Source: Peptococcaceae bacterium BICA1-7 (GTDB lineage: Bacteria; Bacillota; Desulfotomaculia; Desulfotomaculales; Desulfocucumaceae). Taken from it: a DNA stretch of 64,000 nt. Of this stretch, positions 1 through 64,000 are shown piece after piece. Every line of letters starts with the position of its first letter. Within the stretch, counting starts at the first letter, position 1. The stretch is from assembly GCA_000802095.1 (NCBI GenBank), contig JUEB01000026.1, forward strand, positions 124,001 to 188,000. Reading direction: 5' to 3'. The notes under the pieces were generated by a model. The model was not told where the DNA came from and searched no databases. It was given only the letters and a program-made list of their open reading frames with translations. The position numbers and the translations under genes are program-made.

Positions 1-1
1 T

Positions 2-388
2 ATTCAATCATATATTTTCGATAATGCACCGGGTACAGTTCTGGTTCTTTTGGAAATTGAAAACAGCTGGTCCACCATTGATATAGATATAGAATGCTCT
101 GGCTTGCTGGAAACCTGTGTTTTTCTGGGGCTGTTGATATTCTACCCTTCCTTTGCCACTGGCAGGAGGATGTTTTTTCTTGTTTCAGGTATGGTAGGAA
201 TTTATGTAATTAATCTTGTCAGGCTTATTATTATAGTTTTAATTATGAGCTATTTCGGACGTGATTCCATTTTTATTGCTCATACTCTGTTCGGACGCAT
301 GATATTCTTTGGGCTATTAATTCTTATTTATTGGCTTATATTCACACGGGCGTCCCTTCTGATAATTAAGGAGCATAAAAATGATTGA
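2..388 (+). CDS. xrtG: Exosortase family protein XrtG, C-terminal part (5' end outside window)
   Basis: The reading frame is open from base 2, so the gene begins upstream of the window; the TTG at 50 is only an internal codon. The visible ~128 residues contain the three hallmarks of the exosortase/archaeosortase fold, each at or within a membrane helix: a Cys in IECSGLLE, an Arg in NLVRL and a His in AHTLFGR. At least three hydrophobic segments are visible. Exosortases are polytopic transpeptidases that process C-terminally tagged surface proteins; XrtG is the Gram-positive version and its substrate is poorly known. It overlaps the next glycosyltransferase gene by 8 bases, the pairing expected for XrtG. 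The base composition is AT-rich, unlike most of the window. Family assignment rests on motif and neighbour, not on a search. Confidence 0.75.
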   Translation: MQSYIFDNAPGTVLVLLEIENSWSTIDIDIECSGLLETCVFLGLLIFYPSFATGRRMFFLVSGMVGIYVINLVRLIIIVLIMSYFGRDSIFIAHTLFGRMIFFGLLILIYWLIFTRASLLIIKEHKND

Positions 389-1742
389 TATGTTTTTTGA
401 AAGGTTTATAAATTTTTTCTTTTTTTGGGGTGTATGGATGCTGGCCCCTCTAATGATAGATATTGTTACGGCCTTTATATATTTATTTACTATAATGATT
501 AACAGAAAAAAAGTAATTGATGTAGATCCGGTGGATAACCTAAGCTTTCTTCCAATTGTCTCACTGATCGTGCCTGTACATAATTCAGCAGATACACTGC
601 GAAAATGCCTTAAATCAATTGAAAGACAAAATTATCCGATAAATTTAATGCAGGTTATATGTGTAAATAACGGAAGCAACGATAAAAGCTTCCAGATTTT
701 TTCACAATTTCAGCAGGAGAGCCCCCTCAATGTTTCCTGGTCAGAATTGGACAGGACCGGTAAATCCATAGCCCTAAATGCAGGGCTTTACATCTGTGAG
801 GGGACATACATAATAAATGTGGACTCTGACTGCCACCTTGATAAAGATGCCGTACAGAATATGGTCAAAGCCTTTGAAAAAGAACCGGAAATGGTGGCGG
901 CCACCGGAGCAATACATATAGATAAGGAACTGGGAAAGGGCTACAATTTCATTGATATAGTCCATTACTGCGAGGCTATAGAATATGTTGTTGCCTTTAA
1001 TATTGGGAGACAGTATCAAACCCTGACAAATACACTTTTTACACTTTCAGGCGCTTTCTCTGCTTTTAGGAGAGATATTATACTAAATTCATTTCTTTAC
1101 TCAGAGACAACAGTTTCTGAGGATACAGAACTGACCTTTCATCTCAGAGAAAAAACTAAAGAAAATAAGGGCCAACTGGGCTGTGTTTCAAAGTCAATAG
1201 CCTATGTTGAGCCTATTACAAACATTTCAAAACTTTATTCGCAAAGGGTTCGCTGGCAGCGAGGACAAATTGAGGTGGCTTCGATGTATTCAAGCTCATC
1301 AAAAAATCCTTTGCAGGCGCTGAAGGCAATAGGAGGGAGAATACTGATTTCCGACCATACCCTTGCATTATCAAGGCTGACCTGGACCTTCCTCATACCC
1401 ATTCTTTATTTTTTCGGATATCCTCTGAACCTGGTTATGGCAGCCGTGCTGGGCATGCTGATCTGCTACTCAATGCTTGATCTTTTGTATTTAACAGTTG
1501 CTTACGCCGGATCGTCAATAGAGATAAGAAAAGGACTTAAAAAAATATGGTGGGTTGTTTTTTTCCTGCCTTTTTTCAGGTACCTGACTTACTGGTTCCG
1601 GTTCGCTGGCATAATACTCACCATGACAGAACCCGGAACCTGGAGAACTGAAAACCCATTTACACAAACAAAAAAAGCAATTAAGTCTAATATTTATTTT
1701 ATAAGAGAAAAATTATTGCAAAAGAAGGATATTTCCAGATAA
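381..1742 (+). CDS. XrtG-associated family 2 glycosyltransferase
   Basis: A 453-residue membrane-bound processive-type GT2 enzyme. An N-terminal membrane helix lies at about residues 12-40. The GT-A domain follows, with VPVHNSADTL near 65-73, the metal-binding D-S-D at 148-150, E-D at 247-248 and the Q-x-x-R-W signature at 288-292 (QRVRW). Several C-terminal membrane helices lie at about 325-410. This is the layout of cellulose/hyaluronan-synthase-like enzymes that polymerise and export a glycan from a nucleotide sugar. Its overlap with the exosortase gene matches the glycosyltransferase family that accompanies XrtG in other Gram-positives (family knowledge). The sugar is unknown. About 170 AT-rich non-coding bases follow before the next gene. 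Confidence 0.75.
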   Translation: MIDMFFERFINFFFFWGVWMLAPLMIDIVTAFIYLFTIMINRKKVIDVDPVDNLSFLPIVSLIVPVHNSADTLRKCLKSIERQNYPINLMQVICVNNGSNDKSFQIFSQFQQESPLNVSWSELDRTGKSIALNAGLYICEGTYIINVDSDCHLDKDAVQNMVKAFEKEPEMVAATGAIHIDKELGKGYNFIDIVHYCEAIEYVVAFNIGRQYQTLTNTLFTLSGAFSAFRRDIILNSFLYSETTVSEDTELTFHLREKTKENKGQLGCVSKSIAYVEPITNISKLYSQRVRWQRGQIEVASMYSSSSKNPLQALKAIGGRILISDHTLALSRLTWTFLIPILYFFGYPLNLVMAAVLGMLICYSMLDLLYLTVAYAGSSIEIRKGLKKIWWVVFFLPFFRYLTYWFRFAGIILTMTEPGTWRTENPFTQTKKAIKSNIYFIREKLLQKKDISR

Positions 1743-1915
1743 ATCTAATATTTTTTTAAAATTTAAAAAATTGTTATTCTGTATTGTGCTTAATAAAGCG
1801 CTTTTAATAGGTATCAAATATATAAAGGATTTTATTGTAACTTGATTGCAACCGGATAAAATTCTTAATGTAAATCTTTTTTGTATACAAAGCAATAATT
1901 TGGAGGGCTTTACTC

Positions 1916-2263
1916 TTGAAATACATATTACTTACTTTGCTATGCACTTTAATACTGTCTGTAGGGCAAATACTATGGAAAAAGGGTGTCTACGAAAAGA
2001 ATTTTGATACGGTTGGACAAGTAGTTCAAATATTATTCTCTGTACCGGTTATGATTGGAATTTTTTTATATGGAATGGCCACATTAATATGGCTATATGT
2101 ATTGTCTAAAAATGATATCAGTAGTGTATACCCTTTATTTGCGTTATCTTATTTTTTTGTAATGATATTATCGGCTGTTTTTTTTAATGAAAGAGTACAT
2201 TCAAGCAATATTTTCGGTGTACTTATAATTATTGTCGGGGTGTATATATGCACGAGAAGCTAA
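1916..2263 (+). CDS. Small multidrug-resistance/EamA-type membrane protein
   Basis: A 115-residue protein that is almost entirely four membrane helices, with the half-size EamA/SMR pattern: an N-terminal QILWKKG after helix 1, SVYPLFALSYF in helix 3 and NIFGVLIIIVGVY in helix 4. Such half-size transporters next to GT2 enzymes (compare ArnE/ArnF) often flip or translocate lipid-linked sugars; that role here is inference from context. The start is TTG, chosen because a GGAGGG ribosome site lies about 10 bases upstream. The 3' end overlaps the next glycosyltransferase gene by 16 bases, implying translational coupling. Confidence 0.65.
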   Translation: MKYILLTLLCTLILSVGQILWKKGVYEKNFDTVGQVVQILFSVPVMIGIFLYGMATLIWLYVLSKNDISSVYPLFALSYFFVMILSAVFFNERVHSSNIFGVLIIIVGVYICTRS

Positions 2264-2982
2264 GAAATATTAAGATATTGTTAATTATACCAGCTTATAA
2301 TGAAGAAAAGAATTTGCCCGATCTTTTGCAGAGGATAGAAGAATATACATCATGGCTGGATTTGATTGTTATTAACGATGGTTCAAAAGATAATACAATA
2401 GATGTATTAAGAGATTTTAATATAGAATTTATAGACCTTTCTGTAAATTTGGGTATTGGGGGCGCTGTTCAGGCTGGGTATAGGTATGCTGAAAAGAATG
2501 GTTATGATATAGCTATTCAATTTGATGGTGACGGACAACATCCACATCAAGACATAGTAAGTCTTGTAGAGGAAATTTTAAATGGATCAGATATGGTTAT
2601 TGGGTCAAGATACATTGAAAAAGAGGGATTTCAATCAACTATATTAAGAAGATTGGGTATTAGGTGCCTTTCTTTTTTAATAAAAATACTTACTGGTAAA
2701 AGTATTTCTGACCCGACATCGGGCTTTAGGGCTTGCAACAGAAACATTATAAAATATTTCGCCGAATATTACCCGCAGGATTATCCTGAGACTGAAACAA
2801 TAGTGCAGTTGATGCGCAGCAAATGGACAATTAATGAAATTCCGGTTCGCATGGTACCCCGGCAGAAGGGTGTTTCATCTATTAATTTACTGAAATCCAT
2901 ATATTATATGTTTAAAGTTACGCTTTCGATCATTATAGGAGTGACAGATGGAAAAGGAGGTGGCTTGAAGAAGTATGGATAA
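2248..2982 (+). CDS. Family 2 glycosyltransferase, dolichyl-phosphate-mannose-synthase-like
   Basis: A 244-residue GT-A fold enzyme. Visible motifs are LIIPAYNEEKN near residue 11, VINDGSKDN near 41, the metal-binding FDGDGQHP near 91 and the acceptor-site element DPTSGFRACN near 152. This is the DPM1/ArnC-like subgroup that transfers a sugar from a nucleotide donor to polyprenyl phosphate at the inner face of the membrane. It lacks a strong C-terminal membrane domain, so the EamA-like protein upstream and the DUF2304 protein downstream, which overlap it on both sides, may supply the membrane partners. Glycosyltransferase identity is firm; donor and acceptor are unknown. Confidence 0.8.
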   Translation: MHEKLRNIKILLIIPAYNEEKNLPDLLQRIEEYTSWLDLIVINDGSKDNTIDVLRDFNIEFIDLSVNLGIGGAVQAGYRYAEKNGYDIAIQFDGDGQHPHQDIVSLVEEILNGSDMVIGSRYIEKEGFQSTILRRLGIRCLSFLIKILTGKSISDPTSGFRACNRNIIKYFAEYYPQDYPETETIVQLMRSKWTINEIPVRMVPRQKGVSSINLLKSIYYMFKVTLSIIIGVTDGKGGGLKKYG

Positions 2983-3331
2983 CCGCTTGCAATTATTTTT
3001 AATATTTGGTACTTTATTTACTTTTATTATCATAATTAGAATGATTCAAAAGCGCAATTTAAATATTAAATATATCACAATATGGATGATGTCAGGTTTA
3101 TTCCTCTTAATACTGGCATTATTTCCTCAAATAGCAGTAGTAATGGCTCATTTTGCGGGTATAGAAGTTGCTTCTAATGGTGTTTTTCTGGCCATGATTG
3201 TATTCTTATATATGATATGTTTTAGTTATGCTGTTGCATTATCACACAATTCAGAACAGCTAAAAACGATCGTACAGGAAGTTGCCATTTTAAAAAAAAG
3301 TATTAGAGACTTAGAAGAAAGAAATAAATAA
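2975..3331 (+). CDS. DUF2304-family membrane protein
   Basis: 118 residues. Three hydrophobic helices (about 5-22, 32-52 and 65-88) are followed by a charged, coiled-coil-like tail (LKTIVQEVAILKKSIRDLEER). This size and pattern match DUF2304 proteins, which are found directly beside DPM1-like glycosyltransferases. The gene overlaps the preceding glycosyltransferase by 8 bases. Its function is not established; a scaffolding or accessory role for the membrane glycosyltransferase is inference. Confidence 0.65.
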   Translation: MDNRLQLFLIFGTLFTFIIIIRMIQKRNLNIKYITIWMMSGLFLLILALFPQIAVVMAHFAGIEVASNGVFLAMIVFLYMICFSYAVALSHNSEQLKTIVQEVAILKKSIRDLEERNK

Positions 3332-3378
3332 ATGGCATGAGGGCGTATATAAAGGAGAGATACCGAGAAGGTATTTAT

Positions 3379-4536
3379 ATGATAATAAGGAATTGTATAA
3401 TTGTTTTAATTTTATTTTTTTTAACAATCAGTTTTAGTGAAGTTTCCGAAGCCAATAATGGTATCTCTATTATTTTAAATGATCAAAAATTAATTTTTGA
3501 TCAGCCCCCTGTAATTGAAGACGGCACAGTGCTGGTACCGATGAGAGCTTTGTTAGAAAAATTTAATATGGCTATAGAGTATGATAGTAATAGCGAAACA
3601 GTTACCGCAAAGAATAAAAACACAACTATTATTGTGACTATAAACTCAAAAATAGCTCTTATAAATAATAACACTAAAAAGTTAAGAGTTGCCCCCAGAA
3701 TTATTAACTCCAGGACTATGGTGCCCATTCGTTTTATCAGTGAAGCGCTTGGTGACGAAGTGGTATGGCACGAAGATATAAAAACGGTTAATATTACCAA
3801 CAAGGATTATGCTCTCCCCATTTTTATATATCACTGGGTTGTAAAAGAAGGTGAGGGTAAGGGGGGGACCCCTTTATCCAAGTTCCGGGAACAACTGGAT
3901 TATTTGCAGTCTAGTGGTTTCGAAACTGTGACCCCTGATGATGTTTACGACTGGCTTAGTGGCAAAAAAATACTTGGACCCAGGTCCTGTATGATTACCT
4001 TTGATGATGGGAACCTGTCGGTATATACACTGGCATTTCAGGAAGTAAAAAAAAGAAAAATGAAAATGACATTGTACATTAATCCTTCCTGGATGGATAA
4101 CCAAATGACCGACGTCTTCAGGCAAGGTCAGGAAGGCTATCATTTTAATTGGGAACAGGCGAGGGAAATGGTTGATTCCGGACTTGTAAACATACAGAAT
4201 CATACTTATTCACATCAGCAGCTAGATTTGTTAAGCAAAGAAGAACAGAAAATTGAGATAGTAAAAGCCCAGGAACGTATAAAAGAAATGTTGGGATATA
4301 CACCGTACCATCTGGCTTATCCTTACGGGTCCTATAATCAAGACACACTGGAATTGTGCAGGGAACTGGGAGTACATACCGCTGTTACAGTTAAAAATTC
4401 AATTGCTGAAAGTAAACAGGGTCCGTGGGAATTAAAAAGAATTAGCTATATCCCGGTTGATAAAATCTTTCGCTCTACTGAAAAAAAAATAAATTTCCAA
4501 ATTGAGGAGTATACATGTCTAAAAGAAAATTTATAA
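3379..4536 (+). CDS. Secreted polysaccharide deacetylase with copper-amine-oxidase-type N-terminal domain
   Basis: The ATG at 3379 is preferred over an in-frame ATG at 3337. It has a GAAGG site 7 bases upstream and begins a clean signal peptide (basic start, long hydrophobic run, cleavage region near SEVSEA). The mature protein has a CuAO-N1-type substrate/wall-binding domain at about residues 30-140, with the repeated signatures VLVPMRAL and TMVPIRFISEALG. A NodB deacetylase domain occupies about 150-370. Metal-site motifs are visible: TFDDGN (Asp-Asp) and NHTYSHQQ (His-x3-His), plus AYPYG later. It should remove acetyl groups from cell wall or exopolysaccharide outside the cell. It closes the AT-rich glycan cluster. 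Confidence 0.8.
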   Translation: MIIRNCIIVLILFFLTISFSEVSEANNGISIILNDQKLIFDQPPVIEDGTVLVPMRALLEKFNMAIEYDSNSETVTAKNKNTTIIVTINSKIALINNNTKKLRVAPRIINSRTMVPIRFISEALGDEVVWHEDIKTVNITNKDYALPIFIYHWVVKEGEGKGGTPLSKFREQLDYLQSSGFETVTPDDVYDWLSGKKILGPRSCMITFDDGNLSVYTLAFQEVKKRKMKMTLYINPSWMDNQMTDVFRQGQEGYHFNWEQAREMVDSGLVNIQNHTYSHQQLDLLSKEEQKIEIVKAQERIKEMLGYTPYHLAYPYGSYNQDTLELCRELGVHTAVTVKNSIAESKQGPWELKRISYIPVDKIFRSTEKKINFQIEEYTCLKENL

Positions 4537-5177
4537 CAGCATTTTTTATAATTTTGACGGCTCTTTTTTTCTTTATCTTAGTTGTCAATGGTAAGGTTAC
4601 TAATACTGGTAATAAATACATTATCAGCTCTGAAGCGCTTAACACCTGCCAGGCCGCCATTGTCCCCGGGGCATACGTGTCTCCTGACGGAAGGCTGTGT
4701 GATATGCTGGCGGACAGGGTAATTACCGCAGTGGATTTGTACAGGGCTGGAAAGGTGAAAAAAATATTGATGACCGGAGACCACGGTAGAGCCTCCTACG
4801 ACGAGGTGAACAGCATGAGGAGATTTGCCGAGGAAATGGGGGTTCCTACAGGGGACATATTTATGGACCATGCGGGCTTCTCAACGTATGAAAGTATGTA
4901 CCGGTCCAGGGATGTATTCAAGGTGGATTCCGCCGTGATTGTCACCCAGGATTTTCATCTGCCCAGGGCGGTTTACATTGCCCGGGAACTCGGTATAGAT
5001 GCCGTGGGGATAAGCGCCGACAGGCATATTTACGCCGGGGCCGGGGTGTATGGATACCGGGAAATTCCGGCCCGTGTAAAGGCCTTTATACAGGTTGAAG
5101 CTGGCGCCAGGCCCACATTTCTTGGCCCGGCTATCCCGGTAAGCGGAGACGGACGGGCGACACATGATAAGCCCTGA
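4515..5177 (+). CDS. SanA/YdcF-family (DUF218) membrane-anchored protein
   Basis: 220 residues with one N-terminal membrane anchor (about 7-25), then a DUF218 domain. Family landmarks are a GAYV strand after the anchor, MLADRVITAVDLYRAG, KKILMTGDHG, a central STYESM and VTQDFHLPRAVYIA. SanA-type proteins act at the cell envelope and affect peptidoglycan or barrier function; their chemistry is unclear. The start overlaps the deacetylase gene by 22 bases. Base composition changes inside this gene: the first ~100 bases are AT-rich like the upstream cluster, the rest is GC-rich like the downstream genome. Confidence 0.75.
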   Translation: MSKRKFITAFFIILTALFFFILVVNGKVTNTGNKYIISSEALNTCQAAIVPGAYVSPDGRLCDMLADRVITAVDLYRAGKVKKILMTGDHGRASYDEVNSMRRFAEEMGVPTGDIFMDHAGFSTYESMYRSRDVFKVDSAVIVTQDFHLPRAVYIARELGIDAVGISADRHIYAGAGVYGYREIPARVKAFIQVEAGARPTFLGPAIPVSGDGRATHDKP

Positions 5178-5202
5178 AAATTGCTAATACTGATAGAAAC
5201 TG

Positions 5203-5340
5203 CTGTCGGGAGACAGAATACAGAAGACAGGAGACAGAATGGCTTTAGCTTTTGGATGGTTTAACTCCTGTCTCCTGTCTCCCGACCAGAGGTATTACCT
5301 ATTAGCAGTCTCCTGTCTCCCCGCCGTCTGTACGGCGGGC
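5203..5340 (-). repeat. Dispersed intergenic repeat R1, copy 1
   Basis: Made of GGAGACAG / CTGTCTCC units in both orientations. GTCGGGAGACAG at 5205-5216 is the exact reverse complement of 5275-5286, so the whole element can fold. It ends in a GC hairpin (CCCGCCGT / ACGGCGGG) touching the stop of the minus-strand gene at 5344. Related copies lie at about 28294, 34931 and 63367. It lies between two convergent genes and may double as a transcription end. Confidence 0.7.
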
Positions 5341-5343
5341 TTT

Positions 5344-6003
5344 CTATCTTACTTCCGACAGCACTAATCTGTATATATATTCGGCGGCCAGCAGGTCTTC
5401 GGGTGAATTTCCGCTGGCCGCCACTATGGCAATCCCCTGCCCCATTTTACGGGCTTCGTCTACCGCCCTGGCGGCCGAATCCCTGGCCGAGGAAAAACCG
5501 TCCTTCTTTAAGGTGCGGGCCACGGTTCCGGTCAGCACCGAGGCGGCCCCGGCCGTGACGGCAGCGTCAAAGGCAACTCCTCCGGTGTTGGTGGCCCCCA
5601 CTATGACCATTCCTTTCATGTCGGTCATTTTGGGGGTTTCTGCACCCATATTGGGTAAAACCATGGCTACTTCCGCGCCTGCAGCCTCAATGCCCCCGAT
5701 AACCTTGGATACCGCCGACCTCCTGTCCTCCTCTTCCCCTACCCTGGGCTCGGCCACCACTATTACTTTGGCGCCCAGTCTGACAGCCTTAAGTCCGGCC
5801 AGATTGCCTATCCGGTAAGGGTTAATATCTACGGGGGGTCTGGCGCTGTCGGTGCCTGTGCCATATACGGCGGCGGCCCCGGAGTCGATAACTGCCTCCA
5901 TGCTGGTAGAAAAGTCTATGACATCCACCACCAGCACCACCAGCCCCAGCTTACCTGCCATGGCCGATCCGCTGGCATCAGAGGTAAGGATTAGATCCCT
6001 CAT
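5344..6003 (-). CDS. ComB-like (2-phosphosulfolactate phosphatase superfamily) protein, function uncertain
   Basis: 219 residues. Segments resemble the ComB fold: an early strand-loop LVVDVIDFSTSMEA, then GAAAVYGTG, a central MVIVGATNTGGVAFDAAV matching the nucleophile-bearing T-T-N-G-like region, and a C-terminal AASGNSPEDLLAAEYI like the ComB S/T-G-x-x-x-E-D motif. Identification as the true coenzyme M enzyme is not supported; the protein may be a divergent homologue with another substrate. ATG start with an AGAGGGAG site just upstream. The next gene on this strand is 163 bases upstream, so it may be transcribed separately. Confidence 0.45.
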   Translation of the reverse strand: MRDLILTSDASGSAMAGKLGLVVLVVDVIDFSTSMEAVIDSGAAAVYGTGTDSARPPVDINPYRIGNLAGLKAVRLGAKVIVVAEPRVGEEEDRRSAVSKVIGGIEAAGAEVAMVLPNMGAETPKMTDMKGMVIVGATNTGGVAFDAAVTAGAASVLTGTVARTLKKDGFSSARDSAARAVDEARKMGQGIAIVAASGNSPEDLLAAEYIYRLVLSEVR

Positions 6004-6081
6004 TGTGCTCCCTCTTTAAATTTCATTCATAATAAAAAAAAAGATTAGTATGCTTAGATATACAAAAAATTGTGGCGGTGT

Positions 6082-6213
6082 ATGAGCATGAGAATTGTGG
6101 TAACCGGCAGGGGTCTCTATTTTAACGGTAGGGTATTTGAATTGCTGGCTTACCTGCGCGGCCTTTCAGCAGATATTACGATCAGTGCCCTGATCAGATC
6201 CAGACTTCAATAG
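6082..6213 (+). CDS. Candidate small protein (43 aa), unrecognised
   Basis: An ATG-to-TAG frame of 43 codons on the plus strand, in the gap between two minus-strand genes and overlapping the 3' end of the DUF3866 gene by 48 bases. The product would be basic with alternating strand/helix character (begins MSMRIVVTGRGLYFNGR). A weak GGCGGTG lies upstream of the first ATG. It reads like a real globular N-terminus rather than random sequence, but no homology can be tested here. It could equally be a chance frame. Confidence 0.3.
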   Translation: MSMRIVVTGRGLYFNGRVFELLAYLRGLSADITISALIRSRLQ

Positions 6214-7275
6214 CTCTGCTGTATAGAGTCCCGCCGAGCAGGCAGTGGCGAAAAACTCAGGGTCTTTTGAGACATCTCTGCCCATGGTGGTTATTGATAG
6301 GCCGTATGCCCCCAGTATGTTCTCCACGGGGCCGGGGTCCATTTCCACCACCTGATGCTTTAGTAATATGCCTGACTCCAGGAGCTGCTTTTCCACAACA
6401 CTTTTCTTTTTTTCCCCAAGGGGTGGAATAACCATGGTACAGCCTGTCAGGGCTATTTTGCCAAGGGCGGTCAGAGTATGGTGGCTTATTCCGAAATGCC
6501 TTGGCCTGGAGTCTGCAAAGCTTATCCTGGGTACGGCTATGGCCCGGCCACCCAGTACATTAACGGCATTTACTATCTCTCCCTGCTCAATGGCAGTGTT
6601 GCCGAACATGGTAGCTGTGCCCACTACTCCCGGTCCCATAGCTGCAATTACAGCCCCGGCCCCATTCGCCCTGGCCCAGATAAGCCCGCTGTATATGTTA
6701 ACCGCCTCGTAATCGCCGCCAAAGGCATGCCCGCAGGTTATTGTCTCATCCACCAGCCCTTTTTCTTTTAGCTGGTGGACCAGGTGGCTGAACCAGATGG
6801 GCAGTGATCCCCCGTCGGTCATGAGGTAGACAATCTTTGGCCCGTCCCCGGCCCTGCTGCGCAGCGCCGCAGACACCGGGGCCAGCATGCTGTGCAGGGA
6901 GCAGATAATCACTGGCATGCCGTCAAGGCTGACTTTAGACTGGCACCCACTTACTGCGGGCTGCTCTCTCTCCTCCGAGGAAAGCACCTTCACCTGCAGG
7001 GGGGTATACCTCAGCTTCATTATGTGTCCCTCAAGGCCGGGATCGGAGCCATTACGATTCAGTACCGCCATAACAAAATGATAGCCGCCGGTGCCAAGGT
7101 TTATTGATACTGCTGTGGTATTTAAAAGCACCTGATCCCCGGCCTCAACCGGCCCGGTTATGTATTCATAATTTATGGCCCTCTCAGGACGGCCCTCAAT
7201 ATCGACGGTTATTTCCTCCAGGCCGGGCCTTCTGCTGACTATAGATGAGACAGATCCAAGCCTTTTCCTGATCAA
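6166..7275 (-). CDS. DUF3866-family protein
   Basis: 369 residues, recognised as DUF3866, a family of Firmicutes and Actinobacteria of unknown function. Visible features are an N-terminal beta-rich region (EITVDIEGRPERAINYEYITG, then a VEAGDQVLLNTTA segment) and an alpha/beta C-terminal part with several glycine loops (MTDGGSLPIW, TCGHAFGGDYEAVN, AAMGPGVVGTATMFG). The TTG start has a GGGGG ribosome site 8 bases upstream. It sits 20 bases behind the peptidase gene and is probably co-transcribed with it. Confidence 0.65.
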   Translation of the reverse strand: MIRKRLGSVSSIVSRRPGLEEITVDIEGRPERAINYEYITGPVEAGDQVLLNTTAVSINLGTGGYHFVMAVLNRNGSDPGLEGHIMKLRYTPLQVKVLSSEEREQPAVSGCQSKVSLDGMPVIICSLHSMLAPVSAALRSRAGDGPKIVYLMTDGGSLPIWFSHLVHQLKEKGLVDETITCGHAFGGDYEAVNIYSGLIWARANGAGAVIAAMGPGVVGTATMFGNTAIEQGEIVNAVNVLGGRAIAVPRISFADSRPRHFGISHHTLTALGKIALTGCTMVIPPLGEKKKSVVEKQLLESGILLKHQVVEMDPGPVENILGAYGLSITTMGRDVSKDPEFFATACSAGLYTAELLKSGSDQGTDRNIC

Positions 7276-7295
7276 AGGTATACCCCCGGCTAATT

Positions 7296-8417
7296 TCAGT
7301 ATTTTTGCGCGCTCTTGACAATTTCCACTATATATTTGCTACCCATAACCAGATCATCTATTTTTATGTACTCTCCGGTGGTGTGCACATTCTGCATGGC
7401 TATTCCCAAAACCACTGTGCTGATGCCCTTTTCATTGAACATATTGGCATCGCTCCCTCCCCCGGTGCTCAAGAGCCTCGGTTCCAGGCTAATGCTTCGG
7501 GCGGCCTCCGCCGCTATTTTTACTACCCGTTCATCTTTATCTATATTGAACTCCCGATAAAGGTTTTCCACCTTTATATCCAACTGTGCTCCAAATTGCT
7601 CCGCCGCCTCCCGGGCCTTATCGATTATTTCCCCGGTTTGTTTTTTTACCCTGGCCCCGTCCAGACTTCTTGTTTCCCCCTGGATGAAGACTGTGTCAGG
7701 CACAATATTGGTGGCCTTTCCGCCGCTTATAACCCCTATATTGGCAGTGGTTTCCCCGTCAATGCGCCCCAGCTTCATACCGGCAATGGCTTTGGCCGCC
7801 ACCTCGATGGCGCTTATTCCTTTCTCAGGGCATATTCCGGCATGGGCCGATTTACCCTTTACCGTGATGGAAATCCTGTCCTGGGTGGGGGCCTGGGTAA
7901 CAATGGATCCCGGGGGCCCGTCGCTGTCCAGTATAAAACCTATTTTGGACTCTATCTTTTCTCTATCGATATTGGCCGCACCTAAAAGGCCACCCTCCTC
8001 AAAAACTGTCAGCACAACTTCCAGGCCGCCATGCTTTACCTGGTTTTCCTTTATTACTCTGACAGCCTCGAATATTATGGCAATGCCGGCCTTGTCATCC
8101 GCTCCCAGCACTGTGTCTCCGGAGGACTTTATAAGGTCCCCTTCCAGCACCGGCTTTACCCCCCGGCCCGGCTCCACTGTGTCCATGTGGGCACAAAGTA
8201 AAAGAGGGGCCCCGCTGCCTCCGGTGGCCGGCAGTCTGGCAATAAGGTTGCCGGCCTGGGTGTTTATTTTGCTGCCGGCATCATCCTCGTATACCACCAT
8301 GCCCAATTCCTCAAGCTTCAACTTGAGTGTATCCGCTATTTTCCTCTCAAAGCCGCTTACACTGTCAATCTTCACCAGCTCTAAAAATTCATTGACCATT
8401 CTTTCCCGGTTTACCAT
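7296..8417 (-). CDS. M20-family metallopeptidase, tripeptidase T-like
   Basis: 373 residues. The M20 di-zinc signature is complete: CAHMDTVEPG near residue 95 (His-x-Asp), GADDKAGIA near 140 (bridging Asp), the EEGG general base near 168 and STGGGSDANMF near 318. A dimerisation domain is inserted at about 180-290. It should be a cytosolic exopeptidase releasing N-terminal residues from short peptides, of the PepT-like subgroup. ATG start behind a strong GGAGGTG. A transcription terminator separates it from the oxidoreductase operon upstream. Confidence 0.82.
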   Translation of the reverse strand: MVNRERMVNEFLELVKIDSVSGFERKIADTLKLKLEELGMVVYEDDAGSKINTQAGNLIARLPATGGSGAPLLLCAHMDTVEPGRGVKPVLEGDLIKSSGDTVLGADDKAGIAIIFEAVRVIKENQVKHGGLEVVLTVFEEGGLLGAANIDREKIESKIGFILDSDGPPGSIVTQAPTQDRISITVKGKSAHAGICPEKGISAIEVAAKAIAGMKLGRIDGETTANIGVISGGKATNIVPDTVFIQGETRSLDGARVKKQTGEIIDKAREAAEQFGAQLDIKVENLYREFNIDKDERVVKIAAEAARSISLEPRLLSTGGGSDANMFNEKGISTVVLGIAMQNVHTTGEYIKIDDLVMGSKYIVEIVKSAQKY

Positions 8418-8434
8418 TTAATATTCACCTCCGT

Positions 8435-8476
8435 TAAAAAAAGGCCGCCGGTAATAGTGTTTTTACTGCCAGCGGC
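8435..8476 (-). terminator. Intrinsic terminator after the 2-oxoacid oxidoreductase operon
   Basis: On the minus strand an 8-bp GC-rich stem (GCCGCTGG / CCGGCGGC, one G-U) with a 17-base loop is followed by a run of seven T. It lies between the gamma-subunit stop and the peptidase ribosome site. Confidence 0.75.
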
Positions 8477-8568
8477 ACAATTAACTGTTGTTTCTTCAAT
8501 TAAAACACCCCGCCGCAAATTGCCATAGAGGGGCATTGTGTATTTTAACCAATGGCGGCACTGCTAAT

Positions 8569-9108
8569 TCATTCTCTTACCAGCCCTGCCCCAACCTCCA
8601 GGGCCTTTAGATTTATTGGGATCATTTTATGGTGGTGGGGCGGAAGCACCTCATAGAGAGATTTTTCCACCGCCCCGGTGGTTACTACCCTGGTAAGTTC
8701 CAGGAGCGCCCCCAGAATAATGTTGTTGGCCACCTTGCTGCTGCCTATCTCCTCGGCCATATCATTGGCCGGGATATAAAAAGTGCGGACATCGGCCCGG
8801 GTGGCCTTTATATTTATAAGAGAGCTGTTTACAAATATTATCCCTCCCGGAACAACCACCTTTTCAAACTTTTCCAGGGAGGGCCTGTTCATGGCTATAA
8901 GCACAGTGGGCTCACTTACCACCGGAGAGCTGATGGGGCTGTCAGCTATGGTTACCCCGCAGTTGGCTGTGCCCCCCCTCATCTCCGGGCCGTAGGAGGG
9001 TATCCAGGCCACATGCTTGCCCTCCACCATTCCCGAGTAGGCCAGAAGCTGGCCGGTGGAAAGCACTCCCTGACCGCCGAAGCCTGCTATAAGTATTCCT
9101 TCATGCAT
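8569..9108 (-). CDS. korC: 2-oxoacid:ferredoxin oxidoreductase, gamma subunit
   Basis: 179 residues of the POR/KOR gamma family: GFGGQGVLSTGQLLA near residue 9, SYGPEMRGGTANCGVTI near 38 and a conserved N-R-P-S near 75. The gamma subunit docks on the catalytic core of the CoA-dependent 2-oxoacid oxidoreductase. Its start is one base from the end of the beta-subunit gene. Last gene of a ferredoxin-alpha-beta-gamma operon followed by a clear terminator. Whether the substrate is 2-oxoglutarate (Kor) or branched-chain 2-oxoacids (Vor) cannot be told from sequence alone. Confidence 0.85.
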   Translation of the reverse strand: MHEGILIAGFGGQGVLSTGQLLAYSGMVEGKHVAWIPSYGPEMRGGTANCGVTIADSPISSPVVSEPTVLIAMNRPSLEKFEKVVVPGGIIFVNSSLINIKATRADVRTFYIPANDMAEEIGSSKVANNIILGALLELTRVVTTGAVEKSLYEVLPPHHHKMIPINLKALEVGAGLVRE

Positions 9109-9855
9109 CTAAATCACCTCCGCAGGCTTCTTGAATTCTCCCAGAGGATAATAGGGAAGCATGTTATCTTCCAGCCACTTGAGGGCTTTAAGAGGTGGCA
9201 GGCCCCAGTTGGTGGGGCAGGATGAAAGCACCTCCACTATAGAGAAGCCAAGACCGGCAATTTGCACTTCAAAGGCTTTTTTAATAGCTTTTTTTGCCCT
9301 GGTGACATTGGCCGGGTTGTGCAGTGACACCCTGGCGGCATAAGCTGTGCCGTCAAGCACAGATAACATTTCACTCATTCTTACCGGGCTGCCGTTTAAT
9401 TTATGGTCTCTGCCAAAGGGTGTGGTGGTGGTCTTCTGACCCAGCAGCGTGGTGGGGGCCATCTGACCGCCGGTCATGGCATATATGGCATTGTTAATAA
9501 AAATAACTGTAAAATTCTCTCCCCGGGCTGCGGAGTGCACTATTTCACCGGTTCCTATGGCGGCCAGATCGCCGTCCCCCTGGTAGGTAAAAACCACCCG
9601 GTCAGGCAGCACTCTCTTTATGCCCGTGGCCACCGCCGGGGCCCTGCCGTGGGAGGCCTGATAGGCATCACAGTCAAAATATTCATAGCAGAAAACAGAG
9701 CACCCCACCGGCGCCACGGCTATTGCCTTTTCAAAAACTTGAAGCTCGTCAATTACTTCCGCCACCAGCCGGTGAGCTATGCCGTGGGTGCAGCCCGGGC
9801 AGTAGTGAAAGGGCATGTCTTTAAGTGATTTTGGCCTTTCAAACACTTTTTTCAC
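9109..9855 (-). CDS. korB: 2-oxoacid:ferredoxin oxidoreductase, beta subunit (TPP-binding)
   Basis: 248 residues. [13 protein letters not shown] at about 18-30 is the family's conserved cysteine motif. The thiamine-diphosphate/Mg motif is G-D-G-D-L-A-A-I-G near residue 94 followed by the N-N-A-I-Y-A-M-T-G element near 121. The beta subunit binds thiamine diphosphate and carries out oxidative decarboxylation of the 2-oxoacid. It overlaps the alpha-subunit gene by one base. The C-terminal NWGL-P-P segment is typical of 2-oxoglutarate/branched-chain types rather than pyruvate enzymes. Confidence 0.87.
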
Positions 9856-10919
9856 TAAGCTACACCTCCGTTAAATATTTTTTTTACCTCAGTGTAAACA
9901 TCTCTGGCCACCGGTATCATTCCGCCCACCCGGCCGTAAAAATGGACCGGCCTTTTGCCGTTGACAGAAAGTCTCACATCTTCAACCATCTGGCCCATGT
10001 TCATCTCAACAGTAAGGAAAGACTTAACACTGTCCACAAGCCTGACAATTCCTTTTTCGGGGAAGGGCCACAGTGTAATGGGCCGCAGAAGTCCTACCGG
10101 GAGACCCTCCTCCCTGCACCTATCCACAACTGACTTACAGATACGGGCCGAGGTTCCGAAGGCCACCATAACCATTTCAGCACCTTCGGTGCGGTATTCC
10201 TCCCAGCGCTGCTCAGCTTCCTTTATCCCCGTGTATTTTTTTTCCAGCTTAAAGTTGTGCACCTCGCAGTTTTCCGGAACAATATAGAGAGAGTTAATTA
10301 ATCTTTTTTCTTTCCCCCTTAGCCTTCCGGTGACTGCCCAGGGTTTTTCCGGCAGCTCAAAAGGCTTTTGGTCACCTATCTCAACGGGCTCCATCATCTG
10401 TCCCAGCACCCCGTCGCCCATAAGCATAACAGGGTTCCTGTATTTGTCCGACAGGTCAAAGGCGTCCTGCATTAAGTCAATTATCTCCTGCACAGAGGCA
10501 GGGGCTAAAACTATGAGCCGGTAGTCACCATGACCGCCACCCTTGGTGGCCTGGAAATAGTCCGACTGGGCAGGGGCAATATTGCCCAGGCCGGGACCTC
10601 CCCGGATCATATTCACTATCACGCAGGGAAGCTCAGCCCCTGCCAGGTAGGATATGCCCTCCTGCATAAGGCTTATGCCGGGGCCGGAGGAAGAGGTCAT
10701 CACCCTGGCGCCGGTGCCGGCGGCCCCAAATACCATGTTGATTGAGGCAACCTCACTTTCCGCCTGCAGGTATAGCCCGCCCACTTCCGGCATTCTTTTG
10801 GCAAGGTAGTGGGGCAGTTCGCTCTGCGGTGTTATGGGATATCCGAAAAAATAGCGGCAGCCTGCTCTTACAGCGCCTTCGCCAATAGCCTCGTTGCCTT
10901 TCATGAGTATCTTAGCCAA
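9855..10919 (-). CDS. korA: 2-oxoacid:ferredoxin oxidoreductase, alpha subunit (KorA/VorB type)
   Basis: 354 residues. The N-terminal pyrimidine-binding domain contains [25 protein letters not shown]-like sequence, with the P-I-T-P-Q-S-E motif near 29-35, and [14 protein letters not shown] near 75. A C-terminal transketolase-like domain follows ([12 protein letters not shown] near 252). Length and motifs fit the separate alpha subunit of four-subunit enzymes. It overlaps the ferredoxin gene by 8 bases at its start. The complex conserves energy by reducing ferredoxin while making acyl-CoA, or runs in the reverse direction for carboxylation. Confidence 0.87.
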
Positions 10920-11133
10920 CCTTTTTTTCCTCCTTCTCCACCTCTATAACCACGTCCGGGCACATCATGGCGCAGATGGCGCAGCCCGTGCACTTTTCTA
11001 TCTCGACTACAGTGGCCGGGTGAAACCCCATGGCGTTGATATGATCAGCCATAACCACTATCCCCTTGGGACAGAAATTTTTACAAAGTTCACAGCCTTT
11101 GCACCTGTCCTCCCTGAAAGTAACCCTGGGCAA
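10912..11133 (-). CDS. korD: 4Fe-4S ferredoxin subunit of the 2-oxoacid oxidoreductase
   Basis: 73 residues with two complete C-x2-C-x2-C-x3-C-P motifs (CKGCELCKNFCP and CTGCAICAMMCP), so two [4Fe-4S] clusters. As the first gene of the operon it corresponds to the delta subunit that passes electrons to soluble ferredoxin. TTG start with a GGAGAGGG site upstream. The tail VEVEKEEKK is charged. Confidence 0.85.
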   Translation of the reverse strand: MPRVTFREDRCKGCELCKNFCPKGIVVMADHINAMGFHPATVVEIEKCTGCAICAMMCPDVVIEVEKEEKKVG

Positions 11134-11221
11134 TGACCCTCTCCCCTTCCTGTTTGCATAAATTTATTTGTAAATATCTCAATGGACATATGACTAACGG
11201 ACTCGGCAAAAAACAATGCTG

Positions 11222-11905
11222 CTACTTCCTTTTCCAGGGCGGCTCCATATAGGTGTCGATAGGGAATATTAGGGATTTATCACCAAATAGCTCTTTTACA
11301 TTACTGTAAATATCCCTCTTGACCACGGTGAACAGCACTGGTATGCCTGTTTGTTCAGCTACAGACGATACTGTGCGGTACCCTTCCAAAACTGTTTCCG
11401 GGCTGGTCTCCATTCCAAGGTTGGTATTGCAGACAAGTCCACCTGCCTTAAGCCCCGAGGCTTTCTCTATGCTGCTCAGGTATTTTATAATTCCTTCAGT
11501 GTCACCGGTAAATGGTCGGCAGGTGTTAGCCACAAAGATCATTGAAAAATCCTCATGTGCCAGCAGATCCCTGTACCTTCCCAGGGCTACCGCCCCCACA
11601 TCATCACCGCCCACATCAAAAATTCCGGTATGCTGACGGTTTTCAATGACTCCCTTAATAGCCGGGGATAAGGCTGGAAGATCCGCAAAAGACAGGTCTC
11701 CTATAGGAGTTAAAACATTAAGGCCCATTTCCTCAAGCTTATCCCTTACCAGCCTGGTGCGGAAATACGGGTTAATAATATCAAGGTCCACCAGGTATGT
11801 TTTTTTCCCCTGGTGGGCCATGCTAAGGGCCAGATTTATGGCAATTTCAGTTTTCCCGCTGCCCAGATTACCCGTAATAATACTTATTCTTTTCTGTAGG
11901 GGCAT
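11222..11905 (-). CDS. P-loop ATPase of the MinD/CobQ-like superfamily linked to the oxidoreductase operon
   Basis: About 227 residues. The ATG at 11905 is chosen because GGTGGAG lies about 9 bases upstream; a GTG at 11923 is possible but has no ribosome site. The Walker A motif is G-N-L-G-S-G-K-T near residue 12, followed by YLVDLDIINPYFRTRL and the Walker-B-like FDVGGDDVGA near 93. The N-terminal fold looks like MinD/ArsA-type deviant ATPases that use dimerisation. The substrate is unknown. It is transcribed just upstream of the ferredoxin gene (88-base gap), so a maturation or assembly role for the Fe-S oxidoreductase is a reasonable inference. Confidence 0.6.
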   Translation of the reverse strand: MPLQKRISIITGNLGSGKTEIAINLALSMAHQGKKTYLVDLDIINPYFRTRLVRDKLEEMGLNVLTPIGDLSFADLPALSPAIKGVIENRQHTGIFDVGGDDVGAVALGRYRDLLAHEDFSMIFVANTCRPFTGDTEGIIKYLSSIEKASGLKAGGLVCNTNLGMETSPETVLEGYRTVSSVAEQTGIPVLFTVVKRDIYSNVKELFGDKSLIFPIDTYMEPPWKRK

Positions 11906-11963
11906 ACTGATTATCTCCACCAAATCAATACCTGTGCTCTCACTATTTGTTGAATTATTTTTT

Positions 11964-11972
11964 TTTCGACGA
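11964..11972 (-). promoter_or_regulatory. Candidate Spo0A box upstream of the P-loop ATPase
   Basis: The minus strand reads TTCGTCGAA, one mismatch from the Spo0A box TTTGTCGAA, followed by an A run. It lies about 60 bases upstream of the ATPase start. A single 9-mer is weak evidence. Confidence 0.3.
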
Positions 11973-12042
11973 AGGCAGTTTGAATTCCTCTGATACTTTA
12001 AACCTTTTACAACATATATAAATTATTATTTATATTTTTTGT

Positions 12043-12897
12043 CTAATTTTCGTTTCTGTTCCTTCCCAGCATGTCTAAAAAATTTAACATTCTGTTGGAA
12101 GCTATTATGCCGGTCAGGGAATATTTCTCTGAAATGATATTGACGGCAGCCAGTGTAAGCAGATACGCCAACTTTGCCTCCACGCTGAAAAGCCAGATCA
12201 CTGACAGCCCCATAACTGCTCCCAGGGCGTTGGCCCCGGCATCCCCCATCATGGCCCTTCCCTTCAGATCAGCCGGCAGATAGGCCGCCAGGCAGCCGGC
12301 GGTGAGCGCTAAAAAAACTACCGGGGGACTGGTGCTGAACAAAAAAATAATCACTGCGGCCGTGGCCAGATACACCTTCCCGGCCCTCCCGGGCCTGAGA
12401 TCCAAAAGGTTATAGGTGTTCACCGACAATGCCAGCGCCAGCGCGTCCAGAGGTATTATGGCCAGCCTCCCAGGACCGGCATTGTTCAATAAGGAAATGT
12501 ATACAGCCGCCAGTCCTCCTCCCAGAGCTTTTACAGCGCCGGTGGTCGGCCTTCCCTCAATAAGGCTTTTAATATGGCCCTTAAAGCCCCTGTATTTACC
12601 GTCACCCCAGCAGTCATCCATAAGTCCAAGCAGGGTGTAAAATGTCAGTGTGAAAAGAAATAAAGAGGATAATTGTGTCAGTCTTCCGGAAAGGGCAAAT
12701 AAAAATAATGGGGAGGCAGCTGTGGCCCCCAAATAAAAAATAACCCCTGCGCCAGTGGGAATCTCCCTGCCGGTATAGTTCCTTTTACAGAAGCCCGCAC
12801 TGGTTATTATATCCAGCATGCTTTTGTTTATAAGGCTCACTGCTCCATATCCTGCTGCCAGCAATACCGCAGCTGTCACTGACACATCAGATACCAA
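12043..12897 (-). CDS. MraY/WecA-like glycosyl-1-phosphate transferase family protein
   Basis: 284 residues with about nine membrane helices. Family landmarks are REIPTGAGVIFYL near residue 45, the Asp pair in GLMDDCWGD near 91-95, a VNTYNLLDLRPGR segment near 160 (MraY-type N-x-x-N-x-x-D loop) and MMGDAGANALGAVMG near 217. Such enzymes load a sugar phosphate onto undecaprenyl phosphate at the inner membrane face. It is shorter than MraY and grouped with SteA/SteB and a glycosyltransferase rather than mur genes, so it is probably a dedicated wall-polymer initiator or a divergent paralogue. TTG start with GGTGATGG upstream. Last gene of its cluster on this strand. Confidence 0.7.
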   Translation of the reverse strand: MVSDVSVTAAVLLAAGYGAVSLINKSMLDIITSAGFCKRNYTGREIPTGAGVIFYLGATAASPLFLFALSGRLTQLSSLFLFTLTFYTLLGLMDDCWGDGKYRGFKGHIKSLIEGRPTTGAVKALGGGLAAVYISLLNNAGPGRLAIIPLDALALALSVNTYNLLDLRPGRAGKVYLATAAVIIFLFSTSPPVVFLALTAGCLAAYLPADLKGRAMMGDAGANALGAVMGLSVIWLFSVEAKLAYLLTLAAVNIISEKYSLTGIIASNRMLNFLDMLGRNRNEN

Positions 12898-12906
12898 AGT
12901 ATTCCA

Positions 12907-13584
12907 TCACCCGCACCATCTGTAATGTTTAAACAATGTCCCGGCAACATTAATAAACTGCCTTCCCCTGTGAAGAAATCCTCTGACATCTCTTCCGGTT
13001 TCCCGGTGAAACATATCCACTGGGACTTCGATAATGCTGTAGCCCCTCCTGGCCGCCTTCAGGGTAAGATCCACCTCAACTCCGAAGCCGCCTGCCAAAG
13101 GAACCGAGTCAAAGAACAGAGCTGTTTTCATGGCCCTCTGCCCGGACAGTGGAGCCTCCATACGAATACCCGTAAAAAACTTTATTCCTGCCCTGGCCAG
13201 CCCTTTTACCATGCCCAGGCCTGCTTTACCGGCAGCCCTGGGGAAGACAGCCACTGTCATATCAGCCCTTCCCGTAAGAACAGGCTCAACCAGTTTTTCC
13301 GCGCCAGCAGCGCTTTTACCCAGGTCCGCATCCAACAGCAAAAGAACATCGCCTGTTATATAGCCGGACCCCATGTTAAGGGCGCCTCCTTTGCCAATAT
13401 TCTTGCCCGCCGACACCACCACCGCACCGGATCTGGCTGCAATGGCCGCTGTCATGTCTGCCGAGCCGTCATCTATGACTATTACCTTTCCTACACCATC
13501 TATGGCCAGGGCTGCCAAAACAGTTTCACCTATGGCGCCCTCCTCATTATAGGCAGGTATCAGCACTGTCACTCTATCTTGCAT
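12907..13584 (-). CDS. Family 2 glycosyltransferase
   Basis: About 225 residues. The ATG at 13584 is preferred: GGAG lies about 10 bases upstream and the protein then begins directly with MQDRVTVLIPAYNEEG. GT-A motifs are VIDDGSADMT, NIGKGGALNMG, LLLDADLG (the D-x-D metal site) and a C-terminal EVPVDMFHRETGRD. It overlaps the SteB-like gene by 11 bases and ends 9 bases before the MraY-like gene, so the four genes form one unit. It probably transfers a sugar to the lipid carrier made by its neighbour (inference). Confidence 0.75.
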   Translation of the reverse strand: MQDRVTVLIPAYNEEGAIGETVLAALAIDGVGKVIVIDDGSADMTAAIAARSGAVVVSAGKNIGKGGALNMGSGYITGDVLLLLDADLGKSAAGAEKLVEPVLTGRADMTVAVFPRAAGKAGLGMVKGLARAGIKFFTGIRMEAPLSGQRAMKTALFFDSVPLAGGFGVEVDLTLKAARRGYSIIEVPVDMFHRETGRDVRGFLHRGRQFINVAGTLFKHYRWCG

Positions 13585-14446
13585 TGACAACAACTCCGTA
13601 ATCAATATCCGGCAAAATCTTCTTTGCGGTGGACTTTATGCCGTAGCTGCCCGGCCTTCCCTCAATGGCGTATACCAGCGCCACCAGACCCGGCACGGTA
13701 TCTATATTATCGATAGTAGTAATCTTTTTACCCTGATACAAATTCATCAGGGAAACAGGTATACAGCTCTCTTCAACCCCGAAAACATTTATGTTTTGAG
13801 ACAGAAAATAGTCTATTATGTCACCGTCCAGGCTTTTGGGCCTGCTTTCGCCACTGTCACGGCGGCCTCCTATCAATACAACATCGGTTAGCCGGCCTCC
13901 ATACAGCCCTTCTTTTTTAATTGGCGCCAGTACATCTACTATCGCCGTGTCTCCGGTCAAAACCGCCCGGGAGATCTCCCTGCCAATTCTGAGGCTTTTC
14001 TCTGTCTCAACGGCCCAATTATTGCCGTCGGCCCGGGAGATCCCTTCAGGGCTAAAGTCAAGTTCCCCCAGTAGTGTAACCGAATGTATGTCTGCGCCGG
14101 CAGCTTTAAGTGTTCCGGTAAGCTCTGCCGGGGCAGCAACGCCATTAATATCTATAACAGCAATATTTCTATCCTTCAGTCTGTCTGAAACCAGAGTTGG
14201 CAATACCTGCCTCTCAAATTTAACCTGTATGTTGTTCTGCATCTCCAGTGATCCTATCCTGGACCGTAGTGACTGGTTGTTCTTTTTTAATTGATCCAGC
14301 TGTGACTCAAGACTTGTAGTTAGCTGGGACTGACTATTGGCCAGAGAGTCCTCCCAGGGCACCGCACAGCCTATGAGCATACCCAGTCCCAGAGCCAGAA
14401 AAACAGCCACCAGCGAGGCTAAATGGTATTTGAGGTTAATGAACAT
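13574..14446 (-). CDS. SteB/MctB-like membrane-anchored coiled-coil protein (copper transporter family)
   Basis: 290 residues. One N-terminal membrane helix (about 9-27, with VFLALGLGMLIGCAV) is followed by a coiled coil (about 36-68, rich in Q, S and L) and an extracytoplasmic alpha/beta domain. Databases label this family copper transporter after mycobacterial MctB, but in Corynebacterium the equivalent SteB works with SteA in cytokinesis and cell separation. Its place directly after the SteA gene (21-base gap) favours the SteB role. No copper-binding His/Met cluster is evident. Confidence 0.65.
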   Translation of the reverse strand: MFINLKYHLASLVAVFLALGLGMLIGCAVPWEDSLANSQSQLTTSLESQLDQLKKNNQSLRSRIGSLEMQNNIQVKFERQVLPTLVSDRLKDRNIAVIDINGVAAPAELTGTLKAAGADIHSVTLLGELDFSPEGISRADGNNWAVETEKSLRIGREISRAVLTGDTAIVDVLAPIKKEGLYGGRLTDVVLIGGRRDSGESRPKSLDGDIIDYFLSQNINVFGVEESCIPVSLMNLYQGKKITTIDNIDTVPGLVALVYAIEGRPGSYGIKSTAKKILPDIDYGVVVNAR

Positions 14447-14467
14447 TAAAACATCTCCCAGATATGG

Positions 14468-15589
14468 TTATATGCCCAGGTAAAGCCTGAACTGCAAATA
14501 TAAGAGCCTTATTATTCCCCGGGCCGGTGTGGAAAGAAGCATAATCATAATGGCCGGTATTAGTGCGGCCAGGGTTATTTGAGCCAATTGGCAGGCCTTT
14601 ACCCTGCTTTTGTAAAGCCTGCTCACCCCCTTGGCGTCCACCAGCTTAGAGCCCACCCTGAGCCTTACCAGAAAAGTGCTGGCCATTCCCTTTCTGCCCT
14701 TGTCAAGAAAATCAAAAATATTGGAATGGGCCCCCACCAGTACAATAAGCTCAGCGCCCTTTTCGTGGGCCAGAAGCATGGCAATATCCTCACTGGTTCC
14801 CGGGGCAATGAATTGTATAGCTTCAAGGCCCAGGCTGCTTATCCTGACCAGTGCAGGCGATCTTCCATCCCTGTAGGCGTGGGCGATAAGCTCGGCGCCG
14901 CAAGTAAGTGTGCTGTCGCTGACGCTGTCCATGTCCCCAATAATAATGTCCGGAGAATAACCCAGTTCTTTTAGCGTGTCGGCCCCTCCGTCAACACCTA
15001 TAAGGACCGGCTTTACCTCGTCTATATAATGTCTTATGGCCTTAAGGTCATTCCTGAAGTCCTGGCCCCTGACCACTATAAGCACGTGTTTTCCGGCTAT
15101 ACAGTTTTTTATGTCGGGAATTTGGCAGTCGCCGCTAACAAGCTCCATTTCATTGCGGGCATATTCCAGTGTGTTGCATACAAAATCGTGTATAAGGCTG
15201 TGCATGTTGCTTTTTAGTGATTCCATCTCTTCATTTATCTGCTTAAGATCCAGTATTCTGCCGGACGCCACAACCCTGTTTTTGCAAACCACCCGATCTC
15301 CGGTAATCTCAATGTTATCGCCGTCCAATATATTCATCATTATATCCTTGCCCACATTATCCAGCAGCAAAATTCCGGAGGATACCAGAATAAAGGGTCC
15401 TCCATTGGGATACCGGTCACTTAAGGAAGGTGAGGCGTTTATAACCGCCTTTATCCTTTTCTCAGCAAGACTATGAGCGGCCAGGTCATCCAGTTCACCG
15501 TGATCAATGACAGCTATATCGCCGGGATTAAGACGTTTGACCAGATTCTTGGTGACGCCGTCCACCCTGGCGGTGCCCCGTATAGCCAT
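14468..15589 (-). CDS. steA: SteA-like putative cytokinetic ring protein (thiamin pyrophosphokinase-related)
   Basis: 373 residues. The central region resembles thiamin pyrophosphokinase (GVDGGADTLKELGYSPDIIIGDMDSVSD, roughly 195-222), but the catalytic context is different. The N-terminal domain carries DIAVIDHGELDDLAA, and the C-terminus has two hydrophobic segments (about 325-350) for membrane attachment. This three-part architecture is that of SteA proteins, which localise with the division ring in Corynebacterium. First gene of a SteA-SteB-GT-MraY-like unit lying directly downstream of spo0A and separated from it by a terminator. Confidence 0.75.
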   Translation of the reverse strand: MAIRGTARVDGVTKNLVKRLNPGDIAVIDHGELDDLAAHSLAEKRIKAVINASPSLSDRYPNGGPFILVSSGILLLDNVGKDIMMNILDGDNIEITGDRVVCKNRVVASGRILDLKQINEEMESLKSNMHSLIHDFVCNTLEYARNEMELVSGDCQIPDIKNCIAGKHVLIVVRGQDFRNDLKAIRHYIDEVKPVLIGVDGGADTLKELGYSPDIIIGDMDSVSDSTLTCGAELIAHAYRDGRSPALVRISSLGLEAIQFIAPGTSEDIAMLLAHEKGAELIVLVGAHSNIFDFLDKGRKGMASTFLVRLRVGSKLVDAKGVSRLYKSRVKACQLAQITLAALIPAIMIMLLSTPARGIIRLLYLQFRLYLGI

Positions 15590-15650
15590 GCTCTTCCTCC
15601 TTTTTATTACCTATAGTTTGAAGAAAAACAGTCTAATTATGCCATAAAAA

Positions 15651-15717
15651 TAAAAAAAACTGGCCTGAAGCCAGTTTTTTACTGCGAGATGGCGCCGCCC
15701 ACAGGGCGGTTTTTTTA
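15651..15717 (-). terminator. Terminator pair downstream of spo0A
   Basis: Two hairpins. ACTGGC / GCCAGT at 15659-15675 has T runs on both sides and can terminate either strand. A GC hairpin CCGCCC / GGGCGG at 15695-15709 is followed by T on the plus strand. Together they isolate spo0A from the SteA gene. Confidence 0.75.
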
Positions 15718-16485
15718 GCTTACCTTGGTCTCTATCCTGAGCTTGTCCGCCACCATGGCGATGAACTCGGAGTTTGTGGGCTTGCCTCTTTCCAGATTTA
15801 TGGTGTAGCCGAAGAACTTTGTCATCATCTCCACATTGCCCCGGTCCCAGGCCAGCTCAATGGCGTGACGGATTGCTCTTTCCACTCTGCTGGGGGTAGT
15901 CTGGTATTTTTGAGCAATCATGGGGTAAAGCTCTTTTGTAACGGCGCCCAGCAGGTTTATTTCGTTTATGACCATCAAAATGGCGTCCCTGAGATAGTGA
16001 TAGCCCTTTATATGCGCTGGCACACCCATTTCATGTATTATATTTGTCACCGCTACATCGAGATTTTTGGGTTTTACTGCTGAAATATACTGGTTGGGAT
16101 TGATACCATCCGACAGCTGCCTTATTCTTGAGGCCAGTACAGAAAAGTCAAAGGGCTTTAGTATATAATAGTCAGCTCCCAGTTCTACAGCTCTTTGAGT
16201 TACTGTTTCCTGCCCAAAGGCTGTCAGCATGATTACCCTTGGCCTGTTGGGGATATATCCGGTGGCTAGTTTCTCCAGCACTCCAATGCCGTCAAGATGC
16301 GGCATAATAATATCCAGTACAATTATGTCAGGAGCGTTTTTTTCTATTAGTTCCAATGCCTCGATACCATTATTGGCAATGCCCACCAGAACCAAATCAT
16401 CCTGCTGGCTGATAAATTCCTTTAATAATTCACAAAATTCTCTGTTGTCGTCCGCGATAATAATTTTGATAGCTTTACGCATCAT
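15715..16485 (-). CDS. spo0A: Sporulation master regulator Spo0A
   Basis: 256 residues. A receiver domain at about 1-125 has the acidic pair in IIIADDN, the phosphoryl-acceptor Asp in [13 protein letters not shown] near residue 57, the switch Thr in VIMLTAFG and Lys in YYILKPFD. The Spo0A effector domain follows at about 145-255, with [16 protein letters not shown] and the DNA-recognition stretch [21 protein letters not shown]. It activates early sporulation genes when phosphorylated. The PAS kinase at about 46.2-47.4 kb is a plausible phosphodonor. GCC(G)TC/GTCGAA-like sequence near 16557 on the minus strand could be a weak 0A box for self-regulation, but the match is poor. Confidence 0.95.
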
Positions 16486-16710
16486 TTAAGTTTCCCGCCT
16501 CCTACCAATATTCTTTTTTTCTATTTATTATTTTATATAAGATATTATAGAGATACATTCGACGGTTGCCAATGATCTCCTTCAATGATTTTAAAACTAA
16601 GTTATGATAAATTATTCATTTATATGAACTGAAACTACATATTTTTGAGTTTTAGCATAAATGCCATATATTAAAAAGTTTCCTATAAATACCTACTCAT
16701 TTTAAAGCTC

Positions 16711-16748
16711 GGAAAAAGAATAAAATGAGGTATAAATACCTCATTTTA
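16711..16748 (-). terminator. Terminator of spoIVB
   Basis: A perfect 12-bp stem (TAAAATGAGGTA / TACCTCATTTTA, loop of four) at 16721-16748 overlaps the spoIVB stop codon. The minus strand then reads T-rich. It separates spoIVB from spo0A. Confidence 0.75.
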
Positions 16749-18020
16749 TGATGCTTTTTGTATTGTTTTGTCGTTAAGCAGCCCCATCTCTTTTAACATC
16801 CACTCTGCCGGAACTCCGTAGCCTCTTTGTGGATCGTTTATAAATACATGGGTAACAACTCCTACCAGCTTTCCGTCCTGTACTATGGGACTCCCGCTCA
16901 TACCCTGTATTATTCCTCCGGTTGCAGCGATAAGCTCTCTGTCCGTTACTTTTATCACCATGCCTTTGCCCCTGCTGTTCCAGGGATAAAAAACGTCCTG
17001 TATTTCAACACTGCAGCGTTTTATTTCTGTTCCTTCAATAACCGTGTAGATATCTGCCGGACCCTTTTTTATTTCACAGCTCATAGCTATCGGAACAGGT
17101 TTTGGGAAAAAGGGATTTTCGGTCAGTGTCTGTATTTGGCCATAAATGCCGTAACGGGTATTCTTGTCTATACTGCCGGATATACTGCCATCTTCCACTA
17201 TCATTCCCAGTTTTTCTCCGGGGTAGCCTCTTTTCCCCCGGTGAATTGCTCTGATATGGGCCTCCACTATTCTGCCGTCACTAAGGTCTATCCCCCTGGC
17301 AGTGTCCACATCCGTTATTATGTGTCCCAGGGCTCCGTATGTTTTGGTTGTAGGAATAAAAAAGCTCAGTGTTCCTACACCGGACGCGCTGTCTCTTACA
17401 AAAAGACCTATTCTTGGGCGTTTGGTTTCACGGCATAGAGTGGCTTTTACTTTTATTTTTAATTTTCTGCCTCCCCTTTTGATCTCCAGTTCAGCTTCTT
17501 CTTCCGCACCCAGAACACTTATTTCATTTTTAAGTTGAAATTCGTTGGTGACTTTTTTACCGTTTACTGAAAGTATTAAATCACCAATTTTAACTCCTGC
17601 CTCTTCTGCCGGGTTTGATGAATTTCCGCTATGATCCTTAATACTGGACATCCCTACCACCATTACACCTTTGGAGTGCATCAAAATACCTATTGACTGA
17701 CCTCCCGGTATTACTGTAACAGGTGAAACCACATTAACTGCCATCTTTTTAAAGGGTATTAACCCAAGCGCCTTAAAACTTAGATACTGTTTGGCCCTGT
17801 GTTCTTCAGCAGTTTTTTCTTTAACAACCTCTACTGTGAAGCCGTTTAGTATTCTGTTGGCAAAACTGCCTGGCTTAAGCTGTTCCCCTGTATATATGCT
17901 GAGTTGGTCTACATTAGAGGAAATAATACTGAAATACATAATTAAAAAAATAACTACTGCCGAACAAGCTGTTTTTAACTTTGGTAATACAATCCGGCAG
18001 CGGTCTTTTTTCAATGACAC
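16746..18020 (-). CDS. spoIVB: SpoIVB serine peptidase
   Basis: 424 residues. An N-terminal membrane/signal segment lies at about 18-36. A PDZ domain at about 110-195 contains SNPAEEAGVKIGDLILSVNG. The S55-type peptidase domain at about 210-415 has the His in LGHIITD and the nucleophile Ser in QGMSGSPIVQDGKLVGVVTHVF. SpoIVB is made in the forespore, crosses into the intermembrane space and triggers pro-sigma-K processing. It lies between recN and spo0A, its conserved position. It is probably transcribed by forespore sigma factors, but no confident promoter was picked out of the AT-rich upstream region. Confidence 0.93.
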   Translation of the reverse strand: MSLKKDRCRIVLPKLKTACSAVVIFLIMYFSIISSNVDQLSIYTGEQLKPGSFANRILNGFTVEVVKEKTAEEHRAKQYLSFKALGLIPFKKMAVNVVSPVTVIPGGQSIGILMHSKGVMVVGMSSIKDHSGNSSNPAEEAGVKIGDLILSVNGKKVTNEFQLKNEISVLGAEEEAELEIKRGGRKLKIKVKATLCRETKRPRIGLFVRDSASGVGTLSFFIPTTKTYGALGHIITDVDTARGIDLSDGRIVEAHIRAIHRGKRGYPGEKLGMIVEDGSISGSIDKNTRYGIYGQIQTLTENPFFPKPVPIAMSCEIKKGPADIYTVIEGTEIKRCSVEIQDVFYPWNSRGKGMVIKVTDRELIAATGGIIQGMSGSPIVQDGKLVGVVTHVFINDPQRGYGVPAEWMLKEMGLLNDKTIQKAS

Positions 18021-18362
18021 CCCTCCTTTATTATCTCTTCGATTACTTGGGGGCGGTTAATATTTTGATATAGTTTAAAATAACCAATTATAATAGCATA
18101 TATTCAGCCTAAATATGCATTACATTTCCAAGTTCAGTAATCCTGAAGCAAAAAAAATATATGTAATAATTTCATATATAAAACGAATTTTTATGGATTA
18201 AGTAATGTATTTAGCTTTTTATCTGATGCAGGGATTCAGAGAAATGCAACTATTTACTTTTAAGTACACTTTTTGGTTGCCATACAAAATAATAAAATTG
18301 TTGTGGCATAAAAAAAACCGCCTTCTAAAGACGGTGAAATATGATTTATTAAAATCTGGCCG
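18021..18362. other. AT-rich intergenic region between recN and spoIVB
   Basis: 342 bases with no supportable gene. It holds the spoIVB upstream region (very AT-rich at about 18060-18200, likely promoter) and, at its left-hand coordinates as read from recN, the recN terminator. No repeat of the R1-R4 types is present. Confidence 0.6.
18309..18335 (-). terminator. Terminator of the dxs-recN gene run
   Basis: The minus strand has ACCGTCTT / AAGGCGGT (8 bp, one G-U, loop TAG) followed by eight T, about 30 bases behind the recN stop. Confidence 0.75.
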
Positions 18363-20051
18363 CTAAAAGCGGACATTATTCTTCCCTGCACCGGCCAGCA
18401 TCTGTCTGGCATGATCTTCCGCTGCCTTTCCATCGCCCCCCAGCATCCTGGCCAGCTCATCAATTCTCTGGTTATCTTCCAGGTTAACTACCACAGCCAA
18501 AGTTCTGCCCCCCGACTCCATTTTTCTTATGGCCATGTGCCTATCGGCAGCACTGGCCACGCTGGGCGAGTGTGTAACGCAAATTACCTGTCTTCTGGAG
18601 GAAAGTTTTTTCAGCTTGAGGGCAACTGACTTGATGGTTAATCCTCCTATTCCGGTATCGACCTCGTCGAAAACCAGTGATGGTGTCTCCTCAAGTTCGG
18701 CAAGTATCCCCTTTACAGCCAGCAGAATGCGCGACGCCTCTCCCCCTGAGGCTATCCGGGATAGGAGCCTAACCGGTTCGCCGGCGTTGGCAGACATATA
18801 AAACTCCGCTTTTTCACGGCCTGTTTCGCCAATACTGTCAAGCCCGGTAAAATTTATTACGAATTCTGAGCCTGACATTTCCAAATCGATAAGCTCTTTT
18901 TTTATAGCTTTTTCCAGCTGACCGGCATATTTTTTTCTGTAGGCGGTCAATTTTAAGGAAGCTTTGCCAAGTCTTATTTCAATAGCAGCCAGTTCAGACT
19001 TGAGAAATTCCAGCCTCTGGTCGCCATCTAATATTTCTGAAAGCTCTTTTTTTATTGCCTCGCCATAACTTAATATTTCTTCTATGGTGTCACCATATTT
19101 CTTTTTTAGCCTTCCCAGCAAATCCAGCCTGCCCTCAATTTGCTCCAGACGGACGGGATAGAACTCAAGGCCGTCCATATAGGCGGATAGCTCCCGGCAG
19201 GCCTCCTCTGCCTGGTACAGGCTCTGGGTGGCCAGTTCCAGGGCACGGTTAAGCACCGGGTCCAGCCCGGCTGCTTTTTCAAGATTCTTAACAGATTTTC
19301 CGGCCAGGTCCAGCACTGATTCCGCCGGTCCTCCGCCGTACATGTACTGATAGCATTCATTTACCAGTGCTGAAAGCTTTTCAATATTGACAAGCTTTCT
19401 TTTTTCCCATTCCAGCTCCCCATCCTCGCCTGGAATAAGGGCCGCGCTGTCAATCTCATTGACCTGGAAACTGATTATATCCTGCTTTCGGGCCCATTCC
19501 CGGTATTTTTCCTGAAGGCTGCGGATGTTATTTCTTTGATCAGCCCACTCCCGGTATAGAGATTTTACTTCGGCGGCGGCCACGGCTATTTCTTCTCCGC
19601 CATAGGCATCCAGCAGCAGCAGGTGTTTTTCCGGAGCAAACAAAATCATCTGGTCATGCTGGCCCTGAATGTCTATCAGTGCCTGGCCGAATTCCTTGTA
19701 CACGGCAAGTGTGGTGATCTGGCTGTTAATGCGGCATATGCTGCGGGTTTTGTTTAACTCCCGGGACATAACAATAATTCCGGTGCTGTCGCTGTTGATG
19801 CCTCTTTCGGAAATTAAGTCCTCTATATGCTTTAGGCCTTTGATATCGGCAGTCAGCTGAATTATTGACTGGTCACAGCCCGCCCTTATGTATTCCGTTG
19901 AGGATCTGCCTCCGGATACCACCCCAATGGCGTCGATAATCACAGATTTTCCTGACCCAGTTTCTCCGGACAGAACATTAAGGCCGGGGCTGAAATCAAT
20001 ATCTGTTTTTTCTATAATGCCGAAATCTTTAATAAAAAGATTGAGCAGCAT
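18363..20051 (-). CDS. recN: DNA repair ATPase RecN
   Basis: 562 residues, full length. Walker A is G-E-T-G-S-G-K-S at about 30-37. A long coiled coil lies at about 150-390. The ABC-type signature is SRIASGGEASRILLAVK near 437, and Walker B is PSLVFDEVDTGIGG near 465. RecN is an SMC-like protein recruited to double-strand breaks. Its start is 2 bases from the argR stop, so both are read from one message ending at the terminator beyond recN. Confidence 0.95.
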   Translation of the reverse strand: MLLNLFIKDFGIIEKTDIDFSPGLNVLSGETGSGKSVIIDAIGVVSGGRSSTEYIRAGCDQSIIQLTADIKGLKHIEDLISERGINSDSTGIIVMSRELNKTRSICRINSQITTLAVYKEFGQALIDIQGQHDQMILFAPEKHLLLLDAYGGEEIAVAAAEVKSLYREWADQRNNIRSLQEKYREWARKQDIISFQVNEIDSAALIPGEDGELEWEKRKLVNIEKLSALVNECYQYMYGGGPAESVLDLAGKSVKNLEKAAGLDPVLNRALELATQSLYQAEEACRELSAYMDGLEFYPVRLEQIEGRLDLLGRLKKKYGDTIEEILSYGEAIKKELSEILDGDQRLEFLKSELAAIEIRLGKASLKLTAYRKKYAGQLEKAIKKELIDLEMSGSEFVINFTGLDSIGETGREKAEFYMSANAGEPVRLLSRIASGGEASRILLAVKGILAELEETPSLVFDEVDTGIGGLTIKSVALKLKKLSSRRQVICVTHSPSVASAADRHMAIRKMESGGRTLAVVVNLEDNQRIDELARMLGGDGKAAEDHARQMLAGAGKNNVRF

Positions 20052-20053
20052 CT

Positions 20054-20512
20054 CTAACCTCCGGAAAGAACTTTTAATCTTTTTACTACGTCAGGCACCG
20101 CACTAATGGGCTTTACCACCATTATTATGGTATCGTCTCCCGCAACAGTTCCAATAATTTCAGGCCAGTCAGAATTATCTATGGCCGAGGCCACTCCCTG
20201 GGCCTCTCCCGGCAAAGTTTTAAGAACCACCATATTTTCGCTGTGATCTATTTTCTGCACTGAGTCAACAAAGAGTCTTTTTAGTCTTTTTTCCTTGTCC
20301 GGGATTATAGTCCTGTCAGGCACAGCATATATTGAAGAATTATTTTCCCCGGGAACCTTTATCAGTCCAAGCTCCTTTACATCCCTGGATACTGTGGCCT
20401 GGGTAATGGTAAAGCCGGCCAATCCCAGCTCATTAGCGAGCTGTTCCTGGGTTTCAATGGACATGTTCCTTATAATATCTATAATTCTTTTTTGTCTGAC
20501 AGATTTAATCAT
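20054..20512 (-). CDS. argR: Arginine repressor ArgR
   Basis: 152 residues. A winged helix at about 1-70 has TQEQLANELGLAGFTITQATVSRDVKELGLIKVP. The C-terminal hexamerisation/arginine-binding domain has GTVAGDDTIIMVV, the arginine-contacting loop, near 120. It represses arginine synthesis and controls catabolism. It overlaps the methyltransferase gene upstream by 4 bases, and its place before recN is conserved in Firmicutes. Confidence 0.93.
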   Translation of the reverse strand: MIKSVRQKRIIDIIRNMSIETQEQLANELGLAGFTITQATVSRDVKELGLIKVPGENNSSIYAVPDRTIIPDKEKRLKRLFVDSVQKIDHSENMVVLKTLPGEAQGVASAIDNSDWPEIIGTVAGDDTIIMVVKPISAVPDVVKRLKVLSGG

Positions 20513-21093
20513 ATCTTATCTCCGGCCCTGGTTATAAAGTATAGTTCCGGACTCTCTTTATGGCTGTTCCAGAAAACCATTTTCTGCACTGAGAACTCTT
20601 TTTCGTCCAGTCCGGATAACAGTCCTGCCACTGCCTGTGACTCCTCCAGCGCCCCTTTGTGGCCGGTATAGACAACTATACTGATCCGGCCCCCGGGATT
20701 AATTATTGAAAGAGCCGCCATTATTCCGGACACGGTAGTGTCCGGGGCTGTGACCACCTCTCTGCCGCCCCCTGGGAGATAGCCAAGGTTAAACATAACA
20801 GCGTCTACAGGAGCCATCACCAGACTAGCCAGATGCTGGTGACCGGCCAGTATTGTTTTTACCCTTTCAGACATACCCTTGCCTGACACCAGGCGGAGTG
20901 TCCTGGTAAGGGCCTCCTCCTGTATGTCCAGTGAGTATACTCTGCCGTCAGGACCTACCCCCTCCGCCAGAAAAACGGTGTCCTGTCCGTTTCCGGCAGT
21001 GGCGTCCACAGCCGTGCTCCCGTTTCCCAGGGCCGGGTGAATGAAAACCCTTGCCCACTGCACGGCGCTGGCCGGTCGTTTGGGAACAGTCAA
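20509..21093 (-). CDS. mnmM: tRNA methyltransferase MnmM (YtqB-type SAM-dependent methyltransferase)
   Basis: 194 residues, Rossmann-fold methyltransferase. Motif I is VDATAGNGQDTVFLAE near residue 28, then VYSLDIQEEAL and the substrate-site MFNLGYLPGG near 100, followed by TTVSGIMAALSIINPGGRI. The FNLGYLPGG-type motif is characteristic of the YtqB family, which in Bacillus methylates 5-aminomethyl-2-thiouridine at the wobble base. It overlaps nadK by 4 bases and argR by 4 bases. Confidence 0.8.
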   Translation of the reverse strand: MTVPKRPASAVQWARVFIHPALGNGSTAVDATAGNGQDTVFLAEGVGPDGRVYSLDIQEEALTRTLRLVSGKGMSERVKTILAGHQHLASLVMAPVDAVMFNLGYLPGGGREVVTAPDTTVSGIMAALSIINPGGRISIVVYTGHKGALEESQAVAGLLSGLDEKEFSVQKMVFWNSHKESPELYFITRAGDKI

Positions 21094-21953
21094 GGTCTTT
21101 CACCTTCTCTGAGCTTTTGTTTAAGGACCCTGAAAAAGCTCCTTGTCTTGAGCCTTATAAATCTAACCTTATAAGGAGATCTGGTTATCTTCACAACATC
21201 GTTCTTGATAAGCTTCAGCCCATGCTGCCCGTCGATTGTAAGCATGACTTCACCCTTTTCGGACAGCAGCTCCACCTCTACCTCACACCCGGAGGAAATA
21301 ACTATGGGCCTGGCCCAAAGAGCATGGGGGCAGATAGGGGTAAGCAGCATGAGGTCCAGCTCTGGGGTTACCACCGGCCCGCCGGCTGATAAAGAGTAGG
21401 CGGTAGAGCCGGTGGGTGTGGCCACTATCAGGCCGTCTGTGGGGTAAGTGCTGACCTGCTCTCCATTTACCCTTGTCTCCAGAAAAATAAGCCGGGCGAA
21501 GGCCCCCTTGGTTATAACCGCGTCATTTAGCCCGGTGGCCCTTTCTATTTCCTTTCCGTCGCGCAGCACGGCAGCCTCAATCATCATTCTTTCTTCTATG
21601 TAAAAGTGGTTATTAAGAACGCTCTCAAGTCCCTGCTCTATATCGGGTATATCTATTTCAGACAGAAAGCCAAGGTGTCCAAGGTTTATTCCCAGGAGAG
21701 GCACACCGGACTCGGCCACCAGCCGTGCGCCGTTCAGTATGGTGCCGTCCCCCCCGAAAACCAGGAGGCACTCAATATTTCTTAGCATTTCATGCAGGGG
21801 CCTGTACCTCACTTTGCCGTCAAAGCTGCCGGAAAGGTCTTCCTGCAGCGTTACATCTATACCCCTCTCCAGGAACCAGTCACATATCTTGCCGATTATC
21901 TCCTTAACACCGGCTTTATGAAGATTTGCAGTTATACCGATGGATTTCGACTT
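21090..21953 (-). CDS. nadK: NAD kinase; start codon unclear
   Basis: ATP-dependent NAD kinase making NADP. The signature GGDGTIL is present just after ECLLVF, with INLGHLGFLSEI, LNDAVITKG and the DGLIVATPTGSTAYSLSAGGP motif. The first canonical start in frame is GTG at 21812 (240 residues), which would remove the first strand-helix unit. The frame upstream is open and encodes a typical NadK N-terminus (KSIGITANLHKAGVKEII and on), homologous from about 21950, preceded by a strong GGGAGGGGG, yet it holds no ATG, GTG or TTG. The end given here is the likely homology start, not a proven initiation codon. It lies between tlyA and mnmM in one unit. Confidence 0.85.
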   Translation of the reverse strand, partial: KSKSIGITANLHKAGVKEIIGKICDWFLERGIDVTLQEDLSGSFDGKVRYRPLHEMLRNIECLLVFGGDGTILNGARLVAESGVPLLGINLGHLGFLSEIDIPDIEQGLESVLNNHFYIEERMMIEAAVLRDGKEIERATGLNDAVITKGAFARLIFLETRVNGEQVSTYPTDGLIVATPTGSTAYSLSAGGPVVTPELDLMLLTPICPHALWARPIVISSGCEVEVELLSEKGEVMLTIDGQHGLKLIKNDVVKITRSPYKVRFIRLKTRSFFRVLKQKLREGERP

Positions 21954-21992
21954 GGTTGCCCCCTCCCGGATATTAACTAAGCGGATTGTTCT

Positions 21993-22820
21993 CTAAGAGA
22001 ATAGACTCACTTTTTTATAATTAAGATCATTATGCGCCCGGGCGACAGTTTCCTCTATTTTCTTTTCATCTAAATGTCCGGGTTCTGAAAAATCAAAATG
22101 TAAAAGGTATTCAATATTCCCCTCAGGCCCCTTCACAGGAGAAAAATCCAGCCCCAGAACACTCCAACCGTTAGCTACAATCATTGTGCACACATTTTTA
22201 ATAACTTCCCGGTGAGTGCCGGGGTCCTTAACCACGCCCTTTTTGCCTACCTTATCCCGCCCAGCCTCAAACTGGGGCTTGATCAGGGCAATTCCCCGGG
22301 ACTTTTCTTCTGTAAGACCTGCTATAGCCGGCATTATTTTGCCAAGTGAAATAAAAGAAACATCTATGGTTATAAAATCAGGCTTTTTACCCAGCTTATC
22401 AGACTGCAAATTCTTTATATTGGTTCTTTCCAGGGTGACTACCCGGGGGTCTGACCTAAGCTTCCAGGCCAGCTGGCCGTATCCAACGTCCACCGCGTAA
22501 ACCATAGCTGCCCCGTTTTGCAGAGAGCAGTCGGTGAAGCCTCCGGTGGAGGCCCCCACATCGAGAACGGTCTTTCCTTTCAGATCAATGTTAAAGGCAC
22601 TTAACGCCTTCTCCAGCTTGAAGCCCCCCCTGCTGACATACGGCAGCCCTCCGGCTACCTCCAGGGTGGCATCAGTCCTTACCTTCATACCGGGCTTGTC
22701 GGCCAGCTGGCCGTCTACCCTTACGCTGCCGGCCATAATGGCCGCCCTGGCTCTCTCCCTGCTCTCGAAAAAACCTTTTTCATGCAGTATGGTGTCTATC
22801 CTCTGTTTTTCACCGCTCAA
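21993..22820 (-). CDS. tlyA: TlyA-type 16S/23S rRNA 2'-O-methyltransferase
   Basis: 275 residues. An N-terminal S4 RNA-binding domain lies at about 4-62 (RIDTILHEKGFFESRERARAAI). An FtsJ-like methyltransferase domain at about 65-250 contains VLDVGASTGGFTDC, the Y-A-V-D-V-G-Y motif and ALIKPQFEAG. It methylates cytidines of rRNA in the ribosome. It overlaps dxs by 11 bases; the dxs-tlyA-nadK order is common in clostridia. ATG-type start agrees with the family's N-terminus. Confidence 0.92.
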   Translation of the reverse strand: MSGEKQRIDTILHEKGFFESRERARAAIMAGSVRVDGQLADKPGMKVRTDATLEVAGGLPYVSRGGFKLEKALSAFNIDLKGKTVLDVGASTGGFTDCSLQNGAAMVYAVDVGYGQLAWKLRSDPRVVTLERTNIKNLQSDKLGKKPDFITIDVSFISLGKIMPAIAGLTEEKSRGIALIKPQFEAGRDKVGKKGVVKDPGTHREVIKNVCTMIVANGWSVLGLDFSPVKGPEGNIEYLLHFDFSEPGHLDEKKIEETVARAHNDLNYKKVSLFS

Positions 22821-24753
22821 CCCTAAAACCTCCCGAGAGTTTGGAAAGCTTCCGGGTGTTTTGAAAAAGTCTCAGGTTCATTAAATTAAGCGCGTTAACA
22901 ATTAATTCATCCACCGAAAGCCCGTATTTGTCCAAAAGAAAACCTCTTTCACCGTGCTCTATGAAGCTGTCCGGAAGTCCCATGGTAGTAATCTTTACAC
23001 CGCCTATGCCGGAGCTGTTCAATAGCTCCATAACCCTGCCGCCGAAGCCGCCGGTCAGCACATTTTCCTCAAGGGTGATGATCCTGCCGGTCTTGCTTAC
23101 ATACTTTAAAATGCAGTCTTCGTCAATGGGCTTAATAAACCTTGCATTAATAACAGCGGCTGATACATCATGCTTTTCAAGGGCAAGGGCGGCGGTAAGA
23201 GCTGTATCCACCATCGATCCCACGGCAAAGAAAGCTATATCGGAGCCATCACGGATAACCTCGGCCTTGCCCAGAGGCAGAGACTTCAATGCCTCATCCT
23301 GCTGACAGCCTTTCCCCTCACTCCTGGGGTAGCGTACTGCCGAAGGGCCTTTATATTCCACCGCTGTTTTCAGCATATGGCGCAGCTCATTTTCATCTTT
23401 GGGTGACATTATCAAAATATTAGGTATCTGACCCAGATAAGAAAGATCAAAAGCTCCGTGGTGGGTGGGTCCGTCTTCACCCACCAGCCCTCCCCTGTCT
23501 ATGGCAAAGGTTACCGGAAGTTTTTGCATGCATACATCATGCACAATCTGATCATAGGCCCTCTGCAGAAAGGTTGAGTATACAGCCACCACCGGCCTGA
23601 GGTTTTTTGAGGCCAGGGCGGCCGCCATGGTTACAGCGTGCTGTTCGGCAATGCCTACATCAAAAAATCTTTCCGGGAATTTGCCGGCAAATTCGGTAAG
23701 CCCTGTGCCGCTGGTCATGGCTGCGGTTATGGCTATTACAGACCGGTCATTTTCAGCCAGCTGCACCATTGTTTTCCCAAATACTTCTGTATAGGAGGGA
23801 TGCTTTGCCTTGTTTTTAGGAATGCCGGTCTCTATATCAAAGGACCCTATACCATGAAATTTGCCGGGGTTTTTTTCTGCGTGAGAGTAGCCTCTTCCCT
23901 TCTTGGTGACTACATGCACCAGGACAGGGCCCCCCATTGATTTGGCCTGGCTCAGTATGTTTACCATATCCGATATGTTGTGCCCGTCAATAGGACCCAG
24001 GTAAACGAATCCCAGTTCCTCAAAAAGCATACCCGGCACGACCAGGTATTTTAGGCTGTCTTTGAGTCTTTCCACCGCCTTAAGCACTGTGGGACCTATG
24101 GAGGGTATCTTTTTAAGCAGTTGCTCCGCTTCCTCTTTTCCCCTGGAATACATGGGGTCGGTCCTCATGCGGCTGAGGTATCTGGCCATTCCCCCCACAT
24201 TTTTGGCTATGGACATCTCATTATCATTTAGCACTACAATAAGATCTTTTTGCAGATGGCCGGCATGGTTCATGGCCTCAAAGGCCATACCGCCGGTCAT
24301 GGCGCCGTCTCCAATGACGGCTGCCACAGAATATTTTTCTTTCTGCAAATCTCTTGCTATGGCCATACCCAGGGCGGCTGAAATAGACGTGCTGCTGTGG
24401 CCGGTCATAAAAGCGTCATGCTCGCTTTCATCAGGTCTGGGAAAGCCGCTCAGTCCCCCATATTTTCTAAGACTTTCAAATCGGTCTTCTCTGCCGGTAA
24501 TAATTTTGTGCACATAGCACTGGTGACCCACATCCCAGACAATCTTATCCGCCGGAGACTCAAATACCCTGTGCAGGGCAAGGGTTAACTCCACCACTCC
24601 CAGGTTGGGAGCCAGGTGTCCACCATTAACCGATACCGTCTCTATAATTTTTTTTCTTAATTCAGCAGCAAGATCGTAAAGGCGGGGCACAGGCATGCTG
24701 CGTATATCTGAAGGCCCGTTTATTTTAGAGAGCAGGCTCAACTTTATAAACAC
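22810..24753 (-). CDS. dxs: 1-deoxy-D-xylulose-5-phosphate synthase
   Basis: 647 residues, usual length. The thiamine diphosphate motif is IGDGAMTGGMAFEAMNHAG near 145, the pyrimidine-domain Glu is in DVGIAEQHAVTMAA near 370, and the active-site RGGLVGEDGPTHHGAFD lies near 422. It condenses pyruvate and glyceraldehyde 3-phosphate in the first step of the MEP isoprenoid pathway. The product feeds IspA, encoded two genes upstream on the same strand. Overlaps tlyA. Confidence 0.95.
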   Translation of the reverse strand: MFIKLSLLSKINGPSDIRSMPVPRLYDLAAELRKKIIETVSVNGGHLAPNLGVVELTLALHRVFESPADKIVWDVGHQCYVHKIITGREDRFESLRKYGGLSGFPRPDESEHDAFMTGHSSTSISAALGMAIARDLQKEKYSVAAVIGDGAMTGGMAFEAMNHAGHLQKDLIVVLNDNEMSIAKNVGGMARYLSRMRTDPMYSRGKEEAEQLLKKIPSIGPTVLKAVERLKDSLKYLVVPGMLFEELGFVYLGPIDGHNISDMVNILSQAKSMGGPVLVHVVTKKGRGYSHAEKNPGKFHGIGSFDIETGIPKNKAKHPSYTEVFGKTMVQLAENDRSVIAITAAMTSGTGLTEFAGKFPERFFDVGIAEQHAVTMAAALASKNLRPVVAVYSTFLQRAYDQIVHDVCMQKLPVTFAIDRGGLVGEDGPTHHGAFDLSYLGQIPNILIMSPKDENELRHMLKTAVEYKGPSAVRYPRSEGKGCQQDEALKSLPLGKAEVIRDGSDIAFFAVGSMVDTALTAALALEKHDVSAAVINARFIKPIDEDCILKYVSKTGRIITLEENVLTGGFGGRVMELLNSSGIGGVKITTMGLPDSFIEHGERGFLLDKYGLSVDELIVNALNLMNLRLFQNTRKLSKLSGGFRVER

Positions 24754-24756
24754 TCC

Positions 24757-25341
24757 TTACCTGGAATTTTTTCTAGTCCTGGCGGTTAAATCCCTGCCGG
24801 TAAACCTGGTTATACCATTTAGGAACCTGCCTACTAAAAATACCACATTATCTGCATGCACCAGCGCTATTCTTTTTCCGTAGGCCTTTCCTCCCACTGT
24901 AACAGAGGCGATTAAGGCCGTAAGCAGCATATTCAGTAAAAACTGGCTGCTGTCCCTCCAGTATGCCATAAGCTGCAGCACCAGCGCTATTCCCAGGGCT
25001 CCGCTTACTGTCCCTGCAATATCGCCCACCACATCATTCATCAGGTTGGCTACACGATCAGCGTTTCTGATAAGAAATACTCCCTCGGCGGCCCCGGGCA
25101 CCTTTTTGGCGGCCTTGGCATGAAGGGGCACCTCTGATGCCGCGGTAACAGAAACTCCTATTATATCTGCCAGTATGCCCACAAGAACAATAAAAGAAAG
25201 AAATATAACAGATATCACAAGACTCTGTATTTTATCGGAAATAATTTGTGAAAGCCAGAAAAAAGCTACAGCCAGCAGAAAGGAAGCTACACTGACTGAA
25301 ATTATAAAAAGAGCTGAAACTGATGATTTATTGTTAGCCAA
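24757..25341 (-). CDS. Uncharacterised four-helix membrane protein
   Basis: 194 residues, not recognised with confidence. Four predicted membrane helices lie at about 8-28, 38-60, 108-126 and 134-150. A hydrophilic stretch (HAKAAKKVPGAAEGVFLIRNADRVANLMNDVV) sits between helices 2 and 3, and the C-terminus is basic. The LADIIGVSVTAASEVPLHA element after helix 2 vaguely recalls the DUF21/CNNM transmembrane domain, but the CBS part is absent. It sits 3 bases before dxs and 28 bases after ispA, so it is co-transcribed with isoprenoid genes; a role there is only suggested by position. Confidence 0.6.
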   Translation of the reverse strand: MANNKSSVSALFIISVSVASFLLAVAFFWLSQIISDKIQSLVISVIFLSFIVLVGILADIIGVSVTAASEVPLHAKAAKKVPGAAEGVFLIRNADRVANLMNDVVGDIAGTVSGALGIALVLQLMAYWRDSSQFLLNMLLTALIASVTVGGKAYGKRIALVHADNVVFLVGRFLNGITRFTGRDLTARTRKNSR

Positions 25342-25369
25342 ATAAAGCCCCCCGGCATAGAAATGACCC

Positions 25370-26260
25370 CTAATGGTTTCTTTTTACAACGAATTTGACA
25401 AGCTCCCTTAAAAAATCAGCCCTTTCATCATAGACCTCAATTGCTTCAAGGGCTTTTTCCTTCTCTTCCTGAGACATCAAAAGAGCTTTTTCCATTCCGT
25501 AAAGTGAAGGATAGGTGGCCTTTTCATTCTTCAAATCACTGTGTACCGGTTTTCCAATGCTCTTTTCATCCCCCACCAAATCCAGTATGTCATCTGTTAT
25601 CTGAAAGGCCAGGCCAAGGTGATCGGCATACCGTGTAAGCCTCTCCAGGTCATCATCGGCAGCACCGGACAAAATGGCCCCTGTTCTAACGGATACCCTG
25701 TACATGGCGCCTGTTTTATTCCTGTGAATATATTCAAGCACACTGCCGTCAATATTCCGTGAGGAGGAAACGATATCAACCACCTGGCCCCCAATAAGGC
25801 CCCCAACGCCAGCCGCCCGGGATATCTCGGATATTACTTTAATTAATCTTTCAGGTGTTATGCTGTTATTTACAGGACACATTGAAAGCAACTCAAATGC
25901 CATGGTCAGCAGGGCGTCACCTGCCAGTATGGCTATGGCCTCACCGTATTTTTTGTGGCAGGTGGGCATTCCCCTGCGCAGATCATCATTATCGATGGCC
26001 GGCAGGTCGTCATGTATTAATGAATAGGTATGAATAAGCTCCAGAGAGCAGGCGGCGGGCATAATGTCCCGGCGGCATCCGTTAATAACCTCCGCGGCGG
26101 CCAGGGCCAGCGCCGGCCTTAGTCTTTTCCCTCCGGCAAAAAGGCTGTACCTGAGGGCCTCATGTATAATGCCGGGGTAGGTCCGGGCCGGTGGAAGAAG
26201 CCGGTCCAGAGAATCATTTATTTCTGTAGCTCTTTTTTTAAGCTCAATCTTAAAATCCAT
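25370..26260 (-). CDS. ispA: Polyprenyl synthetase (geranyl/farnesyl diphosphate synthase)
   Basis: 296 residues. The first aspartate-rich motif is HDDLPAIDNDDLRRG near residue 83, the second is ITDDILDLVGD near 222, and GGKRLRPALALAAAE lies near 43. It is a cytosolic prenyltransferase extending DMAPP/GPP with IPP to make the precursor of undecaprenyl phosphate and quinones. The chain-length region before the first motif (LELIHTYSLIHDD) fits short-chain products. It follows xseB by 42 bases, a conserved order. Confidence 0.92.
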   Translation of the reverse strand: MDFKIELKKRATEINDSLDRLLPPARTYPGIIHEALRYSLFAGGKRLRPALALAAAEVINGCRRDIMPAACSLELIHTYSLIHDDLPAIDNDDLRRGMPTCHKKYGEAIAILAGDALLTMAFELLSMCPVNNSITPERLIKVISEISRAAGVGGLIGGQVVDIVSSSRNIDGSVLEYIHRNKTGAMYRVSVRTGAILSGAADDDLERLTRYADHLGLAFQITDDILDLVGDEKSIGKPVHSDLKNEKATYPSLYGMEKALLMSQEEKEKALEAIEVYDERADFLRELVKFVVKRNH

Positions 26261-26302
26261 GCCTTCACCCCCATACTGTCCCTATCTTAAGGCTGTCAGG
26301 AC

Positions 26303-26524
26303 TTAAGCATCCTTTAAAGAAAACTTGCCTCCCTCTCCGGAGGTCAAAACCATTATACGCTGCTCAGCCTCTTCTAGTGCCGACTGGCAGAACTTGCTCA
26401 GCTCAATTCCCTCGGAGAAAAGCCCCAGGGCCTTTTCCAGAGGGAGATCTCCATCCTCAAGATCCTTTACTATGATTTCCAGCCTTTTAATAGCTTCCTC
26501 AAAGGTCTGCTTCTTTTTAGCCAT
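26303..26524 (-). CDS. xseB: Exodeoxyribonuclease VII small subunit
   Basis: 73 residues, family-size. Shows the XseB signature FEEAIKRLEIIVKDLEDGDLPLEKALGLFSEGI. The small subunit binds the coiled coil of XseA to form the single-strand-specific exonuclease VII. Here xseA is not adjacent: folD, the cyclohydrolase and the radical SAM gene lie between, unlike the usual xseA-xseB pair. Confidence 0.93.
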   Translation of the reverse strand: MAKKKQTFEEAIKRLEIIVKDLEDGDLPLEKALGLFSEGIELSKFCQSALEEAEQRIMVLTSGEGGKFSLKDA

Positions 26525-26545
26525 TTATTCTTCCTCCGGTTTGCA

Positions 26546-27523
26546 TCATAATTCCGGCATTCCGCATAGTGTCAGGGCCCTGCCGTTAAGGTAGCTGAAT
26601 TTTGCGCCCTGCCGGGTATTCCGTAAGGCCAACTCGCTCTCTATAGAGTGTTTTATCTTCCACCAGCTGGCTCCCCAGTTGGAGAATAATACATTTTCCT
26701 CCGGCCCTTTGCCCACCAGCCTTTGAATAACTATTTGCGGGTCCAGGTGCTCAAGAAACATAACAACACTGTCCACATACTGCTCCAAAGACGGTATGGG
26801 GGCCTCTCCGAGGGAATACATTTCTCCAAGCCTGGTGCCGGCCACCACGTAAAGAGAGTGCAGCTTAACGTAGCGGATGCCAAGAGCGGATATAATCTTG
26901 GCATTTTCAAGCACATCCAGAGGGCCATCCCAGGGAAGATTGAGAATAAGATGGGCGCAAACGTCAAAGCCCCTCCGGTGTATTCTCTGTACCGCATCAA
27001 TAAATTCCGCCAGTGAATGACCCCTGTTGATCTTATCAAGGGTATGGTAGTTGACAGTCTGCAGACCCAGCTCTATATCTATGGAAACTCCGGATTTTTC
27101 TTTTATTTCAAATAAAAAATCCAGGTATTTGTCATTTATGCAATCCGGCCTGGTGGAAACCGATATGCCCACTACATCCTCCAGGCAGGCGTTTTTTATA
27201 TTTTCACGGAAAGAGGATAGAGGCATGTAGGTATTTGTAAATGCCTGAAAATATACTATAAATTTTTGCGCATTAAATCTTTTCTTGAAGTATTCCCTAT
27301 TTTCCTCTATCTGTTTTTTTATCTCCATGGTGTTGGGCAGGCACTGGAACCCCGCCCCCGCCTCGTCGCAAAAAATACAGCCCCCATAGCCCAGGGTACC
27401 GTCCCTGTTGGGGCATGTACCCGGTAGATTGACGGGAAGCTTGTATACCTTGCCACCATACTTTTTTTTAAGGAATTCTGAGTAAATATTATAACGGGAT
27501 ATGTCCGTGGTCAAAGGGATCAC
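26546..27523 (-). CDS. TIGR01212-family (YtqA-like) radical SAM protein
   Basis: 325 residues. The radical SAM cluster motif is the spaced C-x-n-C-x2-C seen in GTCPNRDGTLGYGGCIFC near residue 31-48, longer than the usual C-x3-C-x2-C and typical of this family. VGISVSTRPDCINDKYLDFL and VDIELGLQTVNYHTLDKINRGH are also diagnostic. Reaction is not established; a tRNA/RNA modification role is suspected because YtqA neighbours YtqB (MnmM) in Bacillus, and here mnmM is in the same region. GTG at 27523 is the listed start; TTG nine bases later has better spacing from AGGA. Confidence 0.82.
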   Translation of the reverse strand: MIPLTTDISRYNIYSEFLKKKYGGKVYKLPVNLPGTCPNRDGTLGYGGCIFCDEAGAGFQCLPNTMEIKKQIEENREYFKKRFNAQKFIVYFQAFTNTYMPLSSFRENIKNACLEDVVGISVSTRPDCINDKYLDFLFEIKEKSGVSIDIELGLQTVNYHTLDKINRGHSLAEFIDAVQRIHRRGFDVCAHLILNLPWDGPLDVLENAKIISALGIRYVKLHSLYVVAGTRLGEMYSLGEAPIPSLEQYVDSVVMFLEHLDPQIVIQRLVGKGPEENVLFSNWGASWWKIKHSIESELALRNTRQGAKFSYLNGRALTLCGMPEL

Positions 27524-27547
27524 ATCCTGGTTTTTATTTCATTAATG

Positions 27548-27576
27548 ATTATATCCAAATAGCGGCGCCGTGAACA
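27548..27576 (-). promoter_or_regulatory. Candidate sigma-A promoter for the radical SAM/xseB/ispA/dxs unit
   Basis: Perfect -10 TATAAT (27548-27553) with a poor -35 TGTTCA (27571-27576) at 17-base spacing, directly after the terminator of the cyclohydrolase gene and about 25 bases upstream of the radical SAM start. Confidence 0.4.
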
Positions 27577-27580
27577 GTAT

Positions 27581-27614
27581 AAATAAAGAGGAACCCGTTT
27601 TTAGCGGGCTCCTC
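27581..27614 (-). terminator. Terminator of the folate cyclohydrolase gene
   Basis: Ten-base arms GAGGAGCCCG / CGGGTTCCTC (27588-27614, one G-U) with a T-rich tail on the minus strand, about 10 bases beyond the stop codon. Confidence 0.7.
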
Positions 27615-27623
27615 CGGGCTTTT

Positions 27624-28253
27624 TTACATTCTTTCATTTACCTTGGCCACGGCCAGGTCTTTAAGCCTCCTGGCCTCTGTAACTATTCTGGCCTTCTCTT
27701 CCTTTACTGACTTTACAAATTCCTGGTCTGTAACCATGGGGATGTTTATATCGGCGCTTAAAAGCACCGAGTTTATAGCCGCCTCGCAAACATAGGCGGC
27801 CACACCGGCGTCGCTGATGGCCATTTTGTTGCCTATTTTGGAGAGCTGTTCTGTAATCACCAGGGCATCCAGAAGGGTTCTGGCAATTTCCACCGGCTCA
27901 TTGGTGGCTGTTTTAAGTGCTTTCTGCATAGCCTCTTCCCGCCTGGCTTTCTCATCATCGGTGTTCTTGGGCATTCTGTAGACGTCCATAAATTTCCCGA
28001 AGGCGGCGATATCAGCGGCCACCAGCTTTTCAAGCCTGTTAATAATGAAATAGGCCCGCCCGGTAATTTCTTTTATCTCTGCCTCAACCTCGGCATATTT
28101 GGGCTTACCATAGGTAAGGTTGCCAACCATGGCGGCCATGGCCACTCCCAGGGCTCCAACCATGGCTGATACACTGCCGCCGCCAGGGGTGGGAGCGTCA
28201 GAGGCGGATACCGCCAGTAATTTTCTGAAGGACTGGTCGAACATATATTTCAT
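27624..28253 (-). CDS. fchA: Cyclodeaminase/cyclohydrolase family protein (FchA-like)
   Basis: 209 residues of the FTCD/FchA helical family. TPGGGSVSAMVGALGVAMAAMVGNLTYGK at about 22-50 is the characteristic glycine/alanine-rich N-terminus, with DIAAFGKFMDVYRMPK following. It should hydrolyse 5,10-methenyltetrahydrofolate or deaminate formimino-THF. Its place directly downstream of folD supports a methenyl-THF cyclohydrolase role in one-carbon (acetogenic-type) metabolism. It may duplicate the cyclohydrolase activity of FolD. Confidence 0.85.
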   Translation of the reverse strand: MKYMFDQSFRKLLAVSASDAPTPGGGSVSAMVGALGVAMAAMVGNLTYGKPKYAEVEAEIKEITGRAYFIINRLEKLVAADIAAFGKFMDVYRMPKNTDDEKARREEAMQKALKTATNEPVEIARTLLDALVITEQLSKIGNKMAISDAGVAAYVCEAAINSVLLSADINIPMVTDQEFVKSVKEEKARIVTEARRLKDLAVAKVNERM

Positions 28254-28293
28254 CTCCTTTTTTGCTTATTTTGCTTATACTGAATTTCTTATT

Positions 28294-28445
28294 GGTTGGG
28301 AGACAGGAGACGGGAGACGGTAGACGGGAGGTAAAGGCATTCCCTATAGCAATAATTGCGGGATATTACCGCATGGTACAGCTTGCAAAACTCCCGTCTC
28401 CTGACCCGAGGTATTACCCGCAAGCAGTAACCGCCGGTACGGCGG
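28294..28445 (-). repeat. Dispersed intergenic repeat R1, copy 2
   Basis: Starts with GGAGACAGGAGACGGGAGAC units (28297-28330) and ends with the inverse CTCCCGTCTCCTGACCCGAG, TATTACCC and a palindrome GTAACCGCC-GGTAC-GGCGGTTAC (28424-28446) that runs into the folD stop. It lies between folD and the cyclohydrolase gene, so it is probably transcribed. Confidence 0.7.
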
Positions 28446-29294
28446 TTACTTGCCCTGCAGCTTAATGGCCTTCAGAACGTTTTTCTGGATGAGGACGGTG
28501 GTAAGGCTCCCCACTCCGCCGGGAACAGGAGATATTAATGAGGCCACTTCTTTGGCGTTTTCAAAGTCAACATCTCCACAGATGCCGCCCTCTATTTCGT
28601 TAATTCCGGCATCCACCACAATAGCGCCGGGCTTTATCCAGTCAGCCTTGACCATCTTGGCGCGGCCCACGGCAGCCACCACTATGTCAGCCTTGGCCAC
28701 CTGTCCGGGCAGATCCTGTGTTTTGGTGTGGCACACGGTAACAGTGGCATTCTGATTCAGCATCATAAAAACCAGCGGCTTGCCCACGGTTTCCCCACGG
28801 CCAACTATAACAGCATTCTTGCCCTTTATCTCCACCCCGCTGCGCAGCATCAGCTCTATGCAGCTCTGGGGGGTGGCGGGGAATAGGCCGTCGCCTCCGC
28901 TAAGTATGTAGCCCCTGTTGATGGGGTGAGACCCGTCAACGTCCTTTATGGGGGACAAAGTCTCCAGAACCTTTTTCTTGTCTATATGCTTGGGCAGGGG
29001 GAGCTCTATCATAATACCGTGCACGCTGTCATCCTTGTTAAGCTTGTCTACCAGGGCCAGCACCTCTTCCTCCTTGGCGGTGCCGGGCAGTGTAAACAGC
29101 TCAAAGTCAATACCCACGTTGTTGCAGGACTTTTCCTTGGACCTGGCATAAACCACCGATGCCGGGTCGTCACCGGCCAGTATTACAGAAAGTTTGGGAA
29201 CCAGTCCCCTCTCTCTGAGCGCGGCCACTTCAGCCTTGATCTCTTCCCTGATAGATGCGGCAACTTTCTTTCCGTCCAGTAACTGTGCGGACAT
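28446..29294 (-). CDS. folD: Methylenetetrahydrofolate dehydrogenase/methenyl-THF cyclohydrolase
   Basis: 282 residues, full length. The catalytic Lys lies in VVYARSKEKSC, and the substrate/cofactor motifs GIMIELPLPKHID near 95, NAVIVGRGETVGKP near 160 and PVPGGVGSLTTVLIQKN near 258 are present. Bifunctional, NADP-dependent in most relatives. GRGETVGKP replaces the common GRSxIVGxP, a variant to note. It sits 47 bases behind xseA. Confidence 0.94.
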   Translation of the reverse strand: MSAQLLDGKKVAASIREEIKAEVAALRERGLVPKLSVILAGDDPASVVYARSKEKSCNNVGIDFELFTLPGTAKEEEVLALVDKLNKDDSVHGIMIELPLPKHIDKKKVLETLSPIKDVDGSHPINRGYILSGGDGLFPATPQSCIELMLRSGVEIKGKNAVIVGRGETVGKPLVFMMLNQNATVTVCHTKTQDLPGQVAKADIVVAAVGRAKMVKADWIKPGAIVVDAGINEIEGGICGDVDFENAKEVASLISPVPGGVGSLTTVLIQKNVLKAIKLQGK

Positions 29295-29341
29295 GTATAC
29301 CTCTCCCTTCTTTTATTGAAATTACGTTTCGGTAATATAAT

Positions 29342-30565
29342 CTAACTATCATTGACGGCTACATCTTTTACCTCACATTTTATACTTCCCCTGTGAAGCT
29401 CGATGTTAACCCTGTCTCCAGGCGCTATTTCCCCGGCATCCCTGACTATGTGGCCGCTATCTGCCTTTATGCACACCGAGTAGCCTCTGGCCAAAGTGCC
29501 CAAGGGGCTAAGTGTGTTTAGCCGTCCGGCCAGGTGGGAAAATTTATTTTTACTGACCGCTATAAACCTGCCGGCCGAATTTTGCAGCTCTTTTATGCTG
29601 TTGTCACAGGCCATGGCCCTGGGGCCGCATATGGCATCTACAGGCCGGCGGAAAATCCTGCTCTGGGTACAGTTTTCCAGTCTCCGCCCGGCGCCCTGGA
29701 GCTCTTTGCCTAAAGCCCTGATCATGCGGTGACCAAGCGTGGCCAGGGTATACTCTATATCTGACTTTACCGGCACCACCAGCTCAGCCGCAGCCGATGG
29801 GGTCGGGGCCCTTAAATCGGCTGCCAGATCGGCAATGGTAAAGTCTGTCTCATGGCCTACAGCCGATATAACAGGAATTCGGGAGTTGTATATGGCCCGG
29901 GCCACCTCTTCTGTATTAAAGGCCCAGAGCTCCTCCAGAGAGCCCCCGCCCCTGCCGGCTATGATAACCTCAGCGCGGCCATGGGCATTGATCATTCTTA
30001 TGGCTGCGGCAATCTGACCCGGTGCGGTGTCACCCTGAACTGTCACAGGAGCCAGTATAATCAAAGCCCCCGGCCAGCGGCGGCCTATTATTTCAATCAT
30101 ATCTCTTATGGCGGCCCCGGTGGGGGAGGTAACAATAGCAATACAGCCGGGCAGTGCAGGTAGCCTCTTCTTTTTGGACTGTTCGAAAAGACCTTCCAGG
30201 CGAAGCTTTTCCTTTAACTGCTCGAAGGCCACGTGCAGGGCGCCTACACCTTCAGGCTCCATTTCCTCAGCATAGAGCTGGTAGCTGCCGTCCCTCTCAT
30301 AAACCGATACATAGCCCCGCACCCTGACCGACATGCCATTTTCCGGAGAAAATAGCAGCCTCGTGGCCCTGGAACGGAACATAACAGACTTTACGCAGCT
30401 GTTGGAGTCCTTCAGGGTAAAATAAATATGGCCGCTTCCGGCTTGCTTAAGGTTGGATATTTCGCCCTTCACCCACAGGCTGGCCAGAAGGGCATCTCTT
30501 TCGAAAACACCCTTTATGTAAGATGTCAGTTCCGATACTGTTATAATACGCCTGCTGCTGAACAT
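29342..30565 (-). CDS. xseA: Exodeoxyribonuclease VII large subunit
   Basis: 407 residues. An N-terminal OB-fold at about 5-100 contains LWVKGEISNLKQAGSGHIYFTLKD. The catalytic domain has VTSPTGAAIRDM, GRGGGSLEELWAFN and SAVGHETDFTIADLAADLRAPTPSAAAEL. A coiled-coil C-terminal region follows. It degrades single-stranded DNA with XseB, encoded about 3 kb further along this strand. Confidence 0.94.
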   Translation of the reverse strand: MFSSRRIITVSELTSYIKGVFERDALLASLWVKGEISNLKQAGSGHIYFTLKDSNSCVKSVMFRSRATRLLFSPENGMSVRVRGYVSVYERDGSYQLYAEEMEPEGVGALHVAFEQLKEKLRLEGLFEQSKKKRLPALPGCIAIVTSPTGAAIRDMIEIIGRRWPGALIILAPVTVQGDTAPGQIAAAIRMINAHGRAEVIIAGRGGGSLEELWAFNTEEVARAIYNSRIPVISAVGHETDFTIADLAADLRAPTPSAAAELVVPVKSDIEYTLATLGHRMIRALGKELQGAGRRLENCTQSRIFRRPVDAICGPRAMACDNSIKELQNSAGRFIAVSKNKFSHLAGRLNTLSPLGTLARGYSVCIKADSGHIVRDAGEIAPGDRVNIELHRGSIKCEVKDVAVNDS

Positions 30566-30650
30566 TATAATTACTCTCCACTGGAGCTGCTGTTTATAGG
30601 CAGGGCCGCGGATTACATCCGCGACCCCGTAATATAAGCTTTTTTAATAG

Positions 30651-32069
30651 TTAAGCCTTTTTACTCTGCAGGTATTCGTGTATTGAGCGGGCCCCTATCT
30701 TGCCGGCGCCCATGGCCATGATCACGGTGGCAGCGCCGGTGACAACGTCTCCCCCGGCGTATACTCCCGGCTTCGAGGTGGCTCCTGTTTCCACGCTGGC
30801 CACTATATTGCCTCTCTTGTTTATTTCGAGGCCCTTGGTGGTCCGTGGCACCAGCGGGTTCGGCCCCTGTCCTATGGCCACCACCACTGTGTCCACTTCC
30901 ATCATATACTCTGATCCCTTAATGGCCACAGGGCTTCTGCGGCCCGAGGCATCCGGCTCTCCCAGCTCATACTTGAGGCACTCCATGGCCTTGACCACAC
31001 CGTTGTCATCTCCCACTATCTTGGTGGGGCTGGTCAGCAGGGCAAATTTAACACCCTCTTCGTGGGCGTGCTCAACCTCTTCGTGCCTTGCCGGAAGCTC
31101 TTTGTCGGAGCGGCGGTAGACTATCCAGGATTCCTCGGCGCCCAGCCTTAAGGCTGTGCGGGCAGCGTCCATGGCCACGTTTCCTCCGCCCAGTACGGCA
31201 ACCTTTTTACCAATTTTTATGGGGGTGTCATAGTCCGGGAACTTGTACGCCTTCATCAAATTGGTCCGGGTAAGAAACTCGTTGGCGGAATAAACTCCGC
31301 ACAGGTTTTCCCCGGGTATATTCATGAAATAGGGAAGTCCGGCGCCGGTTCCGATAAAGACGGCATCAAAACCAGACTCCATAAGTTCATCCACGGTGGA
31401 AAACTTGCCAACCACCGAGTTAACGTCTATTTCAACACCGAGTTTTTTAAGGTTTTGCACTTCTGCCTGAACTACAGCCTTGGGCAGGCGGAATTCAGGT
31501 ATGCCGTACATAAGAACTCCTCCGGCAACATGTAGGGCCTCAAAGACGGTGACCTTATGGCCCATTTTGGCCAGGTCCGAGGCGCAGGTAAGACCTGCCG
31601 GCCCGGAACCTACAACGGCTACTTTAAAGCCTGTGGCCGGGGCAACTTCCGGCAGCTTGACACCTGTTTCCAGCTCAAGGTCGGCACAGAATCTCTCAAC
31701 CCGTCCAATTCCGACAGGCTCGTGCTTTTTGCCCAGGGTGCAGTATTTTTCACACTGGTTTTCCTGGGGGCAAACCCTGCCGCAAACAGCAGGAAGGGCG
31801 TTCTTTTCCTTGATTTTGGCGATAGCTCCTGCAAAATCACCCTCAGCAGCCAGCTTAAGAAAGTCCGGAATATTTACCTCCACCGGGCAGCCCTGGCGGC
31901 AGGGCTCTTTTTTACACTGCAGGCAGCGCTGGGCCTCGGCTATTGCTGTTTCCCTGGTGTAGCCGGTGGCCACCTCGCTGAAGTTTTTGGCTCTTACAGC
32001 GGCGTCCTGGGCGGGCATGGGAGCCTTATTGGGAACAATCTGCTTTTTGGGTTTCGGTGTGTCAGTCAT
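30651..32069 (-). CDS. nfnB: NADPH-dependent glutamate synthase-type flavoprotein, probable NfnB
   Basis: 472 residues from the ATG at 32069, chosen because it overlaps the NfnA stop as TAATG and has GGAGGTGG nine bases upstream. An N-terminal Cys domain (CLQCKKEPCRQGCPVEVNIP and VCGRVCPQENQCEKYC, about 50-105) binds two [4Fe-4S] clusters. Two nucleotide-binding motifs follow: VVGSGPAGLTCASDLAKMG near 145 for FAD and VLGGGNVAMDAARTALRLG near 285 for NADPH. Paired with the ferredoxin-NADP reductase-like NfnA, it most probably forms the electron-bifurcating NADH-dependent ferredoxin:NADP oxidoreductase. Confidence 0.82.
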   Translation of the reverse strand: MTDTPKPKKQIVPNKAPMPAQDAAVRAKNFSEVATGYTRETAIAEAQRCLQCKKEPCRQGCPVEVNIPDFLKLAAEGDFAGAIAKIKEKNALPAVCGRVCPQENQCEKYCTLGKKHEPVGIGRVERFCADLELETGVKLPEVAPATGFKVAVVGSGPAGLTCASDLAKMGHKVTVFEALHVAGGVLMYGIPEFRLPKAVVQAEVQNLKKLGVEIDVNSVVGKFSTVDELMESGFDAVFIGTGAGLPYFMNIPGENLCGVYSANEFLTRTNLMKAYKFPDYDTPIKIGKKVAVLGGGNVAMDAARTALRLGAEESWIVYRRSDKELPARHEEVEHAHEEGVKFALLTSPTKIVGDDNGVVKAMECLKYELGEPDASGRRSPVAIKGSEYMMEVDTVVVAIGQGPNPLVPRTTKGLEINKRGNIVASVETGATSKPGVYAGGDVVTGAATVIMAMGAGKIGARSIHEYLQSKKA

Positions 32070-32923
32070 TATTTGCCACCTCCGCATCCGCACTTGCAGG
32101 TGTGCTTCTTTTCCTTTGATCTCTGTTCTTCTTCACGGAAATAGGCGCCGCGCTTGGACAGCTCGGCCCAATCCACCTGATGGCCGTCAAATTCCGGCCC
32201 GTCCACACAGACAAATTTGGTCTGGCCTTCCACTGAGACCCTGCAGCATCCGCACATTCCTGTGCCGTCCACCATCAGGGCGTTGAGGCTGACAACGGTC
32301 TTCAGGCCGTATTCCTTTGTAACATTGCAGCAGGCCCTCATCATAGGCTGAGGGCCTATGGCTATAACCAGGCCTATATTTTCTTTGCCCCGGGCCTCTA
32401 TGATCTCTTTCATTACATCGGTAACGAAGCCTTTGCGGACGTAAGATCCGTCGTCGGTGGTGACATGCAGTTCGCTGCAGGCCTCACGCATTTTATCTTC
32501 CCAGAACATAAGCTCTTTATTCCGGGAGCCGATAATACCTATAACATTGTTGCCGGCTTCCTTTAAGGACCTGGCAATAGGATGAACCGGAGCGATGCCC
32601 ACACCGCCGCCTACCACTATTACATTGCCGAAATTCTCTATATGTGAGGGCTCACCCAGAGGCCCCACGAAATCCTGGATAGACTGTCCGGCTTCCATTG
32701 CTCCCAGCTGCTCGGTGGTTTTACCCACCTCCTGGTAAACAATGGTGACGATCCCTTTTTCACGGTCATAGTCAGCAATGGTCAAAGGAATCCTCTCGCC
32801 TTCCTCGTCAATGCGAAGAATTATAAACTGTCCGGCCTTGCAGCTTTTGGCTACTTTTGGAGCTTCAATGTCCATTAGCTTGATGATCGGCGAGAACACT
32901 TCTTTCCGCAGTATCTTGTACAA
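32069..32923 (-). CDS. nfnA: Ferredoxin-NADP reductase-like subunit NfnA (sulfide dehydrogenase beta-like)
   Basis: 284 residues. An FAD domain at about 1-95 is followed by an NAD domain with VVGGGVGIAPVHPIARSLKEAGNNVIGIIGSRN near 105. CGCCRVSVEG plus a second Cys (FVCVDGPEFDGH) near 223-240 form the [2Fe-2S] site. The C-terminus adds a Cys/His-rich tail (HTCKCGCGGGK) beyond the usual family end. TTG start with GGGGAGGGG 8 bases before it. It has its own transcription start region behind the nusB terminator. Balances NADH, NADPH and ferredoxin pools that the Kor/Vor enzyme also uses. Confidence 0.82.
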   Translation of the reverse strand: MYKILRKEVFSPIIKLMDIEAPKVAKSCKAGQFIILRIDEEGERIPLTIADYDREKGIVTIVYQEVGKTTEQLGAMEAGQSIQDFVGPLGEPSHIENFGNVIVVGGGVGIAPVHPIARSLKEAGNNVIGIIGSRNKELMFWEDKMREACSELHVTTDDGSYVRKGFVTDVMKEIIEARGKENIGLVIAIGPQPMMRACCNVTKEYGLKTVVSLNALMVDGTGMCGCCRVSVEGQTKFVCVDGPEFDGHQVDWAELSKRGAYFREEEQRSKEKKHTCKCGCGGGK

Positions 32924-33051
32924 GTCTTTACCCCTCCCCTGATTTATTCTATATAAATAATTATAAAAATAATTTTCTAGTAATATAGCCTAATTCCTGC
33001 CTGCAGCATCTTGACTTATGAACAAAATTTATAAAATCCTGTTTTAATCAA

Positions 33052-33091
33052 TAAAAAAAATGAAGGAATATATTACAAATCTTCCTTCATT
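33052..33091 (-). terminator. Terminator of the asp23-nusB unit
   Basis: Ten-base perfect arms AATGAAGGAA / TTCCTTCATT (33059-33091) overlapping the nusB stop codon, followed on the minus strand by a run of T. Confidence 0.8.
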
Positions 33092-33570
33092 AGACTTGCT
33101 TCTCTTATAAATTCACTTTCCGGGGTCACACCTGCAGATGTGCTATTCTTTATTAGTTTTCCCAGCACTCCATTAACAAACTTTCCTGATTCATCACTGC
33201 CGTATAATTTGGCCAGATCAACGGCCTCGTTAATGGTAACGCTGGATGGTATGTCGTCCCGGTGCAATATCTCATAGACAGCCAGACGCATTATATTATG
33301 GTCCACCCGGGCCAGCCGTTCAATATTCCAGTCCCTGCTCAGAGCGGCAATAATTCCGTCTATCTCATTTTGATGGCCTATGGTGCCATAAACCAGTTCC
33401 CTGGCAAATGATAAGTCTTCCTGATTAAGGGGTCCCAGCTTTTCAGCCTCCTCCTCCAGGGTCTCGTTGATGCTGGCGGTATTATTTATGGCCCTTTCAG
33501 ACTCTACTCCGCCCACCTCAACCTGATAAAGTGTTCTCAGCACCGTTTCCCGTGCCTGTCTCCTACCCAT
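33073..33570 (-). CDS. nusB: Transcription antitermination factor NusB
   Basis: 165 residues, helical. Starts MGRRQARETVLRTLYQVEVG, the RNA-binding N-terminus, with family motifs IDGIIAALSRDWNIERLARVDHNIMRLAVYEIL and VTINEAVDLAKLYGSDESGKFVNGVLGKL. NusB acts with NusE on boxA RNA in ribosomal RNA transcription. Final gene of the asp23-amaP-DUF2273-nusB unit, a common clostridial order. Confidence 0.95.
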   Translation of the reverse strand: MGRRQARETVLRTLYQVEVGGVESERAINNTASINETLEEEAEKLGPLNQEDLSFARELVYGTIGHQNEIDGIIAALSRDWNIERLARVDHNIMRLAVYEILHRDDIPSSVTINEAVDLAKLYGSDESGKFVNGVLGKLIKNSTSAGVTPESEFIREASLMKEDL

Positions 33571-33587
33571 GGCCGCCTCCCGCGCCT

Positions 33588-33806
33588 TTATTTTTCCCTG
33601 AACCTGCCCAGGAACAGGTCCCTTAAATCTGTCCTGCGGTCAATCTGTCTTCCTATATAATATCCTGCAACTATACATATAGATACGAACACAGCCTTAA
33701 AAATGCCGTAGGTAATGGCAAACCATCCAAATACCAGTCCCAGCGCTATTCCGGCCACCTTGCCCATGTTTTTCTGCAGCAGTTCTAAAATCTGTTCAGT
33801 GTCCAT
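33588..33806 (-). CDS. DUF2273-family small membrane protein
   Basis: 72 residues with two membrane helices (about 18-34 and 38-52) and a basic C-terminus (GRQIDRRTDLRDLFLGRFREK). DUF2273 proteins are found between amaP and nusB or next to asp23. It probably takes part in anchoring the Asp23 complex (inference from context). It ends 17 bases before nusB. Confidence 0.8.
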   Translation of the reverse strand: MDTEQILELLQKNMGKVAGIALGLVFGWFAITYGIFKAVFVSICIVAGYYIGRQIDRRTDLRDLFLGRFREK

Positions 33807-33817
33807 ACCCGCACTCC

Positions 33818-34348
33818 TTATTCAACGCGCAATTTTTGTGCAGAAATGTTGCTTACCACAATTCTTATATCCTTGACCTCTATTCCGGTTACCTGCAATA
33901 CCCTGTCCGCGATAACATTTTGCAGGTTCCCGGACAGCTGTGGTATGGACACATCGGGCGCAACCACCGCTTTTACCCGTATACCTATGCCCTGGGGAAT
34001 TGTTTTCACAGTTGACCGGGCTTCCTTTATACCCCGCTGGTCCAGAGCAATCTTTTCCACCAGCGATTCTATGGCCTCCAGGGTTATGCGTATCTGGCCA
34101 AGAGATCCCTCCTGCACAACGGCCTGCTTTTTAGCAGGCTTAAGGCCCGCCCATATTATCCTCATGCCGGCAAGGGCACTTATTGCCAGAAGGGCCAGGG
34201 CAGTTTCCAGGAAACCCGGCTGCTCCTTCAGGGCAGTATATAACCGGGCAGGCCATGTCTGGCCGCCCAGCACTGCAGTGGTAACCAGCGCCGCCACCAG
34301 GCCTGCCAGAGCGTATGCAATAGCAATAACCCTGTCCAAGGCACTCAT
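33818..34348 (-). CDS. amaP: Alkaline shock response membrane anchor protein AmaP
   Basis: 176 residues. Two N-terminal membrane helices (about 7-28 and 46-64) precede an Asp23-like soluble domain ending VTGIEVKDIRIVVSNI. AmaP anchors Asp23 to the cell membrane in Staphylococcus. It lies 65 bases behind asp23 and 11 bases before DUF2273. Role in envelope stress is family knowledge. Confidence 0.82.
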   Translation of the reverse strand: MSALDRVIAIAYALAGLVAALVTTAVLGGQTWPARLYTALKEQPGFLETALALLAISALAGMRIIWAGLKPAKKQAVVQEGSLGQIRITLEAIESLVEKIALDQRGIKEARSTVKTIPQGIGIRVKAVVAPDVSIPQLSGNLQNVIADRVLQVTGIEVKDIRIVVSNISAQKLRVE

Positions 34349-34413
34349 AATCTCACCCCCGGCTTGTGTGCTTTTATCCTGCCAAATTTGCCCGCAGGAA
34401 CCATTCAGCGCAG

Positions 34414-34833
34414 TTATTTAACCCTGTGGTCCTCTTCTTTTGTGTCATTGCTGAAGGCCACTCCCTGCACATTTACATTAACTTCCACCACCAGCAGGCC
34501 GGTCATGTTTTCAATTGCTTTTTTTACATTTTCCTGTATCTTCGCGGCCACATCGGGTATACGGGTTCCATACTCAATCACAACAAAGGTGTCTACGGCA
34601 GCTTCCTTTTCCCCTACCTCCACCTTTACTCCCTTGGACATATTCTTTCTGCCCAGCATCTCGGCAATGCCGCCCACTACGCCGCTGCTCATCCCCACCA
34701 CACCCTGAACCTCAGTGGCCGCCAGCCCGGCGATTATTTTTACAACCTCATCGGCTATCCTTATTGAACCCAGCCCATTATGCTCGTCCTTTATTAAAAC
34801 ATCATTGCCTTCATTTATTTCCAATTTTTTCAC
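34414..34833 (-). CDS. Asp23/Gls24-family envelope stress protein
   Basis: 139 residues. Central Asp23 signature: IRIADEVVKIIAGLAATEVQGVVGMSSG near 24-50, followed by GVKVEVGEKEAAVDTFVVIEYGTRIPDVAAKIQENVKKAIENMTGL. In Bacillus the equivalent YqhY sits next to acc genes and nusB, as here, and is linked to malonyl-CoA/lipid homeostasis. A strong promoter lies just upstream. Confidence 0.9.
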   Translation of the reverse strand: MKKLEINEGNDVLIKDEHNGLGSIRIADEVVKIIAGLAATEVQGVVGMSSGVVGGIAEMLGRKNMSKGVKVEVGEKEAAVDTFVVIEYGTRIPDVAAKIQENVKKAIENMTGLLVVEVNVNVQGVAFSNDTKEEDHRVK

Positions 34834-34873
34834 CTGCCCGCTCTCTGCTATTTTTTACCTTATAGGCAAGTTA

Positions 34874-34902
34874 ATTATAACAGAACGGTTGTGCCAAATC
34901 AA
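34874..34902 (-). promoter_or_regulatory. Sigma-A type promoter of the asp23-amaP-nusB unit
   Basis: Minus strand: -35 TTGATT (34897-34902), exactly 17 bases, -10 TATAAT (34874-34879). Start expected near 34867, about 34 bases before the Asp23-type gene. It lies immediately beyond the accC terminator. Confidence 0.75.
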
Positions 34903-34925
34903 ACAAAAGAGCCCCTCACGGGGCT
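34903..34925 (-). terminator. Terminator of the accC unit
   Basis: AGCCCC / GGGGCT stem (34910-34925, loop of four) followed by CTTTTGTTT on the minus strand; it lies between the R1 repeat behind accC and the asp23 promoter. Confidence 0.7.
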
Positions 34926-34930
34926 TTAAA

Positions 34931-34985
34931 GCTGGGCATAAACTCCTGTCTCCTGTATTCTGTCTCCCGACCGGAGGTATTACCC
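34931..34985 (-). repeat. Dispersed intergenic repeat R1, copy 3
   Basis: Single-arm copy: CTCCTGTCTCCTGTATTCTG, then TCTCCCGACCGGAGG, TATTACCCTTAAG, directly abutting the accC stop (34986). Same orientation relative to the gene as copies 1, 2 and 4. Confidence 0.7.
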
Positions 34986-36332
34986 TTAAGAGTCAGCAAT
35001 CCTTCTCTGTATAAAGTTGGTATAGACTTCACCTCTTTTAAAGAAGGCGTTATCCAGTACCTTCTGGTGGAAGGGTATGGTGGTTAGAACCCCTTCTATT
35101 TTAAATTCCCCCAGTGCCCTTTTCATTCTCTCAATGGCCTCTTCCCGGTTTCTTCCCCAGGTGATTACCTTACCTATCAGGGAGTCGTAATTGCGGGGCA
35201 CCTCCCAGCCCTGGTAGGCGGCGCTGTCCACCCTGACCCAGGGGCCGCCGGGTGGAATATACCCGGTTATCAGGCCTGGGAAGGGGGCAAAGTTTCTGTC
35301 CGGGTCCTCGGCGTTTATCCTGCACTCAATGGCCCAGCCGGTAATAGTAATGTCCTCTTGTGATATTGAAAGCCTCTCTCCGGCCGCTATGGCTATCTGC
35401 TCCCTGACCAGGTCTATCCCGGTAATCATCTCTGTTACCGGGTGCTCCACCTGAATCCGGGTATTCATCTCAATAAAATAAAAATATCTGTTTTTATCCA
35501 GAAGGAATTCTATTGTCCCGGCACTGTGGTAGCCTACTGCAGCGGCAGCCCGAAGGGCCATTTTCCCCATTTCTTCTCTCAGCTCCCCGGTAAGGGCTGT
35601 GGAGGGGGCCTCTTCGATAACCTTCTGGTTTCTTCTTTGAATTGAGCAGTCCCTCTCGCCAAGGTAGACCAGGTTTCCCTGCCGGTCTCCCAGTATCTGA
35701 AACTCAATGTGTCTGGGCTCTTCAAGGTATTTCTCAATATATACATCGGAGCTGCCGAAGGCAGCCCTTGACTCACTTCGGGCAGTCTGAACAGATTTTA
35801 TAAGGTTTTCCGGGCTGTGCACCACCCTCATTCCCTTGCCGCCCCCACCGGCTGAGGCCTTGACTATTACCGGGTAACCTATCCTTTCAGCTATTTCCAG
35901 AGCTTTACCGGTGTCTTCCACAATTCCTTCTGAACCCGGCACTACCGGAACACCGGCTTTAATCATTGTTTCCCTGGCTACTGCCTTGTCACCCATATTT
36001 TCTATGGCTGCCGCCGAGGGCCCTATAAAAGTTAATCCCTTTTCCTCCACCAGCCTGGCAAAGCCGGCATTTTCAGAAAGAAAACCATATCCAGGATGAA
36101 TGGCGTCAGATCCTGTTACCAGGGCCGCGCTTATTATATTCCGGATACTAAGATAGCTTTCAGACGGCAGTGCCGGGCCTATGCATACAGAATGGTCGGC
36201 ATACTTTACATGTAGAGAATCCCTGTCCGCCTCGGAATAGACCGCCACCGACTGAATTCCCATTTCCCGGCAGGCCCTTATTATCCTTAGGGCTATTTCA
36301 CCTCTGTTGGCAATAAGTATCTTTTTAAACAT
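34986..36332 (-). CDS. accC: Biotin carboxylase subunit
   Basis: 448 residues from ATG 36332 (AGAGG five bases upstream; a GTG two codons earlier is less likely). ATP-grasp enzyme: MFKKILIANRGEIALRIIRA, KASAGGGGKGMRVV near 160, the catalytic region FIEMNTRIQVEHPVTEMITGIDLV near 285 and YDSLIGKVITWG near 395. It carboxylates the biotin of a carrier protein. The adjacent upstream gene carries a biotinyl domain and a pyruvate-type carboxyltransferase, so this subunit may serve pyruvate carboxylase, acetyl-CoA carboxylase, or both. Confidence 0.93.
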   Translation of the reverse strand: MFKKILIANRGEIALRIIRACREMGIQSVAVYSEADRDSLHVKYADHSVCIGPALPSESYLSIRNIISAALVTGSDAIHPGYGFLSENAGFARLVEEKGLTFIGPSAAAIENMGDKAVARETMIKAGVPVVPGSEGIVEDTGKALEIAERIGYPVIVKASAGGGGKGMRVVHSPENLIKSVQTARSESRAAFGSSDVYIEKYLEEPRHIEFQILGDRQGNLVYLGERDCSIQRRNQKVIEEAPSTALTGELREEMGKMALRAAAAVGYHSAGTIEFLLDKNRYFYFIEMNTRIQVEHPVTEMITGIDLVREQIAIAAGERLSISQEDITITGWAIECRINAEDPDRNFAPFPGLITGYIPPGGPWVRVDSAAYQGWEVPRNYDSLIGKVITWGRNREEAIERMKRALGEFKIEGVLTTIPFHQKVLDNAFFKRGEVYTNFIQRRIADS

Positions 36333-36461
36333 AGGCACCTCTACTTTAAAAAAGCTAATACTGCTATTGATATGTGGTCGGAATTCAGTAGTCAGAATTC
36401 AGAATCCAGAATTCCGGGCATTCCTTTTTATTATATTGCTGAAATGACTGATTTATAAAAA

Positions 36462-38330
36462 TTACTGGGTTATTTTTATTACAAACAGCGGCTGTCCGTA
36501 TTCCACCGGGGATCCATTCTCGGCCAGTATCTCCACAATCTTGCCGGAAACCTCGGCCTCTATTTCATTCATCAGCTTCATGGCCTCGACGATGCATAAT
36601 GTCTGGCCCTTGGTCACCATTTCTCCCACACTGGCAAAGGGCGCCGCATCAGGGGCCGGCGAGCGGTATAGGGTGCCCACCATGGGTGACTTGACGATCA
36701 GTTGGCCCTCTTCCTCAGACGGATTTGACGGTTTATTCTCAACTTCAGCGGCAGAGCTTTTATCTCTAATTTTAGACGGCAATCTTTCTCCCTCAACACC
36801 CTCTGTCCCTGACTTCCTTATGGAAACTCTCATGCCGTTATTCTCCAGGGCCAGTTCCTGGATATCGGAATTGTTTATAAGCTGCACCAGTTCCTTTATG
36901 TCCTGAATGTTCATATCCAATTCCTCCTCTGTATCCGGATTCTTTATCTTCCTTTTTGAGGGAAACTCCACCGGCACAGGTTTACCTGTGCCATCCTTTT
37001 GTCTTTTCCTGTTCTCAAAAAATTTTGTGGCTATTTGCGGGAACATGGCGTACATGAGGAATTCCTCTTCGGTTTCAGCCACCCCCCTGGCCTCTTCCCT
37101 TACTTTTTGCATCCTGGGCTCCAGCAGATCTGCCGGCCTGCAGGAGTACTCCTCCCGGTCCCCCAAAAGTTTTGCTTTTATTTCCTCATTCATAGGGGCC
37201 GGGGGCCTGCCGTAAAGCCCTTGGGCGTAGGACCTGACCTCACCCGGGATGAGCTTATACCTCTCTTTGGACAGAACATTAAGCACCGCCTGGGTGCCAA
37301 CTATCTGGCTGGTTGGGGTGACCAGGGGCGGGTAGCCCAGCTCCTCCCTTACCCTTGGTATCTCCTCCAGCACCTCGGGCAGCCTGCTCAGCGCCTTCTG
37401 CTCCTCCAGCTGGGTGATCAGATTGGTGATCATCCCGCCGGGGACCTGGTGTTCAAATACTCTCATATCATTTATCCTGGTTACACCCCGCTCCTGGCCT
37501 TTATCCTGCCTGAGCCTCTCAAAATAGCGGGCCATTTCAAACAGCTTTCCCAGGCTCAGGCCTGTGTCGAAGGGAGTGTTTTTAAGCGCTCTGACCACAG
37601 TCTCCACCGGAGGCTGTGAGGGGCCAAAGGCAAGAGGCACTGAGGCTGTGTCAATTACGTCCACTCCGGCCTCTACGGCCTTAAGGTAGGTGCCCACGGC
37701 CAGACCTCCGATATAGTGGCTGTGCAGCTGTACAGGAAGACCTACCTTTTCCTTAAGAAGCCTTACAAGTTCATAGGCTGTGTAGGGGGCCAGCAGACCG
37801 GCCATATCCTTTATGCATATGGAGTCGGCTCCCATGCGGGCCAGCTCTGTGGCGGTCTCTGTATAGTGCCCGATAGTGTGCACCGGGCTTACAGTGTACA
37901 CCACTGCGGCCTGCACGTGCGCCCCCGCCTTTTTTCCCGCCCTGATTGAGGTTTCCAGATTTCTTAGATCATTTAAGGCGTCAAATACCCTTATGATGTC
38001 GATGCCGTTTTCCACTGCTTTTTTTACAAAGGCCTCCACCACGTCATCAGGATAATGCTGGTAGCCCAGCAGTGACTGACCTCTTAAAAGCATCTGCAAA
38101 GGTGTTTTTTTAAGTCGCACCTTTAATGCACGCAGTCTTTCCCAGGGGTCCTCGTGTAAAAACCTCAGGCAAACGTCAAAAGTGGCTCCACCCCAGACCT
38201 CCATGGAGTGAAAGCCAATGCTGTCCATTAATTCAGCCACTGGAAGCATATCCTCGGTTTTCATCCTTGTGGCCCAAAGGCTTTGATGTCCATCACGTAA
38301 AGTGGTGTCTGTAATTTTAATAGCTGGCAA
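36462..38330 (-). CDS. Pyruvate/oxaloacetate carboxyltransferase fused to an AccB-type biotin carrier domain
   Basis: 622 residues. The carboxyltransferase (HMGL-like) domain at about 1-280 has [17 protein letters not shown] and the metal-binding QLHSHYIGG. The conserved PYC/OADA domain is at about 290-460. From about 475 the sequence changes to [17 protein letters not shown] with [10 protein letters not shown], the N-terminal signature of AccB, then a Pro/Ser/Glu linker and a biotinyl domain with [15 protein letters not shown] (biotin Lys in M-K-L) near 590. OadA/PycB proteins normally lack the AccB-type prefix. With AccC it could form a two-subunit pyruvate carboxylase. TTG start, GGGGG 8 bases upstream. 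Confidence 0.85.
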
Positions 38331-38732
38331 TTTTATCCCCCTAACCGGTGGCTAAACTTAAAATTATATATAATTCTGCAATCAGCAGCCAATAATTGAA
38401 CCACATAGCAATTATATGTGATTTAATCAGGTTCAGAAAGGGTATTTGGCTAAGTATACAATATTCCTATAAGTACAATCGTTTTTGCATACAAAAAACA
38501 TGTATACAAAGTACTCTGTTAAAAAAAATTAGGGGCTATCGCCCCTTGAAGTTACCGGAATTAGGAATTAGGAATTGGATATTGGAGTAAGCCATACCGA
38601 TCGGGGACATTATACCGATCGGGGACATTCCTGTCCCCAAAGGAATACCCCATCTTCAGCAGGTGTGTCCCCTTTCCTAATTCAGGAATACCCCATCTTC
38701 AGCAGGTGTGTCCCCTTTCCTATAAACAGCGG
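38331..38732. repeat. Intergenic region with repeat R2 (two tandem units) behind spoIIIAH
   Basis: 402 bases without a gene. 38331-38520 is AT-rich leader of the carboxyltransferase gene with the dyad noted separately. 38560-38590 has short GGAATTA repeats. 38597-38640 carries CCGATCGGGGACAT twice and GGGGACATTCCTGTCCCC, a 7-bp stem with a 4-base loop. 38641-38679 and 38684-38722 are identical 39-base units containing CATCTTCAGCAGGTGTGTCC. The element ends 10 bases from the spoIIIAH stop. Confidence 0.75.
38484..38510 (-). promoter_or_regulatory. Candidate operator upstream of the carboxyltransferase gene
   Basis: Inverted repeat TTTGCATAC-N9-GTATACAAA (8 of 9 positions symmetric), with a further GTATACAA half-site at 38454-38461. 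Spaced dyads of this sort suggest a dimeric repressor (GntR- or BirA-like), but the regulator cannot be named from the sequence. Confidence 0.35.
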
Positions 38733-39311
38733 TTACTGCTTTTTGGGTATAATAACAATCCCCTGTTCACCAAATCCTGTTTCCCTGGATACTATCTCTA
38801 TTATAGAGGCTTCTTCAGCAGGACTTAGGGTGGCGCTGTATTCCATGACCACCGTTACTCCCCTGCTGTCCATACATACTACAGCGTCACGGTATCCCTT
38901 TGCACGGAGAAGGTTTTCCACCCTTACCTCATTTGATATGCTGCCGCTTATGGCCATCAGCTGGTCCTGGGCGGCCTTTCTGGTCTCGGCTGCCGAGGAG
39001 GGATTATTAACTATATCTTCCAGAAGCTCAACCTGCCTGCCTCTTGATTTTTCTCTCTGAAGGCGGTATTCCACAAAAAAGTTTTCATTACCCTGTTCAC
39101 CCTTAGCTGTGACAGTTTCCTCCTGCAGCCCTGCGCCCGTATTTATCCCTGACACGGTCTGTTCCACCGGAGGGGCCGGGGATATTTGGCCGGAGGTCCG
39201 GGCCACGGAAGAAAAGAGCCCTGACGACCCGGTATAGACAAGGAGCAGGGCGGCTGCCCCCAGTACAAACATTACAGAAATGAAGGCCTTCCGAAGATTA
39301 ATAAAAACCAT
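38733..39311 (-). CDS. spoIIIAH: Stage III sporulation protein AH
   Basis: 192 residues. An N-terminal membrane helix (about 10-28) is followed by a low-complexity linker and a C-terminal ring-building domain (about 85-190) with YRLQREKSRGRQVELLEDIVNNPSSAAETRKAAQDQL. In the mother cell membrane it interacts through the intermembrane space with forespore SpoIIQ. One base overlap with spoIIIAG. Last gene of the operon; an R2 repeat follows. Confidence 0.9.
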   Translation of the reverse strand: MVFINLRKAFISVMFVLGAAALLLVYTGSSGLFSSVARTSGQISPAPPVEQTVSGINTGAGLQEETVTAKGEQGNENFFVEYRLQREKSRGRQVELLEDIVNNPSSAAETRKAAQDQLMAISGSISNEVRVENLLRAKGYRDAVVCMDSRGVTVVMEYSATLSPAEEASIIEIVSRETGFGEQGIVIIPKKQ

Positions 39312-39946
39312 TACCGGATACCTCCTTCTGCGGGAAGGACCAGAATTTTATGGGGATCAACATCAAGGGATACCCTCACCGCCTCAAATAGTCTTTCTTT
39401 TACCCGGGGGTCGGAGGCCCCCCCGGCCACCACCAGCACCCCAGATATCCTGGAGGCGCTTTCCATCTCCACCACAGGCTCATCACCACTGCCGTTTTTG
39501 GCTATCACCAGCTGGGTGGCATCACTGTTTTCATTTATTGTCCTGGTCCCTCCGCCCTGGTCCTTTTCCAGTGTGTTCTTGCTCCCGGCTGTTTTATTCA
39601 GGGCGTACAGCTCCCTTGCAGAAGACTCCAGCCTTACCGTTGCCTTTACTTTTCCACTGCCCTCTATACCTTCCAGCATTTCCTCCAGCCTGGCGGACAG
39701 CAACTCTTCCTCCACAGCCATTTTGGTTTTATCAGGAGTAGGCAGGGGCTCTGTTTCACCGGGGCTTATACTCTGGGGATTTTCACTGCTGTTTTTGTCC
39801 TGGCCGGTATTGCCCAGAAGAATTAATGACACCCCCAGAATTACCGCGCAAGCCAGCCATATAATTTTTTTCCGGTTGAATTTCACCGGGCCATGACCCC
39901 CGCCGTTATCAGAATTCCTCCCCATCCAGCCTGCTAAACCGGACAC
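39311..39946 (-). CDS. spoIIIAG: Stage III sporulation protein AG
   Basis: 211 residues. One membrane helix at about 29-46, then a ring-forming domain with LSARLEEMLEGIEGSGKVKATVRLESSARELYALNK and a C-terminal ISGVLVVAGGASDPRVKERLFEAVRVSLDVDPHKILVLP. It forms a secretion-system-like ring of the SpoIIIA-SpoIIQ channel. Position and motifs are unambiguous. Confidence 0.92.
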   Translation of the reverse strand: MSGLAGWMGRNSDNGGGHGPVKFNRKKIIWLACAVILGVSLILLGNTGQDKNSSENPQSISPGETEPLPTPDKTKMAVEEELLSARLEEMLEGIEGSGKVKATVRLESSARELYALNKTAGSKNTLEKDQGGGTRTINENSDATQLVIAKNGSGDEPVVEMESASRISGVLVVAGGASDPRVKERLFEAVRVSLDVDPHKILVLPAEGGIR

Positions 39947-39960
39947 AAGAAAAACCCCCT

Positions 39961-40584
39961 TTACTTAAAAATGATTTTCACCTGATCCGGTGAAAGGTTG
40001 TAAAAGCTGGCTACTTTATCAGCCGCCTTTCTGGCGGCGGCCTCCTCACCCGGGGGAGGTCTGTCACCGGCTGCCGTCACGGCACTTTTATCCCCCGCAT
40101 TTACCGATACCGTTTCCACCGGCCTGATCCGGCTTTCTTCATCTCCCCCGCCGAAAACAAGGTTTATACCGGTGATCTTGCCGTAATCTTTTTTAGAGGG
40201 GTCGTCCTGAACAATAACCTCAGTGCCGGAAAGACTTATCTTGCTATCCAGTCCCGCCAGCCCGGCAACCTGTTTTTCCACTCCCTGCCGGTAGTGCTCC
40301 ATGGCCTGCCTTTTGTTTTCCGCATCCAGTTTTTTCCCCCGCTCCATTATATCAAGCCTTTGTCCTCCGCTGCTTTCTTCCCTCCAGGTGAACTCTTCAA
40401 CTTCTTTGAACAGGCCCCCTCCGGTAATACCGTTAACTGCCTGTATAATAGCCACAATGACCATAAGCCCCAGCACCATTTTTGTATATCTTTTCATTTC
40501 TCCGCCGGGCAGCATCATCTCCAGCAAAACGGCCAGTATAACTATGATCACCAGGTTTTGCACCAGCGCTCGCAGAGTTTCCAA
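39961..40584 (-). CDS. spoIIIAF: Stage III sporulation protein AF
   Basis: 207 residues. Two N-terminal membrane helices (about 8-25 and 34-51) with LLEMMLPGGEMKRYTKMVLGLMVIVAIIQ, the family signature, then an extracytoplasmic domain. The tail (KAADKVASFYNLSPDQVKIIFK) is typical. It lies between spoIIIAE and spoIIIAG. Confidence 0.9.
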   Translation of the reverse strand: METLRALVQNLVIIVILAVLLEMMLPGGEMKRYTKMVLGLMVIVAIIQAVNGITGGGLFKEVEEFTWREESSGGQRLDIMERGKKLDAENKRQAMEHYRQGVEKQVAGLAGLDSKISLSGTEVIVQDDPSKKDYGKITGINLVFGGGDEESRIRPVETVSVNAGDKSAVTAAGDRPPPGEEAAARKAADKVASFYNLSPDQVKIIFK

Positions 40585-40603
40585 AAGACCGTCTCCCCTT
40601 TGA

Positions 40604-41788
40604 CTAACTTCTAAGCATTACCGTGATATTGCCCACGGCCACCACTATGGCCAGAGTGAAAAAGAATAGCAGCCCCGCCGTGGCCACCACTGCAAACACG
40701 GAAAGCAGGCTATTGCCCAGATCGTTGAGACAACCGGCCACCTGCCCTTCCTCCACAGGCTGGATCATTGCCCCGGCAAGTTTATAAATAAGGGCAATAC
40801 AAAGTATTTTTAGCAGAGGCATGAGCATTATGGACAGCACCACCACCACACCTGCAATGCCCACCGCATTTTTTATAAGCAGTGACGAGCTGACAATGGC
40901 CTCCAGTGCGTCTGAAAACATACCTCCCACCACCGGCACGAAAGCGTCTGTGGCAAATTTGGCAGTTCTTAAAACCACACTGTCGCCCACCGCCCCGGCC
41001 ACTCCCTGTATTGATAAAACGCCGAGAAATATGGTGCTCATCACGCCCAAAATACCCATGGCCACATTTTTTATAAGCCCGGCCAGATTGGACACCTTAA
41101 ATTTGGAGGATAGATTGCTGACCAGTACCAGCACGGCTGAAAAAAGCAGCAGTGGCAGCACTATGTTTTTAATAATGGTGGCTATCAGGGCAATGCTTAT
41201 AAACACTACCGGCTGGTATATGGCCGCTGCGGTAAACCCCCCCACGGCCACCAGCAGGGTAAGGAGCACCGGCAGTATGACCTGCATAAACGCAACCATC
41301 CTGTCCACCACCTCGCGGCCGGAATTTACCGCCAGGGTAAAGGACCCTATGGCCAGGGCCACCATTACCAGGTAAGTCACCATGTAGGTAAGCTGCCCGG
41401 TGGACCCTTTTTCAAAGGCAGCGGTGAGGTTCTGCAGCACTGCGCAGATGATGGCCAGCAATACAAGCTTTCCTAAAAGGGCTGAGTTGGCCACCACCTC
41501 CATAAATATGTATGAGGCCAGTTTTTTAGCTATATCTCCGGGGCTGAAGCTAACCTCGTTCCGGGCTATTTTGTAGACCAGCTGCTTAAAGTCCACATCC
41601 GGAGAAACACTTTTTATCTCGTCATCCAGCTGGCCAATATACCTGTCTATCTCATCAAAGCTCAGCCCCGGCAAAGCGCCGTTTACCTCATTTATATCCT
41701 CCGGACCCGGAGTCGCGGCCAGGCATGCTGTGGGTGACATAAGATATAATGCTAAAAGAACAATAACCAGTTTCCGGTATACAGTCAC
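40604..41788 (-). CDS. spoIIIAE: Stage III sporulation protein AE
   Basis: 394 residues. A signal sequence is present (about 1-24), then about eight membrane helices. DIAKKLASYIFMEVVANSALLGKLVLLAII and VGGMFSDALEAIVSSSLLIKNAVGIAG are family landmarks. Largest membrane subunit of the SpoIIIA complex. It starts 1 base before the end of spoIIIAD. Confidence 0.93.
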   Translation of the reverse strand: MTVYRKLVIVLLALYLMSPTACLAATPGPEDINEVNGALPGLSFDEIDRYIGQLDDEIKSVSPDVDFKQLVYKIARNEVSFSPGDIAKKLASYIFMEVVANSALLGKLVLLAIICAVLQNLTAAFEKGSTGQLTYMVTYLVMVALAIGSFTLAVNSGREVVDRMVAFMQVILPVLLTLLVAVGGFTAAAIYQPVVFISIALIATIIKNIVLPLLLFSAVLVLVSNLSSKFKVSNLAGLIKNVAMGILGVMSTIFLGVLSIQGVAGAVGDSVVLRTAKFATDAFVPVVGGMFSDALEAIVSSSLLIKNAVGIAGVVVVLSIMLMPLLKILCIALIYKLAGAMIQPVEEGQVAGCLNDLGNSLLSVFAVVATAGLLFFFTLAIVVAVGNITVMLRS

Positions 41789-41789
41789 C

Positions 41790-42176
41790 TTAAGGCACCA
41801 CCTTCAACAACGAGTTAAGCACTGCCACCACTATAGGCACCGCCATTACCAGCACTATTATTTTGGCGGCAAATTCTATCTTGGAGGCCACTGCTCCCTC
41901 TCCGGCGTCTCTGCATATCTGGGCGCCAAAATCAGCTACATAAGCTATTCCGACTATCTTTAGAATTGTACCGAGGTACACCATGCTGATATTGGCCCTG
42001 TCCGAAAGGTCGGTAATAACCTCCAGCACCGAGCTAATCTTGCCCATCATGGACAGAAATATTATTATTCCTGCTGCCATGCTCAGCATTATAGCCATTT
42101 CAGGCCTGTTGCCCCTCAGTATAATCGCCAGGACAGCCACCACCAAACCAAGTCCAACCACCTGCATGATGTCCAC
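41790..42176 (-). CDS. spoIIIAD: Stage III sporulation protein AD
   Basis: 128 residues, four membrane helices, family-size. Contains the conserved IAYVADFGAQICRDAGEGAVASKIEFAAKI near 77-106. Membrane component of the sporulation feeding channel, follows spoIIIAC by 18 bases. Confidence 0.93.
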   Translation of the reverse strand: MDIMQVVGLGLVVAVLAIILRGNRPEMAIMLSMAAGIIIFLSMMGKISSVLEVITDLSDRANISMVYLGTILKIVGIAYVADFGAQICRDAGEGAVASKIEFAAKIIVLVMAVPIVVAVLNSLLKVVP

Positions 42177-42194
42177 CGGCGTTTACCCCTTCCG

Positions 42195-42398
42195 TCAGAA
42201 TAGCTTAAAAACAGATTTTACCTGATCAAAAAGAGTGCCCAGCTGGTAAATGACCCACACCAGCACCACCGCCACCCCGCCCAGGGTGGTTATAAAAGCA
42301 TAGTCTTCCTTGCCGGCGCTTTTAAGCACCCAGTGGGCCGCCGCCACCAGTATCCCCACCCCGGCAATTTTAAAAATAAGATTAACGTCTGATCCCAC
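42195..42398 (-). CDS. spoIIIAC: Stage III sporulation protein AC
   Basis: 67 residues with two membrane helices. The GTG at 42398 is chosen because GGGGGTG lies about 8 bases upstream and the product then starts (M)GSDVNLIFKIAGVGILVAA, the family N-terminus. A longer frame to 42470 would run into spoIIIAB. Homologous to SpoIIIAD in the membrane part. Confidence 0.9.
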   Translation of the reverse strand: MGSDVNLIFKIAGVGILVAAAHWVLKSAGKEDYAFITTLGGVAVVLVWVIYQLGTLFDQVKSVFKLF

Positions 42399-42415
42399 AG
42401 CCTTTACACCCCCGT

Positions 42416-42934
42416 TTAGTAAAGTATTATTACGGCCGCCAGGGCACCGCAGAAGCCGAGATAGTTCCACATCCTGGTGTTTTTTGCCGCGGCCTCCTCC
42501 GCTCTGGACAATTCCCTTTTAAGCTGCTCACAGGCCAGTTTGAGGTGTTTTTCCTGGTCTTCCCGGCCTGACCTGCCCAGTGCCCGGCCAAGGTTTTTCA
42601 AAATTGCGGAGTCTGTGACTGTTAAGGAGCTGCTCCGGTAAAAATTGACCAGCGCTTTTTCCCAGGCCTCACCGGCAGTGGCTCCCTCACCAACTAATAA
42701 AGAGTGGGAGGCCTCCCTAAAAAGGCCTGATACTATACCGTCAGTGGCGCTGGCCACCCTGTCCATGGCCTCCCCCAGCGGGGTGGCCGAGTATATTATT
42801 TCTGTTTCCAGCATCTGCAGCGCTGTAATTATTGATCTTATTTCCACAGGCCTACGGGCATAATCCCTGGCCACCAGCATTCCGGCGGCGCCTCCGGCAG
42901 CCACCAGCACCACAGCCCCAATCAGTTTATACAC
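42416..42934 (-). CDS. spoIIIAB: Stage III sporulation protein AB
   Basis: 172 residues. An N-terminal membrane helix (about 4-22) and C-terminal helix (about 155-171) flank a helical domain resembling GspF/PilC-type secretion proteins; RPVEIRSIITALQMLETEIIYSATPLGEAM is the signature. Overlaps spoIIIAA by 13 bases. Confidence 0.92.
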   Translation of the reverse strand: MYKLIGAVVLVAAGGAAGMLVARDYARRPVEIRSIITALQMLETEIIYSATPLGEAMDRVASATDGIVSGLFREASHSLLVGEGATAGEAWEKALVNFYRSSSLTVTDSAILKNLGRALGRSGREDQEKHLKLACEQLKRELSRAEEAAAKNTRMWNYLGFCGALAAVIILY

Positions 42935-43953
42935 CTGATAGCACCCGCCTTAAGAATATTTTTGGCGTCAAAAATACCTTTAACCACTCCGGCCCTTTTG
43001 TCCCTGCCCAGCTGCACAAAGCATTCGACCGCTCCTAGCCTGAAAAGATAATTAAGAGCCGGCCTGGCGGCCAACTCTTCCAGCGATGACCCGTGCACTG
43101 TAAAAATCACCTTTACCCCGGCGTTTAGCACCTCCTCCAGTGCCCTGACGTCATCCTGTCCGCCTATCTCGTCGGTGGCTATAACCGAGGGCCCCATGGA
43201 CCTCAACAGCATGGTCATGCCCTCTGCCTTGGGGCAGCCGTCCAGCACATCGGTTCTCAGGCCAACATTGCGCTGGGGTATTCCACAGTAGCAGCCGGCT
43301 ATTTCAGACCTTTCATCCACCAGTCCCACCGCCTGTCCGGGAAGCCCCAGCTCTGGCAGCCCGTCGCTGATCATTCTTATCGCATCCCTCAATACTGTGG
43401 TCTTGCCGCACCTGGGTGGGGAAAATATCATGGTATGCCGAATGGTCCCCCCCTCACGGTCAATAATTCTTGGCAGAAGGGGCCTGGCAGATCCTATTAC
43501 CTCCCTTGAAATCCTTATATTTATACCGGAAAAATATTTAACAGTCTTCACTCTGCCTGACTCCAGGACAGTCTTGCCGGTGATGCCCACCCGGTGCCCT
43601 CCGGGGATGGTAATAAAGCCATTTTTAATCTCTTCTTCCAGGGCGTATATTGAAGAGCCGCTCACAAGGCCCAGACACCTTTCCACATCTTCCCGGGTAA
43701 CCAGGTAAGCTTTTTGTGGGTCTTCCACCACCTGGCCGGACTCATTTATAAAAACATCTCCCGTATCAAGGCCCAGGGCCAGCGGCCTTAAAGCTCTCAG
43801 TCTTATTTCCTCCAGCCGGCCAAGCATACCGGAGTCAACAGCAGGCACAATTTTCCTTATATTAAAGGGAAGCACAGGGTTGATATCAGCTATAAAACCA
43901 ATCTCCGGACGGTTTTGATATACCCTGCCCGAAGGCTCTGCAGTCATACCCAT
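42922..43953 (-). CDS. spoIIIAA: Stage III sporulation protein AA (secretion-type ATPase)
   Basis: 343 residues. Walker A is S-P-P-R-C-G-K-T-T near 177-185, then GLVDERSEIAGCYCGIPQRNVGLRTDVLDGCPK and the Walker-B-like VIATDEIGGQDDVRALEE. Related to type II/IV secretion ATPases; it is the motor of the SpoIIIA channel between mother cell and forespore. First gene of the operon, expected to be sigma-E controlled; a CATATAAT near 44000 on the minus strand resembles a sigma-E -10, but no good -35 was found. Confidence 0.94.
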   Translation of the reverse strand: MGMTAEPSGRVYQNRPEIGFIADINPVLPFNIRKIVPAVDSGMLGRLEEIRLRALRPLALGLDTGDVFINESGQVVEDPQKAYLVTREDVERCLGLVSGSSIYALEEEIKNGFITIPGGHRVGITGKTVLESGRVKTVKYFSGINIRISREVIGSARPLLPRIIDREGGTIRHTMIFSPPRCGKTTVLRDAIRMISDGLPELGLPGQAVGLVDERSEIAGCYCGIPQRNVGLRTDVLDGCPKAEGMTMLLRSMGPSVIATDEIGGQDDVRALEEVLNAGVKVIFTVHGSSLEELAARPALNYLFRLGAVECFVQLGRDKRAGVVKGIFDAKNILKAGAIRCIN

Positions 43954-44031
43954 CCCCCCTTAACTAATCTATATTTATAAAGATGGTATTATATGCCATA
44001 TATATCACACGATGCCAACTGTGCCATATAA

Positions 44032-44063
44032 AAACAGAAGCACTTTAGCGGCTGCTTCTGTTT
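44032..44063. terminator. Hairpin, left copy of a duplicated terminator-like element
   Basis: AAACAGAAGC / GCTTCTGTTT arms (44033-44063 approximately), with T-rich sequence on the minus side. It lies between two divergent genes where no transcript should end, and closely resembles the hairpin at about 50845. Confidence 0.55.
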
Positions 44064-44199
44064 ATGGTAATTTGTTTAAATTTTATAAATTGCTAATAAT
44101 AATAGAGGATCACTTTTAAGTACAGCGGGGGAGATATTCTGTCTTTGGGATGCCCTGACGGCAAGCTACCAGATCATCAATGTTGGGGAAACATACCAG

Positions 44200-45066
44200 A
44201 TGAACACTCAGGATACGGAAATCCACCTCTTCCTAAAGGGGCTTGTGGAAGGCGTCCTTTTACTAAGAATACCCAAACTTGAAAATCTCCTGAGAGATGC
44301 AGGTTTTACCGTGCCCCCCCGTCCGGCCACTAAAACCCTGCAGGGTAAACCGGGGGTGGGGCAGGAAGTTAAATTGTCAGATGAAGAAGTATTGAAGGTT
44401 ATGCTGACCTTATCCCACGCTTTATTGGTTCTTGACGCAAGAGGGGTGGGGACTGCCACCACCAATGAAGCTATCCGTGGAGTTTTTGTTGACCTTCTCA
44501 AAAAAACTATCATGGCCCATGATGGTTTGATGCTATTGGGAAGCGGAAGGCAGGCCTTTACCCCGGCCCCTCCCGCTACTGCATCGCCCGGCGCCCTGAA
44601 TCTGGGGGAAGTTTATTTGCTATGGGACCAACTGGGTTTCAGACATTCCACTATTGTCCTCCTTGAAACCTATATCAATAACACTAAAGATGTGGAATTA
44701 AAAAAGGAACTGGATTATGGTTTGCACAAAGTAGCCTTTCCCCAATTGGAAAAAATTGAGATGACCCTAAAGAACGAAGGCTTTACCGTCCCGGCCCGCC
44801 CTGTCTCCAGGATGAGACAGCAGCCTGCCGGAAGGATCGGAAAAATCATCTTAAGGGACAGTGAAATACTCAGTATTGTGATTACAGCTACCCAGGTAGC
44901 TTTGGATTTGCACGTGAATTCCCTGGGTTCCAGCTACCGCGGAGATATCAGGGAACTTATAAAGAGTTTTGTTTTTGAGGAAATAGACTATTTGGTGAAA
45001 CTGATAAAGCTGGGTAATAAGCGAAATCTCATGGAATTGCCTCCAAACGTTACAGCAAAAGTTTGA
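44200..45066 (+). CDS. DUF3231-like protein, two tandem helical repeats, copy 1
   Basis: 288 residues from ATG 44200. Two similar halves each contain an L-W-[DE]-x-L element, a helical stretch, DAGFTVPPRP or NEGFTVPARP, and a ferritin-like helix pair. The frame stays open upstream to about 44089 and encodes a matching first element (GEIFCLWDALTASYQIIN), but that extension has no ATG, GTG or TTG. The true N-terminus is therefore unclear; it may be truncated or use a rare start. The DUF3231 assignment rests on pattern recognition. The gene is followed 17 bases later by the second copy's first frame, so both are co-transcribed. Confidence 0.55.
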   Translation: MNTQDTEIHLFLKGLVEGVLLLRIPKLENLLRDAGFTVPPRPATKTLQGKPGVGQEVKLSDEEVLKVMLTLSHALLVLDARGVGTATTNEAIRGVFVDLLKKTIMAHDGLMLLGSGRQAFTPAPPATASPGALNLGEVYLLWDQLGFRHSTIVLLETYINNTKDVELKKELDYGLHKVAFPQLEKIEMTLKNEGFTVPARPVSRMRQQPAGRIGKIILRDSEILSIVITATQVALDLHVNSLGSSYRGDIRELIKSFVFEEIDYLVKLIKLGNKRNLMELPPNVTAKV

Positions 45067-45083
45067 GAAGGAGTGGTAAAAAT

Positions 45084-45233
45084 ATGCAGCTTAAAATTTT
45101 GAAAAAAATACTACCGGCATCCTATACCCTGAACACCGCCCAAAAACCTATGCACTCGGGGGAAATATATCATCTTTGGGAATCCCTGACCGCTTCTCAC
45201 CAGTTGATAAATTCTCTTGAAACTTTCAAATGA
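45084..45233 (+). pseudogene. N-terminal fragment of the second DUF3231-like gene, separated by a frameshift
   Basis: A 49-codon frame with a good ribosome site (GAAGGAG about 10 bases before the ATG). Its product contains HSGEIYHLWESLTASHQLIN, clearly homologous to the first element of copy 1. It stops at TGA in ATGA, overlapping the ATG of the next frame by four bases. Copy 1 reads through this point in one frame. So it is either a frameshift-inactivated gene, two coupled proteins, or a programmed frameshift. Confidence 0.55.
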
Positions 45234-46102
45234 ATACTGACGATAAAGGAATGCATCAGCTTATACAGGTTTTAGCAACCAGTATAAGAAAACAACGCAT
45301 CCCCAAACTGGAAGGTCTTCTCAAAGATGCCGGTTTTACAGTCCCACCCCGATCTGCTTCCAAAACACTCCAGGGAAAGCCGGGGGTTGGCACTGAAGTC
45401 ATACTTTCCGATGAGGAAATCATCAAAGTTATGTTAAACTTATCAGGCGCTTTGATCAATCTTGACGGGCGGGCCATAGCCACTGTCACAACAGAAGAGT
45501 CTATCAGAGATTTGTTTATTGCACTTTTTAAACAAGATATGAAGGAACACGAAGCTATAATTTCTCTCGGAAAGAGCAGGCAGTCCTTTACCCAGCCCCC
45601 TTTGTCAGTGTCCGAACCCAATGGGCCTACCATAGGTGATGCTTACTGGCTCTGGGTTGAAATGGAATTCTACAGGAGTTCCAGTATTATCCTGCTGGAA
45701 TCCTATTTAAACAACACTAATGACAAAGAGCTTAAAAAGCTCCTGGAACATGGCCTGTATAAGATCGCCTATCCCCAGTTAAATAAGCTTGAACAGACTT
45801 TAAAAGCCACTGGATTTACAGTGCCGCCCCGACCGGTATCCAGGATGCATCAGCGGCCTCCCGGGGTAATTGGCCAAATCACTTTATCCGACAGCGAAGT
45901 TGCCAATGTCATAATAACAGCCAGTCAATTTCTTTTAAACCAGCATATCAGGGCATACAGCGCTACCTTTAAAGACCAATACAGGGCAATTTTCAAAGGG
46001 TTCATAATGGAAGAAATAGACAACATTAAAAAGCTCTACAGTCTTGGAAAAACCAGAAATCTCATACTAACTCCTCCTCAAGTCACGTCTAAGAAGGGTT
46101 AG
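45230..46102 (+). CDS. DUF3231-like protein, copy 2 (main frame)
   Basis: 290 residues, co-linear with copy 1 over its full length: DAGFTVPPRSASKTLQGKPGVG matches DAGFTVPPRPATKTLQGKPGVG, and both halves are retained (second half from about YWLWVEMEFYRSSSIILLES). It begins at the ATGA overlap with the short frame upstream. Tandem duplication of the gene is evident; divergence is substantial, so the duplication is old. Function unknown; ferritin-like helical proteins of this family occur in spore formers. Confidence 0.55.
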   Translation: MNTDDKGMHQLIQVLATSIRKQRIPKLEGLLKDAGFTVPPRSASKTLQGKPGVGTEVILSDEEIIKVMLNLSGALINLDGRAIATVTTEESIRDLFIALFKQDMKEHEAIISLGKSRQSFTQPPLSVSEPNGPTIGDAYWLWVEMEFYRSSSIILLESYLNNTNDKELKKLLEHGLYKIAYPQLNKLEQTLKATGFTVPPRPVSRMHQRPPGVIGQITLSDSEVANVIITASQFLLNQHIRAYSATFKDQYRAIFKGFIMEEIDNIKKLYSLGKTRNLILTPPQVTSKKG

Positions 46103-46208
46103 GCCTCTCAAGGCGGTCCAACGTTTTATTTTGTTGTCAATGGTGCAACCCACCGTATCGGCTGCCAATTATTTGCCACCGACAGTTTCGGTATAAACTT
46201 CCTCAAAT

Positions 46209-47387
46209 TCACGGTAATTCAGGCTTAAACCTGACGAAAAAGGTTGTGCCCGTAGGACTGGTTTCTATACTAATAACGGCGTTATGCCTGGCGGCAATAT
46301 TATAACAAACCGCCAACCCCAAGCCTGTCCCATCATCTTTTGTAGTGAAGAAAGGAGTACCTATCTTTTCGAGTACATCGGACTTGATCCCTTTACCTTG
46401 ATCCTGAACTGATAAAACAACCTCCTTGCCGTCCGTGGATGTTCTTATGGTAAGGTTCCCTCCGGGTGACATTGCTTCCATCCCGTTTCGAAAAAGGTTA
46501 AGAATCATCTGGCGGATTTCTTTTTCATCAAGCAATAAGTCCGGGATTTTTTCTAATCTCAGAATAATACTTTTATTTGTTAATATAGCGTCCGCCTGAA
46601 TTAATTGGAACAGGTTCTCTATAATTGTATTTAGGTTCTGTGCTTTTAAATCTAACGTCTTATTTTTAGCCAAAGAGAGAAATTCAGTAATTATTGAATT
46701 TGCCCTGTCAAGTTCATCAATCATCAGATCAAAGCTGCCCTTGTAATGAGTAAACGCCTCTTTATTCCTGTACAGCTGAAGAAAACCACGCACCGTAGTC
46801 ATAGGGTTTCTGACCTCATGTCCGATACCGGCAGCCATTTCCCCTACTAAATTTAACCTGTCAAGGCGGGCCAATTCTCTTTTATACAGCTTTCTTTCGG
46901 TGATATCTGTGATAATAGTTTTGTACACATCTAAAAAAAGATCAGTACTTTTATGCGGGACGCTTAGAAGCTGAACCTGGACAAGAGCGCCATTTTTTCC
47001 CTCAAAGCTTAATTCTGTTATCACTTTTTCATTCGTTTGCTTGCAACGACGCAAATGGTTCAGAAATAACTTTACATCACTCTTAACTATAAAAACCAGC
47101 ATTGGTGTACCAATCAATTGAGATCGTTCTACGCCTATCATAGATGCGCCTGTTAAGTTGATCTCCTGTATACAGCCCTTACAATCAAGAGTGACATAAC
47201 CTACCGGGGCAAAGTCGTAAAGAGCTGCATAGCGATTCCGGGATTCTTCCAACTCTTCAAGGGTTTCCTGCAGCGCCTGGCACTTTGCCTCAAAATCCAG
47301 CTGCCTGGTTTCCAAATCATCTCTCAGTCGCTGAACTTCAACGGATTGCATCATCCCACTCTGGGCACTCTTTTCAGGCAGCGCCAA
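46209..47387 (-). CDS. PAS-domain sensor histidine kinase, sporulation-kinase-like
   Basis: 392 residues with no membrane segment. A coiled coil lies at about 10-50, a PAS domain at about 52-170 (YDFAPVGYVTLD) and the dimerisation/His domain near 190 has GIGHEVRNPMTTVRGFLQLY (His acceptor). The ATPase domain at about 260-390 has N-box LFRNGMEAM, VQDQGKGI and FTTKDDGTGLGLAVCYNI. The H-E-V-R-N-P-x-T-x-x-R-G-F-L-Q motif is typical of Spo0F/Spo0A-directed kinases, so it may feed Spo0A. TTG start with GGAGG 8 bases upstream. It follows the CheB/CheR gene by 100 bases. Confidence 0.85.
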   Translation of the reverse strand: MALPEKSAQSGMMQSVEVQRLRDDLETRQLDFEAKCQALQETLEELEESRNRYAALYDFAPVGYVTLDCKGCIQEINLTGASMIGVERSQLIGTPMLVFIVKSDVKLFLNHLRRCKQTNEKVITELSFEGKNGALVQVQLLSVPHKSTDLFLDVYKTIITDITERKLYKRELARLDRLNLVGEMAAGIGHEVRNPMTTVRGFLQLYRNKEAFTHYKGSFDLMIDELDRANSIITEFLSLAKNKTLDLKAQNLNTIIENLFQLIQADAILTNKSIILRLEKIPDLLLDEKEIRQMILNLFRNGMEAMSPGGNLTIRTSTDGKEVVLSVQDQGKGIKSDVLEKIGTPFFTTKDDGTGLGLAVCYNIAARHNAVISIETSPTGTTFFVRFKPELP

Positions 47388-47487
47388 AAATATCGCCTCC
47401 CCGTAGCTAACACTTCCATCTTTGCCAGCAGGCCATCTGTGCTGTTTAGTGAAGAAAATTATCCGCCGGAGGTTTTGCTGAACTTTA

Positions 47488-50400
47488 CTACTTCCTTACT
47501 TGCTCAGTCACGTCTTCAAAGGCCATAAGAATCAATTTGGTTTGGCTATCCGATCCAACAATCCGGCGGGCGTTGACCAGCATCTTCTTGTAGCCGATGT
47601 GCTGAAAATTATGTTCAACTTCAAAATCTTCGAATGCTGTATTTTTACTGAGAATATCCTCTAAAAGCGTCCGTAATTTGGGAATATTCCACTGTCTGTT
47701 TCCCAGATCAAAAATACACTTGCTCACTGTTTCCTCTGGTGAGACCATGAAGGCCTGATAGAAAGCTTTATTCGATGATTTTATATAAAAATCGGCATCG
47801 AGAACCAGGAGTGGTTCCCGCACAGTCCCTACAATCGCTTCCGCATATTCACGAGCCTCCTGGGATAGTTCGAGGCTTTTTTTGACTGAATCAATATTGG
47901 AATAAGTAATGACAACTCCATCTATTTTATTCTCCATGGTCCTGTAGGGGCGGATTTGTACAGAAAACCAGCAACCATACCGGTCTTGCACCTCCTGCTC
48001 TTTGCTAATCAGAGTATCGATCACTTCCAGGACCGCTTTCTCCAAATCAGAGTTGTTGAAATTTGTATTGATATCGGTAATAGGCCTTCCGACGTCAGTG
48101 GCAATCAGGTTAAATGCTTTTTCCGCCGCAGGGTTGAAGCGACGGATCTGCAAACTGTTGCTTAGCATGACGACTGGAATATTGATACTGCGGAATAAAT
48201 TAAACAAATCATTGCCGATTCTGCCTAATTCCAGGTTGCGGTTTTGTACTTCATCGTTTAATGTCATCAATTCTTCATTGGATGACTGAAGCTCTTCTTT
48301 GGCGGTTTCCAACTCTTCATTCATGCTTTGCAATTCTTCGTTGCTCGATTGAATTTCTTCGTTAGCGGCCCGGAGTGCCTCATTAGTGAACTCATGCTTT
48401 TCAATAATGCATTGAAGATTCTCTTTGGTGGCAGCAAGCTCATGTTCCAATCTAATTAGTTGGCTATTTTCGTCTCCCCAAGCCGCCTGTCCCAATCTTA
48501 CCGAAGCCGCACCTTTATTTTCCCCCTCAGGCAAAGCTTGAGGGGGAACTTTCCTAAACAATACCAGGAAGTATTTATCTTTGCCTTGTAGCTCGCCCAT
48601 AGGGATCACGTCAACATTGACACGATTGGAGCGACCATTAAAAAAAACATGCAAACCTTCATCTATAACAGTGATATTCTCCTTCATCGCCTGGTTAATA
48701 GCGCTGTGCAGCCCAAGCGACAAACCGTCCCGGACCATCTTAAAAAGTTTCAGGCTCGGCGTTCCAGATGCAGGTTCGAGATAATCTCCGGTGTGGCCGC
48801 GGAACTGAATTATTTCCAGATCGCTATTAATAATAACTCCTACCGGTGCATAGTGGTTCAGTATAATACGGTCGGCTTCTTCCAGTACGTTATACTTCGG
48901 AACGGCGTCCGGGTGACTGCGGCTGCTTTTTACTCGTCCTTCCATCGTAGCCGCCGCATATTCGCTGGTGGTAAACTCATGTAACGAAGGAGTGGGAACG
49001 GCTTTTTTTGAATAGATTTTGTACTTTTTATCTTCCAGATTAAACAGGTTTGCATATGCCCCAACAGACTCCGAAGAACCCAGAAAAAGAAAACCTTTTT
49101 GCTTCAGAGCGTAATGTAAAACCGGAAAAAGTTTCTTTTGCAGATCCGGCCCGAAATAAATAATGGCATTCCGGCAGCTGATCAGGTCCAACCGGGAGAA
49201 AGGCGGGTCCTTGACCATATTCTGCCTGGCAAATACACACATATCGCGAATGGTCTTAGTGATCTGGTAACCTTTATCCACCTTAACAAAGAAGCGGCGG
49301 AGACGTTCAATTGAAACATCAGCCTTAATGCTTTTTAGATAAATGCCCGTCCGTGCCTTCTCGATGATCGTCTCATTAATATCCGTGGCAAATATCTGTA
49401 TGGGGGTATTGAAGGCTTCATCTCCTAAAAACTCAATCAAAACAATTGCTATTGAATAAGTCTCTTCGCCGGTTGAGCACCCCGGCACCCACACCCTGAC
49501 AGGCTCCTCAGGCGCCCTGTTCTTCATTATGGCTGGAAAAACGAGGTTTTTTAAAGTCTCAAATGCTTCGGGATCCCGGAAGAAGCTAGTGACATTAATC
49601 AAAAGGTCTTGATATAACTCTTTAACTTCAGCCGGGTTTTTCCACAGATAATTGACATAGTCCCCCAGTCTTTCTATCTTGTGCATGACCATTCGCCGCA
49701 AGATACGCCTCTTTATGGTTAATTCTCTATACTCGAAGAAATTTGTGTCACTGGCTTTTTGCAGTATAGAAAATATTTGTTTGAGTTCATTGGCGTCGGA
49801 GGAAAATAACCTGCAATTTTCAGACTTTTTTTCGTCGATCACACAGGAACAAGCTATTTTGGCCAGTTCACAGGCTATTCCTTCTGATGTTAAAATAAAA
49901 TCCACGACACCGGTGGCGATGGCATTGAGCGGCATACTGTCGTACTTTGCCGTTTGTGGTTTTTGCGCAAAGGTGATGCCTCCAACGTTTTTGATTGCTT
50001 TCAATCCCTGGGTGCCGTCTGCAGCTGTTCCTGATAAAATCACACCAATGGCCTTACTGCCTTGTTCTTTTGCCAGTGATTTAAAGAAAAAATCAATTGG
50101 CATAAACTGCCTTTCAGCCCGGGGAATAAGGTTCAGGACTCCTTGGGAAACATACATGGACTTACCAGGTGGAATAATATAGACATGGTCTGATTTCACA
50201 ACAATGCTATCTTCCACCTCGCTGACCACCATAGAGGTATATTTGGAGAGAATGTCGGTTAACAGGCTCCTGTTTTTAGGGTCCAGGTGTTGAACAAGCA
50301 CAAAGGCCATACCGGTTTCGTTAGGCAATTTTTCAAGCAGCTGCATAAAAGCCTCCAAGCCCCCGGCAGAGGCCCCGATACCAACAATGGCGCTGGGTTC

Positions 50401-50580
50401 TTTTCTTGACCAATCATCATTGCCGAATCCTCCAGCTAGTTTGGAAATGGGTTTAACAGCAGGTTGCCTGGAATAGGCGATAGAGTCTTCACCAGTTCTA
50501 CCTACAGTCGTTTCCTGCCGTTTGTCTTTTTTCTCAATATGGTTTTCTTGAACTGAATCTTTCTTATCCAATATATTCAC
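47488..50580 (-). CDS. CheB-CheR fusion protein with PAS domains
   Basis: 1030 residues. A CheB methylesterase domain occupies about 62-245 with the full catalytic triad visible: Ser71 (GIGASAGG), His98 (VQHLD) and Asp188 (GTAADGT). A CheR methyltransferase follows at about 265-530, with R-R-I-L-R-R near 292 and the SAM motif GCSTGEE at 367-373. Then a PAS domain (about 585-690), a long coiled coil with NEELQ/SNEEL repeats (about 715-790) and two further PAS-type domains to the end (the last with FEDVTEQVRK). No receiver or kinase domain is present; the adjacent PAS kinase may supply it. Stand-alone CheB-CheR-PAS proteins regulate stress or sensory pathways rather than chemotaxis. GTG start. 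Confidence 0.88.
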   Translation of the reverse strand: MNILDKKDSVQENHIEKKDKRQETTVGRTGEDSIAYSRQPAVKPISKLAGGFGNDDWSRKEPSAIVGIGASAGGLEAFMQLLEKLPNETGMAFVLVQHLDPKNRSLLTDILSKYTSMVVSEVEDSIVVKSDHVYIIPPGKSMYVSQGVLNLIPRAERQFMPIDFFFKSLAKEQGSKAIGVILSGTAADGTQGLKAIKNVGGITFAQKPQTAKYDSMPLNAIATGVVDFILTSEGIACELAKIACSCVIDEKKSENCRLFSSDANELKQIFSILQKASDTNFFEYRELTIKRRILRRMVMHKIERLGDYVNYLWKNPAEVKELYQDLLINVTSFFRDPEAFETLKNLVFPAIMKNRAPEEPVRVWVPGCSTGEETYSIAIVLIEFLGDEAFNTPIQIFATDINETIIEKARTGIYLKSIKADVSIERLRRFFVKVDKGYQITKTIRDMCVFARQNMVKDPPFSRLDLISCRNAIIYFGPDLQKKLFPVLHYALKQKGFLFLGSSESVGAYANLFNLEDKKYKIYSKKAVPTPSLHEFTTSEYAAATMEGRVKSSRSHPDAVPKYNVLEEADRIILNHYAPVGVIINSDLEIIQFRGHTGDYLEPASGTPSLKLFKMVRDGLSLGLHSAINQAMKENITVIDEGLHVFFNGRSNRVNVDVIPMGELQGKDKYFLVLFRKVPPQALPEGENKGAASVRLGQAAWGDENSQLIRLEHELAATKENLQCIIEKHEFTNEALRAANEEIQSSNEELQSMNEELETAKEELQSSNEELMTLNDEVQNRNLELGRIGNDLFNLFRSINIPVVMLSNSLQIRRFNPAAEKAFNLIATDVGRPITDINTNFNNSDLEKAVLEVIDTLISKEQEVQDRYGCWFSVQIRPYRTMENKIDGVVITYSNIDSVKKSLELSQEAREYAEAIVGTVREPLLVLDADFYIKSSNKAFYQAFMVSPEETVSKCIFDLGNRQWNIPKLRTLLEDILSKNTAFEDFEVEHNFQHIGYKKMLVNARRIVGSDSQTKLILMAFEDVTEQVRK

Positions 50581-50842
50581 CCTATCTGGTAAATTTAATT
50601 TCTAAATGTTTTTGCAATTAATATTTTTATTATACATATCCGGTAAATTACCTTTGGAGAAAAAGTCGATTTTCGCCAAAGATTATTTTTTTATAATACT
50701 GTATCACCCCCAATCCAGAATCCAGACAACCGTCCCGCCAAAAGCGACACCAGGAAGGATGAAAAATTCAGATCATTATTAAACCATAGATCACACAGAG
50801 GCAAAATTTGCTTTATTGGCTGAAAGCGTAATATGTTTTTAC
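50581..50842. repeat. Intergenic region with decayed R4/R3 repeat
   Basis: No gene. 50708-50771 reads AATCCAGAATCCAGACAACC, then CCGCCAAAAGCGACACCAGG, then AAGGATGAAA. 50780-50802 reads AAACCATAGATCACACAGAGG. The order and wording match 63092-63180 (R4 leader followed by the R3 left end), but here the rest of R3 is missing. Confidence 0.6.
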
Positions 50843-50877
50843 ATAAACAGAAGCAGCCCTGGCGGCTGCTTCTGTTT
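50843..50877 (-). terminator. Hairpin behind the CoA-disulfide-reductase gene, right copy of the duplicated element
   Basis: AACAGAAGCAGCC / GGCTGCTTCTGTT arms, 13 bp with one interior irregularity, about 20 bases beyond the stop of the minus-strand gene at 50897. Confidence 0.7.
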
Positions 50878-50896
50878 GGAATAAAGTTGTTATTTT

Positions 50897-52582
50897 TTAA
50901 TCCAGGTCATAGGGCCAGGCCTGAAGGCCCCCCTCCATGTATTTCAGCTCTTTAAAACCTGCGCCGTGCAGAATCCTTAAGGCCTCATAGCTGCGCACTC
51001 CCATGGCGCAGAGCAGCACTATCTCCTTATTCCTGGGAATATCGTCCAGGCGCTCTCTTATATCCCCCAGGGTTACCTGCATAACCCGGTCATCCTCAAT
51101 ATGCTTTGGCGCAAACTGCTGGGGAGTTCTGACGTCCACTATCACGAAATCCTCCCCGCCGTCCAGCTTGGCCTTCATTTCAGCGGCAGTAATTGATGGG
51201 GCCAGGCCCTCAATCTTATTGCGCGCTATATTTGCAGTGTGATGGGCAAGGTCTATAGGGGTAGAGAAAGGCGGAGCATAGCCCAGGTCCACCTCTGCCA
51301 GATCGTCAACAGTGGCTCCGAAGTGAATTGCCGTGGCCACAACATCTATTCTTTTGCTTACCTCTCCGGGACCTATACCCTGGGCCCCCAGTATCTTTCT
51401 GGTATCCTCATCCACAATCATTTTCATGATCACCAGCCCGTGGGAAGGGTGGTAGTGAGTGCGGTCCAGGGCTGAGTTTACCACGGAAATCACTTTAAGT
51501 CCCAGTTCTCTGGCCTGCTGCTCCCCCAGCCCCGTTTTGCCGGCGCTCCAGTTCAGCACCTTCATCACCGAGGTTCCCAGCACTCCTTTAAAAGTGCTTT
51601 TTCTCCCGGTAACGTTGTCCCCGGCCACCCGGCCGTGGCGGTTGGCGTAAGTGGCCATGGGTATGTATACCTTCCGGCCTGAAACAAGGTGAGTATTTTC
51701 AGCACAGTCCCCCACTGCGAATATATCAGGGTCGCTGGTCTGAAGGTGCTGGTTAACCTCTATGGCTCCTGTCTGGCCTATCTTAAGTCCGGCCTTTTTG
51801 GCTATATCAATATTTGGCTTTACTCCTACCGCCAGAATAACCATCTGGGCATCCAGAGTTTCCTCACTGGTGACAACCGAGGAAACTCTCCCCTGGTCAT
51901 CGCCCTGTATTTTCATAACCTTGTGGCCCAGGCGGAATTCAATCCCTTGCTCCTCCAGCCTTAGCGCCATCACAGCCGCCATGTCGCTGTCCAGCATGCC
52001 GGGAAGTATCTGGTCTCTAAGCTCTACCACAGTGACGAATATTTTTTTCTCCCGCAGGGCGTCGGCGGCCTCCATGCCAATAAGGCCTGCCCCTATAACA
52101 ACAGCCTCGCTGACATCATCAATCCGCTCTTTGATCATTTTTGCGTCTGCCGGGTTGTTAAGCCTGTAGACCCCCTTCAAATCAACACCTTCCAGCGGCG
52201 GGGTAAAGGGAGTGGCACCGGTGGCTATAACCAGCTTATCGTAGGGAATTCTTGACAATTCACCAGTGGTTACATTCCTTGCCAGCACTTCTTTCTTTTC
52301 CCGGTCAATTTCGACAGCCTCGTTTCCTGTCAGTACCTTGACTCCCTTTTCTCTCATGAAGTAGGACTCATCCCTGGCCACCCCGTAAGAGGTGCTGAAA
52401 AGGTGTTCAAATTCTCTGACCGACCCGGCCAGATAAAAGGGCATGCCACAGCCTGCATAGGATATGTAACTGTCTTTTTCGATAATGGTTATGTCTGCGT
52501 TGGGGGCGAGGCGGCGCGCTCTTGCCGCTGTTTTTGGGCCTGCGGCCACTCCCCCGATAATTACTATTCTGGCCTCGCTCAT
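50897..52582 (-). CDS. CoA-disulfide reductase-type flavoprotein with C-terminal rhodanese domain
   Basis: 561 residues from ATG 52582 (GGGGGG about 8 bases upstream). An FAD motif RIVIIGGVAAGPKTAARARR starts the protein, the single active-site Cys is in SYAGCGMPFYL near 42, a second Rossmann motif VVIGAGLIGMEAADAL lies near 150, and a dimerisation domain precedes the rhodanese domain (about 460-560) with its catalytic Cys in LLCAMGVRSYEA. This CoADR-Rhd architecture reduces CoA disulfide, CoA persulfide or polysulfide with NAD(P)H. It fits sulfur/redox handling in an anaerobe. Confidence 0.88.
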   Translation of the reverse strand: MSEARIVIIGGVAAGPKTAARARRLAPNADITIIEKDSYISYAGCGMPFYLAGSVREFEHLFSTSYGVARDESYFMREKGVKVLTGNEAVEIDREKKEVLARNVTTGELSRIPYDKLVIATGATPFTPPLEGVDLKGVYRLNNPADAKMIKERIDDVSEAVVIGAGLIGMEAADALREKKIFVTVVELRDQILPGMLDSDMAAVMALRLEEQGIEFRLGHKVMKIQGDDQGRVSSVVTSEETLDAQMVILAVGVKPNIDIAKKAGLKIGQTGAIEVNQHLQTSDPDIFAVGDCAENTHLVSGRKVYIPMATYANRHGRVAGDNVTGRKSTFKGVLGTSVMKVLNWSAGKTGLGEQQARELGLKVISVVNSALDRTHYHPSHGLVIMKMIVDEDTRKILGAQGIGPGEVSKRIDVVATAIHFGATVDDLAEVDLGYAPPFSTPIDLAHHTANIARNKIEGLAPSITAAEMKAKLDGGEDFVIVDVRTPQQFAPKHIEDDRVMQVTLGDIRERLDDIPRNKEIVLLCAMGVRSYEALRILHGAGFKELKYMEGGLQAWPYDLD

Positions 52583-52723
52583 TTTTATTCCCCCCTGCTT
52601 ATATATGCTGCCCGGCATTCTTGCGCTATATCTAGCCTGAGCGCAAAAACTGACAACCCGGATAGTTTAAACACTGGGGTTATTTTAAAACCGCAGAGTA
52701 AATAAGTCAATACCGGAAAATTT

Positions 52724-52752
52724 AAAACAGTACCCTTATGAGGTACTGTTTT
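52724..52752 (-). terminator. Terminator of the CD1247-type gene
   Basis: Perfect arms AAAACAGTACC / GGTACTGTTTT (11 bp) with a T-containing tail on the minus strand, 10 bases beyond the stop. Confidence 0.75.
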
Positions 52753-52762
52753 ACCGATCAGG

Positions 52763-53215
52763 CTAAATGTCATCTTCCTGCAGCGGCATCCGTCCCCTTA
52801 TGTGCTCCGGCTCATCCGCCGCCTGGTAAGTGTCATCGTTAATAAAAACAACTTCATCACAATTGGGACAGGTGACTTCCACTGTGTCGTCATCCTCCAG
52901 CACGACTGAGTCGAAGCATACAACCTCTCCGCACCTTGGGCAGTCAACCTCGAGATATTCCTCTTCTTCCCCGGAATCCTCCGTATCATTGTAGATTCCT
53001 TCCTCGAGGTGGAAAAGATCTTCGTCTATAGATTCCAGGTAGTCCTCCAGTTGGTCCTGGGCCGCTTCCATCTCCTTCAAGGACTGGGCGAACTCGTCCA
53101 GCACCTCAATGATGCCATGTAATATCCGGCCCTCTCTGGAATCAGACTCGATGTTCATCCCGGCCGACAATCCCTGGAGATATGCCACCCTCGACTTAAG
53201 GTCCCTCAAAGACAT
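52763..53215 (-). CDS. CD1247 N-terminal domain protein with zinc-ribbon-like C-terminus
   Basis: 150 residues. The helical N-terminus (SLRDLKSRVAYLQGLSAGMNI) is typical of CD1247 proteins, which in clostridia flank efp or spoIIIA. A very acidic middle follows (EDSGEEEEYLEVD), then two C-x2-C pairs (CPRCGE and CPNCDE) that should bind one zinc, and an acidic tail. Function unknown. ATG start with AAAGGGGG four bases upstream, a site that can be paired by an upstream C-rich arm. Confidence 0.75.
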   Translation of the reverse strand: MSLRDLKSRVAYLQGLSAGMNIESDSREGRILHGIIEVLDEFAQSLKEMEAAQDQLEDYLESIDEDLFHLEEGIYNDTEDSGEEEEYLEVDCPRCGEVVCFDSVVLEDDDTVEVTCPNCDEVVFINDDTYQAADEPEHIRGRMPLQEDDI

Positions 53216-53217
53216 TA

Positions 53218-53277
53218 ACCCCCTTTTATAATTAAGGCTTGGTTATTTCATTGCATATTATTTCTCTATAAGGGGGT
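53218..53277 (-). promoter_or_regulatory. Possible ribosome-site-sequestering hairpin before the CD1247-type gene
   Basis: On the minus strand ACCCCCTTATA (53267-53277) can pair with TATAAAAGGGGGT (53218-53230), which includes the Shine-Dalgarno sequence of the gene starting at 53215. Seven consecutive pairs plus three across a two-base bulge. Confidence 0.4.
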
Positions 53278-53359
53278 TTTTAAACATATATTTCCTAGCT
53301 AATGGTGTATTTCCGATTGGTCGGAGGGGCCGAAGATGTTCGGGAATGCCCCTTAGCAA

Positions 53360-53917
53360 TTAAGCTCTCTTTATGTATTGCCCCGTTCTGGTGTCAATCT
53401 GCAAAACATCACCAATATTAATAAAGAAGGGAACCTGCACAACATACCCGGTTTCCAGGGTGGCCGGCTTTGATCCGCCGCTGGCGGTGTCACCCTTGAT
53501 CCCGGGAGAGGTCTCAACTACCTCAAGCTCAACGTAGTTGGGCATATCCACACCAATTGACTTGCCCTGGAAGGTCATAATGCCAATAGTCATATTTTCT
53601 TTAAGATATTTTACGGCATCACCCAGCTCATCCGCTGAGAGTCCCACCTGGTCGTAAGTTTCCATATCCATGAAATTATATACTGACCCGTCGTTATACA
53701 GGTACTGGAACTCTTTCTTTTCCACCCTGGCCCGGGGCATTTTCTCTCCTGCGTTGAAGGTTCTCTCCACCACCGATCCGGTGCGCACATTTCTAATTTT
53801 GGTCCTCACGAAGGCGGCTCCCTTACCAGGTTTTACATGCTGAAAATCAACCACCTGGAATACATCACCATCGATCTCAATAGTAAGGCCGGTCCTGAAA
53901 TCATTGGTTGAGATCAT
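53360..53917 (-). CDS. efp: Translation elongation factor P
   Basis: 185 residues, three OB-like domains. The N-terminal KOW-like domain has the tip loop [18 protein letters not shown] (the position modified in some bacteria is the Lys of PGKG). C-terminal [29 protein letters not shown] is diagnostic. EF-P relieves ribosome stalling at polyproline. Between CD1247-type gene and pepQ, the usual clostridial order. Confidence 0.96.
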
Positions 53918-53959
53918 CTTTTTCTCCCCTTTCCAATGCTGGCTTTTTATATGTTGTAT

Positions 53960-55036
53960 TTACAGTCCGCAAACTAGCAGCCTGTCCTTTTCCGAAGTGC
54001 TGAGCACTCGTACTCCGTGGCTCTCCACCAGTACCGAGTCCTCAATCCTTACTCCTCCCCAGCCCGGCAGGTATATCCCGGGCTCTACCGTTACCACCAT
54101 GCCTGGCTTCAGCTCGGTGTCATCCTTTACCGAAAGCCTGGGGTTTTCATGTATCTTAAGCCCCAGCCCATGACCGGTGCTGTGTCCGAAGCACTCCCCG
54201 TAGCCATGGCCGGCGATAACATCCCTGGCTGCCCTGTCTACCTCCGAGGCCGCCACTCCTGGCCTTACGGCCCTGATTCCGGCCAGTTGCGCCTCCAGAA
54301 CTATACTATATATTTTTTTCTGCTGATCATCTGCCTTTCCCACCACCACTGTTCTGGTCATATCAGAGTTATAACCGGCCAGTGAGGCTCCAAAATCAAG
54401 GGTCACCAGGTCACCACCAGATATAATTTTTTCGGTGGCAGTGCCGTGGGGCAGTGATGACCTCTGTCCCGAGGCTACTATAAAGGGAAAGGCAATTCCC
54501 TCAGCCCCGTTTTTCCTCATGAAGAATTCAAGCTCCAGGGCCAGGCTGTTTTCGGTTACTCCATCTCTTATAAAGGGGAGCACGTGGCTGAAGGCCCTGT
54601 CGGTTAGTTCCACCGCCCGGGCTATGCATTCTATTTCATCATGGTCCTTAACCGCCCGCAGGCTGTCCATAAAACCGTACAAAGGCTTTATTTTTTGGGC
54701 TGCCAGCTTTTCTTCAAGGGAGGTGTACTGCTGATAGGTTATAATTTCTCCCTCGCAGCCCAATATTCTTATATTTATATTCTGGACCAGCTCCTGCAGC
54801 GCCTCCGGGATTCCTTCCCGGGCCATAACAACAGTGCAGTGGGGACATTGTTTTTTGGCCTGTTCATCATATCTGAAATCTGTGATAAGAAATATTTCCC
54901 TGTCGGTTATAAGCACAGATCCGCTTGAACCGGTAAAGCCTGTTAGATAAAACCTGTTTTCAGGGCTTGTGACCAGAAATGCGTCAATACCCTCACCAGA
55001 GAATAACTCCCTGAGCTTATTCACCCGCTCCTGCAT
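53960..55036 (-). CDS. pepQ: Xaa-Pro aminopeptidase/dipeptidase (M24)
   Basis: 358 residues. A creatinase-like N-terminal domain (1-125) and a pita-bread catalytic domain carry all five metal ligands: Asp in LVTLDFGASLAGYNSDMTRT, His in CFGHSTGHGLGL, Glu in MVVTVEPGIYLPGWGG and in RIEDSVLV. It cleaves bonds before proline. Gap to efp is 42 bases. Symbol is assigned by conserved position next to efp; function within the aminopeptidase-P/prolidase group is not fixed by sequence. Confidence 0.88.
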   Translation of the reverse strand: MQERVNKLRELFSGEGIDAFLVTSPENRFYLTGFTGSSGSVLITDREIFLITDFRYDEQAKKQCPHCTVVMAREGIPEALQELVQNINIRILGCEGEIITYQQYTSLEEKLAAQKIKPLYGFMDSLRAVKDHDEIECIARAVELTDRAFSHVLPFIRDGVTENSLALELEFFMRKNGAEGIAFPFIVASGQRSSLPHGTATEKIISGGDLVTLDFGASLAGYNSDMTRTVVVGKADDQQKKIYSIVLEAQLAGIRAVRPGVAASEVDRAARDVIAGHGYGECFGHSTGHGLGLKIHENPRLSVKDDTELKPGMVVTVEPGIYLPGWGGVRIEDSVLVESHGVRVLSTSEKDRLLVCGL

Positions 55037-55071
55037 TACAACTCCCCCTGACCTGAGGATTATCCGTTTTA

Positions 55072-55518
55072 CTACTGCTGCTTTTTTCTTTTTGCAATGG
55101 CGGTGGCCGCACTCAGGCCCAGGAGATAGCTATCCACTCCCAGTCCGGATATTTGCCCTGCCGCTACCGGCGCTATAACAGATTTTGCCCTGAATTCCTC
55201 CCTGGCATATATATTGGACAGGTGTATTTCAACTACGGGAATAGTTACCGAGGCCACTGCGTCTCTAAGCGCCAGGCTGTAATGAGTGAATGCCCCGGGG
55301 TTAAATACCACAGCCGAGTATTCTCCCTCTGCGCTGTGTATTTTTTCAATCAATTCACCTTCATGGTTTGACTGAAAAGAATCCAGCTCTACCCCCAGCT
55401 CATCGGCATGGGCCGACAGTTTTTGGTTTATTTCCAGGAGGGTGAGACTGCCGTAATGCTCAGGCTGCCTTTTACCCAGCATGTTAAGATTGGGACCGTT
55501 TAAGACAAGAATTTTCAT
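55072..55518 (-). CDS. aroQ: Type II 3-dehydroquinate dehydratase
   Basis: 148 residues from ATG 55518 (GGGAGG seven bases upstream; a longer frame to 55566 has an un-family-like start). Signature [21 protein letters not shown] with the catalytic Tyr, [17 protein letters not shown], and [20 protein letters not shown] with the catalytic His region. Dehydrates 3-dehydroquinate in the shikimate pathway; dodecameric flavodoxin-like fold. Order aroQ-pepQ-efp is conserved. Confidence 0.94.
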
Positions 55519-55698
55519 AATAACCTCCCGGCCTGATAGCCTTATAAATAAACCACTGGCACACACACTGGGGATATTTTACCATTGCTGCTGATTCATT
55601 GTAAAGATATAGCTTATTCTGAAGCAATCTGCGGTCTGAATTCATACCCCCGTGCCCACTAATACAGGCGCCAGGGAGAAGAAAAACGGTCTTTTAAA

Positions 55699-55861
55699 GC
55701 CACAGAGGACACAGAGGACACAGAGTTTTAAGATTTGCATGAATGCTATTTTAAGTATATAAATATTTTAAGTATATAAAAAACTCTAATTCAAACTATA
55801 CTTAGAGCCTGAGAGTATTGCTTAAGTGTAAATTCTCTGTGATCTCTGTGCCCTCTGTGGC
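55699..55861. repeat. Inverted-end repeat R3, copy A
   Basis: 163 bases. The left end GCCACAGAGGACACAGAGG and right end CTCTGTGCCCTCTGTGGC are inverted copies. The interior is AT-rich with TTTTAAG near the left and CCTGAGAGTA...GC near the right. Copy B at 63161-63335 shares ends and interior landmarks. MITE-like size, no coding capacity. Confidence 0.75.
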
Positions 55862-55931
55862 TAATAAAGACCTGATAGTTTTTCTGGCATTCCTTTCTCT
55901 CTGCACGTCTGTGTCTCCCCGCCGTCTATGC

Positions 55932-55992
55932 ATCGGGGACATTCCTGTCCACAAATTAATACCCAAGCTTCAGCAGGTGTGTCCCCTTTCCT
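55932..55992 (-). repeat. Repeat R2 copy behind the TldE-like gene
   Basis: Contains ATCGGGGACATTCCTGTCC and CTTCAGCAGGTGTGTCCCC, matching 38597-38722 with a different linker. Same orientation relative to the upstream stop. Confidence 0.7.
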
Positions 55993-56004
55993 TTAAACGG
56001 CGGT

Positions 56005-57357
56005 TTAGTGCCCGCTGAGGGTCATCTTCCCCACTGCCAGAGTGGGGGACCCGGTTCCCCCGAAAAATGTAAGATCGCTGCCCACACTCTCAACATTTTT
56101 CATTAAATCAATTATATTGCCGGCCAGAGCCACACCCCTCACCGGATAGGAAAGGCGTCCCCCTTCTATCATAAGCCCGGACACCCCCAGTGAGAAATCA
56201 CCGGAAATGGGGTTGGCCGTATGCATTCCCATAACTTCGGTAACATAAAAACCTCTTTCCAGAGAGGCTATTATTTCAGACGGGTGACGGCTGCCCTTTT
56301 CAATAAAGAAATTGGTAGCGCCCACCTCCGGAGTGGATTTATAGGATCTGACCCCGTTTCCGGTGGAGGTTACCCCATCTTTCGCCGCAGTATAGGTGTT
56401 GTGCAGAAAACCCTGCAGCATACCGCCGCTTACCAGCGCCGTTCTGGAGGTGGGAACACCCTCACCGTCAAAGGGGCAGGAGGCGATGCCACCCTGCCTG
56501 GAACCGTCATCTACTATGGTTACACTCTCAGAGGCAACCTTTTGGCCCACCTTCCCGGCGAAAAGAGATCTTCCCTTTTGCACAGCCTCAGCTGTAAGGG
56601 CCGGTCCCAGAAGACCAAGAAATCCAGTGGCCACGTAAGGCTCAAAAACCACAGGTATGGACTGTGAGGGCGCCTTTCTTGCCCCCAGCATTCTTACCGC
56701 CCTGACGGCAGCCTCCTTTCCAGTTTCCACAGAGTCCAGGTCATCATATTTTATACCGAATTTCATGGCGAAGCCGGTCTGGTGGTCATCTCCCTCAACA
56801 GCCACCAGCGCTATGTAAATCCCGCAATAGGCGCCCTTAAAGCTTAAATTAACCCCCAGACTGTTCATCAGGGTTATTTCTGTTTCAGTATCGGTGTAGG
56901 TGGAGCCCTCTATTATTTTTACCCTGGGGTCATGCTTTTTGGAGACCTCCTCCATATTTACGGCCAGTTTTATTTTTTCAGTAACCGGGGTTTCAATTAT
57001 TTTTCGGTCGTAAAGATTCACTTCCGGGTAGTGCTGTGCCGGAGCCGGCATAGTCCTGTAGCGGTCCTCAGCCACACTTGAGGCATTGGCCATGGCCTGG
57101 TCCACAATTTCCTCAATGCTTGCCCAGTTCAGGTCCGAGGTATATGCAAAACCTATACGCCCGCCCTTCATAATCCTCAGTCCCAGGCCTCTTTCCTCAG
57201 CCAGCTTCATGGTTTCCACTTTTTCATCGCGGACCTCTATCTGAAGCTCCCTGCCGCTGCTGAGATAAACCTCAACCATGTCAGCACCCCTGGTACGGCC
57301 TGACTCAATGGCCCGCCCGCCCAGCGAGGCCATGTCTATGTTATTTATTAAAATCAC
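56005..57357 (-). CDS. TldD/PmbA family protein, PmbA (TldE)-like
   Basis: 450 residues. N-terminal domain with GADMVEVYLSSGRELQIEVRDEKVE, C-terminal domain with SRTALVSGGMLQGFLHNTYTAAKDG and GMHTANPISGDFSLGVSGLMIEGG. No H-E-x-x-H is seen, so it corresponds to the zinc-free partner (TldE/PmbA) of the TldD protease. No tldD is adjacent here. GTG at 57357 lies within the GGAGGTG site itself; the proper start may be a few codons later (an in-frame ATA has ideal spacing, ATG only at 57333). Confidence 0.82.
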   Translation of the reverse strand: MILINNIDMASLGGRAIESGRTRGADMVEVYLSSGRELQIEVRDEKVETMKLAEERGLGLRIMKGGRIGFAYTSDLNWASIEEIVDQAMANASSVAEDRYRTMPAPAQHYPEVNLYDRKIIETPVTEKIKLAVNMEEVSKKHDPRVKIIEGSTYTDTETEITLMNSLGVNLSFKGAYCGIYIALVAVEGDDHQTGFAMKFGIKYDDLDSVETGKEAAVRAVRMLGARKAPSQSIPVVFEPYVATGFLGLLGPALTAEAVQKGRSLFAGKVGQKVASESVTIVDDGSRQGGIASCPFDGEGVPTSRTALVSGGMLQGFLHNTYTAAKDGVTSTGNGVRSYKSTPEVGATNFFIEKGSRHPSEIIASLERGFYVTEVMGMHTANPISGDFSLGVSGLMIEGGRLSYPVRGVALAGNIIDLMKNVESVGSDLTFFGGTGSPTLAVGKMTLSGH

Positions 57358-57452
57358 CTCCGCAGTGCCCTAAGCGCGTGTTGATATAGCCGGGCCTTCA
57401 ACATTATCATAAGTATTATTCCATATTTGCATACCTATTCCTTCGGGATAAA

Positions 57453-57475
57453 AGAAAAAACTGCTTGCCAAGCAG
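57453..57475 (-). terminator. Terminator behind the YabG-like gene
   Basis: CTGCTT / AAGCAG stem with a tight loop, followed on the minus strand by TTTTTTCTTTT. Confidence 0.7.
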
Positions 57476-57492
57476 CTTTTAAGAAACAGTTG

Positions 57493-57714
57493 CTAATGTA
57501 ACTGAGCGCTGGCCACCGTGGTGGTCAGCGCGAACAGGTGTCTGGCCGATACCGGCGCCAATTCCTGCACTGCCGCCTCCATGATCAGGCTGGGGTCCAG
57601 CACCGCCAGTATGGCAACCCTTTCTCCCGTCTCCTGGTTTGTGTAAAACCCCAAAATGCAGAACTGCATATCCTCACCATATACTTTACGGGTGACTATG
57701 TCACCAATTTTCAT
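57493..57714 (-). CDS. Small protein resembling the N-terminal domain of sporulation peptidase YabG
   Basis: 73 residues from ATG 57714 (GGGGGG seven bases upstream). A longer in-frame version to 57849 (118 residues) lacks a ribosome site. MKIGDIVTRKVYGEDMQFCILGF followed by a second strand set resembles the start of YabG (IGDxVxRKSY...FRIIGI), a Tudor/SH3-like segment. The peptidase part of YabG is missing. It could be a stand-alone domain or a gene remnant. Followed by a good terminator. Confidence 0.5.
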   Translation of the reverse strand: MKIGDIVTRKVYGEDMQFCILGFYTNQETGERVAILAVLDPSLIMEAAVQELAPVSARHLFALTTTVASAQLH

Positions 57715-57990
57715 TTTAAATACCCCCCAAGTTAGCAAGCTGCTGTCCGGGGGATCCGCCCTGGCGGGTCCCTCCTTAACAAAAAAATAATAACTCCCTA
57801 TTTTGACGGGCGTTTGGTCTTCTTCATATTTAACATATGCCTTTATCATTGCAGTTGTGTATGTAAATACTGTTCATTGTTATCGGCAAATCATAAAGAC
57901 TATTTCCACACTGACCGGCGGCAATATTTTTGTATATTTTTACAGTTTATGAAAACAATATGTTAAACAACATAACAGGGAGGATAAAAA

Positions 57991-58254
57991 ATGGAACTGG
58001 CAGGCAGCAGTGTAAACAAGGATTGGGATAACTGGAAAAGGTTTCTCTCCGAGGCCATGGAATTTGCAGAAGAACTGGGAGTCTCCAGAGAAAAAATTTC
58101 TTTTCTGGCCGGTCAGGCCGGGGAAATACTGGCCGACAGCGTTCAGCCGGCAAATCCTGAGCAGCGTTTGTTAAAGGAGCTATGGAGTGTATCCGACCAG
58201 CAGGAAAAGAAAGTGATCGCCAATCTTATGACAAAACTATGTGCCAAGATATAA
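57991..58254 (+). CDS. DUF3243-family protein
   Basis: 87 residues. Contains WDNWKRFLSEAMEFAEELG, followed by ISFLAGQAGEILADSVQPANPEQRLLKELW and QEKKVIANLMTKL, matching Bacillus YmfJ-type DUF3243 proteins. All-helical, cytosolic. ATG with GGGAGG six bases upstream. Probably monocistronic: a clear terminator follows. Function unknown; common in spore formers. Confidence 0.75.
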   Translation: MELAGSSVNKDWDNWKRFLSEAMEFAEELGVSREKISFLAGQAGEILADSVQPANPEQRLLKELWSVSDQQEKKVIANLMTKLCAKI

Positions 58255-58290
58255 AAACTCAGCTAATGCTTTAAAAGAGCTAGTCAATAT

Positions 58291-58319
58291 AAAAAGCGGC
58301 GAAGGGCAGGCCGCTTTTT
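58291..58319 (+). terminator. Terminator of the DUF3243 gene
   Basis: AAAAAGCGGC / GCCGCTTTTT, ten-base perfect arms with nine-base loop and a T tail. Confidence 0.85.
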
Positions 58320-58425
58320 ATATTATTATAACCTTTTTCCCATTAAATACTGTCTGCTAATGAGACTGAAGTAAGTTTTGATTATACCTGGCTGGTGATA
58401 GTATGTAATAAAGGAGGGGTAAAAA

Positions 58426-58590
58426 ATGTTATCCTCTTTATATAGCATGCTTCTAAGCGAAGATGGGCAGGGTATGGCAGAATATGCCCTGATTCTGGCC
58501 TTTGTCGCCCTGGCCTGTGCAGGAGCCTTTGGAGTTCTGGGTCCTGCCGTCAGAGACCGGGTGGCAGCCTTTGCCGAAAGCTCGTTTTAG
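58426..58590 (+). CDS. flp: Flp-type (class IVb) prepilin
   Basis: 54 residues, short but clear. MLSSLYSMLLSEDGQGMAEY then a hydrophobic helix ALILAFVALACAGAFGVLG. The cleavage site is the Gly before Q-G-M-A-E-Y, with the conserved Glu at +5 and the E-Y pair of Flp pilins. ATG with AAGGAGGGG nine bases before it. No tad/cpa genes occur within the window, so it is an orphan locally. An R2-type element begins at the first base after the stop. Confidence 0.85.
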   Translation: MLSSLYSMLLSEDGQGMAEYALILAFVALACAGAFGVLGPAVRDRVAAFAESSF

Positions 58591-58868
58591 CGGAAAGGGG
58601 ACACACCTCTTTTTGAGGTTTGGCTTTGGGAGTCAGAGGAATGTCCCCGATCGGGATGGCTGATTTGAGATTACCAGGCTTGGGATATGCCTGATATGTA
58701 ATGGCTTTGGGAGTCAGAGGAATGTCCCCGATCGGAATGGCGGGGTTACACCAAATAAGGAATGCGTTAGGGATAATGTCCCCAATAGGTACTCTCTGGG
58801 GGTCTGAGGAATGCCCGGACTACTGACTCCTGTCTACCGACCGGGTAGAAATTCAGTATGAGCATTAA
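58591..58868 (+). repeat. Intergenic region with repeat R2 behind the Flp pilin gene
   Basis: From 58591 GGAAAGGGGACACACCT (R2 start), then a CCTCTTTTTGAGG hairpin. Two 40-base direct repeats lie at 58621-58660 and 58702-58741, containing CTTTGGGAGTCAGAGGAATG and GTCCCCGATCGG. 58775-58855 is a decayed further copy plus an R1-like CTCCTGTCTACCGACC. No gene seen. Confidence 0.7.
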
Positions 58869-58900
58869 AAAGGCTGTAGTTTTCACTACAGCCTTTTTTT
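58869..58900 (-). terminator. Terminator behind tRNA-Leu
   Basis: GGCTGTAGT / ACTACAGCC, nine-base perfect arms (58872-58893, loop GAAA on the minus strand), T-rich on both sides so it can end transcripts from either strand. Confidence 0.85.
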
Positions 58901-58901
58901 T

Positions 58902-58988
58902 TGGTGCGGCAGAAGGGACTTGAACCCCCACACCCTAACGGGCATAAGAACCTGAATCTTACGCGTCTGCCAATTCCGCCACTGCCGC
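58902..58988 (-). tRNA. tRNA-Leu (anticodon CAG)
   Basis: 87 bases including an encoded CCA. The acceptor stem begins GCGGCAG and ends CTGCCGC plus A-CCA. The D arm has TGGCAGACGCG, the anticodon arm TAAGA-TTCAGGT-TCTTA gives loop anticodon CAG, a long variable arm follows as in Leu tRNAs, and the T arm is GTGGGGGTTCAAGTCCC-like. It reads CUG codons. Confidence 0.93.
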
Positions 58989-59069
58989 TCATTCGGTTTT
59001 TGTGAACCGCGCCCTTGCGCAAGTATTATAATAGCATAAGGCTATATCCGTGTCAACAGCCATTTCCGG

Positions 59070-60530
59070 TTAAATAAAGACATTCCTGGCGGCCCTCTCC
59101 AGCTGTTTCAGATTCCGGCACTCTATGACCTGATGGCAGTAGGGCGAGTACCTGGAAATAATGCTGTCCTCACTGTCCCACTCCTTTGCCGGGGCGGGAT
59201 TGAGCCATACTACCCGCCGTGCCCTCCCGGCAAGGCTAATGAAATGGTCAATTCCGTCGGGCCTATAGTTATTCCTGGCATCGCCCAGAATCAGAAGGGT
59301 GGTTTTTTTGTTTATCCAGTGGGCATAGTTGTCGCTAAAAAGCTTCCACACCATACCATAGTCAGAAAATCCGGTTTGCCATATACGGGTTTCCCTTAAT
59401 ATTCTGGATATTTTTTTCTGGGCGTCCCAGCCCCTGATCATACCAGTTACCTCCTCCACGCTGTCCACAAAGGCAAAGGTCCTTACTGATTTGAACCGGT
59501 CATGCAAGGCGCTGACCATAAGCATCATAAATCTGCTAAAAGATGAAACCGACCCTGAAAGGTCACAGAGTATAACTATTTCAGGCCTGGTGGGAATCCT
59601 GTCCCTCATCATAAGCTTTACAGGAATACCCCCGTATATTCCGGCCAGAGCCGCAGTTTTTCTTATATCAACCTTTCCCCTGGCAAACGACCTGTAGCGG
59701 TAACCTTTTTTGACTGCCAGACTCCTTCCCAGCATGACCAGCTTTCTTTTAATATCCATGGCCTCGTCGTAATCAACCCTGCTAAAGGGGACAGCCCTTG
59801 TGTCATACCTGCCCAGCATGATCTCCGGGTCCTTTTCCCATAAAGCCCGATCCATTTGTGCGTCCACCAGGGCTCTAAATTTTTCCAGCCTTGCTGCCAG
59901 TGTCCACCTGTCCGGGCCGGAACCCTTTTCAGCCATTTTTTCCAGCATCTCTTCCGCCTCGGCCCACCCTGAAACGGCTTTAAGCCTTTTCATAAAATCC
60001 TTCCGGCCATACTCTTCCAGTTCCAGCCTTTCCACGGCCTCTCTGGCGGCAAGTCCCATCTTTTCGCAGTCTCCCCCTGCCAGCATGCCGGCAAAGCTTT
60101 CACCGGAGAACTTTTCAGTTTCTTTTTTTGGATATAAAAAGTCCCCCCGGGCACCGCTTCCGCATGGTGCGCCGGCCCTTCCCCCACGCTTGGCAGCCAG
60201 CAGCATTTTCTCAGTTCTTATATAGCTCTTTAACTGATCAATCTTTTTCTGAAATGTTTCCCGGTCCAGCCTGGGGGGATCTTCATCCCATAAGACTGCC
60301 CTTTTTGAAGCGGTGCGCCTTTGGGCATCATTTAGGAAGAGATCAAGTATTCTTTTGGCCTGGTCCCTTCTGCCGTCCTTTACAAGGGCAGCCTCCACGG
60401 CCCACAAAAAGCTATCCCGATCAACCCCGGTAAGGGCAAGAGCAGTCATAAAGTCCAGGATTTCGCTTTGTGAAATCTCTATGCCTGCTTTTTTAAGAAG
60501 GCCTACATATTCCATAATATTAAACAGCAA
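59070..60530 (-). CDS. VWA domain-containing protein, CoxE-like
   Basis: 486 residues. N-terminal helical region; C-terminal von Willebrand A domain from about 320 with the MIDAS motif D-L-S-G-S-V-S near 329-335 (ILCDLSGSVSSFSRF) and DYGMVWKLFSDNYAHW near 405. Overlaps the upstream unknown gene by 11 bases. CoxE-like VWA proteins pair with MoxR ATPases to insert metals or activate enzymes; a MoxR gene lies divergently 1.1 kb away. Confidence 0.8.
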   Translation of the reverse strand: MLFNIMEYVGLLKKAGIEISQSEILDFMTALALTGVDRDSFLWAVEAALVKDGRRDQAKRILDLFLNDAQRRTASKRAVLWDEDPPRLDRETFQKKIDQLKSYIRTEKMLLAAKRGGRAGAPCGSGARGDFLYPKKETEKFSGESFAGMLAGGDCEKMGLAAREAVERLELEEYGRKDFMKRLKAVSGWAEAEEMLEKMAEKGSGPDRWTLAARLEKFRALVDAQMDRALWEKDPEIMLGRYDTRAVPFSRVDYDEAMDIKRKLVMLGRSLAVKKGYRYRSFARGKVDIRKTAALAGIYGGIPVKLMMRDRIPTRPEIVILCDLSGSVSSFSRFMMLMVSALHDRFKSVRTFAFVDSVEEVTGMIRGWDAQKKISRILRETRIWQTGFSDYGMVWKLFSDNYAHWINKKTTLLILGDARNNYRPDGIDHFISLAGRARRVVWLNPAPAKEWDSEDSIISRYSPYCHQVIECRNLKQLERAARNVFI

Positions 60531-61590
60531 AAGACATCACCCGGCCGGTAAAGTTTTCTATCCGGGAAAATAGCTCCCGGGATTCAGCTATCTTCTCCCA
60601 CGTGAGGGAAGCCTTTAACTCCATTTTCTTTGTGCAAATATCATAACTTGCTTCCATTTGATCAGCTTTGGCGCTGAAAGCAGTAAACTGCCTTTCTTTT
60701 TTAAAGCCAAGGGCTTTGATAAGATCATCGGGGCTCACCACCAGGTCTTCAATTACCCTGCCGGCCCGCACTTCCTTTATCCCGGTCAGTGCGCCCAGAG
60801 AAGACAAAAGCACTCTGTCCAGCGCCCAGGGTTCCTCAAGGCTTACGCTGATAGCGGCGCCGCTATCCTTTTTATTAGTTACAGTGAGGCGGTTCCCCTT
60901 TCCCTTTAGGTCCACCTGGTAGCCCTTAAGGCCCTCCAGGAAACTGATTGTACCCGGGCAGCTGTTTAAAAAAGAGGCAAAATCTTCACCACCCACCCCG
61001 GCAGTGGCTTCCACCCGTACAGAGGAGACCCGGGGAGGGCTGTTCAGCTCACCGGTCTCAGTACTGAAGGCCGCCAGCCCAACCCCCAGACTAAACATAG
61101 ATACGGCTTCCCGGCAGTGATAATCACTTTCCCTGAAGTGGGTTCCCATTTTTATCCGGGCCATCGCCACACCGCCCTGGATGGCTATTTCATATTGGGC
61201 GTATATGCTTACGTCCCTTGAGGTCCACCTGGTCTCAAGCCTTCCCGCCAGCTCTCCGGCCTCCAGGTCAAGGTGTTCAAGCACATCCAGAGCCGACAGC
61301 ACTTCCTTTACCGGCCTGGCCCGGCAGGTGGCTATTATCCTGTGGTCGGCTGTTATCTCATAAAAGGCCGTAGAAAACGGCACCTGCCGTACTTTAAATA
61401 ATTTTTTAATCAGCTGGTCGGCCAGCCAGGGCCTGGTTACCGATAAAAGTATAAAGCTGTCTGTAATTTCAGCCTCCACATCTCTGGCGGAAGCCCTATC
61501 GCCATCTGCTACAAAATCCTCCAGGCTTTTTAAAAAAGTCATAACCTCGGATTTTTTATCAGTGTATCTGGTCAATATCTCTATCTTCAT
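60520..61590 (-). CDS. Uncharacterised protein in the VWA/MoxR cluster
   Basis: 356 residues, not recognised. It looks like two alpha/beta halves: residues about 1-190 (ITDSFILLSVTRPWLADQLIKKLFKVRQVPF, YAQYEIAIQGGVAMARIKMG) and about 195-356 (VSVRVEATAGVGGEDFASFLNS, KGNRLTVTNKKDSGAAISVSLEEPW). No signal peptide, membrane helix or clear catalytic motif. Overlap with the VWA gene and divergence from moxR suggest it is the client or adaptor of the MoxR-VWA pair. Confidence 0.7.
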   Translation of the reverse strand: MKIEILTRYTDKKSEVMTFLKSLEDFVADGDRASARDVEAEITDSFILLSVTRPWLADQLIKKLFKVRQVPFSTAFYEITADHRIIATCRARPVKEVLSALDVLEHLDLEAGELAGRLETRWTSRDVSIYAQYEIAIQGGVAMARIKMGTHFRESDYHCREAVSMFSLGVGLAAFSTETGELNSPPRVSSVRVEATAGVGGEDFASFLNSCPGTISFLEGLKGYQVDLKGKGNRLTVTNKKDSGAAISVSLEEPWALDRVLLSSLGALTGIKEVRAGRVIEDLVVSPDDLIKALGFKKERQFTAFSAKADQMEASYDICTKKMELKASLTWEKIAESRELFSRIENFTGRVMSFAV

Positions 61591-61659
61591 TTCGTCACCC
61601 CGATAAAAAAATAAAAAGCTGTACGTAAATATGTTATCATTACTTTGGTGGTTGGTAAA

Positions 61660-62616
61660 ATGCTTAATTATCTGGACAGCCCTGATAAGGTCAGCCGGTT
61701 ATTGTTAAAACAAAATTACCTGGCGGACAGGAAGTTGGCCATGACAGTATTCCTGGCTGCAAGAATGAAGAAGCCCCTTCTGGTGGAGGGGCCCTCAGGC
61801 GTTGGCAAAACATACCTGGCCAGGGCCCTGGCCGGGGCTATAAATTCCGGTCTGGTGAGGCTTCAGTGCTATCCAGGCCTTGATGAGAGCAAGTCTCTTT
61901 ATGAGTGGAACTACCAGAAGCAGCTTTTATTCCTTCAGACTGCCCGGGAAGGCATATCCTGGAGTGAGGCCCAAAAAGACATTTATTCTGAAGAATTTCT
62001 TCTGGCCCGCCCGGTGCTGAAGGCATTTATGTCTCCTGAACCGATGGTGCTGCTAATAGATGAAATAGATAAAAGCGACGAGGAACTGGAAAGCTTCCTG
62101 CTGGAAGCTCTGTCTGAATTTCAGATATCCATACCGGAACTGGGCACAATTAAATCCCGGCACATACCCATGGTTATAATTACCAGCAACAGTGCCAGGG
62201 ATTTCAGCGATGCCCTTAAAAGGCGCTGCCTGCACCTGTACATACCCTATCCGGACAGGGAGAAGGAAGAGGCCATTATAAGAATGCACCTTGGCGGTAT
62301 AAGCCAGGCACTGTCCGGACAGGTGGCGGAATTCCTGTCCAGGGTCAGAAAAATGGCTCTCCGGAAGCTTCCGGGAATTTCCGAGGCTACTGACTGGGCC
62401 AGGGCTTTACTGGCGCTGGGCGCCACTGGCCTTGACCGTGAAACTGTACAGTGCACTATTAATGTCCTTTTAAAATACGAGGAGGATGTAGCTTCCCTGG
62501 AAGCAAGGATTGAAGAGCTAATCCCTATTATTGACCAACGCTCTGATGAGGCCTTAAAAGGAGAAGTGTCAAGCGCTGAGAAAAAAAGGGGTATTCCGGC
62601 CAGGTTTGACTTTTAA
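61660..62616 (+). CDS. MoxR-family AAA ATPase
   Basis: 318 residues from ATG 61660 (GGTGG about 8 bases upstream; a TTG at 61645 is less likely). Walker A is G-P-S-G-V-G-K-T near 46-53, Walker B is VLLIDEIDKSDEELESFLLEALSE near 130, sensor 1 is VIITSNSARDFSDALKRRC near 176, and a lid with DWARALLALGATGLD near 245. Acts as a chaperone-like ATPase together with VWA proteins. Transcribed divergently from the VWA operon across a ~70-base gap. Ends overlapping the YjbQ gene tail by four bases. Confidence 0.88.
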   Translation: MLNYLDSPDKVSRLLLKQNYLADRKLAMTVFLAARMKKPLLVEGPSGVGKTYLARALAGAINSGLVRLQCYPGLDESKSLYEWNYQKQLLFLQTAREGISWSEAQKDIYSEEFLLARPVLKAFMSPEPMVLLIDEIDKSDEELESFLLEALSEFQISIPELGTIKSRHIPMVIITSNSARDFSDALKRRCLHLYIPYPDREKEEAIIRMHLGGISQALSGQVAEFLSRVRKMALRKLPGISEATDWARALLALGATGLDRETVQCTINVLLKYEEDVASLEARIEELIPIIDQRSDEALKGEVSSAEKKRGIPARFDF

Positions 62617-63017
62617 GCTGCTGTTATATTAAGCCATGCCTTTCTCTTCCTGGGGCCGTCAAACTCACAAAAGAATATCCCCTGCCAGGTCCCCAGCAGT
62701 AACTGCCCTTCTTTTATTATAACGGTAACCGAACTGCCCATAAGGGATGCTTTTATATGGGCGTCAGAATTGCCCTCGGCATGTTGATAATCACCCGACT
62801 CTGGAACAAGCCGGGCCAATCCGGCAATAATATCCCCGGGCACACTGGGGTCGGCATTTTCGTTTATAGTAATCCCAGCCGTGGTGTGCGGAACAAAAAT
62901 AACGGCCACACCTTCACTTACCCCTGACCCGGCCAGGCACTCCCTTACACTGGCGGTAATATCAATGAACTGTGTCCTTTTTTCACTTTTAACATCAATG
63001 ACAGTAAACAGCGACAA
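62613..63017 (-). CDS. YjbQ family protein (UPF0047, secondary thiamine-phosphate synthase-like)
   Basis: 134 residues. Contains VIFVPHTTAGITINENADPSVPGDI and HAEGNSDAHIKASLMGSSVTVIIKEGQLLLGTWQGIFFCEFDGPRKR, the family's two conserved histidine/asparagine blocks. Small beta-barrel trimer; one homologue rescued a thiamine-phosphate synthase mutant, but the natural role is unclear. TTG start with GGAAGGTGA upstream. Confidence 0.85.
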   Translation of the reverse strand: MSLFTVIDVKSEKRTQFIDITASVRECLAGSGVSEGVAVIFVPHTTAGITINENADPSVPGDIIAGLARLVPESGDYQHAEGNSDAHIKASLMGSSVTVIIKEGQLLLGTWQGIFFCEFDGPRKRKAWLNITAA

Positions 63018-63046
63018 AAGTAATCACCTTCCTGGAAAAAGATTAA

Positions 63047-63068
63047 CCGGCCTTGAGCCGGATTTTTT
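63047..63068 (+). terminator. Plus-strand hairpin with T run
   Basis: CCGGC / GCCGG stem then A and six T. The only plus-strand gene nearby (moxR) ends about 430 bases earlier, so it could be a distal terminator. Confidence 0.45.
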
Positions 63069-63160
63069 ATTGGAAGGTATAAATCTAAAGCAGAATACAG
63101 AATTCAGACACCCGGGCCGCATAAAACGGCCACCAAGGAAGATGAAATTGGGGTTCTTTT

Positions 63161-63335
63161 TAAACCACAGAGGCACACAGAGGACACAGAGGTTTTAAGC
63201 CCTGCTTGAATGTTTTAAAAGGTTTATTAAATTGGCTTCGACAAAAAAACTTCTCTTATTAACTACATTGGTTTCAGACCTGAGAGTAAAGCCTGAGAGC
63301 AAATTCTCTGTGATCTCTGTGTCCTCTGTGGTTAA
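63161..63335. repeat. Inverted-end repeat R3, copy B
   Basis: About 175 bases. Left end TTAAACCACAGAGGCACACAG, right end inverted as CTCTGTGTCCTCTGTGGTTAA. Interior AT-rich with TTTTAAGCCCTGC, GAATGTTTTAAA and CCTGAGAGTAAAGC landmarks shared with copy A. No frame of length. Confidence 0.75.
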
Positions 63336-63366
63336 ATAGAAGACCAAAGAGCCTGTCACGCAAAAT

Positions 63367-63479
63367 TCCTGTCTCCTGTATTCTGTCTCCAGACCGGAGG
63401 CACTACCCTTAAGCAGTCTCCTGTCTCCCGACCTGAATTACTACCCTCAAGCGGTCTACCACCGCCTGCAAGGCGTTTA
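63367..63479 (-). repeat. Dispersed intergenic repeat R1, copy 4
   Basis: CCTGTCTCCTGTATTCTGTC, then CCAGACCGGAGGCACTACCC and TTAAGCAGTCTCCTGTCTCC, then GACCTGAATTACTACCCTC; two head-to-tail units ending in a CACCGCC...GGCG hairpin-like tail at the rex stop. Confidence 0.7.
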
Positions 63480-64000
63480 TTATACATTCTGGGCCGATTT
63501 AAAGCCCAGATTAAAGGTGAGTATTTCCAGCTTGACAGAAAGATCAACATTTCTGACTTCTACATGCTCAGGAAGGTTCAGCGGCAATGGGGCAAAATTT
63601 AAAATTGCCTGCATTCCGCACTTAATCATGTAATCGGCTACTTCCTGGGCAGCCCGGGTGGGAGTGGCAATTATCCCAATCCTTACATTATGATCCTTTA
63701 CTATTTCCGGCATGGACTCCATAGGCAGCACTTCCAGGTCGTTTATTCTCTTGCCAATCTTTGTAAGATCGTTATCAAATACTCCCACTATGCTAAAGCC
63801 CCTCATATTAAAGCCCCTATATGTACAAAGAGCATAGCCGAGGTTTCCGGCGCCCACCAGAATAAGGTTCCAGTGCCTGTCAAGTCCAAGTATTTTCAGG
63901 GTATACCTCATCAAATCCTTTACATTATAGCCTACTCCCCTGGTTCCAAATTCACCAAAATAGGCAAGGTCCTTTCTTACCTGAGCCGGGGAAACCCCAA
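63480..64000 (-). CDS. rex: Redox-sensing transcriptional repressor Rex (5' end outside window)
   Basis: The frame continues past the window edge; the ATG at 63914 is internal. The visible part has the end of the winged helix ([28 protein letters not shown]), then the NAD(H)-binding domain with [19 protein letters not shown] and [18 protein letters not shown]. Rex senses the NADH/NAD ratio and represses fermentative and respiratory genes. An R1 repeat follows the stop. Confidence 0.93.

Follow-up and report, generated by a model that had tools for sequence, protein, structure and literature searches.

An exosortase G module with a likely adjacent target on a probably acquired island, and a sister clade in which target and enzyme are fused

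According to the available parts of PMC12854382, a Firmicu-CTERM protein, the exosortase XrtG and two glycosyltransferases make up a complete XrtG system. For archaeosortase A (ArtA), the parts of PMC7157517 at hand give Cys-173 as the active-site residue and propose a thioester intermediate, and those of PMC7157517 and PMC11980579 have ArtA linking cleavage to lipid synthesis. The partner to which exosortases attach their targets is not settled, and a clade of target-enzyme fusions described below bears on this question. In the literature searched, as far as the accessible portions of the sources go, no substrate-enzyme fusion was found for exosortase or archaeosortase systems.

The window is the whole stretch of 64,000 nucleotides that was analysed, and a window position is the contig position minus 124000. 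A sequence-only reading had placed at its left edge an XrtG exosortase with Cys/Arg/His motifs, a partner glycosyltransferase and further genes, in line on one strand and several of them overlapping. This order, single strand and overlaps are confirmed from XrtG through SanA, and the family assignments hold, with TIGR03110, TIGR03111 and the Pfam models over their cut-offs. The search for the left part of the cluster, proposed in that reading, found the start of xrtG, a candidate target and a PTPS membrane protein left of the window. The features are:

contig 119020-119442 (L004:5020-5442), + strand: coiled-coil protein; island, outside the window
contig 119544-122990 (L004:5544-8990), + strand: PTPS membrane protein, 1148 aa; island, outside the window; TIGR03112 80.7 bits, over cut-off
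contig 122971-123810 (L004:8971-9810), + strand: candidate target; island, outside the window
1..388 (contig 123804-124388), + strand: XrtG exosortase, full length 194 aa, of which the window covers residues ~67 onwards
381..1742, + strand: XrtG-associated GT2 glycosyltransferase; TIGR03111 396.9 bits against a cut-off of 363.95
1916..2263, + strand: EamA/ArnE-ArnF-like small transporter; PF00892 over cut-off, ArnE/ArnF models below theirs
2248..2982, + strand: DPM1-like glycosyltransferase (GT2); PF00535 over cut-off
2975..3331, + strand: DUF2304 membrane protein; PF10066 over cut-off
3337..4536, + strand: polysaccharide deacetylase with copper-amine-oxidase-N domain, a gene of the AT-rich island; PF01522 and PF07833 over cut-offs
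4515..5177, + strand: SanA-like DUF218 protein; PF02698 over cut-off; host backbone by its GC and its homologue in a same-genus genome
1..4515, no strand: in-window part of the AT-rich island, which lies between spoIIM and sanA and is probably acquired, judging by GC contrast and same-genus comparison

The first gene, cut off by the window edge, is XrtG. Against TIGR03110 the full gene scores 115.3 bits and the truncated window piece 103 bits (cut-off 102.75). The sequence marks of XrtG membership are present: this score, the active-site residues Cys98, Arg140 and His160, and, as neighbours, a TIGR03111 glycosyltransferase and a TIGR03112 PTPS-related domain. Cleavage or transfer activity is predicted from these sequence features. 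The partner glycosyltransferase keeps its DxD, ED and QxxRW residues intact. A sequence search of solved structures with this XrtG gave no match.

That no target with a sorting signal is visible is true of the window, but a candidate lies just outside it, on the left. It ends 190 bases from the window, its gene overlaps the start of xrtG by 7 bases, and its start codon is apparently CTG. The statement that XrtG has no firmly known substrate is outdated: the NCBIfam Firmicu-CTERM target model TIGR04145 and the available parts of PMC12854382 name a partner, and the candidate adjoins the window. It is a secreted-looking beta-sandwich protein, with AVA at the end of its signal peptide (by eye) and, at the very C terminus, a tripartite P-x-P / transmembrane / basic signal made of a short Pro motif, a hydrophobic helix and a basic tail (WAPVP...RSVKKREKC), which is kept across nine aligned separate relatives. 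Adjacency and the tripartite tail make it likely XrtG's own target. TIGR04145 (cut-off 50 bits) has no match in it; among relatives' targets, L035 (19.4 bits) and L032 (19.2 bits) stay below the cut-off and L051 has no match. In a profile comparison of own-type and classical targets, only 16 columns align, around LDGxFxDW. In a genome search for proteins with the XrtG sorting motif, TIGR04145, at E <= 10, has its sole match elsewhere, on contig C2, at 13.4 bits and below cut-off; a homology search finds the target domain beside xrtG.

Comparing the cluster across related genomes, another step proposed from the sequence alone, was carried out on 36 XrtG loci and revealed a clade of target-XrtG fusions. 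Target and XrtG are in one ORF in 16 loci and apart in 20. The catalytic Cys is present in 20 of the 20 separate loci, versus 0 of the 16 fused ones, which have Asn, Ser or His instead (Asn also in L085, a second, fused copy in G516). Missing from the fused proteins are the helix and the basic C-terminal tail of the target itself; the junction keeps DIQWxPFP, after which come the first hydrophobic helix of XrtG and basic residues. Of the 14 fused rows that are readable, 13 have no A-x-A signal-peptidase-like site and one has it; such a site is found by script in 8 of 9 separate targets, the ninth being the target described here, read by eye. These counts cover 9 of the 20 separate and 14 of the 16 fused loci, and a looser rule would pass L014 too (SWAG). 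Both forms occur in one genus (our genome, G000, versus G026) and, going by record names, within Syntrophomonas (L051 versus L037 and L058), so the effect of the cut is directly testable.

TIGR03110 searches, which are independent of the Cys-site pattern, reached 34 of the 36 loci. An alignment-based scan (A1), whose pattern of N, S or C at the Cys site could miss other residues there, gave 18 loci, all but L046 and L059 already in the genome set and counted once. A contig scan with this XrtG alone as query found no relative, and two further searches, which returned the same 113 genomes and G226 again, added no loci. The weak matches L018, L030 and L077 were excluded as not XrtG. PTPS-target fusions (L032, L038, L039, L040) were considered as a sign that anchoring is irrelevant, a reading that we dropped because a signal-peptidase-like ALA, VLA or AFA site stands at each PTPS-target junction.

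With the Cys column left out, the fusion has a single origin, with support of 100/100 in the tree of XrtG plus glycosyltransferase and 96/93 in that of XrtG alone (both trees exclude L041, broken but with its Cys present, and L085). The Cys loss is thus one evolutionary event and not a repeated correlation. Inside the fused clade the Cys site has changed at least four times among S, N and H; E97, N137, R140, H160 and R165 show zero changes across the whole tree. Among 16 XrtG columns that are otherwise invariant, the fused clade keeps 13; the Cys is kept in 0 of 15 rows, and F180 has changed too (kept in 3 of 14). By its sequence, the fused form looks like a selected, Cys-less exosortase tethered to its former substrate.

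We read the locus, with a probability of roughly two in three, as a dedicated exosortase G module that lies on a probably acquired island; on this reading, its target is cut by XrtG, and a sister clade reaches the end state by fusion. What the data show directly is the identity of the genes, the adjacency of target and XrtG, the presence of just one target domain in most of the genomes searched, the active-site residues and the island. The target would be exported by Sec and held in place by its C-terminal helix, and XrtG, through Cys98, Arg140 and His160, would cut it at the conserved DIQWxPxP motif or close to it. The cut target would then pass to an outer-leaflet acceptor, plausibly the product of the neighbouring glycosyltransferase and PTPS membrane protein, and we infer that it becomes attached to a glycan. 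In the sister clade, on the simplest reading, the fused proteins would no longer cut, and the fusion would hold a possibly carbohydrate-binding domain at the XrtG/glycosyltransferase complex.

That clade has lost the nucleophile and the target tail together, in most cases along with the leader-cleavage-like site, while it retains the glycosyltransferase and the other parts of the active site, which separates cutting from the remaining function. The fusion and the lost cutting Cys are hints that XrtG's job is partly non-cutting. One tentative version, with the odds somewhat against it, is that XrtG holds or presents a lipid or glycan in a membrane glycan-synthase complex. The cut made by the Cys form would only fix a glycan-binding domain to the product or acceptor of this complex, so that a permanent, nucleophile-less fusion of enzyme and substrate could replace it. 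Were such a non-proteolytic role true, the members of the fused clade would be pseudo-exosortases, each with its one-time substrate attached.

Alternatively, the fused proteins may process themselves: with Ser or some other residue, they would still cut and set the target domain free. The fused clade has invariant Arg and His; DIQWxPFP with XrtG's first helix and basic residues still resembles a tripartite signal, placed internally; ArtA, in the available parts of PMC11980579, processes some signals inside a protein; and the fused rows have Ser at the Cys site in 4 of 15 and a second Cys, at position 105, in 14 of 15. But Asn (10 of 15) and His (1 of 15) are poor nucleophile replacements, L046 has Ser and neither Cys98 nor Cys105, and the target's helix and basic tail are gone, so we think self-cutting unlikely. 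Could the Cys-less form be a decaying, functionless relic? In L017 a reverse-transcriptase ORF breaks up the fused gene, and L041 is broken, though it belongs to the separate forms. Against decay, dN/dS of the fused XrtG domain is 0.08-0.14 in five pairs, a sixth being saturated (six fused and three separate pairs were tried, one saturated in each, and they share rows and are not independent), the active-site neighbours are invariant across 15 rows, and the glycosyltransferase motif residues are intact but for one gap row; this already disfavoured idea seems to us very improbable. It is also decidedly unlikely that the target domain merely adjoins XrtG and that the real substrates are elsewhere in the genome. 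The target does miss the Firmicu-CTERM model, and the genome search went by homology and not through every C-terminal tail. The gene overlap tells against it, as does the finding that the target is adjacent or fused wherever the upstream side is readable (in L082 as a 127-aa in-frame piece only). Moreover, the target domain is in 25 of 25 XrtG-holding genomes searched, a set that leaves classical genomes, G123 and others outside, and it is single in 22; the other three have two fusion copies (G516) or pieces on two contigs (G055, G537).

The origin of the module also allows two readings. GC is 0.332-0.430 in eleven 1-kb cluster bins; the other 73 bins of this 84-kb region have 0.486 +/- 0.039, and a single one of them falls below 0.40. 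By gene, from the coiled-coil to the deacetylase gene, GC is 0.29-0.44 versus 0.498 +/- 0.037 for 51 background genes. The claimed contrast between AT-rich DNA and a GC-richer remainder is thereby borne out, except that the island already starts ~5.2 kb before the window's left edge (contig G000:C26, ~118777-128515). Composition is not uniform across the boundary, which is sharp and, because the GC of sanA (0.50) is host-like, falls at the deacetylase/SanA border, at ~4.5 kb. In the same-genus genome G027 (locus L129), the spoIIM-sanA gap by tblastn ends is 206 bp versus 9.8 kb here, the island flanks are 82-89% identical DNA, and a 78% identical SanA protein adjoins spoIIM without an island. 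SanA had been counted into the XrtG module; it is present, on the same strand, and its gene overlaps that of the deacetylase, but by GC and the G027 comparison it is host backbone, outside the module. The short gap of ~0.2 kb and the sharp boundary support the suggestion of foreign DNA, and the XrtG-bearing stretch is probably an acquired gene island. Loss of a resident stretch from G027 has, we think, only a small chance of being the explanation. The short gap is shown by one same-genus genome only, and G026 has ~1 kb without a sanA match between spoIIM and the next backbone gene; yet the composition is sharply unlike the host, XrtG and its glycosyltransferase match their surroundings in ten relatives checked, and G026 carries the fused form, on a contig other than that of its spoIIM.

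Which genes belong with XrtG was assessed with phmmer (E <= 1e-5, own proteins as queries) in the 36 loci, many of them cut by contig ends. Matches to the PTPS protein turn up in 32 loci, to the glycosyltransferase in 34 and to the own-type target in 29; in the seven classical loci, an ORF lying upstream ends in a hydrophobic tail. EamA matches in 10 of 36, DUF2304 in 2 and the DPM1-like enzyme in 16, where cross-matches among GT2 enzymes are possible (best match outside the own locus: L051, 245 bits). The deacetylase matches strongly at its own locus only (weakly in L045 and L088), and SanA at its own locus only. The proposed, almost complete set for assembling and modifying a lipid-linked glycan finds no support as part of the XrtG system.

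The two modelled ectodomains have their best second-look structural matches, at Z 9.7-10.9, in glucodextranase (1ug9), Sas6 (7uww) and a putative carbohydrate-binding protein (4jpq), but identity is low (17-18% for 1ug9 and 7uww, 4-5% for 4jpq). Foldseek gave neither model a match at E <= 0.001, its best (E 0.021-0.025) being to chains other than these three. A sequence search of solved structures with the target found one weak match (3qnk, E 0.045), and Pfam had no CBM match, only sub-threshold FG-GAP and others. The ectodomain is possibly a carbohydrate-binding domain of a CBM9/DOMON-like kind.

With the PEP-CTERM/exosortase and archaeosortase A (PGF-CTERM) systems, the locus shares a tripartite C-terminal signal and an active-site Cys; it differs in having one target beside one enzyme, and glycosyltransferases as partner genes. 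With the XrtG/Firmicu-CTERM system of Gram-positives such as Lactiplantibacillus plantarum, as described in the available parts of PMC12854382, it shares XrtG, the TIGR03111 glycosyltransferase, the TIGR03112 PTPS-related domain and a target just upstream. In contrast to that system, its target is too divergent for TIGR04145, the EamA, DPM1-like, DUF2304 and deacetylase genes follow in the locus, and its sister clade has Cys-less target-XrtG fusions.

The gene content at the window's left edge, which the sequence-only reading had described as an XrtG (exosortase G)-glycan module in AT-rich, apparently foreign DNA, is borne out, and the family searches are concordant. The window covers contig G000:C26 124001-188000 and begins inside xrtG; at full length (194 aa) this gene scores 115.3 bits against TIGR03110 (cut-off 102.75), and it is the single match to that model in the source genome. 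Across 84 kb divided into 1-kb bins, GC is 0.332-0.430 in the eleven bins of the cluster and 0.486 ± 0.039 in the remaining 73. The sanA gene has host-like GC, and the composition boundary seen earlier coincides with the end of an island between spoIIM and sanA. These two genes are 9.8 kb apart here vs. 206 bp in G027, a genome of the same genus with flanks 82-89% identical to ours, in which the TIGR03110 search gave no XrtG match. In genus-mate G026, XrtG and spoIIM are on different contigs. Among the 36 XrtG loci discussed below, the best matches to DPM1, EamA and DUF2304 (245, 77 and 57 bits) all fall in L051, from Syntrophomonas palmitatica. Because of the 206 bp gap in G027, the placement of XrtG elsewhere in G026, and these best matches, we conclude that the island was probably acquired. 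At window 44200-46102, in a lower-GC stretch, lie two neighbouring ORFs (288 and 290 aa) that resemble each other and, by eye, both contain an internal repeat.

The cluster continues to the left of the window:

contig 119020-119442, coiled-coil protein, 140 aa, the first of these genes
contig 119544-122990 (L004:5544-8990 in our own locus), PTPS membrane protein, 1148 aa, with a TIGR03112/PTPS domain and a PF10131 membrane domain
contig 122971-123810, candidate target of XrtG, 261-279 aa, overlapping xrtG by 7 bases

The coiled-coil protein has a match in 12 of the 36 XrtG loci, our own counted. The PTPS-related domain may, judging by its residues, be non-catalytic; it has no Cys at what we take to be the Cys position of QueD-type enzymes. 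One His and an H-x-H pair are kept.

The target gene appears to start 1029 bases to the left of window position 0, with a CTG at contig 122971 (L004:8971) behind the Shine-Dalgarno-like sequence AGGGTGAGGAGG. Starting at this CTG adds a signal peptide that ends in AVA, and calling only ATG, GTG or TTG starts shortens the gene and loses it. The C-terminal end, DIQWAPVP followed by a hydrophobic helix and RSVKKREKC, resembles an exosortase signal in its tripartite layout. The protein has no match to TIGR04145, whose sole match in the source genome at E ≤ 10 lies elsewhere and is weak (13.4 bits).

At E ≤ 0.001, and in genome sets that overlap one another, TIGR03110 matches 7/113 genomes of the source's order, 13/398 drawn from the phylum, 14/63, 4/10 and 8/344 in the orders of G127, G240 and G328, and 1/3 in the class of G226. 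Together with an alignment-based contig scan, these searches yield 39 non-repeat loci, with XrtG in 36. A profile of separate targets (which includes some of the sequences it finds) detects the target domain in all 25 listed XrtG-holding genomes, a list without the classical (Firmicu-CTERM-type) genomes and some other XrtG holders. It occurs once in 22 of them, twice in G516 as two fusion copies, and in G055 and G537 as two pieces on two contigs each.

In 16 of the 36 loci, target and XrtG are one ORF: the target domain runs directly into XrtG, and the target's own tail is absent. The catalytic Cys is absent from all 16 fused loci and present in all 20 separate ones! Fifteen fused tree rows have Asn (10), Ser (4) or His (1) at the site, and fused L085 has Asn. 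Two fused loci are unusual:

L015:9591-14210, minus strand, 1539-aa ORF in which the PTPS membrane protein is joined to the target domain and a Cys-less XrtG; seen once, in a MAG
L017:8317-9495, reverse-transcriptase ORF (RVT_1, 87.6 bits) upstream of the surviving part of the fused gene in Desulforamulus putei

The second interrupts the gene, which we scored as fused because the surviving part reads from target into XrtG; the target's N-terminal half is on another contig, G055:C48. L088 is truncated by a contig end, and separate L082 has just 127 aa of its target in frame. In four other loci (L032, L038, L039 and L040), a single ORF encodes the PTPS membrane protein and the target; a signal-peptidase-like site lies where the two join, the C-terminal tail is intact, and the neighbouring XrtG carries the Cys.

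In trees built without the Cys column, the 15 fused rows group together as a single clade (100/100 for XrtG+GT, the GT being the TIGR03111 protein; 96/93 for XrtG alone), nested among separate, Cys-bearing forms, with our own gene on one of the nearest separate branches. Therefore, the Cys was lost in one event. The site then underwent at least 4 changes among Ser, Asn and His, and E97, N137, R140, H160 and R165 underwent none. The 19 separate rows share 16 invariant columns, from which the fused rows depart at three, C98 (kept in 0/15), F180 (3/14) and G129 (13/15); the other 13 do not change. Pairwise dN/dS is 0.08-0.14 in five pairs of fused XrtG domains (a sixth is saturated), and 0.08 and 0.12 in two pairs of separate XrtG (a third is saturated). 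The GT keeps its motif residues in both forms (13 fused rows, 19 separate), one gap row excepted.

In the fused form, the target would be permanently tethered, and XrtG would be left with a binding or scaffold role. A hydropathy scan, read by positive-inside reasoning, is compatible with the N terminus of XrtG being outside, so that an exported domain could join it directly. As a motif count rather than a signal-peptide prediction, a script places an A-x-A-like site immediately ahead of the target domain in 8 of the 9 separate targets it covered (our own has its AVA farther upstream) and in 1 of 14 readable fused rows (L013). Because the site is absent from the other 13, most fused proteins would, on this motif, be tethered at both ends. 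Two features speak against permanent tethering: a Cys at position 105 is found in 14 of 15 fused rows, although L046 is without it, and the fused junction still reads P-x-P, hydrophobic helix and basic residues, a possible internal signal.

As for what would be tethered, AF2 models the target ectodomain as a beta sandwich (mean pLDDT 82.5 for fused L013, 78.6 for our own target). A direct Foldseek search of both models was weak. In a second-look structural comparison, our own target best matches glucodextranase 1ug9 (Z 10.0) and 4jpq (Z 9.7), and the fused protein Sas6 7uww (Z 10.9) and 4jpq (Z 9.7); the next unrelated rows are at 7.6 and 7.0. A carbohydrate-binding role is plausible.

Among titles and abstract openings, mostly of papers outside subscription journals, we find no Cys-less or substrate-fused exosortases, and PMC12854382 is the sole paper in that scope naming XrtG or Firmicu-CTERM. 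Classical targets in L031 and L089 match TIGR04145 with 116 and 114 bits, and the one in L094 does not match. The model gives sub-threshold matches in L035 (19.4 bits), L032 (19.2) and fused L034 (15.9), and none in L051 or in fused L016, L014 and L046. Classical targets and those described here have in common an LDGxFxDW motif, in a profile comparison that aligns 16 columns only. The sub-threshold matches and the motif suggest a distant kinship with the classical targets. For the Cys-bearing form, we infer by analogy with ArtA (PMC7157517) and from an overview (PMC11980579) that the target would be exported, cleaved near DIQWxPxP via a thioester, and transferred to an acceptor.

Follow-up and report, generated by a model that had tools for sequence, protein, structure and literature searches.

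The genes considered here lie on the minus strand of a 64,000-nucleotide stretch of contig JUEB01000026.1 from Peptococcaceae bacterium BICA1-7, which is referred to as the window. In the direction of transcription the order is spoIVB, spo0A, steA, steB, GT2 and MraYl, with intergenic gaps near zero from steA on, and the features are as follows.

12043..12897, minus strand: MraYl (MraY-like), 284 aa, a divergent protein of the PNPT fold (polyprenyl-phosphate sugar-1-phosphate transferase)
12907..13605, minus strand: GT2 glycosyltransferase, about 225-232 aa, start codon uncertain, overlapping steB
13574..14446, minus strand: steB (MctB/SteB family), 290 aa, a single N-terminal membrane helix followed by a long helix
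14468..15589, minus strand: steA, 373 aa, a cytoplasmic TPK-like domain with a C-terminal membrane anchor
15654..15680, minus strand: terminator-like hairpin in the spo0A/steA gap, a 12-pair stem and a T run, found by pattern match only
15715..16485, minus strand: spo0A, a neighbour (TIGR02875, 421.7 bits), regarded as lying outside the functional unit
16746..18020, minus strand: spoIVB, a neighbour (TIGR02860, 441 bits)
18363..22820, minus strand: recN, argR, a methyltransferase gene, nadK and tlyA, the upstream frame; the identities of tlyA and nadK rest on homology and gene order rather than on a family search

The presence and placement of the four genes, as described in an earlier sequence-only reading of this DNA, were confirmed by open reading frame coordinates and profile matches. 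The assignment of SteA holds, with a score of 482.5 bits (E 7e-145) against the equivalog model NF040608, whose cut-off is 150. Residues 320-369 match PF12555 (SteA-like_C), and the protein has one hydrophobic segment, in keeping with a C-terminal membrane anchor. The core resembles the structures 9HMY and 9HMZ, and 324 residues align to the crystallised M. tuberculosis SteA (9HMY, E 1e-70). SteB can likewise be accepted as such, since it matches PF11382 (MctB) with 123 bits over its full length (residues 3-279). Its AF2 model is poor overall (pLDDT 60.9); the confident helices, 5-26 and 34-80, provide the N-terminal transmembrane and coiled-coil part typical of the family.

The glycosyltransferase matches PF00535 with 71 bits, and its DXD, SGQR and HRGxQ motifs are conserved across 31 relatives. 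By hydropathy, the enzyme is soluble in relatives. It resembles glucosyl-3-phosphoglycerate synthase, which is its best PDB match, and polyprenyl-phosphate sugar synthases, and it has the GT2 domain and DXD motif in common with DPM1-like and GpgS-like enzymes. However, it scores far under all NCBIfam equivalog cut-offs, so a function cannot be transferred from these enzymes.

MraYl exceeds the PF00953 gathering score narrowly (34.5 bits against 27) and matches no NCBIfam family. Its AlphaFold model (pLDDT 81.8, pTM 0.81) was used in a fold search, and the top 38 PDB matches were all MraY, DPAGT1 or members of the same enzyme family, with a probability of 1.00. Both the fold and the conserved metal-binding Asp residues place MraYl in the PNPT superfamily. 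Four of these residues (D94, D95, D166 and D219) do not vary among 36 relatives or among 22 diverse sequences that include a second phylum, and they align with conserved Asp residues of the MraY and WecA-type enzymes of the same genome. The earlier reading had asked whether all catalytic Asp residues are kept. The four named here are, whereas in place of DGLDG MraYl has an invariant DLRPGR, within the signature N160xxNLxDLRPGR171, and thus lacks the second Asp of that motif. In contrast to MraY, with which it shares the fold and the metal-binding Asp positions, it has neither the HHH loop nor the last helix, and the MraY model TIGR00445 is unmatched by the window protein and far under its cut-off in relatives. 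With WecA/TagO-type enzymes it shares the fold family and PF00953, but it is a separate single-copy gene with a distinct invariant signature. A canonical MraY is already encoded elsewhere in the genome, as is a WecA-type enzyme (adjoining a galU-like gene), so that MraYl appears to be a third, dedicated enzyme. The altered DGLDG motif, the missing loop and helix and the Pfam score barely over gathering could also describe a catalytically dead protein that keeps the fold as a membrane scaffold for SteA. A dead scaffold is not expected to keep the four Asp residues, and their invariance across two phyla makes this explanation highly improbable.

The earlier reading described a glycosyltransferase and an MraY-like enzyme directly after SteA and SteB, and this arrangement proved to be conserved among relatives. 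The steA-steB-GT2-MraYl unit was found again in nearly all SteA loci inspected, and such recurrence is not expected by chance. The co-occurrence of SteA and MraYl was surveyed in 617 genomes, 399 of Bacillota (the phylum of the window) and 218 of Actinomycetota. In Bacillota, both proteins are present in 237 genomes, SteA alone in 4, MraYl alone in 1, and neither in 157; the corresponding numbers for Actinomycetota are 88, 10, 3 and 117. Among the ten Actinomycetota genomes with SteA alone, four have steA/steB at a contig end with the SteA motif still intact, and the other six have a complete locus in which steB or steA leads directly to pyrG and the motif is eroded in every case. This near one-to-one partnership of SteA and MraYl, as predicted from genome content, is the new result of this work.

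A further possibility is that gene order alone accounts for the cluster, i.e., that four housekeeping envelope genes lie together by chance or through shared regulation and are functionally uncoupled. The unit does lie in a larger conserved block of genes with unrelated functions (dxs, tlyA, nadK, recN, pepT, DUF3866 and pyrG). However, synteny explains neither the joint presence and absence of SteA and MraYl across the surveyed genomes nor why the state of the SteA motif agrees with MraYl presence, as described below. In addition, the steA-GT-MraYl trio is kept together where spo0A or steB has been relocated. An explanation by gene order alone is already disfavoured and improbable.

The TPK-like motif of SteA (DGGAD/GDMDS) is intact in the window protein, and GDMDS is invariant in all 40 sampled SteA loci of Bacillota. 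Among 128 loci with complete neighbourhoods, GDMDS is intact in 100 of the 100 with MraYl and absent in 28 of the 28 without it. On the SteA tree this agreement traces back to a single evolutionary change, or possibly two, depending on a long and unsure branch (L214), and a test for independent origins of the link accordingly has a single event and no statistical power. C. glutamicum SteA was reported to be stabilised by UDP or GDP, and for this form with an eroded motif the study found binding of the nucleotides but no reaction (PMC12977500). SteA might instead be an enzyme of the pathway itself, with the TPK-like site making, modifying or degrading a nucleotide-activated substrate or by-product of MraYl and GT2; control through SteB would then be secondary and survive alone in mycobacteria. 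The loss of GDMDS only where MraYl is lost is a stronger constraint than a loose sensor needs, and the PF04263 match exceeds the gathering score. Nevertheless, SteA reaches 38 bits against the thiamine diphosphokinase equivalog TIGR01378, whose cut-off is 76.4, and the published binding without reaction also argues against catalysis, albeit for the eroded form. On balance, an enzymatic role is rather unlikely.

The position of SteAB downstream of Spo0A in Clostridia has been reported already, and a link to sporulation was suggested from it (PMC12977500). In the window the unit does follow spo0A and spoIVB, at a distance of 125 bp from spo0A to steA, and it adjoins spo0A in most sampled loci of Bacillota. 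SteA occurs in 234 of 337 genomes with Spo0A and in 7 of 62 without Spo0A over the cut-off, yet the association is loose (phi 0.43), and 103 of the 399 Bacillota genomes have Spo0A without SteA. In six of the loci inspected (L035, L036, L041, L055, L068 and L069) the unit is intact although spo0A is not beside it, and one genome (G040) keeps it with no Spo0A over the cut-off. Deep Actinomycetota have the same steA-steB-GT2-MraYl cassette in the tlyA-nadK-recN frame, and there neither spo0A nor spoIVB separates recN from steA. Together with the terminator-like hairpin in the spo0A/steA gap, these observations led to the rejection of sporulation as the driver of the unit, and the sporulation link proposed for this DNA is not borne out. 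An envelope pathway dedicated to sporulation or asymmetric division, under joint control with spo0A, is very unlikely, and the spo0A neighbourhood of steA looks like old synteny. The unit is conserved in most of the relatives sampled and in many actinobacteria as well, which suggests that the partner of SteA is a hitherto unstudied surface-sugar pathway and not spore formation. As to the dedicated wall polymer pathway proposed earlier, the tie of SteA to a lipid-linked sugar pathway stands through MraYl, and a wall polymer would be a plausible product of it.

Comparison with Corynebacterium and Mycobacterium, in which SteAB acts with RipA in cell separation (PMC6705760, PMC12977500), shows SteA and SteB to be homologous over their full length, with SteA 41% identical to the M. 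tuberculosis protein, and the order tlyA-nadK-recN-steA-steB to be shared. In contrast to these clades, the window has GT2 and MraYl after steA-steB and an intact SteA pocket motif, which is eroded in Corynebacterium and Mycobacterium. SteB was shown to recruit and activate the RipA hydrolase (PMC12977500), whereas in another study it is the MtrAB kinase, and not SteB, that is placed downstream of SteA (TapA) (PMC12338722). A search of the window's own genome for a RipA-like coiled-coil NlpC/P60 protein found none; the genome has one coiled-coil M23-type protein, adjoining ftsX. Relocated steB was considered as a pointer to its hydrolase and set aside: the gene lies in a conserved polA-mutM-coaE-SLT-QRPTase locus, and the lytic transglycosylase encoded there is no more than suggestive.

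Many Actinomycetota loci resemble MurJ/Wzx-type loci for lipid-linked glycan export, as MraYl often adjoins a MurJ-family flippase and a GT4 enzyme (steA-steB-MraYl-MurJ-GT4). The MurJ-family copies tested (L140 and L154) score under the murJ equivalog cut-off. The cassette of the window differs from such loci, as no flippase adjoins the unit in its lineage. Two 10-TM proteins beside MraYl in Bacillota (L053 and L056) were considered as MurJ-like candidates and rejected as sodium symporters. No Pfam family matches the protein of ~730-820 aa with 10-12 TM segments that occurs in Actinomycetota loci.

Our preferred reading, with a probability of roughly 0.45, is that the unit is an old gene module encoding a putative lipid-linked glycan pathway, and that the SteA pocket couples this pathway to wall remodelling under the control of SteAB. 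MraYl would start a lipid-linked glycan at the inner membrane face, and GT2 may add the next sugar or supply an activated sugar. A flippase would export the lipid-linked glycan. The SteA pocket may read the pathway by sensing a nucleotide sugar, a released nucleotide or a lipid intermediate, and SteB, its partner, would relay this state through the membrane to a hydrolase of the septal wall, as the mycobacterial and corynebacterial work suggests. Cell separation would thereby wait for the putative glycan. Tentatively, and with less confidence than for the module itself, most bacteria with SteA may make such a glycan, hitherto unrecognised, via MraYl, with the SteA pocket as a sensor of, or enzyme for, its activated precursor; mycobacterial and corynebacterial SteA would then be a derived remnant in which the pathway and the pocket chemistry were lost.

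These results correct the published idea that SteAB beside Spo0A implies sporulation. They also point to MraYl as a widespread third family of sugar-phosphate transferases whose product is not assigned. Moreover, the SteA pocket is tied in two phyla to this one specific uncharacterised enzyme, which bears on the ligand of the pocket, a question of mycobacterial cell division. The pocket is predicted to be functional in organisms with MraYl, and not in those without it.

On its minus strand the window carries, in order, recN, spoIVB, spo0A, steA, steB, a GT2 glycosyltransferase gene (GT) and the gene for a divergent MraY/WecA-fold protein, MraYl. This gene order was recovered at exactly the positions that the sequence-only reading had proposed. 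In profile searches, SteA scored far over the cut-off of the curated SteA equivalog; the crystallised M. tuberculosis SteA aligns with the window's protein over 324 residues. SteB is a full-length match to the MctB/SteB Pfam family. Both assignments are supported. MraYl and the features downstream of it are as follows.

Window 12043-12897, minus strand: MraYl
Window 11222-11923, minus strand: MinD/ParA-like ATPase, flanked by MraYl and the kor oxidoreductase genes; in several relatives it follows the latter when they move, rather than the ste unit
Window 6166-8417, minus strand: M20 peptidase and DUF3866 protein, downstream members of the same old block, an order also kept in deep Actinomycetota (L155-L163)

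The four-gene unit is widely conserved. SteA scored over the cut-off in 241 of 399 sampled genomes of the window's phylum, taken to be Bacillota from its Spo0A content and gene order, which suggests that it is commoner than the published wording, a "restricted subset of Bacillota" (PMC12977500), implies. MraYl was found in 238 of the same genomes, almost always as a single copy; 237 carry both, 4 only SteA, 1 only MraYl, and 157 neither (phi 0.97). Among the SteA loci inspected, nearly all contain MraYl and most have GT directly downstream. In an Actinomycetota sample (n=218), SteA occurs in 98 genomes, MraYl in 91, and both in 88.

When genes relocate, steA stays beside GT and MraYl. Ten genomes of the window's phylum have steB at a polA-mutM-coaE-transglycosylase-QRPTase locus instead, and in those whose steA locus was read (L047, L056, L059, L063, L065), GT and MraYl remained with steA. 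The receiving locus is itself conserved, as polA-mutM-(Mntp)-coaE-SLT transglycosylase-QRPTase-(SBP_bac_5)-steB, with steB near the middle of each fetched region (L199-L208). In many Actinomycetota a MurJ-family flippase and a GT4 join MraYl, as would be anticipated if a lipid-linked glycan were made there. Many Actinomycetota also have, between their GT4/MurJ genes and MraYl or pyrG, a protein of 730-820 aa for which 10-12 membrane segments are predicted and which matches no Pfam family; it may be a polymerase or ligase acting in this pathway.

L189:12640-15096, plus strand: 730-820 aa membrane protein
L184:6764-8953, plus strand: 730-820 aa membrane protein
L171:9185-11500, minus strand: 730-820 aa membrane protein
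L180:9980-12175, minus strand: 730-820 aa membrane protein

MraYl scores barely over the Pfam gathering threshold. The top 38 structure matches of its AlphaFold model (pLDDT 81.8) are exclusively MraY, DPAGT1, and related structures. As the genome encodes a canonical MraY in a mur-type context and a WecA-type enzyme elsewhere, MraYl is a third, separate member. Its aspartates coincide in alignment with those of these two enzymes, and D94, D95, D166, and D219 are invariant in 36 relatives of the same phylum; however, MraYl has lost the Asp that normally comes second in DGLDG, and it has neither the C-terminal HHH loop nor the final helix. The signature N-x-x-N-L-x-D-L-R-P-G-R is invariant in the same 36 proteins and in 21 from Actinomycetota. 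MraYl is likely to be catalytic; its donor specificity is not predictable. Two large actinomycete genomes without SteA retain MraYl at the recN locus (L192:8807-9556, plus strand; L193:8328-9107, plus strand), but there its signature has decayed (DVWPGR, DVGPGV) and the invariant N223 is replaced by H.

SteA resembles thiamine pyrophosphokinase, and C. glutamicum SteA is stabilised by UDP or GDP (PMC12977500). The corresponding nucleotide motif of the pocket, GDMDS, is present in 40/40 sampled loci of the window's phylum and in 55/61 other Actinomycetota, while none of the common motif forms in 53 mostly mycobacterial or pseudonocardial loci is GDMDS. Across 128 loci with complete neighborhoods, GD-x-DS and MraYl are both present in 100 and both absent in 28, with no exceptions; L164 and L191 count as MraYl-positive on the basis of the search of the Actinomycetota sample. 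The motif is present in all 11 further loci cut by contig ends, and the six Actinomycetota that have SteA alone in a complete locus, all retrieved once the pattern had been noticed, conform to it as well. On the SteA tree the motif/MraYl change is a single event, with perhaps a second at L214, where the branch is long and uncertain. The pattern is a strong correspondence and not a statistical proof of coevolution.

The ste unit is not a sporulation locus, contrary to the proposed link. Spo0A occurs in 337/399 genomes and correlates only loosely with SteA (phi 0.43), the unit is intact but away from spo0A in six inspected loci, and a terminator-like hairpin (12-pair stem plus T run) separates spo0A from steA. 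In G040, where no Spo0A passes the cut-off, spoIVB-steA-steB-GT-MraYl is kept (L058). Moreover, most of 80 named Actinomycetota loci keep the order tlyA-nadK-recN-steA-steB, and deep members (L155, L156, L158-L160, L162, L163, and others) carry the identical cassette within a dxs-tlyA-nadK-recN ... pyrG-pepT-DUF3866 frame. Thus the two phyla share an ancient gene order in which the spo0A-spoIVB pair was inserted or lost locally. They split on one supported branch of the SteA tree, and MraYl does not contradict this; the cassette was either inherited vertically from early on or transferred once, very long ago.

We propose that MraYl and GT would build a lipid-linked glycan precursor, that SteA would read or process its nucleotide-linked side, and that SteB would relay the state of SteA to wall hydrolysis. 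The last step is drawn by analogy with Mycobacteriales, where SteB acts on RipA (PMC12977500). No RipA-like coiled-coil NlpC/P60 protein was found in the window's genome. In the same genome the gene after ftsX encodes an M23-type (EnvC-like) protein with a coiled coil (L197:243-2340, plus strand), a candidate SteB target, either hydrolase or activator. Another published view has mycobacterial SteA (TapA) activating the MtrB kinase (PMC12338722).

SteAB, and its position adjoining Spo0A in Clostridia, are already known. No paper naming the GT or MraYl partners was found in the literature searched, which covered few subscription papers. Three findings are new: the cross-phylum steA-steB-GT2-MraYl cassette, the near one-to-one co-occurrence of SteA and MraYl, and the correspondence of an intact SteA pocket with the presence of MraYl.
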